Of a DNA stretch of 25,759 bases, positions 1 to 25,759 are shown one piece after another (the first letter of the stretch is position 1; every line of letters begins with the position of its first letter). This stretch comes from a virus. A program made the translations under genes and the position numbers. The stretch is taken from positions 1 through 25,759 of IMG/VR virus record IMGVR_UViG_3300043409_000303; one strand, 5' to 3'. Below the pieces are notes generated by a model, which was not told where the DNA came from, ran no database searches, and saw nothing but the letters and a program-made list of their open reading frames with translations.

Positions 1-31
1 GTAGGGAATTAATGTCTCTATATTAATCTGC

Positions 32-307
32 TCAACCTGCATTTACAAATCCCTCAATAGCCCCGGCTTTTACTGCTGGTACTGACATTCTGACTCGGTG
101 ATAGGTGTATGACCAGACTTCCTTTCGACCCTTAATATTATCAGCCTTTATTCTTTCGCGAGTAACGTACCTCTGTTTTAATAGATAGCACATGACCATT
201 GAGATTTCGTTAGATTTTAAGGTGGTCTTTTCAGCGATCTGTGCCAGCGTTATCTTGCCTTCATGCTCTCGTAGTAATGCTCTTATCTTTACTGCTGCGT
301 TAGCCAT
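32..307 (-). CDS. small winged-helix-like protein
   Basis: A 91-residue protein at the downstream end of the minus-strand small-gene string. Residues about 5-50 read as a helix-turn-helix: IRALLREHEGKITLAQIAE, then a second helix with KSNEISMVMCYLLKQ, followed by a basic beta-wing-like segment (RYVTRERIKADNIKGRKEVWSY). This is the usual pattern of a small winged-helix DNA-binding protein, so a role as a phage transcription regulator is inferred. No catalytic motif is visible. The gene ends only 32 bases from the window edge, so its downstream partner is not seen. It could equally be a non-regulatory wHTH structural protein. Confidence 0.65.
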   Translation of the reverse strand: MANAAVKIRALLREHEGKITLAQIAEKTTLKSNEISMVMCYLLKQRYVTRERIKADNIKGRKEVWSYTYHRVRMSVPAVKAGAIEGFVNAG

Positions 308-347
308 TCCTGTCTCCTAGATGTAGTAGCCACGCGAGTATTATATC

Positions 348-575
348 TCATATAATCATTGCAGCTATGACACATATTAGACTGCCAACGGATGCTATGA
401 ATGCCACTTTGATCCATAGTACGAGCCGCCTATCATCTTCATCCCAACTACTTGATATATAGCCCCGCCCTATGCCGCGAGGAGCGTTTAGGTAGGGTAG
501 ATACCCATCATAGTTCTTGCTGCGTTCTGCGCCTTCTCGTGACGTTCTGGGGGATGTATCGTAATTTGAGTTCAT
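348..575 (-). CDS. small single-pass membrane protein, hypothetical
   Basis: A 75-residue protein with a polar, Arg/Ser/Tyr-rich N-terminal half and one strongly hydrophobic C-terminal segment at about residues 52-75 (LWIKVAFIASVGSLICVIAA). This predicts a tail-anchored inner-membrane protein with its N-terminus in the cytoplasm. Its ATG overlaps the stop of the upstream gene (ATGA), and the Shine-Dalgarno lies inside the end of that gene, so translation should be coupled. I do not recognise a family. Small membrane proteins in early phage operons can act in host takeover or exclusion, but nothing here shows this. Confidence 0.6.
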   Translation of the reverse strand: MNSNYDTSPRTSREGAERSKNYDGYLPYLNAPRGIGRGYISSSWDEDDRRLVLWIKVAFIASVGSLICVIAAMII

Positions 576-907
576 GTGTTCTTCTCCTTTATCTTGGCTT
601 CAATGGTTCGGATAGCCGCATTGACAGATTGACCTGACTTCACGCAATAGCGCGCGGCATCATCAACTTCCTCATCCGTCAGACCCAACCATTCACGATG
701 CGTGTAAAGTGGTATCCATCCCAAGTCTCTCGGATGTTGCTCACAAATTGTTGCTTCAAATCCAATTTCGGGGCATATCTGTTCATACTCAGGGTCAGGG
801 TTAAGCCATGCTATTGGTCTGCTCATTTTTGGTGGGCAGACAGGCATATTACCCCCTCCTACAAAATGAGAACCTGATTCCACTCCGCATTTTGGGCATT
901 CACTCAT
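572..907 (-). CDS. hypothetical protein with N-terminal zinc-ribbon-like motif
   Basis: A 111-residue protein. It opens with CPKCG (residues 4-8) and has further cysteines near residues 24, 45 and 55, so a small zinc-binding ribbon is possible. The middle contains WIPLYTHREW followed by LTDEEVDDAARY, a combination typical of small accessory phage proteins. The C-terminus is a charged helix ending in KEKNT, the same tail found on neighbouring proteins because the Shine-Dalgarno of the next gene is embedded in this sequence. It overlaps its neighbours on both sides by four bases. Function is unknown. Confidence 0.65.
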   Translation of the reverse strand: MSECPKCGVESGSHFVGGGNMPVCPPKMSRPIAWLNPDPEYEQICPEIGFEATICEQHPRDLGWIPLYTHREWLGLTDEEVDDAARYCVKSGQSVNAAIRTIEAKIKEKNT

Positions 908-1104
908 GCGCTTTCCTTAGTGTCAGTCCACTTCCATCCAATGAAAATGTAGGTCATCTTTTGGTGAAACCAATTTGGGCGTTCTACTAGACATATTCTC
1001 ATGCCGTTCGTGCCACCAATACTCCAATGTCCGCTATATACTGGGGCTGGGGCTATATAGGTAATTGGGTTGAATGTGATATGTTGTGGTGTGCTATCAC
1101 TCAT
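904..1104 (-). CDS. hypothetical small protein
   Basis: A 66-residue protein of unknown function. It is rich in aromatic residues (PVYSGHWSIGG, NWFHQKMTYIFIGWKW) and looks like a small beta-rich globular domain with no membrane segment or known motif. The start ATG is set by the shared junction cassette just upstream, with GGAG seven bases before the ATG and the stop of the preceding 59-codon gene overlapping it as ATGA. The downstream gene begins in the same ATGA fashion. The consistent spacing supports the gene as real even though I cannot assign it. Confidence 0.6.
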   Translation of the reverse strand: MSDSTPQHITFNPITYIAPAPVYSGHWSIGGTNGMRICLVERPNWFHQKMTYIFIGWKWTDTKESA

Positions 1105-1280
1105 GTGTTCTCCTTGTCATAAGCAACTAAAGCGGCATGTGCAGCAGCATAAGTTTCCCAACAATCGGCATAAGCAACGTCAGCAGCATACGTTGCCCTA
1201 GCATCAGCAACATCTGAGGCAGCATTATAAGCAACCATCGCATCCTCAACTGCCCTCACTAGTTCTTCTCTTGTACTCAT
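1101..1280 (-). CDS. alanine-rich 59-residue protein (overlooked small ORF)
   Basis: Minus-strand translation from the ATG at 1280 gives 59 codons ending in TGA at 1101-1103. It begins MSTREELVRAVEDAMVAY, continues with repeated Ala/Tyr/Asp clusters (ATYAADVAYAD, TYAAAHAALVAY) and ends DKENT. The start overlaps the upstream stop as ATGA, and the end overlaps the next start the same way, each with the conserved GGAGAACAC Shine-Dalgarno cassette, so the gene fills exactly what would otherwise be a 170-base hole. The composition suggests one long, Ala-rich amphipathic helix or helical hairpin. Function is unknown. Confidence 0.75.
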   Translation of the reverse strand: MSTREELVRAVEDAMVAYNAASDVADARATYAADVAYADCWETYAAAHAALVAYDKENT

Positions 1281-1570
1281 GTGTTCTCCTCATTTAACTT
1301 TTTACCTACACCCATTCCCTTCTCATTCAGCTTAAAAAGCCATTCCCCTTCTTTTCCCATCTCAACGCTTACAAGCCCCGTTGCTACAGTTCCTAGCATC
1401 GCGCGAACATATTTCATGTTCTCGCCACAATGCTCTATCCATTTCGGAGCAACCTCCCATAGCCGTTCTCCCGACTGATCTCTAATCGCTGCGACTAGGT
1501 TCGCCGCCTGCTGTCGCTCCCATCCACACTCAACTAGGTAGTCAATACTCTGCTCTATTGGGTTACTCAT
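1277..1570 (-). CDS. hypothetical protein
   Basis: A 97-residue soluble protein, family not recognised. The N-terminal part (SIDYLVECGWERQQAANLVAAIRDQ) looks helical with a UBA-like or small helical-bundle rhythm. The middle has WIEHCGENMKYVRAMLGTVATG and the C-terminus is Gly/Lys/Glu rich, ending in EENT within the junction cassette. Start and stop both overlap the adjacent genes by four bases. No catalytic or metal-binding pattern is evident. Confidence 0.6.
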   Translation of the reverse strand: MSNPIEQSIDYLVECGWERQQAANLVAAIRDQSGERLWEVAPKWIEHCGENMKYVRAMLGTVATGLVSVEMGKEGEWLFKLNEKGMGVGKKLNEENT

Positions 1571-1836
1571 GTGTTCTTCTCCTTGTATTTCTCATTTAAA
1601 GCCTTCAGCATCTCTATTTGTTTGCTCAAACGCTTGATCTCCCACTTCCTTCTGTGATTACTCATCTCAGTCAGTAGAGCGAACACGGTTTCAATATCCT
1701 GTTCATATGTATAGACCTGCTCCACTAGGTACATACAAATCAAAGGTATTATATCCTCTGTCTCGAGATTGCATACTACGTTATCAAACGCATCAAATGT
1801 CTGCACAGTTTCGCTATACTCTTCGATATTTTTCAT
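1567..1836 (-). CDS. hypothetical helical protein
   Basis: An 89-residue acidic protein. Residues about 1-30 are Glu/Asp rich, residues about 30-40 are more hydrophobic (IIPLICMYLVEQVY), and the last third is a charged probable coiled coil (RKWEIKRLSKQIEMLKALNEKYKEKNT region). The ATG at 1836 overlaps the previous stop as TAATG and is preceded by GAGGTGA at good spacing. The C-terminus again ends in KEKNT because of the junction cassette. No family is recognised. Confidence 0.6.
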   Translation of the reverse strand: MKNIEEYSETVQTFDAFDNVVCNLETEDIIPLICMYLVEQVYTYEQDIETVFALLTEMSNHRRKWEIKRLSKQIEMLKALNEKYKEKNT

Positions 1837-2126
1837 TAGAAGTCACCTCTATTAATTGGATCAGCCTGTCCGTGGCGTGGATCGTCCATTATCTCGTCTA
1901 TGTCGCGTCCATCCTCATCCATTATTGCCATTCTTATTTCTGCATCTTCTTCGGACCTTATTTCCTTACGCCACTCACCATCCTCATAATCTTTGATTAT
2001 TGCTATATAAGATTCCAATAGCTGTTTTTGAGTCGCTTCATCTGCTCGACTGTATGACAGAACGAGCCGAGCCATCGATACCTGATAGTCAGTTGTAGAC
2101 TTATTTAATATCTTTTTAATGTCCAT
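1836..2126 (-). CDS. hypothetical acidic protein
   Basis: A 96-residue protein starting MDIKKILNKSTTDYQVSMAR. I chose the ATG at 2126 because it follows AAAGGA with about seven bases spacing and overlaps the end of the upstream small gene. An earlier in-frame start at 2189 lies inside that upstream gene and lacks a comparable Shine-Dalgarno. The N-terminal half is helical (LVLSYSRADEATQKQLLESY); the C-terminal half is very acidic (EEDAEIRMAIMDEDGRDIDE) and ends in a basic/Gly tail. Function is unknown. Confidence 0.6.
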   Translation of the reverse strand: MDIKKILNKSTTDYQVSMARLVLSYSRADEATQKQLLESYIAIIKDYEDGEWRKEIRSEEDAEIRMAIMDEDGRDIDEIMDDPRHGQADPINRGDF

Positions 2127-2265
2127 TAAATTTTCCTTTATACAATTCGACCATTTTAGATAACTCGTTATATTTTTCTTCAAGAGCAATATATTTTTTT
2201 ACTAAATCATTATGATCCACAACCATTTGATCTATATTTATCTCTTTCAAATTAAAAATATCCAT
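2116..2265 (-). CDS. 49-residue coiled-coil protein (overlooked small ORF)
   Basis: A minus-strand ORF from the ATG at 2265 to TAA at 2116-2118. It begins MDIFNLKEINIDQMVVDHND and continues with a heptad-like helix (LVKKYIALEEKYNELSKMVE). The start shares an A with the stop of the preceding small gene (TAATG), and its 3' end contains the AAAGGA used by the next gene, with which it overlaps by 11 bases in another frame. This tiling, with no slack, supports it as real. A short dimeric coiled coil is inferred. Function is unknown. Confidence 0.55.
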   Translation of the reverse strand: MDIFNLKEINIDQMVVDHNDLVKKYIALEEKYNELSKMVELYKGKFNGH

Positions 2266-2396
2266 TACATTCTCCCGCATTGATCAATTATTGAGGTTAT
2301 TGCTACAGACAGCACTATTATAACCACGATCAGCCACGGGGTAGGCTCGAATGGCTTGCGTGGTGGGCGGGGAAAGAACTCGTCGTATTTACTCAT
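2265..2396 (-). CDS. 43-residue single-pass membrane protein (overlooked small ORF)
   Basis: A minus-strand ORF with ATG at 2396 and TAA at 2265-2267. It has a proline/arginine-rich N-terminus (MSKYDEFFPRPPRKPFEPTP) and then one membrane segment at about residues 21-37 (WLIVVIIVLSVAITSII), ending DQCGRM. It is preceded by a strong Shine-Dalgarno, AAGGAGATACAA, directly before the ATG; the same 14-base AGGAGATACAAATG occurs before the gene at 2622. The positive-rich N-terminus implies a cytoplasmic N-terminus. Function is unknown. Confidence 0.65.
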   Translation of the reverse strand: MSKYDEFFPRPPRKPFEPTPWLIVVIIVLSVAITSIIDQCGRM

Positions 2397-2411
2397 TTGT
2401 ATCTCCTTAGA

Positions 2412-2430
2412 ACCCCCCCGTGTGGGGGGT
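2412..2430 (-). promoter_or_regulatory. GC-only hairpin between two small genes
   Basis: A perfect seven-base-pair stem (six G-C pairs and one A-T) with a five-base loop lies in the 43-base gap between the gene ending at 2440 and the Shine-Dalgarno of the gene starting at 2396. On the minus strand it is followed by TTCTAAGGAG rather than a U-tract, so it is not a standard terminator. A role in mRNA processing, 3'-end protection or translational insulation is inferred. Confidence 0.5.
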
Positions 2431-2439
2431 GGCTGTCAA

Positions 2440-2622
2440 TCAATCAGTAAGAACGAATTGGTTACTACTACAGGCAAAATTCTCGTCAGTTGTGGTCGAG
2501 CGAACAAAAATGCGAGATGCGTGTTTTTCACAAACACTCTCTATAAAATAAACCGCATCAGATTTAGGATTGATCTTAAAAAACTCACCAATCTTTACGT
2601 CTTTAAGTTTGCATCGTGTCAT
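2440..2622 (-). CDS. hypothetical small protein, first gene of the left operon
   Basis: A 60-residue protein starting MTRCKLKDVKIGEFFKI, followed by AVYFIESVCEKHASRIFVRS and ending NQFVLTD. The pattern of short beta strands with a KxGEFF motif matches a class of small phage proteins usually left unnamed. The ATG is preceded by AGGAGATACAA, an excellent Shine-Dalgarno. It is the first gene after the SSB terminator and the AT-rich putative promoter, so it probably heads a separate transcript covering all the small genes to its left. Function is unknown. Confidence 0.6.
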   Translation of the reverse strand: MTRCKLKDVKIGEFFKINPKSDAVYFIESVCEKHASRIFVRSTTTDENFACSSNQFVLTD

Positions 2623-2701
2623 TTGTATCTCCTGTTTTGGGCTTCAAAATGAGTCCCGATAAAGAATTATGAGTCAATGTATTAGAAAAGGCAACATATT
2701 T

Positions 2702-2731
2702 ATAATACATTTATTTATCTATTATAATCAA
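2702..2731 (-). promoter_or_regulatory. candidate promoter for the left small-gene operon
   Basis: In the very AT-rich gap between the SSB terminator and the gene at 2622, the minus strand carries TTGATT (2726-2731) and TATTAT (2702-2707) separated by 18 bases, a reasonable sigma-70 pair. A second option slightly downstream is TTGCCT with a 17-base spacer and CATAAT. The terminator just upstream makes a fresh promoter here likely; the exact hexamers are uncertain. Confidence 0.4.
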
Positions 2732-2743
2732 TATATTGCAAAC

Positions 2744-2775
2744 AAAAAAAGGGCCACGATTTCTCGCAGCCCTTT
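2744..2775 (-). terminator. intrinsic terminator after ssb (minus strand)
   Basis: On the minus strand AAAGGGC-TG-CGA, a GAAA tetraloop, then TCG-TG-GCCC and seven Ts form a continuous nine-pair stem (two are G-T wobbles) plus A-T extension. The two wobbles become C-A mismatches on the other strand, and the plus strand lacks a U-tract, so the signal is specific to minus-strand transcripts. It lies about 50 bases past the SSB stop and would close the recombination operon. Confidence 0.8.
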
Positions 2776-2824
2776 GCCTTACGGAGGATTGTCGCAACTA
2801 CCAAATTACGACTAGATCAGTTTA

Positions 2825-3235
2825 TCAGAAGGGTAAATTATCATCCATATCATCAAAGGGAGTTTTGTAAGGGTCTGGTTTTTCAGTCTTTATAGGAACT
2901 ACGTTACCCGTCTCTTTTGCCTTTCCACCTAAGAATTGAATGGTATCAGCCGCGATCTTAGTAGAGTATTTCGTTACACCAGACTTGTCCTCATACTTGT
3001 CCGTTTGCAGCCGACCTTGTACGAACACCTGAGAGCCTTTGCCGATGTACTGACCGCAAAGTTCTGCCAGCTTGCCAAACGCTGAAATATTTACCCACTC
3101 AACCCCTTCACTTTTTTTGGTTTTCCAATCACAAGCAATACTGAAACTAGCTACAGAATCGCCAGCCGGGGTGACGCGCAACTCTACATCCCGCCCTAAT
3201 CTCCCGATACCACTCCACTGATTCAAATCAGACAT
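2825..3235 (-). CDS. ssb: single-stranded DNA-binding protein
   Basis: A 136-residue OB-fold SSB of bacterial type. The N-terminal domain (about residues 5-105) has the family landmarks GRLGRDVELRVTPAGDSVA, FSIACDW, EWVNISAFGKLAELC, YIGKGSQVFVQGRL and YEDKSGVTKYSTKI. A short linker then leads to the acidic C-terminal tip DDMDDNLPF, the tail that in SSB proteins docks replication and recombination partners. It overlaps the exonuclease gene by eight bases and is last in the operon before a strong terminator. Its job is to coat single-stranded DNA during phage replication and during annealing by the neighbouring recombination proteins. Confidence 0.95.
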   Translation of the reverse strand: MSDLNQWSGIGRLGRDVELRVTPAGDSVASFSIACDWKTKKSEGVEWVNISAFGKLAELCGQYIGKGSQVFVQGRLQTDKYEDKSGVTKYSTKIAADTIQFLGGKAKETGNVVPIKTEKPDPYKTPFDDMDDNLPF

Positions 3236-3845
3236 TTTTATTCTCCAATTGATTGATTAATACCTCTACTTCGCCTAAAAATTTATGCACTTCTTCTTCC
3301 ATCGTTTCTATTAGAGCGTCATCCCGATCCAGCCTGACTATAAATAACTGTAGATGCTCTGGCACTCTAGGATCAAACGATACAAAGTCGCACCAGGCCC
3401 GACCTGTTACCCACATCTGGGTCTGCATCTGATTGATGTAAGCAGCCGGGGCTTTCTTGTCGAGCAAATAGCCTAAGTGAGTCTGGGTATTAGGACACTT
3501 AATTTCTAATAGACCTCCTGTATCGTTCAGAAGCCCATCAGGTGAGGCGCCTAGCCATTTTATCGTAGGGTGAGTATAGAACTCCGCCTCGTCTACAATA
3601 CGCCCAGTAGCGGCTGCATATCGCATCCTAGCGTAAGGCTCCTGCTCTGTACCCCACAACATCGCCGCAGAACTGAAACTATCAGCAACTTGACCTGTGA
3701 CACGTTCTGCAATTATCTGCATACGGTATTTGGCGCGGGTGACGGCCTCTCCTGATTTCCCCTTTGCTAGTACGTCACTCATCCGGCTGGCTGTGACTGA
3801 ACCAAGACGGCTTTTAAACCAAGCCTCGCTTCCCTGAGTAATCAT
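3228..3845 (-). CDS. YqaJ-type (lambda-exonuclease-like) recombinase nuclease
   Basis: A 205-residue PD-(D/E)XK exonuclease of the YqaJ/lambda Exo superfamily. It starts with the family's N-terminal substrate-entry motif (GSEAWFKSRLGSVTASRM, near residues 5-22). The acidic Glu region (WGTEQEPYARMRY) follows. The catalytic core is WLGASPDGL ... GGLLEIKCP, giving Asp and Glu-x-Lys, and there is a conserved Gln helix (YINQMQTQMWVTGR). Such enzymes resect double-stranded ends 5' to 3' to leave 3' overhangs for a single-strand annealing protein. The Rad52/ERF-like gene two positions upstream and SSB immediately downstream give the standard phage recombination triad. Confidence 0.9.
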   Translation of the reverse strand: MITQGSEAWFKSRLGSVTASRMSDVLAKGKSGEAVTRAKYRMQIIAERVTGQVADSFSSAAMLWGTEQEPYARMRYAAATGRIVDEAEFYTHPTIKWLGASPDGLLNDTGGLLEIKCPNTQTHLGYLLDKKAPAAYINQMQTQMWVTGRAWCDFVSFDPRVPEHLQLFIVRLDRDDALIETMEEEVHKFLGEVEVLINQLENKNV

Positions 3846-4045
3846 TTTAGAAAGTACCTCCCAATGACCTTACCATTGTCTAGGTGGACGTTCTCTGTGT
3901 GAATGTTGTAGCCCATCGAGCGTAAGTTATAAACTCGCGCAGACAGTCTCATACATTGCGCTTCCATCATCGCATCTAAAGAAGTTATCCGGCGTTTCTT
4001 TTTTAGCTGTGCAAGTAACCAAAAGTTCTGAGATGATGGGTTCAT
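3842..4045 (-). CDS. small helix-turn-helix protein (HTH_39-like)
   Basis: A 67-residue protein with WLLAQLKKKRRITSLDAM, then CMRLSARVYNLRSMGYNIHT and NGKVIGRYFL. This is the pattern of the phage helix-turn-helix family in which a locus-wide LKxxxxIT.leAl helix pair is followed by a recognition helix (RLSARVYNLR) and a short beta wing. It overlaps the exonuclease gene and the annealing-protein gene by four bases each, so it is co-translated with the recombination genes. It may regulate the operon or help load recombination proteins on DNA; the sequence does not decide. Confidence 0.7.
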   Translation of the reverse strand: MNPSSQNFWLLAQLKKKRRITSLDAMMEAQCMRLSARVYNLRSMGYNIHTENVHLDNGKVIGRYFLK

Positions 4046-4518
4046 GTAGTTTCCTTTTCTATGTGTAGTACGCCTTTATGCCAGAGTTCAAGACCTGCGC
4101 CGAATCTCATTGCAGCATTTCGCAGCGCATCTCCGATCCGTTCTTTGCTGGCGTTAGCCCCTGTCTTTCCCTGTGCGTCTCCATAACCTAATCGAGTCAC
4201 TCCCAAGACGGTCAGTCGAATCCACATCCCTCCTTCTAAGTCTACAAAGGGTAGTCCGTTCTCATCGTAAGCAAGCGGCTCCCAGTGCCAACTAGGATCG
4301 ACATCGAGAAGCCGATCTGTTAAAGCAGCGTGACCTACATAATCGAGGTGTACTACTTTCGGATGATGCCAGCCGCCACACTCATTACATCTAATACCTT
4401 TCATGTAATCGGCTCGTACTTCTTCGGTCTGTTTTGCTGTAGGTTTTGGTAGTCTACCGATTAGATGATCTGGAAATTTGGTTCTCATCGTTACGGGTTC
4501 GGCTATAATTTTTTCCAT
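4042..4518 (-). CDS. Rad52/ERF-like single-strand annealing protein
   Basis: A 158-residue protein of the Rad52/ERF annealase group. Key stretches are a short CxxC element (RCNECGGWH), VGHAALTDRLLDVDPSWHWEP, GMWIRLTVLGVTRLGYGDA and the signature KERIGDALRNAAMRFGAGLELW, the helical DNA-binding segment shared by phage Rad52-like annealases. I place the start at the ATG at 4518, which follows GGAGG with five bases spacing, rather than an upstream TTG at 4539. It anneals complementary strands exposed by the YqaJ exonuclease encoded just downstream. It is the first gene of the operon, with a putative promoter and palindrome directly upstream. Confidence 0.88.
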   Translation of the reverse strand: MEKIIAEPVTMRTKFPDHLIGRLPKPTAKQTEEVRADYMKGIRCNECGGWHHPKVVHLDYVGHAALTDRLLDVDPSWHWEPLAYDENGLPFVDLEGGMWIRLTVLGVTRLGYGDAQGKTGANASKERIGDALRNAAMRFGAGLELWHKGVLHIEKETT

Positions 4519-4533
4519 TCCAACCTCCAAATA

Positions 4534-4558
4534 TGGCAAAATGCCAACAAGTATTATA
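4534..4558 (-). promoter_or_regulatory. candidate -10 box and operator palindrome of the recombination operon
   Basis: On the minus strand a perfect TATAAT lies at 4553-4558, followed about seven bases later by TGGCA-TTT-TGCCA (4534-4546), a perfect five-base inverted repeat. The palindrome covers the expected transcription start and ends just before the GGAGG of the annealing-protein gene. A repressor binding here could block the operon. No good -35 hexamer is visible at standard spacing, so confidence is moderate. Confidence 0.4.
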
Positions 4559-4583
4559 CCTTAAATCAAGATATATTATAGAA

Positions 4584-5462
4584 CTATCTGCCCTCCCATC
4601 CCTCGATAAAACCTGATAACTGTTTAGCAAGAGATTTGTAAGCCTTATTGTCTATTACAATTAATTTTGTATCTGGATGATATTTTGCCATTCTCTTAAT
4701 TTTTGTTTTGCTTCTATCGTCCATCCACCCCTTTACTTCGTGATAAGACTCCGATCCATTTAATTCTTTTACCCAGAAATCTGGCAAGTAACTCATGCAC
4801 CCGCGCTTTATTCCTTCAAACCAAAAGGTTTTGGATTCGTGCTTCCAATCCGCTATCTGCTTTTTTGATTTAAGCCATTCTAAATATCTCGCGTAATTAG
4901 CCTCCCAAGCAGACCTATAATATTTGCGTTCGCTTCCTATATCTCGCCAAGCAGCCTTCCAAGAAGCGTTTGCTCTGTTCATAGTTTGCTTTGCTCCAGC
5001 TATGCTCATTCTTAATGAATGTGCATCTTTTTTTTCTTCAGACATATTCGCCCACATACTTTTAGAATGTTGGCCCATTACTTCTTTTGCTTCTTTTGTA
5101 TGGGTTTTTCCAAGCATCCCTTTGGGGTGTCCAAAGGTTGCTATTCTTTTTTTTGTTCTTTCGCCGATTATCTTTTTGCGTTCTTCCGTCATTTCGGGGA
5201 ATGTATGCCCAAATTCTACAGCCCTTTTTTTCATAACCGCAGAGTGAACTGGCCTCTTTTTACCTATTTTGCTTAATCTTGCTTTTTCTTGCCACGCTTT
5301 AAAAAACTCAGAATTCTTATCTTGTTTTAAGTTTAATCTGCACGCCATTGTTCTGACTTGTCCATTAGATTTTTGCAGTTCGCCCATACACCATTTTATT
5401 CCCATAGTAGGGTAGTTATTAATAAGCGATTCCTTTTCAGCATCCGTCCATTTTGTTATCAT
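4584..5462 (-). CDS. putative homing endonuclease: HTH + NUMOD3-like motifs + T7-endonuclease-I-like PD-(D/E)XK domain
   Basis: A 292-residue basic protein. Residues about 4-45 (WTDAEKESLINNYPTMGIKWCMGELQ region) look like a Myb/SANT-type HTH. Residues about 60-150 contain several NUMOD3-like DNA-binding motifs (GKKRPVHSAVMKKRA, GKTHTKEAKEVMGQHSKSMW) typical of homing endonucleases. Residues about 180-285 form a nuclease domain with RSAWEANYARYL, YLPDFWV and YHEVKGW, i.e. Glu, Asp and Glu-x-Lys in the order of phage T7 endonuclease I-like enzymes. It is a free-standing gene wedged between the recombination operon and the replication leader, is Lys-rich and AT-rich relative to its neighbours, and has its own Shine-Dalgarno (AGGG). 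The likely role is a mobile nuclease; a debranching/resolvase role is the alternative. Confidence 0.75.
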   Translation of the reverse strand: MITKWTDAEKESLINNYPTMGIKWCMGELQKSNGQVRTMACRLNLKQDKNSEFFKAWQEKARLSKIGKKRPVHSAVMKKRAVEFGHTFPEMTEERKKIIGERTKKRIATFGHPKGMLGKTHTKEAKEVMGQHSKSMWANMSEEKKDAHSLRMSIAGAKQTMNRANASWKAAWRDIGSERKYYRSAWEANYARYLEWLKSKKQIADWKHESKTFWFEGIKRGCMSYLPDFWVKELNGSESYHEVKGWMDDRSKTKIKRMAKYHPDTKLIVIDNKAYKSLAKQLSGFIEGWEGR

Positions 5463-5522
5463 TATTTTCCCTATAGGCTTAAACTAATTATCAACATCTT
5501 ATTCTATAGTTAAAATTAAAAG

Positions 5523-5551
5523 TTTACAAGAATGAAGTTGTAATACATAAT
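5523..5551 (+). promoter_or_regulatory. sigma-70-like promoter for the replication operon
   Basis: TTTACA (5523-5528) and CATAAT (5546-5551) are separated by exactly 17 bases; each hexamer matches the sigma-70 consensus in five of six positions. The expected start near 5558 places the whole structured leader (5559-5694) in the transcript. It sits in the 197-base divergent gap between the minus-strand endonuclease and the plus-strand replication gene. Confidence 0.65.
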
Positions 5552-5558
5552 ACTCATA

Positions 5559-5694
5559 TCGGGATTAGTAACCCCGACTTCAGAGAGGGAGTCAGTTATG
5601 CAATTCAGTATTTTTTTCGGTGAGATAAGGGCTTACAGCCTACCCCTTTCTATGGTTGTATGTCTGTCGGGTTACTACCGACTCTCACCGAAAA
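5559..5694 (+). promoter_or_regulatory. structured leader RNA with nested inverted repeats upstream of the replication gene
   Basis: From the predicted start, the transcript can form TCGGG...CCCGA (5559-5577) and GACTTC-AGAGAG-GGAGTC (5576-5593), the latter holding the Shine-Dalgarno of the leader ORF. A perfect 12-base inverted repeat pairs TTTTCGGTGAGA (5614-5625) with TCTCACCGAAAA (5683-5694), and its 3' arm runs into the AAGGA Shine-Dalgarno of the replication gene. Inside it, AAGGG/CCCTT and GTCGG-GTTACTA-CCGAC (5666-5682) form inner hairpins, giving a three-way junction. GTAACCCCGAC (5568-5578) can alternatively pair with GTCGGGTTAC (5666-5675) with one bulge. The pairings are visible in sequence; the regulatory role is inferred. 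Confidence 0.6.
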
Positions 5695-5708
5695 GGATAT
5701 TGAAATGA
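5598..5708 (+). CDS. 36-residue leader peptide coupled to the replication gene
   Basis: ATG at 5598 is preceded by GGGAG with a six-base spacer, and the frame stays open for 36 codons to TGA at 5706-5708. That stop overlaps the ATG of the replication gene (5705-5707) as ATGA. The peptide is MQFSIFFGEI, then RAYSLPLSMVVCLSGYYRLS and PKRILK: hydrophobic/aromatic with a basic end. It runs straight through both arms of the 12-base inverted repeat, so its translation would open the stem next to the Shine-Dalgarno of the downstream gene. A cis-acting leader peptide is more likely than a trans-acting product; it could also be fortuitous. Confidence 0.5.
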   Translation: MQFSIFFGEIRAYSLPLSMVVCLSGYYRLSPKRILK

Positions 5709-6484
5709 GTTCAACTCCGTGGTTCAAGTTTTACCCCGGCGATTATTTAGCCGACACCAGACGCCTAACGCGCAGCCAGCACGGTGCATATCTATTACTT
5801 TTGATCGACTACTTTGCTACAGGCGAAGCCCCGCCGAATGATGATATTGTTCTCGCTAGGCTTACGCTATGCGATACGCAAAGCGAATGGTTAGCGATAC
5901 GCAAAGCGATTGCACAACATTTTGAAATAACGGATGTTTGGCGTAATTCGCGCTGCGAGAAGGAATTGCTAGCCAGACGGTCGGAACATACCAAAAAGAG
6001 TGAAGCCGGAAAGAAAGGCAATGAAATCAAGAAGGGGTTATCGCAAAGCGAATCGGTAAGCGATACGCTAAATAAACGCAATACCAGAAGTCAGATGTTA
6101 GAGGTTAGAAGTCAGAAGTTAGATGTTAGAGATCAGAAGTCAGAACCAGAAGAATCTAAGTCAAAAGACTTGCGCGGTTCGCGCCTATCCTACTCCCAGA
6201 TTGTCGAGGAGTGGGTTGATTGGGCGATATTAGAAAGACCAGAACTGACTGCAACTAAAGTTCATTCTATCTACGATCAATTCTATGACTACTGGAAGGC
6301 TCAACCCGGAAGCAAAGGAATTAAGTTAGATTGGTTTGCTACTTGGCGTAATTGGGTAAGGCGTGACAAGTCGTTTACTAGGGTAGAAAGGCTGTCTATT
6401 GCAGATCAGAATCGCGCTGTAGTAGATGCCTTTAATTTGAAGCTAGACCAACAAGAGGAAGGGGCTATATATGAACACGAATGA
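5705..6484 (+). CDS. DUF1376-type phage replication initiation protein
   Basis: A 259-residue protein. The N-terminal domain (about residues 1-100) is the DUF1376 pattern: PWFKFYPGDYLADTRRLT, HGAYLLLLIDYFATGEAPPNDD, and the cysteine/Trp stretch to residue 95. A charged low-complexity linker (about 95-155) includes a seven-residue repeat, RSQMLEV / RSQKLDV / RDQKSEP. The C-terminal domain has VEEWVDWA, YDQFYDYWKAQPGSKG and LDWFATWRNWVRR, common in phage replication proteins of this type. I use the ATG at 5705 (after AAGGA, seven-base spacing) rather than an in-frame start at 5660 inside the leader stem. It heads the replication operon and is followed by a helicase-loader-like gene, so a lambda-O-like role is inferred. 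Confidence 0.8.
   Translation: MSSTPWFKFYPGDYLADTRRLTRSQHGAYLLLLIDYFATGEAPPNDDIVLARLTLCDTQSEWLAIRKAIAQHFEITDVWRNSRCEKELLARRSEHTKKSEAGKKGNEIKKGLSQSESVSDTLNKRNTRSQMLEVRSQKLDVRDQKSEPEESKSKDLRGSRLSYSQIVEEWVDWAILERPELTATKVHSIYDQFYDYWKAQPGSKGIKLDWFATWRNWVRRDKSFTRVERLSIADQNRAVVDAFNLKLDQQEEGAIYEHE
5871..6068 (+). repeat. iteron-like repeats inside the replication gene (candidate origin)
   Basis: The 16-mer GCGATACGCAAAGCGA occurs perfectly at 5871-5886 and 5894-5909 (23-base pitch). A third, rearranged copy at 6042-6068 repeats the 26-base block found at 5877-5902 with one inserted base and one substitution. The building blocks GCG-ATA-CGC and CGC-AAA-GCG are both small palindromes. The two perfect copies are read in different codon phases (GAT ACG CAA AGC versus GCG ATA CGC AAA), so the identity is at DNA level rather than imposed by protein sequence. 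Origin function is inferred by analogy with lambda O. Confidence 0.6.
6086..6148 (+). repeat. 21-bp tandem repeat, three units, in the replication gene linker
   Basis: Units begin AGAAGTCAGATGTTAGAGGTT (6086-6106) and AGAAGTCAGAAGTTAGATGTT (6107-6127), followed by a more diverged third unit (6128-6148). They encode a seven-residue repeat, R-S-Q-(M/K)-L-(E/D)-V, in the interdomain linker. Here the period keeps the reading frame, so selection could be on protein (a helical, charged linker), on DNA (part of the origin), or the repeat may simply be slippage. Confidence 0.75.
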
Positions 6485-7034
6485 GAAAAAGGAATTTAAT
6501 AATCTTTTAATCGGCACTTTTGAAGTCTACGGAACAAAACTAACGCCAGCTTCAATAATGATCTGGGCGAACTCGATGGATAAGTATTCGTTTTCTGATC
6601 TTAAAAATGCTCTTTCATACCATATTCAAAGTTCCCCTTTCGCTCCGAAGCCTTCAGATCTGATCCATATCATACAAGCCCAAGACGGTAGACCTTCTGC
6701 TGATGAAGCGTGGGGCATGATTCCACGCAATGAAAGCGTAAGTGCTATCCTGTCCCAAGAAATGCTAACAGCTATGGCAGCAGCGCAGCCGTTACTTAAC
6801 GAGGGCGATCAGGTGGCAGCTAGAATGGCTTTTAAAGAATCTTATTCGAATCTCGTCAATTCTGCCCGCCAGACTTCTCGACCTGTCGAGTGGTTCCCTT
6901 CGCTTGGGAATGATAAGTACGGTAGGGAAGCAGTCGTTAAAGAAGCTATTAGACTTGGGCGAATCTCTGAGACTCACGGTAGAAAGCTACTGCCCCAGAT
7001 CACGAACTGGACTGAACTGATGAGGCTGTCATGA
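6471..7034 (+). CDS. putative helicase loader / replication accessory protein
   Basis: A 187-residue soluble protein overlapping the end of the replication protein gene by 14 bases. The N-terminal 65 residues (FNNLLIGTFEVYGTKLTP, WANSMDKYSFSDLKNALSYH, SSPFAPKPSDLIHIIQ) follow the pattern of phage helicase-loader/inhibitor proteins such as G39P-like domains. The C-terminal part (ARMAFKESYSNLVNSAR, PSLGNDKYGREAVVKEAIRLGRI) is typical of the same phage proteins next to DUF1376 genes. The position directly after the initiator gene parallels lambda O-P. No ATPase motif is present, so a lambda-P-like loader rather than a DnaC-type ATPase is inferred. Confidence 0.6.
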   Translation: MNTNEKKEFNNLLIGTFEVYGTKLTPASIMIWANSMDKYSFSDLKNALSYHIQSSPFAPKPSDLIHIIQAQDGRPSADEAWGMIPRNESVSAILSQEMLTAMAAAQPLLNEGDQVAARMAFKESYSNLVNSARQTSRPVEWFPSLGNDKYGREAVVKEAIRLGRISETHGRKLLPQITNWTELMRLS

Positions 7035-7435
7035 GGTATCCTGTTGGCTCACAATATGCTGACCTAACAGGCAAAGGGTCATTGGCTGGAATCGCTGAAG
7101 AAATTTTGGAAGCAAATAAACTTAATCGACAGAAGCGAGAATCTGCCACCAGAATCAGGATGATGAGAACGGTGGAGATGAGAGAATACAAAAGAGAAAG
7201 CCGCGCTAGACCAAGCAAAAGAATGACAGAGGCAATGAGAGACATAGTTAAATACATAACTAAAAAACCCGGCGCACAACGTCGAGAGTTGTTGGAAAAG
7301 GCACTAGGTGGACACATTATATCGCCTTCAAGTCTTGGTGGTAGCCTAAAAGCCCTTGTAGATCAGAAGATCATCACTGGAAACGGACGCACGACTAACC
7401 GCAAGTTCTACATAATTGGGGCAAACAATGATTGA
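7031..7435 (+). CDS. basic winged-helix protein
   Basis: A 134-residue protein with a strongly basic N-terminal half (many Arg/Lys between residues 30 and 70, e.g. RQKRESATRIRMMRTVEMRE) and a C-terminal winged helix: AMRDIVKYITKKPGAQRREL, then SPSSLGGSLKALVDQKIITGNGRTTNRKFYI. The C-terminal pattern, with a recognition helix followed by IITGNGRTTNRKFY as wing, is a common small phage DNA-binding fold. It overlaps both neighbours (ATGA at the start). A transcription regulator or replication accessory role is inferred. Confidence 0.65.
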   Translation: MRYPVGSQYADLTGKGSLAGIAEEILEANKLNRQKRESATRIRMMRTVEMREYKRESRARPSKRMTEAMRDIVKYITKKPGAQRRELLEKALGGHIISPSSLGGSLKALVDQKIITGNGRTTNRKFYIIGANND

Positions 7436-7760
7436 GACCATAAACCCATTTAAAGCCCTAGACTTTATTAGAGACCACGCTCCACTCTTTGCTCAGGCTA
7501 AGGCCAACCTTTTGTACCTGACTGAGTACCGAAAGACTAAGAAAGCGTTACTCATGATCGAGTCAGATGCAAAGACAGAAAGTGCCAAAGAAAGTTACGC
7601 TTATGCTCATGAAGAATACATCGAACATTTAAAAGCCCTAGCAGTAGCCGTGCAAGAGTCGGAGAGGCTACGTTGGCTCATGGTAGGAGCAGAGGCTAAG
7701 ATAGAGGTCTGGAGGAGCCTGGAGGCTTCTGCACGACTAGAGATGAAGTCAACGCAATGA
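7428..7760 (+). CDS. conserved phage helical protein, function unknown
   Basis: A 110-residue protein starting MIETINPFKALDFIRDHAP. I prefer the ATG at 7428, which has GGGG about seven bases upstream and overlaps the previous stop, over a TTG at 7416. Almost the whole chain is helical: FAQAKANLLYLTEYRKTKKALLM, YAHEEYIEHLKALAVAVQE and LRWLMVGAEAKIEVWRSLE. Proteins with this same order of elements are common in the replication regions of siphoviruses infecting proteobacteria, but no function is known to me. It is coupled by ATGA to the following Ref-like nuclease gene, suggesting joint expression. Confidence 0.65.
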   Translation: MIETINPFKALDFIRDHAPLFAQAKANLLYLTEYRKTKKALLMIESDAKTESAKESYAYAHEEYIEHLKALAVAVQESERLRWLMVGAEAKIEVWRSLEASARLEMKSTQ

Positions 7761-8014
7761 ACAAAAAGAAGGAGTACGCGAAGATCGCTGCGATAGGCTG
7801 CATACTTTGCCATTATCGCGGAGTGTACGATACTCCGGCAGAACTTCATCACATTAGGAATGGTGGCAAGCGTGAAAACGCTCCTGTCATACCGCTATGC
7901 CCAGAGCATCATCGAGGAGCTACAGGAGTCCACGGGTTAGGTAGTCGAGGTTTTTTAAGAGTTCACGGAATTAGCGAGGAGACGTTACTAAGTTTTTTAA
8001 ACTTGATATTGTGA
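7757..8014 (+). CDS. Ref-like HNH nuclease (RecA-dependent nuclease family)
   Basis: An 85-residue protein matching the compact HNH-type domain of the phage Ref family: CILCHYRGVYDTPAELHHIR, then NAPVIPLCPEHHRG and GVHGLGSRGF. The Cys pair plus CPEHH would bind zinc, and ELHHIR supplies the catalytic His. Phage P1 Ref, the founder, is a RecA-dependent nuclease that cuts at displacement loops; it is about twice this length, so this is a minimal form containing only the nuclease domain. It lies in the replication operon, opposite the annealase/exonuclease/SSB operon, and may act in recombination or host DNA cleavage. Confidence 0.82.
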   Translation: MNKKKEYAKIAAIGCILCHYRGVYDTPAELHHIRNGGKRENAPVIPLCPEHHRGATGVHGLGSRGFLRVHGISEETLLSFLNLIL

Positions 8015-8021
8015 GAAAAAA

Positions 8022-8141
8022 ATGACAACGAAATATAAACGTAGGTTATCGGCTCATGAAAGTCTCGTGATCTTTTTGGCCGCAGCCCCGGTAATCGTTA
8101 TCTTGGTTATAATAGGTTATCTAATAGGACTTATGCTATGA
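8022..8141 (+). CDS. 39-residue single-pass membrane protein (overlooked small ORF)
   Basis: A plus-strand ORF from ATG 8022 to TGA 8139-8141. A basic N-terminus (MTTKYKRRLSAHES) is followed by a hydrophobic stretch to the end (LVIFLAAAPVIVILVIIGYL), so an N-in inner-membrane protein is predicted. It fills the gap between the Ref-like gene and the next gene exactly, overlapping the latter as ATGA. The upstream Shine-Dalgarno is weak (GTGAG), so coupling from the preceding gene may matter. Function is unknown; a small holin-like or regulatory membrane peptide is possible since a wall hydrolase is encoded two genes downstream. Confidence 0.6.
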   Translation: MTTKYKRRLSAHESLVIFLAAAPVIVILVIIGYLIGLML

Positions 8142-8614
8142 CCAAAATAGAAGTAGAGTTAACTCCTAGTGATATGCTCTGGATCAATATAGTCGGTCAC
8201 AATAGATACTTAGTAGCTCGGGCGGGTAAAATTAAAGATGTTAAGCAGGGTAGCCAAGACGGTATAGATGGAGACGTACTTGGTTATACCGCTGAACACG
8301 CTTGGGCAAAACATCATAATTTATTTCCTGATTGTCAATTCGTCAATAGGAGCGGATCACCTGACGGAAAAATGGGTAAGTGTACTTACGATATAAAGGC
8401 TACTGATATTGCTCATGGAAAATTGCTCTGTACTTTAAAAGAAAATAAATCAGTAGATATTTATGTGCTGGCAATTGTAAATAAAAATAAAGTTACGTTT
8501 GTAGGATACGCTACTTCTGAAGAATTAAGACGCAAAGAAAACATAATAGACTTGGGAAACGGAGATACATACGCACTGGCTCAATCCAAATTAAGGAGTT
8601 TGAATATTAGATAG
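8138..8614 (+). CDS. putative PD-(D/E)XK nuclease-like protein
   Basis: A 158-residue protein. The central region has YTAEHAWAKHHN (Glu helix), then SPDGKMGKCTYDIKAT and GKLLC, giving an Asp-x-Lys (DIK) active-site-like strand after an acidic helix. The following strands DIYVLAIVNKNKVTFVGYAT resemble the back half of restriction-enzyme-like folds. That order fits a small PD-(D/E)XK enzyme, but the first catalytic Asp is not clear, so the assignment is tentative. It overlaps the upstream small membrane-protein gene by four bases and lies eight bases before the SleB-like gene. Confidence 0.45.
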   Translation: MTKIEVELTPSDMLWINIVGHNRYLVARAGKIKDVKQGSQDGIDGDVLGYTAEHAWAKHHNLFPDCQFVNRSGSPDGKMGKCTYDIKATDIAHGKLLCTLKENKSVDIYVLAIVNKNKVTFVGYATSEELRRKENIIDLGNGDTYALAQSKLRSLNIR

Positions 8615-8622
8615 GAGGTTAA

Positions 8623-8988
8623 ATGGCTGAAATTTTACTTTGGTTAACATTAACAGTGTATTTTGAAGGTCGCAACGAACCTAATATTTGCCAGCAAAAA
8701 ATAGCAAAAGTAGTATTAAACAGAATGAAGGACGGGGATATTAAGAAGGTAATTCTAGCCCCATATCAGTTTTCTTGGGTTCCAGAAAAGATGAACAATG
8801 GAATACTCAAGCCTGAGCATATTCCTAATATTGAGTCGGTAGCATGGAAGCAAGCAGAAGAATCAGCCCGGATAACTCTATATTCTAAAGATGACTTTCC
8901 AGCTACTCACTTCCATTCAGTAGCAGTCAATCCTAAATGGGGTCGAATCTTTTACCAAACTTGCGGAAACCATCATTTCTATCTATAA
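8623..8988 (+). CDS. SleB-like cell wall hydrolase
   Basis: A 121-residue protein of the SleB/Hydrolase_2 cell-wall hydrolase family: VYFEGRNEP near residues 13-21 (catalytic Glu), QQKIAKVVLNRMKDG, PYQFSWV, ATHFHSVAVNPKWGR and a final GNHHFYL. Members cleave peptidoglycan glycan strands as lytic transglycosylase/amidase-type enzymes. There is no real signal peptide, though the start (MAEILLWLTLTVYF) is hydrophobic. A very strong Shine-Dalgarno (AGGAGG) precedes the ATG. It ends the plus-strand operon, separate from the holin/spanin/M15 lysis set on the other strand, which makes it a second wall-degrading enzyme. Confidence 0.85.
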   Translation: MAEILLWLTLTVYFEGRNEPNICQQKIAKVVLNRMKDGDIKKVILAPYQFSWVPEKMNNGILKPEHIPNIESVAWKQAEESARITLYSKDDFPATHFHSVAVNPKWGRIFYQTCGNHHFYL

Positions 8989-9002
8989 ATAAGTCAGGCG
9001 GG

Positions 9003-9031
9003 AGGAATACGAGTCTAAGATATTCCTTTTT
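9003..9031 (+). terminator. intrinsic terminator ending the plus-strand replication operon
   Basis: AGGAATA (9003-9009) pairs with TATTCCT (9021-9027) around an 11-base loop, and the 3' arm runs into a short T run (TTTTT). It begins 15 bases after the SleB-like stop. It is nested in a larger imperfect hairpin (AAGTCAGGC near 8992 with GCCCGACTT near 9047-9055). Confidence 0.7.
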
Positions 9032-9060
9032 CGGCGGTGTCTCCTAGCCCGACTTAATCT

Positions 9061-9092
9061 TTATACCTGCTTTTAGATATAAACGGGTATAA
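9061..9092 (-). terminator. inverted repeat after the M15 peptidase gene
   Basis: Perfect seven-base arms TTATACC (9061-9067) and GGTATAA (9086-9092) lie just past the stop of the minus-strand lysis gene at 9097. There is no U-tract on the minus strand, so it is a weak or factor-dependent terminator at best. It may also act with the neighbouring hairpin as the back-to-back end of two converging operons. Confidence 0.45.
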
Positions 9093-9096
9093 CTTA

Positions 9097-9531
9097 TTAT
9101 GAATAAAGACGAGTCCCAGACTTGTCTATTATTAAAGCGTTCTTACGATATTTAAATTCCAGTAGCGGAATAGATACATGAGTCCAGCTATCATACTCCA
9201 AAATTACTTGGTCGTATTCTAGCTTAGATTTAATGATCGCCTCGCAGACCTGCCGAGGGGCCATACCTACTACTCTAATATCTGCCGCGCATCCGTATCT
9301 ATGTTGACTTGTTTCCTTACTACCTACCGATTCATTTACTAACTTGCAGCGATAGCCTGACGTAATCGAGATAGGCTTATTACCTAACACCACTCTAATT
9401 CGCTCTAGGAACACCGCCAATCGCAAAAGGTTGGCTGTGTGGTCAGAGTTAGGGGTGTTATCCCACCCGCGTCTTGAGGCTACCTCTGAGGCAGTCAGTT
9501 CTTCTAATGTAAAGTGTTCGGTTAACTTCAT
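9097..9531 (-). CDS. M15-family peptidase endolysin
   Basis: A 144-residue peptidase M15A (Peptidase_M15_3-type) protein. It starts LTEHFTLEELTASEVA, has ISITSGYRCKLVNESVG, the first metal motif SQHRYGCAADIRV (HxxGxAxD) and the second metal site DSWTHVSI (W-x-H-x-S). These are the zinc ligands of D-Ala-D-Ala/endopeptidases that cut peptidoglycan cross-links. No signal peptide is present, so export must depend on the holin-like protein encoded upstream. The ATG overlaps the Rz stop by four bases, and the Rz1 frame runs over its first 74 bases. It is the last gene of the late operon. Confidence 0.9.
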   Translation of the reverse strand: MKLTEHFTLEELTASEVASRRGWDNTPNSDHTANLLRLAVFLERIRVVLGNKPISITSGYRCKLVNESVGSKETSQHRYGCAADIRVVGMAPRQVCEAIIKSKLEYDQVILEYDSWTHVSIPLLEFKYRKNALIIDKSGTRLYS

Positions 9532-9754
9532 TCAATTTTTGATTGAACAAGTACCCACTCTTGCAGTGATTGTAGTAGTGCGATATTTTCGTGGCACGAA
9601 TTGTAATTACTGCTGAAGGTTTCGGTAAGGTCTGCAATTGAGACGGTGACTGCATCAGCAAAGTCGGTGGATGAGGGAACGGAGTTCTTTGCGGAACTGT
9701 CGTGGAACACCCGGAAGCTAGCAGGGAGAATAATGCTATCGTCAATTTTTGCAT
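9458..9754 (-). CDS. Rz1-like outer-membrane spanin lipoprotein
   Basis: A 98-residue ORF in a different frame inside the Rz gene. MQKLTIALFSLLASGC is a lipoprotein signal with lipobox LASGC. It is followed by a proline-rich stretch (PQRTPFPHPPTLLM, LPKPSA), as in Rz1 spanin subunits. A Shine-Dalgarno GGGAG lies about ten bases before the ATG. The frame continues past the Rz stop and overlaps the first 74 bases of the M15 peptidase gene, so the C-terminal 25 residues are coded where the endolysin N-terminus is also coded. Together with Rz it would fuse inner and outer membranes after wall degradation. Confidence 0.82.
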   Translation of the reverse strand: MQKLTIALFSLLASGCSTTVPQRTPFPHPPTLLMQSPSQLQTLPKPSAVITIRATKISHYYNHCKSGYLFNQKLNEVNRTLYIRRTDCLRGSLKTRVG

Positions 9755-10010
9755 TTCTTAATATCTCCCTCGACCGTTTCTGTACTTGTCCAACGGTTGC
9801 TGAATAATCCGTGATGATTTTATCAGTAACCAGCACCTGTTCTGTGACTGCCTGTATCGTATGCTTCTGGGACTCAATTACAGCCTCTCTACAGGACGCT
9901 TCGCCAATTTTGATACCCTGATAAACCCCTGTTCCAAATAACGTCACCACGAGCATTATAGCGACCGTGATTTTAGTGGCAAGTGGAAGTGCTAACAAAA
10001 ACTGAATCAT
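9528..10010 (-). CDS. Rz-like inner-membrane spanin
   Basis: A 160-residue protein with an N-terminal membrane segment (ITVAIMLVVTLFGTGVYQGI, about residues 14-33). A periplasmic helix follows (SCREAVIESQKHTIQAVTEQ ...), and the C-terminal domain has the usual Rz landmarks: LPASFRVFHDSSA, then ADLTETFSSNYNSCHENIA and LQSLQEWV. The embedded Rz1 lipoprotein ORF confirms the assignment. It overlaps the holin-like gene upstream and the endolysin downstream by four bases each. The pair implies a Gram-negative host with an outer membrane. Confidence 0.85.
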   Translation of the reverse strand: MIQFLLALPLATKITVAIMLVVTLFGTGVYQGIKIGEASCREAVIESQKHTIQAVTEQVLVTDKIITDYSATVGQVQKRSREILRNAKIDDSIILPASFRVFHDSSAKNSVPSSTDFADAVTVSIADLTETFSSNYNSCHENIALLQSLQEWVLVQSKIE

Positions 10011-10240
10011 TCAATCGGTTCAGTCGTTTTGAATCTCAAAATCATGTTACCCGCACTTGATATAAAGATCATCCCTGCGTAGACAATCGGCGGGATAAAA
10101 AATTGAAAGGTAGTAGCGGATAATTCTATTAATCCTAAAGCCAGAATTAAAAATGCGTTCCACCAGAGCGTTTTAGATTTTACCGCCTTCTTCAATACAG
10201 GTACTTCTTCTTTCTTTGTATACCTAGATTCGTAACTCAT
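10007..10240 (-). CDS. holin-like membrane protein
   Basis: A 77-residue protein starting MSYESRYTKKEEVPVLKK. The ATG at 10240 is chosen because AGGAGG lies eight bases upstream and it overlaps the previous stop as ATGA. The N-terminus is basic and polar; two membrane helices follow (LWWNAFLILALGLIELSATT and FIPPIVYAGMIFISSAGNMI), with a short charged tail (RFKTTEPIE). Two segments, small size and location directly before Rz/Rz1/endolysin fit a class II-type holin. Identity is by context and topology, not by a family motif. Confidence 0.7.
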   Translation of the reverse strand: MSYESRYTKKEEVPVLKKAVKSKTLWWNAFLILALGLIELSATTFQFFIPPIVYAGMIFISSAGNMILRFKTTEPIE

Positions 10241-10776
10241 GGAAAGTTTCCTCCTACGGGATAAGAAGCACCGACAGGTGCAGCCGTCCCGACTGTAGTC
10301 CCGGCAGGTATAGCGGTTCCCGTCCACGGTGACTCATTTAATGGGCCGTAGCAGTCAGCTAGTTGCACTCCATTTGTTTTTTTCTTTTGCTTCTCGCAGA
10401 TCATCGACCACATATTACTCATTCCAGAATCGGCGGTAGTAGTAAATGTCCGAATGACTGCTGGAACTGTCTCCCAAGTAGGAGCCTGTGGATAACTTTT
10501 AAGAGGTGCAAATAATGACCAGACCTTTCCTCGTGGGGCTTGGCACGATCCATTCATTAAGGCAAGGTTAGCGATACTTAACCCGCGCAATACAGGGCAG
10601 ATCGCTACGCCAGCATCGAACTCAAGTCCGTTGATCGTCACCTTCTTGCCGGGAACTGCGGTAGCCGGAGACGCTGCACATAAGGCATATTCTCCTTTGC
10701 ATATCCATAACTCCATCGAGTTCTCAGCATGAGCTACAGGAATAAATAGAAGTAGAGCTAATATTAGGATTTTCAT
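10237..10776 (-). CDS. secreted cysteine-containing protein, function unknown
   Basis: A 179-residue protein with a clear Sec signal peptide (MKILILALLLFIPVAHA, cleavage after AHA). The mature part has at least six cysteines (WICKGEYALC, ICPVLRG, GSCQAPRG, MICEKQKK, ADCYGP), fitting disulfide-bonded periplasmic folding. It ends in a Pro/Gly/Ala-rich tail (GTAIPAGTTVGTAAPVGASY). It lies between the fibre/coiled-coil genes and the holin-like gene in the late operon. I recognise no family. A lysis accessory role or a role in periplasmic modification or exclusion is possible; the late position favours the first. Confidence 0.6.
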   Translation of the reverse strand: MKILILALLLFIPVAHAENSMELWICKGEYALCAASPATAVPGKKVTINGLEFDAGVAICPVLRGLSIANLALMNGSCQAPRGKVWSLFAPLKSYPQAPTWETVPAVIRTFTTTADSGMSNMWSMICEKQKKKTNGVQLADCYGPLNESPWTGTAIPAGTTVGTAAPVGASYPVGGNFP

Positions 10777-11006
10777 TTGTCCTCCTTTGTATCTAGCTTT
10801 TCAAAAAGTCTTTCTAACGTAATATCAATCTTATCGAATCTGCACTGGATGTCATCCTTCCGGCTGTAGTGAGATGGTAAGCAGACTTCGATCCTTTGAA
10901 TATCTGTTTTGAGTCTCTCGACCGCATCCCAGAGAGTACGACAGAGCCATCCGACTGTAGCCAGTGTCGCACCAGCCCCGATATTGATTAGAGTTTGTGC
11001 ATCCAT
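10773..11006 (-). CDS. small membrane-anchored coiled-coil protein
   Basis: A 77-residue protein. The N-terminus (MDAQTLINIGAGATLATVGWLCR) is a membrane segment. The rest is charged and helical (LWDAVERLKTDIQRIEVCLP, then KIDITLERLFEKLDTKEDK), giving a membrane-anchored coiled coil. Such short proteins are very common next to lysis genes in phages of proteobacteria and are sometimes listed as holin-like, but function is unproven. Its start shares bases with the stop of the fibre gene (TAATG), with no strong Shine-Dalgarno, so it relies on coupling. Confidence 0.6.
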   Translation of the reverse strand: MDAQTLINIGAGATLATVGWLCRTLWDAVERLKTDIQRIEVCLPSHYSRKDDIQCRFDKIDITLERLFEKLDTKEDK

Positions 11007-13468
11007 TAGGTTGGGTAGACTAGGTCTACTCTCGTATTAAGTGCCACGCCAGTTGTGAATACTACTGAAGTTCCGCTTGTTACCGTTACGTCAGCAGCGT
11101 TAACCATCTTTACCCCGTTTGCATATACGTCAATCTTACCAGATATGTATGTCGCGCTGGTGGTAAAGGTGGTCTGAGCAGCCGTAGCGGTAAACTGGTC
11201 ATAGATCATCTTGCCAGCGACTACCCCGGCAGCTACCCCGTTCGCAGTTGTAGCCGTTCCAGCAGTCAAACCAGTTGCCGTACCTGTGCAGCTAGTAAGA
11301 ACGCCAGCCGATGGAGTGCCAAGATTAGGCGTTACCAATACAGGAGAGGTGTCTACTACAAACTTTGTTCCCGTTCCTGTCTGAGAAGCAATGCTCGTGG
11401 CGTTGCCTACAGAAGTTATTGCGCCAGTTAAATTCGCGTTAGTAGTTACATTACTCGCAGTGAAAGCCGTTGCCGTTCCAGAGATGTTTGTTCCGACCAG
11501 TGCAGTCGGAGTGCCGAGTGCTGGTGTAACGAGTGTCGGAGATGTTGCCCGAACGAATACTCCTGTGCCTGTTCCCGTGTATTCCGCAGCGGTCGAGTGG
11601 TAATACTCACCTGCCGAGCCGCCATTCAGACCCGCTAGATCGTTGTGGAGATTCGCTAGTGGAGAGTTAACGTGCGTGTTTCTCTCTGTGCCGTTATAGG
11701 TCAGTGTGATAGTTCGCGTATGATCAGAAGTAACAAAGCCTAAAATCCCTAGCTTAGTTGCTACCGTAACATTGGTTGAAGGCTGAGTTATATACGCATC
11801 TAGTTGTGAATAATCGGGCGAGATGGAAGTTATATTCGGAGTTGTTACTCCAAAGAGTTTCTTCCATACCGTACCCGCTACTGCTGATTCGTTTGTGTAT
11901 CCGCTTAGTGTTGCGATAGTAACTACTGTATCTGAAGTTCTGCCCGTGATCTGATAAATCCCGTTCGGGGTTTGTAGATAGGAAGATACCAGCACACTTG
12001 CAGAAGCATCAATAACTGCCGCAGCGAAAGGCGTTCCAGCCGATGCCGTAGCGGTTCTACTTGTTCCCGTTCCCGTGGTCGTAATCGTTCCAGTGACAAG
12101 TGGAATCGCAGTATAAATCTGCCGCGTGATCGTAGTGATTGATCCACTAGCGTGGCTATCAACTCCAGCCCAGATTGTAAAATCCCAGATACCCGCATCG
12201 AATATAGTCCGACCAAGAGCAGCCGAAACAAAAGCGGAAAAGCATACCGTGTCACTAACCGCCGTTCCAGAGATGGTCTGTTCTGCGGTAGTAACGGGGA
12301 TGGTTGCGAATGTCGAAATGGGTATAGCGTTATTCGCCCCGACAGGAGTTATGTTAGGGGTCGCGTTATAAAATACAACGCCCGTACCTGCTGACGATGT
12401 ATCCGAATTCGCGTTAGCCCAAGCCGTTCCGTTATATCTCAATACCTGATTAACCAGCGGGGTTCCAATCGTTACTTCATTCAGATTGGATAACGGGATA
12501 TCTATACTTGCCGAGCCATTAAATGAAACGCCAGCAATGTTACGCGCAGTAGTTAGGGTCGCAGCCGATCCCGTAGTGTCTGCATTGATGGTCGCTGGTA
12601 GAGAAAGAGTCACCGCACCAGTCGGAGAGGATACGTCTATCTCGTTTGCTGTTCCTGTGATAGAGACTACAGCCCCATCACCTTTATCGTTAAAGGTATT
12701 CCAGTCGGTAGAACTTAAATACCCAGAGGTAGAAGTTCCCGCAGCACTGATGCTTATATCAGGAGTCGCGCCACCAGTAGACGAGATAGGGCTTGTTCCA
12801 GTAACCGAAGTGACCGTGCCAACACTGATCGAACCACCAAGACTTGTAGACGATCCGTTGATTGTGATCGCAGAATTGACTAGCTTATTATTCGCTATCG
12901 AACCCGCCAGCATTGTATTGGTGACGGTCGAGGTGTCCGTTGTGTAGACACCATCCGTTACCGTTCCAGCATTGCCGCCAATTGACAGACCAGAGGCAGT
13001 GCCAGAGATATTAGTTCCGACCAAAGCGGTCGGAGTTCCGAGAGCCGGAGTGATGAGAGTCGGGCTAGTTGCCAGAACATTATCACCCGTCCCCGTATTC
13101 GCTACACTAACAAGATTACTAGACCCGTCTGTAGCCACTGCATACGAGGCTGTAAGCCCCGATATGTTCGCGCCTGATACAGACACTACCCCGGAGTCAT
13201 CCAGCGTAGCTGTGGAGTTCTGAATAAGAAGTCCAGTTGCACCATCGAATCGAGTTATAGCGTTGTCGGTAGATGAACCGGGGCCAACTACATCCCCCGA
13301 TCCAGCCCCGCCAGTGTTAACCGTGACGATAGATTCTGTTCCATCATCCTTCTTCATGTACAACTTACCATCGTATGTATTGATAGCAAGTTCACCCAAA
13401 GCCAAGTCAGTAGTCAGCGGAACCTTAGCGGCAACCGCTGACCGTTTAATCTTGATACTGTTAGCCAT
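11006..13468 (-). CDS. tail fibre protein with internal repeats
   Basis: An 820-residue Thr/Gly/Ala/Ser-rich fibre. The N-terminal 50 residues (IKIKRSAVAAKVP, then DLALGELAINTYDGKLYMKK) form the small head domain common to phage fibres. The shaft is made of short beta repeats with copies of TSPTLITPALGTPTALVGTN at about 134-153 and again near 640, and a third variant TSPVLVTPNLGTPSAGVL near 700. STDWNTFNDK near 255 is a widespread fibre motif. The last 60 residues (QTTFTTSATYISGKIDVYAN ... GVALNTRVDLVYP) match a terminal beta domain also present in the tip protein. It probably binds the host surface. It shares repeats with the neighbouring fibre gene. Confidence 0.8.
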   Translation of the reverse strand: MANSIKIKRSAVAAKVPLTTDLALGELAINTYDGKLYMKKDDGTESIVTVNTGGAGSGDVVGPGSSTDNAITRFDGATGLLIQNSTATLDDSGVVSVSGANISGLTASYAVATDGSSNLVSVANTGTGDNVLATSPTLITPALGTPTALVGTNISGTASGLSIGGNAGTVTDGVYTTDTSTVTNTMLAGSIANNKLVNSAITINGSSTSLGGSISVGTVTSVTGTSPISSTGGATPDISISAAGTSTSGYLSSTDWNTFNDKGDGAVVSITGTANEIDVSSPTGAVTLSLPATINADTTGSAATLTTARNIAGVSFNGSASIDIPLSNLNEVTIGTPLVNQVLRYNGTAWANANSDTSSAGTGVVFYNATPNITPVGANNAIPISTFATIPVTTAEQTISGTAVSDTVCFSAFVSAALGRTIFDAGIWDFTIWAGVDSHASGSITTITRQIYTAIPLVTGTITTTGTGTSRTATASAGTPFAAAVIDASASVLVSSYLQTPNGIYQITGRTSDTVVTIATLSGYTNESAVAGTVWKKLFGVTTPNITSISPDYSQLDAYITQPSTNVTVATKLGILGFVTSDHTRTITLTYNGTERNTHVNSPLANLHNDLAGLNGGSAGEYYHSTAAEYTGTGTGVFVRATSPTLVTPALGTPTALVGTNISGTATAFTASNVTTNANLTGAITSVGNATSIASQTGTGTKFVVDTSPVLVTPNLGTPSAGVLTSCTGTATGLTAGTATTANGVAAGVVAGKMIYDQFTATAAQTTFTTSATYISGKIDVYANGVKMVNAADVTVTSGTSVVFTTGVALNTRVDLVYPT

Positions 13469-13503
13469 TAGGCTCTCCTTTAGGCTATATAGCCGGAGTT
13501 AAA

Positions 13504-14781
13504 TTAGAACGTGCCGCCGTCCACATTAATTTCATAATCAGCCGCATCGGTTAACTGCCCCTGTGCGTTAACTGTGAACGCGGTTGTATAGAATCCATCA
13601 TTAGTTCCGTATGCTGCCGCGGTTACTGCGGTGTTAGTAATTGAGAACTCGTTACCTGTCAGCGTCAACCCTGTGCCAGCGGTATATGAACCAGCGGCAG
13701 AGAACTGAACCCAAGTTACAGGAGTTGTTCCGAGAGTTCCACCAGAGTTGACTGAGCAAACCCATCCGCTATCTGCTTGTGTGGTTCCTTGTTCGATGAA
13801 AGTAAATGCACCGATTAAAGAATCCCAAGTATTCGCATCGGTAGTCCGAGTCCACGCACCAGCGTTGCATTGGTAGATGCCGTTGTTCTCGTCTAGCGTT
13901 TGATTCTTTACCAGAACGCGCATACCAGCGGTGATTGAAATTCCATCAATCGTTTGTGCGCCAGATAAAGTGATGTTAGCAGTGGTAGCAGCGACGCACG
14001 AAGCCTTTGGATCAAGACCCTGTGCGACTGAATCTACATAGGCTTTAGTAGCAGCATCTTGAGCAGAAGTAGGATCGCCCAGACCAGTGATCTTGTAAGT
14101 ACCCCAAGCTACATCGCCTGTTGGTGCCGTTAGATCAGATATAGAAGCATCAGCCGCAGCCGTTACCAGACCCTTACCATTTACCGTTAACTTGGTGTAA
14201 GTGCCTACATTGCTATTGACCGTAGCAAGAGTGCCTGTGCCAGTTACAGCAGCAGTACCGTCGAAAGCGTCCGAGGTGTAAGCAATATCACCAGTGATGG
14301 AGATAGTGCGACCAGTCTCTAAAGCTACAGCGGTGTCGGCTGTTCCAGTTAGATCACCAACGAAGTCGGTAGAGGTAACAGAGACTAGGCCAACGATAGT
14401 TGTTTCAGAAGAACCTAAAGTAATTTCTGTGGTTCCTACTGTAACGGAATCATTTACCAGCATTGTGTTGGTAACGGTTCCCGTGTCGGTTGTATAAACG
14501 CCGTCTGTAACTGTTCCAGCATTGCCGCTAATGTCAGCGACGATTTCATCAGTGAAGGTTTTTATTCCATCGACTGTCTGTGCTGATGACAGATCTACAA
14601 ACGCGCCATTACCAGCGATAGTGATAATGCTGGTAGCTGTACCACCAGCCCCGCCCGTTCCTGTACCATAATACAAGATATTCGTTTGCTCATTGAAGGC
14701 TAGTTCTGCGTTCTCTAGTGAAGCGGGTGCGCCAGCCCCGCCGCCGTTTGCCCTACGTTTAATTCTGATCTTGTTTGCCAT
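13504..14781 (-). CDS. tail fibre protein
   Basis: A 425-residue fibre with the same plan as its downstream neighbour: N-terminal IRIKRRANGGG plus a LENAELAFNEQTNILYYGTG head, a Thr/Val/Gly-rich shaft, then DAATKAYVDSVAQGLDPKAS, the collagen-like collar element seen in many tail fibres. Next comes GMRVLVKNQTLDENNGIYQC, a segment often found in phage fibre proteins, and the C-terminus is YEINVDGGTF. Residues about 87-108 (NAGTVTDGVYTTDTGTVTNT) are nearly identical to residues about 166-185 of the 820-residue fibre. It is probably a virion adhesion component. Confidence 0.8.
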   Translation of the reverse strand: MANKIRIKRRANGGGAGAPASLENAELAFNEQTNILYYGTGTGGAGGTATSIITIAGNGAFVDLSSAQTVDGIKTFTDEIVADISGNAGTVTDGVYTTDTGTVTNTMLVNDSVTVGTTEITLGSSETTIVGLVSVTSTDFVGDLTGTADTAVALETGRTISITGDIAYTSDAFDGTAAVTGTGTLATVNSNVGTYTKLTVNGKGLVTAAADASISDLTAPTGDVAWGTYKITGLGDPTSAQDAATKAYVDSVAQGLDPKASCVAATTANITLSGAQTIDGISITAGMRVLVKNQTLDENNGIYQCNAGAWTRTTDANTWDSLIGAFTFIEQGTTQADSGWVCSVNSGGTLGTTPVTWVQFSAAGSYTAGTGLTLTGNEFSITNTAVTAAAYGTNDGFYTTAFTVNAQGQLTDAADYEINVDGGTF

Positions 14782-14793
14782 TTTTAATACTCC

Positions 14794-15030
14794 TTAGAAG
14801 TTTCCACCATCGGTTATTTCAGTCTGATTTACATTGTTCCATTCGTTAGAACCGAACATTACAACATCCCGATATTGAATATTACTCATCACGACGGGAT
14901 AACCTGCGATGAGATTATTATTACCGCCACCACCAGTGCCTCTATTGATCTGGATGATTTGTTTAGGAACTGGCGTTACCTGTACTGTGAGATTGTTCCC
15001 ATCAGTTACGTTTACATTAAGGTTCGCCAT
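14794..15030 (-). CDS. small tail-associated protein ending in DGGNF
   Basis: A 78-residue protein: MANLNVNVTDGNNLTVQVTP, a glycine hinge (GTGGGGNN), then LIAGYPVVMSNIQYRDVVMF and the C-terminus EWNNVNQTEITDGGNF. The last part resembles the end of the adjacent 425-residue fibre (VDGGTF) and of fibre-like proteins in general. It is likely a short structural piece that packs on the fibre or tail tip; it could be a separated fibre terminal domain. Function is not proven. Confidence 0.55.
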   Translation of the reverse strand: MANLNVNVTDGNNLTVQVTPVPKQIIQINRGTGGGGNNNLIAGYPVVMSNIQYRDVVMFGSNEWNNVNQTEITDGGNF

Positions 15031-15031
15031 A

Positions 15032-15520
15032 TCAAACCTTTACAATTCCATCACTGCGAATAATAAAGAGAAGGAAGATTATATTGTCCTCTGCCGGAGT
15101 GCTTCCAGCAGCGACAAAGCCTATCTTAATCCGACCAGAGAAACCCGCACCATTGACTGAACTTATAGCTAGTTGAGCATCATCATCAACTAAGTCCCAC
15201 GAAGTATCATCTATGATAAGCGTGAAGGAGCCATTAGCATCATCACGGTTAACGATAGTTAAAGGGATCGGGGTGGGGGTAGGGGTGTAATTCGTTATGT
15301 CGAAGGTCAACCCGTATCGGGAGTCCTTCACATTGGATAGAGTTCTGCGGACTATCTGAGCGTCTATAGTCGCATCGGTTAGATCGACGGGCGTTACGCC
15401 ATCATCACCAGTTAAAGCGAGATTCCAGAATGTGGACTGTTGGTATACGAGTTCGCCAGCGATAATCGGATTATCAAATCCGCTGACTTGAGATAGGGAG
15501 TTCTTATTAAATACTGCCAC
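15032..15520 (-). CDS. hypothetical virion/baseplate-like beta protein
   Basis: A 162-residue protein starting at a GTG (15520) preceded by AAAGGAG with proper spacing. It is beta-rich with Asp/Thr/Ile content: ELVYQQSTFWNLALTGDDGV, DLTDATIDAQIVRRTL, GSFTLIIDDTSWDLVDDDAQ, FSGRIKIGFVAAGSTPAEDN, IIFLLFIIRSDGIVKV. The arrangement recalls Ig-like or BppU-like N-terminal domains used in baseplate upper proteins, but I cannot name a family. It is the first gene after a 76-base gap that contains a hairpin. A structural tail role is inferred from its place between the 100-residue protein and the fibres. Confidence 0.5.
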   Translation of the reverse strand: MAVFNKNSLSQVSGFDNPIIAGELVYQQSTFWNLALTGDDGVTPVDLTDATIDAQIVRRTLSNVKDSRYGLTFDITNYTPTPTPIPLTIVNRDDANGSFTLIIDDTSWDLVDDDAQLAISSVNGAGFSGRIKIGFVAAGSTPAEDNIIFLLFIIRSDGIVKV

Positions 15521-15544
15521 GATCTGCTCCTTTACTAGGAATTC

Positions 15545-15566
15545 GGTTCGCTCACTAGCGAATCCG
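15545..15566 (-). promoter_or_regulatory. hairpin in late-operon gap
   Basis: CGGTTCGCT (15544-15552) pairs with AGCGAATCCG (15557-15566) with one bulged base and a four-base loop (CACT), giving nine pairs. It sits 25 bases upstream of the AAAGGAG/GTG start of the next minus-strand gene, with no U-tract. This 76-base gap (15521-15596) is the only sizeable hole in the tail operon. A role in mRNA processing or partial termination is inferred. Confidence 0.45.
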
Positions 15567-15596
15567 TGCAGTCATGTAATGTCTTATTTTTAGATT

Positions 15597-15899
15597 TTAA
15601 CTGATTACGTCTTTTAATTCTACTTCTGGATTAATCCACTGACACGTTTCTTCATCCAGTGTCCAAGTAGGATCAGGTTGTGGTGGGATAAACGCATCTC
15701 TTACTGGATCGTAGGTGTAACCGATACCTGCATAGTTCTTGCGTAGAGGTCTGCCCTCTGGGTGCTTACCACCAAACGTGTTGTATGAGGTCTGTAACCA
15801 TGTGCCGGGACTAGAGTCTACAAATGTATCAAAGAACTCTTGTTCAGCAACAATGACGTTAACCACTTTTCCATCCAATACTTTAGCGAAATGGCTCAT
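15597..15899 (-). CDS. conserved small phage protein of unknown function
   Basis: A 100-residue protein: MSHFAKVLDGKVVNVIVAEQ, then SPGTWLQTSYNTFGGKHPEG, LRKNYAGIGYTYDPVRDAF, IPPQPDPTWTLDEETCQW. This exact arrangement is widespread in aquatic tailed phages, where it accompanies fibre and baseplate genes, but its function is not known to me. It overlaps the upstream glycine-rich adhesin gene by four bases. It might be a virion component or a chaperone for the fibres. Confidence 0.65.
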   Translation of the reverse strand: MSHFAKVLDGKVVNVIVAEQEFFDTFVDSSPGTWLQTSYNTFGGKHPEGRPLRKNYAGIGYTYDPVRDAFIPPQPDPTWTLDEETCQWINPEVELKDVIS

Positions 15900-16975
15900 G
15901 CTGTGTAACTCCCAGAAGCTGTGAATTTAATGATTGTATTAGCACCTGATGTTGTTATGGTAGGTGAGCCTGTAGTTGTACCTGTGTAATTAACTGTTGG
16001 CACTGAAAGAATAACTACTCCAGAACCACCAGCTAAACTTGTTGTCGTATTGTGACCAGAACTCCCCCCGCCGCCGCCAAGATTTGCAGTACCAGCAGTA
16101 CCAGCAGTACCAGAGCTATTCCCACCATTTCCACCACCACCATTTCCACCTGCGCCACCAGCCCCACCCCCAGTATAAGACCCACCGCCACCACCGCCAC
16201 CATAATTTACTGATGAACCTGTTATAGATGATGCAGTTCCAGCGCCTCCGGCTGAACCAGTAATTGTAGATGTATCAGCTCCAACTGCCCCAGCGCCACC
16301 GCCACCAGCTCCACCACCATTTCCATTAGATGATCTACCACCAGCAAATCCCTGACCAGTAGTTTCATTCCCACCATAATAAATACCATTATTTCCGCTT
16401 CCACCCCCACCACACCCGCCACTATTTCCCGATCCAGTAGGGGTATTTGCAGCCCCGGGACTTGTCCCTCCACCACCACCGCCCAATGAAAATACTGAAC
16501 CAAATGAGCTATTTTGCCCATTATAGCCATTGTTTTGTGTTGAAAGAGTTGCGGCTCCACCAGCCCCTACAATAACAGGATATAAGGTTCCAGATGAGAG
16601 AGCTAAAGAACCAGACAATACCCCACCAGCACCGCCACCACCAGCTCTACCACCACCAGCAGCAACCCCAAAACCACTTGCCCCCCCACCAGAAACAACT
16701 AAATAGGTGGCTGCATAAGTACCAATTCCAACCCAAGCTGAACCGTTATAAATCTCCAACAGACTTAGTGTTGTGTTATATCTTTGCATCCCAGTAACAG
16801 GAGAGGGTCTTTGTGCTGTTGTACCTACTGGTAGAGTCCAAGCCCCTGTAGTGCTTGTTGACCCCGTTCCACCGTTAGCTGTTCCCAATGCTCCGCTGAC
16901 TCCCGTTCCTAAAGCAACCTGACCTGATGAGTTTGTATTATTTGCTAACTGACTTAGGTTAAAAGCGTTTGTCAT
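15896..16975 (-). CDS. glycine-rich tail adhesin
   Basis: A 359-residue protein. Residues about 1-90 form a fibre attachment/collar type segment (FNLSQLANNTNSSGQVALG; LPVGTTAQRPSPVTGMQRYN; NGSAWVGIG). Residues about 95-320 are extremely Gly-rich with runs such as GGGRAGGGGAGG, GGGGGGTSPGA and NYGGGGGGGSYTGGG, spaced by short Ser/Asn/Thr segments. This is the pattern of polyglycine-II sandwich adhesins, of which phage S16 gp38 is the solved example. The last 35 residues form a beta cap (GVVILSVPTVNYTGTTTG). It sits right after the tip protein gene, overlapping it by four bases, fitting a host-recognition role. Confidence 0.75.
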   Translation of the reverse strand: MTNAFNLSQLANNTNSSGQVALGTGVSGALGTANGGTGSTSTTGAWTLPVGTTAQRPSPVTGMQRYNTTLSLLEIYNGSAWVGIGTYAATYLVVSGGGASGFGVAAGGGRAGGGGAGGVLSGSLALSSGTLYPVIVGAGGAATLSTQNNGYNGQNSSFGSVFSLGGGGGGTSPGAANTPTGSGNSGGCGGGGSGNNGIYYGGNETTGQGFAGGRSSNGNGGGAGGGGAGAVGADTSTITGSAGGAGTASSITGSSVNYGGGGGGGSYTGGGAGGAGGNGGGGNGGNSSGTAGTAGTANLGGGGGSSGHNTTTSLAGGSGVVILSVPTVNYTGTTTGSPTITTSGANTIIKFTASGSYTA

Positions 16976-19900
16976 GCTGCCCCCGCGCGCGCGAATGTTT
17001 GTTGTAGAAGTATGTTATCAATTATAGTCGGAGTGACTGCTAAAGTATATCCTGTTGATACAGCAGTATAATCCACACCATCTTTTTGTAAAACTCCGTT
17101 TGTATACAAATTAAATCCACCTACCGATAATGAAAACGCATAAGCAGCTTGATCGACTACAGTATTACGAACCACATTTACAGGAGTTCCATTAGGAACA
17201 CCTAGATTATTTGGAGTCCATTGCATTATCTCAAGATCGCCCGTAGTCGCATTGGGAAAGTTTGTAATAGTCTGCCCGATAATATCATAGTCTTGTTCAT
17301 TGATTACCGTTCCATTCAAGAATAAGAGTTCGTATCCAGAATAGATAACAAAGCCAGAGGCCGTATAGCTTCCAGCATCAGTAAGCGTTGCTGAATGTCT
17401 AGTAAATGAGGCATAAGAAGTGCTTGTATTAGTATCGGTCGATCTAAAAGATATAACAGTAATGATATTATCTAATACTATTCCTGTTCCGAACGTCACC
17501 CCGCCAGCCGCGTCCGTGTATTCTGAAGTCTGGCACAATGTTCCCTGATTAAATACGAAACACTGGCCTACTATATAGGACACGTCCCGAGATACCGGGA
17601 AGAATGTCTGCCCACTTGTCGCAGTAAATGTCGATATAGTCATTTCAAAAGTATCGGGTGTGGTGAAGCCTACCACCCGCCCATAAATATCAATGGTGAG
17701 CGTTGATGGTGTGGTTGTATAGGTATAAACACCGCTTCCAAAATCCAGATATGGGGCTAGTTGAGCCACTACAATTCCCGCGTCATTGTTAGTTACTAAT
17801 ATCTCCCCTGTCCCGGTACTTGTAGTTCCTACTTTTAATAACTGCCCTGTTCTTATATCCAGATCAACAAAATTAATTCCGTCAGGCAAAGCCGCCCATA
17901 TTGTAGGATCAAATAGACCTGTCTCATAAGGAACAAAAGCCGCAGTTCCAGAAGCGTAGATAGCAAATCCTGTATCAAAAGACATCTTGCGACCAGTTCT
18001 ATTTGTATATAAAGGATAAACTGAAGTTCCAAAAGTAGGCTCGGCCAAATACCAAGAGTATGCTGCTGGATTAGTGCTAGGCGTTACGCTGTTTTGATTA
18101 AGTAATCCATAATATGATTTACCTCTAGGATTAAGATTAAAGCCCGTACCTGTGATCGTATCGGCATAAGCGATAACTAAGTATTGTTCTGAGTATTGGA
18201 AGGTCGTGGGCCGCCATTCAAAGACCGCACTAGGCAGACTGAAGCTAGACGCCCCTAGACTATTCATCATTCGAGTGACGAAATACCAATCCCCAGAAGG
18301 AATCCCCGCCAAAGAGATTAATGGGAGGACTGTATTAGTATTCCACGGAGTTCCGTTTGCCTGTACCTCGCTAGTACCTGCAAAGATTAATTGCGCCTCT
18401 GTAGGGCTTGCAAACGCGGTGTAATACAGTTCTGCATACTGAGAGATGCCAGCACCCGGAGTCGTTACTTGAACTAAGAATAAAGGATTAACCGCAGTCG
18501 GATAAGAAGTAGCTACTATAGGCGGTGGAACCGTTCCAAATACTAAAGGGTCGCCTATACCAGAGTTTGGGCTTGGTTGGAATTGGGTTATAGCTACATC
18601 ATCATAAACCGCTGGATTAAATTCCATCAAGAGCAGGTTAACTATAATCGCCCCGTCATCCTTAAAGGTCTGTGATGATTTGTTAGTGCGGAATAATTTA
18701 TCTACCCAACCATAGTTAGCATTGGTCATCGAGATAACATCTCCAGCCTCTATTTGCAATCCTACAAAGCCTACAGAACAAGTGACCTGCAAATCTTCAC
18801 GAGCCGCCTTTAAGAAGCGATTGCCTAGATATTGTGCGCGTACATCATTATTAACGAATGGAACTGTAACGGATTGCTTGTTTACAGGCTCATTGGGGAA
18901 TAGCAGCCCGGGGTCGATCTGCGCCAGATCAAAAGTGGAAGTATTAAATGTATCTTGATTCGATGAATCCGGGAATTTAACTTCTGCAATATTAAAGGTA
19001 TTAGATAAATCTACAGGAGTTACCTGTAGTCCAGATATAATATTACTATCATTTATTTCCATTGCTACTGTGTAGGTTGGCTGCTGAACTATAACTCCCC
19101 ATTGCGCCGTGATCTCGTCGTATCTTAATAAACAATCGCAGCTAGAAGTCATATCCTGTAGCGTTGCCATTATAGTTCTTTGAGTATCTACAGCCCCATC
19201 GAAACGAAACCTAGCTTGGGTTTGAGCTAATCCACCGTCATCTGTATAGGGGAATGATTGATCGCTATAAACATCTAAAGCGTCGAGACTTTCTGTGTCT
19301 ATCTGCGTGAGAGGTATCGCAGCCCCGTACTTTGTATTAATTAAAAAATCTGATATACATTCTCCGGGCTTATATCGGCTGTTCTTTACTTGGAACTTGG
19401 TCTGGGCTAGACCTCTAATATTTGCTGTGACACTATATGTAAGAACCATAATAACGAAAGCGCAATTCGTCATTAGTTTGCTGTTATCCCATTGATATAC
19501 TAAATCAGCGTTTTGCATAATACTAATAGCTGTGCTGCTTGAATTGGTCGGGCTATTAGAACCGTTATTATAAAAATACATCTGTATCTTTCCAGCTACA
19601 TTCGTTTCTGATTCCCCCGTAGACTCATCTAAAAGAGCGTCTACCTGATATTGATTAGTCGCATTAAATATGCACTTTTTACCCGCAAAAAAAACATCCC
19701 CGAAAGTAATGGTGTCTGGGGTCTGCCCTGTATTTGAATTAGTTACTTCACTTAATGCCAGGACATAAAACATTCTTTGTTCATTATTTGTAATGCTAAG
19801 GTCAACCATTGTTCCGCCGACCCACGCATCCCCATAGATCACGGGTAGCTTATTCGCTGTGGCAGGGGGAACTTGAACTCTATTTCCGGGGTCGCGGGAT

Positions 19901-20157
19901 TGCTCTCCACCACCAGCACCGGGTGCATTAGGGCCACCAATCACCGCAGAAACAGCGAAAGAAATAGCCATTGATACAATTAGATTGACCGCAAAAGATG
20001 CAACCATTAATGCGGTACTAGCTGCAATTGCTGCCATTGCTGCCGTTAAAGATATTTCTAAAACTATCGCTAGAATAATCGCAAAAAATGCGTGGGCTTC
20101 CGCTGTGTAAGTAGCGGTGGTTAGGAATACAAATATTATTGCGGTGAGCTTATCCAC
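16972..20157 (-). CDS. tail tip / host-specificity protein (gpJ-like)
   Basis: A 1061-residue tail tip protein. Residues 1-75 are unusually hydrophobic (TAIIFVFLTTATYTAEAHAF; IAASTALMVASFAVNLIVSM), as in the gpI-like part of tip complexes. From about 85 (GNRVQVPPATANKLPVIYGD) the tail-tip core begins: CISDFLINTKYGAAIP, FPYTDDGGLAQTQARFRFDG, DMTSSCDCLLRYDEITAQWG. Fn3-like segments lie near 560-670 (PLFLVQVTTPG; GDWYFVTRMMNSLGASSFS). The C-terminus carries two beta modules (LFLNGTVINEQDYDIIG; LYTNGVLQKDGVDYTA). It overlaps the upstream GNAT-like gene by 22 bases. Expected to close the tail tube and contact the receptor. Confidence 0.85.
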   Translation of the reverse strand: MDKLTAIIFVFLTTATYTAEAHAFFAIILAIVLEISLTAAMAAIAASTALMVASFAVNLIVSMAISFAVSAVIGGPNAPGAGGGEQSRDPGNRVQVPPATANKLPVIYGDAWVGGTMVDLSITNNEQRMFYVLALSEVTNSNTGQTPDTITFGDVFFAGKKCIFNATNQYQVDALLDESTGESETNVAGKIQMYFYNNGSNSPTNSSSTAISIMQNADLVYQWDNSKLMTNCAFVIMVLTYSVTANIRGLAQTKFQVKNSRYKPGECISDFLINTKYGAAIPLTQIDTESLDALDVYSDQSFPYTDDGGLAQTQARFRFDGAVDTQRTIMATLQDMTSSCDCLLRYDEITAQWGVIVQQPTYTVAMEINDSNIISGLQVTPVDLSNTFNIAEVKFPDSSNQDTFNTSTFDLAQIDPGLLFPNEPVNKQSVTVPFVNNDVRAQYLGNRFLKAAREDLQVTCSVGFVGLQIEAGDVISMTNANYGWVDKLFRTNKSSQTFKDDGAIIVNLLLMEFNPAVYDDVAITQFQPSPNSGIGDPLVFGTVPPPIVATSYPTAVNPLFLVQVTTPGAGISQYAELYYTAFASPTEAQLIFAGTSEVQANGTPWNTNTVLPLISLAGIPSGDWYFVTRMMNSLGASSFSLPSAVFEWRPTTFQYSEQYLVIAYADTITGTGFNLNPRGKSYYGLLNQNSVTPSTNPAAYSWYLAEPTFGTSVYPLYTNRTGRKMSFDTGFAIYASGTAAFVPYETGLFDPTIWAALPDGINFVDLDIRTGQLLKVGTTSTGTGEILVTNNDAGIVVAQLAPYLDFGSGVYTYTTTPSTLTIDIYGRVVGFTTPDTFEMTISTFTATSGQTFFPVSRDVSYIVGQCFVFNQGTLCQTSEYTDAAGGVTFGTGIVLDNIITVISFRSTDTNTSTSYASFTRHSATLTDAGSYTASGFVIYSGYELLFLNGTVINEQDYDIIGQTITNFPNATTGDLEIMQWTPNNLGVPNGTPVNVVRNTVVDQAAYAFSLSVGGFNLYTNGVLQKDGVDYTAVSTGYTLAVTPTIIDNILLQQTFARAGAA

Positions 20158-20579
20158 GTTTCTTCCATTTTTCTAAAGCCGTATCGTTCATAATTTATGG
20201 TCGGGCTATTATGCGCTTTACCCATAACTATCTGATGCACCTTACCTTCTTCTTTTAACTTGTTTCCATGATCTAAGAAGGTCTTAAATAATCTGTACCC
20301 TACCGTAGTCTTTCTAAATTCCGGCTTTACATACCACGCGAGTTCATGGAATACCCATGTCTTGTCGCACCATATCGAAGGTATGTTCATGCCCATAATC
20401 AAGCCTTTCCCTTCCTCGATAAAAATGACCCCTCTACCAGCAATCAAAGAATCAAATATCTTCCCCCACCATTCTGGGTTATCCATATTCTGGAAAAATG
20501 GAATCTCGCTCTCTTGCTTAAAAAGTCTCATTGTGTCGATTACTTCTATCTTGTCGAATCTGTTGGCTTGTCTTATCAC
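20136..20579 (-). CDS. GNAT-type acetyltransferase-like protein in the tail module
   Basis: A 147-residue protein with GNAT features: an N-terminal helix MIRQANRFDKIEVIDTMRLF, central strands GRGVIFIEEGKGLIMGMNIP, HELAWYVKPEFRKTTVGYRL (the acetyl-CoA pyrophosphate loop, R-x-x-x-x-G-x-R/L), a helix FKTFLDHGNKLKEEG and C-terminal NSPTINYERYGFRKMEETW. It lies between the 201-residue minor tail protein and the tip gene, with overlapping ends, so it is translated with virion proteins. Substrate is unknown; acetylating a tail protein, host target or lysine of a small molecule are all possible. Some phages carry such genes in this location. Confidence 0.75.
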   Translation of the reverse strand: MIRQANRFDKIEVIDTMRLFKQESEIPFFQNMDNPEWWGKIFDSLIAGRGVIFIEEGKGLIMGMNIPSIWCDKTWVFHELAWYVKPEFRKTTVGYRLFKTFLDHGNKLKEEGKVHQIVMGKAHNSPTINYERYGFRKMEETWISSPQ

Positions 20580-21181
20580 GATGTAGCTAATGCACCCTTT
20601 CCAAATTGATAATTGATCGTTGTTATGTATGAAACTCTATTCATGCTGGTATCCCCGGGCGTAAAGAACTGCCAAGCGTTATCATTGGTATATCTTCCCG
20701 CTGTTCTATTTTGCAAAATCATCTGGATTGATGAAGCAGATATGGCTATTAATCCAACATACGCTCTAGCTTCTTCCATCCATTCTTCGGTAATTCCGAA
20801 TGAAGTGACGTATCCATTAAAGAATTGATATAGCCCGCCTGTGCCACCAGTGGTTAACAAGACTCCATCAGTCCCGAAAAATCCCTTCCACGCTTCGATC
20901 TGTGAGCCTTTAATATTCTTGCTCAAGACCAGCCCTAGCATAGCCGTATCTATTCCGACTAAGGTAAAGATAGTCTCGTTAGCTGTAGATTTTATGTCTC
21001 TAGTCGCGTCACCTACCCTAACTATCTGACCCAGACCGGAGAATGGTTGCGCGTCTACTGCTGGAACGGTAATAGAGGATGGAGCAGAAGTTAAAAGGAA
21101 TGTTTCATCAGGAGTAGTTAAACGAATAAAATCAGCATACCGAATGTTATTCGTGCCGACCAGTGGAGGTATCGTATTCAT
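20576..21181 (-). CDS. minor tail protein (distal tail complex)
   Basis: A 201-residue beta-rich protein: IRYADFIRLTTPDETFLLTS, PFSGLGQIVRVGDATRDIKS, FTLVGIDTAMLGLVLSKNIK, LYQFFNGYVTSFGITEEWME, IQMILQNRTAGRYTNDNAWQ. It follows the 226-residue protein and precedes the tip, the position of lambda gpL-type or Dit/Tal-associated minor proteins. No close lambda match is visible; assignment is by gene order and by a tail-like segment (QNRTAGRYTNDNAWQFF) that I associate with phages of this type. It overlaps both neighbours by four bases. Confidence 0.6.
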   Translation of the reverse strand: MNTIPPLVGTNNIRYADFIRLTTPDETFLLTSAPSSITVPAVDAQPFSGLGQIVRVGDATRDIKSTANETIFTLVGIDTAMLGLVLSKNIKGSQIEAWKGFFGTDGVLLTTGGTGGLYQFFNGYVTSFGITEEWMEEARAYVGLIAISASSIQMILQNRTAGRYTNDNAWQFFTPGDTSMNRVSYITTINYQFGKGALATS

Positions 21182-21858
21182 AGCACCGCTTCAAACGCTT
21201 TGAATGTTCCTGACCAAGTGATATAAGAATCATTCGTTATCGGCATGAGATTATAAATAGGATAGTCTTGAAGAATAACCGGGAAGGTGCAGCCTATATA
21301 AGAATTGCCTCCCATTGCTACCGTTGTTCCATACTGCCCTATAACCGCCGCTACTGGCGTGAGTAGTGGAGTGATTAGGTTACGATGGACGGGGATGTTT
21401 ACGGTTGACCCAGAGCCTCTAACAACGTCTGCTGTGGCTATGTAACTATATCTCCCGACCTGACAGAAGTCGCCAGCCTTAACTATATAGAGCGACGGGC
21501 TGATAGATGGCAATGAGCCTAATACCAAAACTTTTGCAGCCGATGTAATCTCCCACTCGCAAAAATCAATAGCACCAGAACTCATATCGCCCTGATATTC
21601 TATATAACTAAGCCATCCAGTTACACCAAAATTTAAGTATTGCTCTAGTGACTTATCTGGAATTCTCAATGAGTTAAGAAGTCCTCTATTCTGACTATAG
21701 AGTAAATAATTATGCGGCTTCATTTCAAACAAGAAAGGAACAACAGTTAAAATCTCCGCTGTAGAGATTCTCTGATTCCGACTGACTACTTGACCGACAA
21801 AGCGATGATCGTTAATGCCTATCCATTCGCTATTAATTAATATCGTGTTAAGGCTCAT
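21178..21858 (-). CDS. minor/distal tail protein
   Basis: A 226-residue beta-rich protein immediately after the tape measure: MSLNTILINSEWIGINDHRF, EILTVVPFLFEMKPHNYLLY, LRIPDKSLEQYLNFGVTGWL, YIEYQGDMSSGAIDFCEWEI, QVGRYSYIATADVVRGSGST, MPITNDSYITWSGTFKAFEA. Position and size match distal-tail-type proteins (lambda gpM or siphophage Dit), which form the ring between tube and tip. The sequence alone does not fix the family. It overlaps the next gene by four bases and is three bases from the tape measure stop. Confidence 0.6.
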   Translation of the reverse strand: MSLNTILINSEWIGINDHRFVGQVVSRNQRISTAEILTVVPFLFEMKPHNYLLYSQNRGLLNSLRIPDKSLEQYLNFGVTGWLSYIEYQGDMSSGAIDFCEWEITSAAKVLVLGSLPSISPSLYIVKAGDFCQVGRYSYIATADVVRGSGSTVNIPVHRNLITPLLTPVAAVIGQYGTTVAMGGNSYIGCTFPVILQDYPIYNLMPITNDSYITWSGTFKAFEAVL

Positions 21859-21861
21859 AGT

Positions 21862-23811
21862 TTACCTGTTCACTGGAACGGAGCGATTTGCTGATTGATT
21901 TGCTGACCATACCGCCGTCTTGTTCTTAGATAAGAATTGTGTCGCTGACTGCGTATCTATTGCAGACATATATTGTATGTACGGGCCATTATACGTTACG
22001 GATGGCTGGCTTTGCATGGACTGGCTCATGCGATTGTTAGGAACAATAGTTCCAGAGCTTTTAGGTATAAATAATTCCGGGCCATTCTCGCCTACAATAG
22101 CGGGGCCATTAATACTCCCTCCCGCCGCCAGCATGGGCATCCCTGCAAATCCGCCTACATCCCAACCCTTGCCAATACCTTTCGCCGCCCCTGTTTTTCC
22201 CATTCCACTAATTGCGCCAGTAATGAATCCTACCGCTGCCATCGCAGCTTGCATTGCATAAAATTTTACCAACATAGTGGATATGTCTTGCAGAATACTT
22301 AATGTAAACTTTTTAAACGACAATGTACCATTAGAAGCAAATTGATCTATTGCTGATCCAATGGAGTTAGTGAACATACTAAAGGCACTCTCTCCCGCCT
22401 TACTGTAATTCATCGCATCATCTTTAAACTGGTTAAAGGATTTTTCCCAACCAAAAGAAAATGAATACTGTTGAGCCTGTATGTTCCGGATCGTGTTCTC
22501 AGTTTGCTCAACATATATTCTGCCTTGTTCTTGGATAATGTCGCGCTGCTTTTCTAATACTACCGCCAGCTTTTCGTTACCCATAATACGAGCGTCAAGA
22601 ATCTTTAACTCGACCTGAGCTATCTGGTTGCTAAGTTGCTGTTCTACATTAAGAATGTCTGTTCTTACTTTCTGTTCTCGCTGCGCGTATACAGCTATCT
22701 CGGCGCGAGTCGTCACCTGATCTAAAGCGAGTTTATTCTGCCTTATGTATTCCGCTGACAGTCTTTCTGCTAGACCGATCTGATGATCTAGGGCTTGAGC
22801 CTTTGCCGCGTTAGGGTCTTTAGCAGCGGTTACAGTTCTTCCCGTACTAGCCGAACCAGAGGGAGCCTGTTCTATTGGAATAATTACATCTTGCATAAAT
22901 CTTTGAGCCGCCGCCCATGTCTCAAGATTCTTTGCCTTCAGCATATCGTATCCGTCAGCGATACCTTTGAAGTCACCGGTTAATACTTTAGCTAATGATT
23001 CCCCCATAAAAACTAGGGTGTCAGCAAGTTGAGCTACCACCGATACCAGCGTATTTATTCCAACCGCTGAATACTTAACATAGTTTTCTAGCTGGTCAAA
23101 AAAGAACTTTTGCGCTACTGAGTTCTTAGTCCAATGGTCGTATAGCTTTCCAAGCGTAGGGATAACCGCGTTAGTAAACATCAACATTGTCTGTCCAGCC
23201 TTCGCACTCAAAGCATCATGCAGCCTTCCAGCTTCTTCTACCGCTGCCGCGTAAGATTTAAATTTATCTCGCGCCACTTGGGTTCCACTTGCCAGACCTA
23301 CAAAGTCCACTCCTTTTGCAGCGCGACCAAACATATCCATAGCCGCAGCATTTCTAGTGATCGGGTCTTGAATAGCAGCTATAGCGTATAGAGTCTTGTC
23401 AAAAAGTTTATCCGGGCTTGATTTGGCTAGATCATTTAATGAAACGCCCAAGCGACCAAAGGCTTGTTGTGCGCCTAGTGACCCCTGCGCGGCCTCTCCG
23501 ACCTTTGCTGTGAATGATGAAAGAAGTTTTGAAGCGTTCTCTGCGTTACCCCCGTTCTGTGCCAGACCTTTAGAAAGGGCTAGTATAGAGGCTACAGCGA
23601 CTTCATTGGCTTTGGCAGTATCAGAGATAGCGTCACCGTAAGATAACGCTTTGTAGGTCATTGCAACGAAGGCAGCACTTGCTATCGTCGCGGCTTGCTG
23701 TGCATTATGAGCGAATTTTGCGAGACTGCGATCAGCACCCTCGATGCCCTTCTGAAACTCTGCTGAGTCCAGCCCCAGAACTACGCCAAGTCTTGCTAAC
23801 ATTCCCATCAT
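21862..23811 (-). CDS. tape measure protein
   Basis: A 649-residue tape measure. The N-terminus (MLARLGVVLGLDSAEFQKGI, then AQQAATIASAAFVAMTYKAL) is the typical tape measure start. The middle includes QAFGRLGVSLNDLAKSSPDK and TRNAAAMDMFGRAAKGV, a pattern shared with lambda-like and TP901-like measures. A coiled-coil block follows (VYAQREQKVRTDILNVEQQL; KLAVVLEKQRDIIQEQGRIY). The C-terminal lambda-S-like region (FKKFTLSILQDISTMLVKFY, a hydrophobic stretch AAVGFITGAISGMG) ends with the family hallmark LAAGGSINGPAIVGENGPEL. By the usual ruler relation a chain of this length predicts a medium-length tail of about 90-100 nm. It starts one base after the chaperone stop. Confidence 0.92.
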   Translation of the reverse strand: MMGMLARLGVVLGLDSAEFQKGIEGADRSLAKFAHNAQQAATIASAAFVAMTYKALSYGDAISDTAKANEVAVASILALSKGLAQNGGNAENASKLLSSFTAKVGEAAQGSLGAQQAFGRLGVSLNDLAKSSPDKLFDKTLYAIAAIQDPITRNAAAMDMFGRAAKGVDFVGLASGTQVARDKFKSYAAAVEEAGRLHDALSAKAGQTMLMFTNAVIPTLGKLYDHWTKNSVAQKFFFDQLENYVKYSAVGINTLVSVVAQLADTLVFMGESLAKVLTGDFKGIADGYDMLKAKNLETWAAAQRFMQDVIIPIEQAPSGSASTGRTVTAAKDPNAAKAQALDHQIGLAERLSAEYIRQNKLALDQVTTRAEIAVYAQREQKVRTDILNVEQQLSNQIAQVELKILDARIMGNEKLAVVLEKQRDIIQEQGRIYVEQTENTIRNIQAQQYSFSFGWEKSFNQFKDDAMNYSKAGESAFSMFTNSIGSAIDQFASNGTLSFKKFTLSILQDISTMLVKFYAMQAAMAAVGFITGAISGMGKTGAAKGIGKGWDVGGFAGMPMLAAGGSINGPAIVGENGPELFIPKSSGTIVPNNRMSQSMQSQPSVTYNGPYIQYMSAIDTQSATQFLSKNKTAVWSANQSANRSVPVNR

Positions 23812-24126
23812 CTACCCCTTAAATATTTTCTTGGGTGCGTTCGGTGCTGCTCTCATATAACTTTGCAAAGCCGTATTAGCGGCTGCGTCTTTTTGTTCCT
23901 TCGTCAGCGGTGGGTATAAATATTCATACGCCTTCGGTATGATGTCTTGTAGTTTAAAAGCGGTCTGATTTTCCGACCTCATGTAATTATATATCGCGCC
24001 AGTCAATGATCCTAGCACTTCTAACATCCCACGATTCCCGATAAGCCCGTCGGCATACATAATACAAATATCGGTAAAGCGTTCTTCGTCTATGCTGTCA
24101 GGATCAGTTCCATTTGCAGTTAGCAT
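23812..24126 (-). CDS. T-part of the tail assembly chaperone, probably translated by -1 frameshift
   Basis: This frame encodes 104 residues from an internal ATG: MLTANGTDPDSIDEERFTDI, LIGNRGMLEVLGSLTGAIYN, AFKLQDIIPKAYEYLYPPLT. The frame is open upstream of this ATG for eleven more codons (ITGSVRRQVKA) right back to the GGGAAAA slippery site at the end of the upstream G-like gene. It therefore most likely forms the C-terminal part of a 270-residue GT fusion. GT proteins of lambda-like phages bring tape measure and tube subunits together. A separately initiated product is possible but has only a distant AGG upstream. Confidence 0.75.
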   Translation of the reverse strand: MLTANGTDPDSIDEERFTDICIMYADGLIGNRGMLEVLGSLTGAIYNYMRSENQTAFKLQDIIPKAYEYLYPPLTKEQKDAAANTALQSYMRAAPNAPKKIFKG

Positions 24127-24155
24127 CGCTTTTACCTGCCTACGGACTGACCCCG

Positions 24156-24623
24156 TTATTTTCCCTTTGCTTCCTCGTATCCGGGTGAGACTGTCTCGCT
24201 GATATTCTTAATCACCTGTAGCTGAATCGGCAGAGGGAATAACTCATCTATCATCGGATAAGTAATATTAGCCATATCAAAGTCTGCTTCTTCTGGTACT
24301 AGCAGTCTGAATAGTTCTGTAATACGTTGCTCTAATATTCTTTTATTCGTTGCTGCCGCCTTCATAGAGTTGCCGTCTACTAGAACATCGTCCTCAGTAA
24401 TATGACAGTTCTCACTTTCTTCCAAATCTTTAATCAGGTCTTGGTAGTAAATGTCGATGATTTCATCATCTATTATTTCCATCCGAACCTGCATCTCCTC
24501 AAATTCTTTTGTGAGAGGCACTTTAACTTTAAAGGTATGACCGCCCATAGTGAATGAACGAGTCCTTACGCTTTCTTTATGCTTTACGAACTGTGAACCT
24601 AATGCCTTCTCTAGCTTATTCAT
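24156..24623 (-). CDS. tail assembly chaperone (G-like)
   Basis: A 155-residue protein: MNKLEKALGSQFVKHKESVR, FTMGGHTFKVKVPLTKEFEE (the usual opening of phage tail chaperones), then LIKDLEESENCHITEDDVLV, TELFRLLVPEEADFDMANIT and YPMIDELFPLPIQLQVIKNI. It ends GYEEAKGK followed by TAA, where the codons GGA AAA TAA are preceded by a G in phase with a slippery heptamer. It lies directly upstream of the tape measure module, as gpG does in lambda. Short G and long GT forms are usually needed in different amounts, controlled by the frameshift frequency. Confidence 0.8.
   Translation of the reverse strand: MNKLEKALGSQFVKHKESVRTRSFTMGGHTFKVKVPLTKEFEEMQVRMEIIDDEIIDIYYQDLIKDLEESENCHITEDDVLVDGNSMKAAATNKRILEQRITELFRLLVPEEADFDMANITYPMIDELFPLPIQLQVIKNISETVSPGYEEAKGK
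24159..24165 (-). other. programmed -1 frameshift site GGGAAAA
   Basis: In the reading frame of the G-like gene the sequence is GCA AAG GGA AAA TAA, so G GGA AAA has the X-XXY-YYZ form and lies immediately before the stop. The overlapping A AAG GGA is a second in-phase heptamer. A -1 slip on either gives AAA ATA ACG and enters the T frame. A short hairpin (ACGG...CCGT at 24142-24156) follows at the stop. Lambda uses GGGAAAG in the same place. Confidence 0.8.
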
Positions 24624-24634
24624 GTCTTGTCCTT

Positions 24635-25153
24635 TTATATTTTCTTCGATTTGAATTTATCTAAATTTTGTTTTATTAATCCTGATAGCTGATTAAGTAC
24701 CACTCCCGCCTCTCCTTCTAATGCTGGACGTAGAAATGGAGTTCCTACCATTTTCTTTGTCCCAAACTCTACCGCTGCTGCTCTCATATCACTTTTTATT
24801 CCGACCTGCTTTTCACCAGTCTTTATATTGGTAAATTCCGTTTTGGCTAACTTCTTTCCGGGAGCCGTTGTAACCAGCCCAATTACTGTATCAGTCTCGC
24901 TTATATACTTTGACCTCTTGTCTTTTCCAGTAGGCTTCCTAGATTCGACCCTTAGAGACGCTGCAAGCGCACCAGTGTCTCGCGGTACCAATGCTATTGC
25001 CTGAGCGAGAACGGGCAGCATAGCCTGTCTTACGGACTTTTTAAGTATCGCTTGATTATCTTTTGGGCCAAAGTTGTCCGATAACTCTTGGAATACATCT
25101 TTTAGTTCTTTGAAGCCTGTAAATTTTACCGTAGTGTTAGCGGTGTTAGCCAT
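24635..25153 (-). CDS. HK97-gp10-like tail completion protein
   Basis: A 172-residue protein with the HK97-gp10 pattern: FTGFKELKDVFQELSDNFGP, LAQAIALVPRDTGALAASLR (the PxDTGxLxxSL signature), VIGLVTTAPGKKLAKTEF, and AAAVEFGTKKMVGTPFLRPA, the characteristic ExGT...PFLRPA ending. Such proteins join tail to head or complete the tail tube. They normally lie upstream of the tail tube gene; here the gene is downstream of it, after one small gene. Its start overlaps the previous stop as TAATG. Confidence 0.82.
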   Translation of the reverse strand: MANTANTTVKFTGFKELKDVFQELSDNFGPKDNQAILKKSVRQAMLPVLAQAIALVPRDTGALAASLRVESRKPTGKDKRSKYISETDTVIGLVTTAPGKKLAKTEFTNIKTGEKQVGIKSDMRAAAVEFGTKKMVGTPFLRPALEGEAGVVLNQLSGLIKQNLDKFKSKKI

Positions 25154-25377
25154 TACTCACCTTTAACGACTATCTTTTTATAGATTTCGTTATTCAGAGC
25201 GACTGTGTAATCTGCTACCTCCTCCGGCGTCATTGTGTCGGCGTGGTTCTTTGCTATTTCATAGGCTAGATGGATTCCAGCTATCCGCTGCTGCTGGTGG
25301 GAGAACCAATTTTTTTGGCCTGAGTTAGCCTGATGAATTATGTATTCGAGAAGTGCTGCGGAATTATTTGTTATCAT
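25153..25377 (-). CDS. small hypothetical tail-module protein
   Basis: A 74-residue protein between the tail tube and gp10-like genes: MITNNSAALLEYIIHQANSG, then KNWFSHQQQRIAGIHLAYEI and HADTMTPEEVADYTVALNNE. It is mostly helical with no membrane segment. Placement would fit a small tail-assembly accessory protein, but I know no family. It follows the hairpin after the tail tube gene and overlaps the next gene's start. Confidence 0.55.
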   Translation of the reverse strand: MITNNSAALLEYIIHQANSGQKNWFSHQQQRIAGIHLAYEIAKNHADTMTPEEVADYTVALNNEIYKKIVVKGE

Positions 25378-25386
25378 ATATTGTAG

Positions 25387-25406
25387 AACCGCCCCGAAGG
25401 GCGGCT
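25387..25406 (-). terminator. UUCG-loop hairpin after the tail tube gene
   Basis: On the minus strand AGCCGCCC (25399-25406) pairs with GGGCGGTT (25387-25394) around a TTCG tetraloop closed by C-G, an extremely stable stem of eight pairs. No U-tract follows (CTACAATAT), so it probably is a partial terminator or an mRNA-protecting hairpin. It begins seven bases past the stop of the major tail protein. Confidence 0.6.
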
Positions 25407-25412
25407 CATCTC

Positions 25413-25759
25413 TTAGGTGTTGTTAGACCAGCCGTAGTTCAATCCACCAATAGGATGGATAGTGAACTCAAACTTGTTTTCAGCGTTAGGCTGCAAATCC
25501 CACTTCAAACCACCGACCATACCATTGAAGGCATAAGCGACAGTATCGGTGCCGTCATAGACTGCTACTACATATGTGCGAACAACTGTACCGCCATATC
25601 CATCTTCACGGATTTGCAATTGTGCCACGTCAGCAGGATTCCAAGCAGAAGTAACCGTTAATGAAGTTACTTGATTCTGCGTCGTGACCTTCGCGCCAGT
25701 TCTTGCGCCAGCGACCGAGTAAGCGGCTACAGCATCATCAGAACCAAAAGCAGGTACAG
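25413..25759 (-). CDS. major tail (tube) protein, 5' part cut by the window edge
   Basis: The frame stays open from the stop at 25413 to the right edge, giving about 115 C-terminal residues. Upstream of an internal GTG at 25628 it reads SDDAVAAYSVAGARTGAKVT, TTQNQVTSLTVTSAWNPADV, so that GTG is not the start. Downstream are AQLQIREDGYGGTVVRTYVV, VYDGTDTVAYAFNGMVGGLK, and WDLQPNAENKFEFTIHPIGG. The beta-rich composition, high likely expression and position just upstream of gp10/G/GT/tape measure fit a tail tube subunit. Identity rests on context as much as on motif. Confidence 0.65.
   Translation of the reverse strand, partial: VPAFGSDDAVAAYSVAGARTGAKVTTQNQVTSLTVTSAWNPADVAQLQIREDGYGGTVVRTYVVAVYDGTDTVAYAFNGMVGGLKWDLQPNAENKFEFTIHPIGGLNYGWSNNT

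Follow-up and report, generated by a model that had tools for sequence, protein, structure and literature searches.

The window, by which we mean the whole stretch of 25,759 nucleotides analysed here (IMG/VR virus record IMGVR_UViG_3300043409_000303), carries on its minus strand an array of small genes that runs, in order, from F1 through genes for proteins of 89, 97, 59, 66 and 111 aa to F3. F1 and F3 are the conserved anchors of a variable island, and four of the small genes between them end in a joint of the form GGAG(AAG)AACACATGA, the fifth joint having diverged. All joint copies in the window lie on the minus strand, and every array junction from the 89-aa gene onward has the ATGA stop/start overlap. 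The features of the array are the following.

1836..2126, minus strand: F1, 96 aa, conserved left anchor of the variable island, kept in 39 of 39 distinct islands
1837..1850, minus strand: exit of F1, AGAGGTGACTTCTA then TAATG, the ribosome-binding site (RBS) for the first gene of the island, whichever it is
1567..1836, minus strand: 89-aa insert (families F19/f46), ending KYKEKNT; a 95% identical copy is the sole insert in locus L363
1567..1584, minus strand: joint 1, exact AAGGAGAAGAACACATGA
1277..1570, minus strand: 97-aa insert, an open reading frame ending LNEENT; tblastn relative in L371 (73% over residues 1-75)
1277..1294, minus strand: joint 2, AATGAGGAGAACACATGA, with 2 mismatches
1101..1280, minus strand: 59-aa insert of the REELVKAVE...AYDKENT family (F4/f10)
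1101..1115, minus strand: joint 3, exact AAGGAGAACACATGA
904..1104, minus strand: 66-aa insert, with a 74% identical relative in a more distant phage (L060/L016)
904..918, minus strand: joint 4, diverged, AAGGAAAGCGCATGA
572..907, minus strand: 111-aa insert with the C-terminal tail domain WxGLTDEE...EAKIKEKNT
572..589, minus strand: joint 5, exact AAGGAGAAGAACACATGA, ahead of F3
348..575, minus strand: F3, 75 aa, conserved right anchor, encoded by 64 viral loci

A sequence-only reading of this DNA had described a near-identical cassette beginning with AAGGAG at four junctions between positions 572 and 1590, with a diverged fifth. The repetition is real: exact copies of AAGGAGAAGAACACATGA lie at 572-589 and 1567-1584, an exact AAGGAGAACACATGA at 1101-1115 and AATGAGGAGAACACATGA, with 2 mismatches, at 1277-1294, while the diverged junction lies at 904-918. 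The copy at 1277-1294, however, has no AAGGAG in that register, and the array in fact begins with the gene at 1836 and reaches the start codon at 575. Chance would hardly produce such copies, since the 18-mer was seen 3 times in the window against a shuffled expectation of 0.01, and for the 15-mer, when as many as 3 mismatches are allowed, 8 copies stand against an expected 0.81. The bodies of the array genes do not cluster with one another, in agreement with the same reading, and their products end in KEKNT (111 and 89 aa), EENT (97 aa), KENT (59 aa) and, at the diverged joint, KESA. The shared C-terminal residues ascribed to the cassette are thus present, but the ending of the 111-aa protein belongs in part to a widespread homologous domain and not to the joint alone. 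None of the inserted genes of the window could be placed in a usable Pfam or PHROG family (the 111-aa protein has no Pfam match, and its PHROG matches all have E above 0.1), and megablast of the first 12 kb against named phages found no match. The best named relative of the tail-tip protein (16972-20157, minus strand) is in Methylophilaceae phage P19250A (54% over 95%), the nearest isolate by this protein, in which the joint is absent. The host may tentatively be a freshwater betaproteobacterium, perhaps of the methylotrophic Methylophilaceae, the term freshwater following from this nearest isolate and from matches to betaproteobacterial MAGs.

We then compared the island among relatives, which were collected by their exonuclease or F3 protein and not by the motif, save for a few F3 loci found with the motif (e.g. 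L076). All counted islands retain F1 and F3, and removal of duplicates left 39 distinct islands, from IMG/VR contigs that are metagenomic and often partial and whose genes were called with a simple program. These islands show 22 content states: 14 are empty, and the others hold one to five small genes, drawn from 19 inserted families in varying order. The f10 family alone has eight different left and six different right neighbours, and the order F4-F13 of L365 is reversed to F13-F4 in L378. The joint thus has varying genes beside it, in varying order, whereas a fixed set in a fixed order would have counted against the idea of cassette exchange; gene content differs among the relatives, with breakpoints at the joint. 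Since the islands of more distant relatives are mostly empty, the empty island is probably the ancestral state. In empty islands the F1 tail (AGAGGTGACTTCTA in most) directly abuts the ATG of F3, which is without a joint in every case, whereas in filled islands the same tail abuts the ATG of the first insert and a joint precedes F3. It follows that the inserted unit is ATG-body-GGAG(AAG)AACAC, placed directly before the next ATG and usually overlapping it as ATGA. The F1 exit is the same, or nearly so, ahead of many different first genes, and each optional gene brings the RBS for its successor. (Of the island genes in other loci, one at L444:4493-5062 encodes a Cro-type HTH fused to sigma-70 region 4 [PF13443, E 1e-8; PF04545, E 6e-15], and another, at L444:5237-6004 and in L449, belongs to the phage PAPS reductase family [phrog_424, E 6e-31].)

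The boundaries of these units are sharp. The empty L391 and the single-insert L395 are 100% identical over the first 120 nt of F3, as are L374 and L375, which have different inserts, while upstream of the joint in both pairs the gene bodies are unrelated or absent. In L363 the 89-aa gene is joined to F3 through the exact 18-mer that the window has at 1567-1584 and again at 572-589; the 60 nt on the left are 95% identical to the 89-aa (F19) side of the window and the 60 nt on the right 90% identical to its F3 side, whereas the swapped pairings give 40% and 28%. L363 is thus what one would expect if the window's two exact 18-mers, the first and the last, had crossed over with each other, or else the substrate of the reverse event, and L376 and L401 follow the same pattern. 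Chimeric proteins are encoded in L378 (61 aa), L362 (95 aa), L076 (208 aa) and L370 (109 aa), and one and the same gene, f31, is seen with either of two joint tails, AYDKENT and ADEEKNT. Misassembly was considered as the origin of such variants and judged unlikely, the f37 arrangement recurring in separate samples (L375, L381, L382/L440 and L439). Comparison of the loci thus documents unit structure, gain or loss, reordering and identity at the boundaries. As for the exchange of whole cassettes through short homologies that had been proposed from the window, gain, loss and reordering bounded by the joint are supported, while the part played by 15-18 nt of homology in driving exchange is one that we infer.

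This situation recalls the lambdoid phages, in which short conserved boundary sequences between genes have been put forward as the places where homologous recombination generates mosaic genomes (Susskind and Botstein 1978; Clark et al. 2001, on HK620; both as cited in PMC3029335). The window joint is likewise a short conserved sequence at gene borders, and relatives differ in the modules they contain, the breakpoints lying at this border. Unlike the lambdoid sequences as that account presents them, the joint is repeated many times within a single array, combines stop, RBS and start, and is common to unrelated insert genes and unrelated phage lineages. We regard the window array as a strong new case of this old hypothesis.

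The joint is also specific in its spacer. AACAC is present at 31 of 40 island joints, whereas the 219 other starts of these loci all lack it (Fisher 2e-32, a value that is only indicative because islands share descent and joint counts are not fully independent), and it forms the exit of 16 of 18 insert kinds, so that a short sequence borders otherwise unrelated genes. These figures bear on the explanation that translation alone shaped the joint, each gene having independently reached an optimal Shine-Dalgarno sequence and ATGA coupling with no role for recombination. GGAG is indeed a well-spaced Shine-Dalgarno sequence and the ATGA overlap provides coupling, but the spacer, absent from all those other starts, is left unexplained, and contigs do not hold repeated copies with a permuted spacer; we consider this explanation quite unlikely. 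The control in question replaced AACAC by ACAAC. The 15-mer and the 18-mer each occur in at least 119 IMG/VR stretches, and so the joint is not rare outside the genome of the window; the permuted control also reaches at least 119 stretches, and raw match counts therefore prove nothing. Among the matches listed, however, the target has 91 extra copies within the same stretch over 232 loci, and the permuted spacer has 4 over 120. The copies in 49 long virus records mostly lie a few kb or less apart, and the reversed pattern gave no copies in these records. A longer form, YTNAAGGAGAAGAACACATGA, matched only six stretches in GTDB genomes.

Conservation might also reside in the protein, the DNA merely following a shared C-terminal peptide or domain. 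Many proteins upstream of the joint do share a C-terminal module, W-x-G-L-T-D-E-E ... A-I-E-A-K-L-K-E-K-N-T, and before the joint this module uses all six Leu and both Lys codons, as conservation of protein would predict for these many IMG/VR matches; before ATGA it may also end in NG, NA, NK or NV. Given this free codon choice and these alternative endings, the KLKEKN part of such proteins is protein homology whose DNA happens to read AAGGAGAAGAAC. GGAG within the KLKEKN tail is independent of a coupled start (70% vs 70-78%), so that codon choice alone cannot separate the explanations. In the window, however, only the 111-aa protein has the module, and the endings AYDKENT, IYEVENT, LNEENT and ADEEKNT differ from one another. 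What decides the matter is that four insert kinds (f37, f47, u109 and u189) have their stop 6-11 nt upstream of the next start and hence an AACAC outside the coding frame, which refutes peptide conservation as the full answer; as the main cause of the joint it is very improbable. Independently of this question, WxGLTDEE...EAKLKEKN is a small, widespread phage C-terminal domain found on many different N-termini (window 572-770, L232, L193, L054, L033); its Pfam matches all fall below cut-off, and PHROG offers none that convinces. One tail-domain gene, in L170 near 12922-13086, ends in EKNSL and TAA followed immediately by another AAGGAGAAGAACACATG, which looks like a joint appended to a gene end that was there before.

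The joint reaches beyond the lineage of the window. TerL relatives of L232 have it at 25 of 727 junctions, and AACAC is again the most frequent spacer before ATGA, while in the loci compared this lineage has no core protein in common with that of the window; when proteins of the window were tested, the 111-aa one with the tail domain was alone in finding a match there. Most gene turnover and most variable junctions in the L232 lineage are without the joint. Core-gene relatives of L193 yielded near-identical copies only. A repeated sequence in the same position is known from cluster K mycobacteriophages, whose 13-bp Start-Associated Sequences (SAS) contain AGGAG, lie just upstream of ATG, precede many non-structural genes, often of different families, and are conserved outside the Shine-Dalgarno bases; their consensus is GGGATAGGAGCCC, 3-7 bp upstream of the start, and some are accompanied by 17-bp inverted repeats (ESAS) (PMC3203893). 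The window joints resemble SAS in place and repetition, upstream of several families of non-structural genes, yet their sequence, AAGGAG(AAG)AACAC, has AGGAG alone in common with that consensus, and the SAS passages of that report describe no empty sites, no gain or loss of units and no unit with stop/start overlap. By analogy with the proposal made for SAS, GGAGAACAC could be a regulatory site, bound by a phage or host factor that co-controls the translation of accessory genes. Conservation of spacer bases beyond the Shine-Dalgarno sequence agrees with this, as does the restriction of carriers to accessory genes and F3; but F3 is without the joint whenever the island is empty, so that its regulation would hinge on chance neighbours, and the recognising factor is purely hypothetical. 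We hold a regulatory origin to be unlikely, although regulation and exchange are mutually compatible ideas.

Genes that may mediate exchange lie about 0.7-2.7 kb from the array.

2825..3235, minus strand: single-strand DNA binding protein (SSB; phrog_44, E 1.5e-41)
3228..3845, minus strand: recombination exonuclease of YqaJ/RecE type (phrog_149, E 1.2e-45), its best named relative being annotated YqaJ in Caulobacter phage DMCA
4042..4518, minus strand: single-strand annealing protein (SSAP; phrog_3290, E 4e-50)

In our preferred reading, which we consider likely, the array is where whole genes turn over between F1 and F3 in this lineage of freshwater tailed phages, with the joints acting as short homologies. 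An optional gene uses the RBS left by the preceding gene and leaves a standard RBS for the following one, and any unit can therefore be inserted, removed or reordered without its neighbours losing translation. The 15-18 nt that joints have in common, extended to some 24 nt at most where the KLKEKN tail is present, would serve for crossing over, either between copies of the array or between co-infecting phages, probably mediated by the phage's own SSAP, exonuclease and SSB, and the joint would be kept uniform jointly by exchange and by selection for intact coupling. Phage annealing proteins of the Rad52-like kind are known to build gene mosaics at short imperfect homologies (PMC3945230), and the window phage resembles these relaxed systems in encoding SSAP, exonuclease and SSB; the homologies described there are longer and divergent, without a standard joint, unlike those of the array. 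Moreover, the minimal pairing segment is 23-27 bp for Red beta and 31-34 bp for RecA (PMC3945230), whereas exact identity between joints is 15-18 nt, from which it follows that flanking partial matches help, that rare events suffice or that some joints are simply retained sites.

The last of these options leads to the alternative of illegitimate joining followed by selection, in which genes enter by non-homologous events and the survivors are those that keep the downstream RBS, the joint being a retained site and not a recombination sequence. The shortness of exact homology at the joints is in keeping with it, and the inserts f37, f47, u109 and u189 end 6-11 nt before the retained joint as if joined just upstream; on the other hand, L363 and L376 resemble crossovers inside two joints, and the two tails of f31 are what tail exchange would yield. 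This alternative seems to us rather unlikely. Turnover through joints, as we prefer to see it, is not the only kind in these phages: the SSB-F2 interval of the same phages, empty in 7 of 28 distinct loci, occurs in 16 content states without the AACAC joint, and since junctions of the TerL lineage also turn over without it, the joint is dispensable for turnover. The SSB-to-F2 interval has a second uniform boundary, TTCTAAGGAGATACAA before ATG (window 2397-2440 and 2623-2640, minus strand), some copies of which have a G/C-rich hairpin ahead of them; its exact longer form is rare in viral contigs, with only four loci. No integrase of the kind expected for integron-type cassettes was present among the window proteins scanned, which were part of the window ORFs, and a literature search on T4 stem-loop elements yielded nothing relevant.

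On a broader scale, accessory genes might be interoperable units across unrelated freshwater phage lineages, each carrying the RBS for whatever lies downstream, with the joint persisting because its bearers are exchangeable; we advance this view tentatively, giving it a little less than even credence. Because many joint copies come together here with sites that are empty or hold one or several inserts, with changes of order and with putative products of crossing over, the boundary-sequence hypothesis becomes directly testable, and the array points to a simple way in which small phage genes may stay expressed wherever they land.
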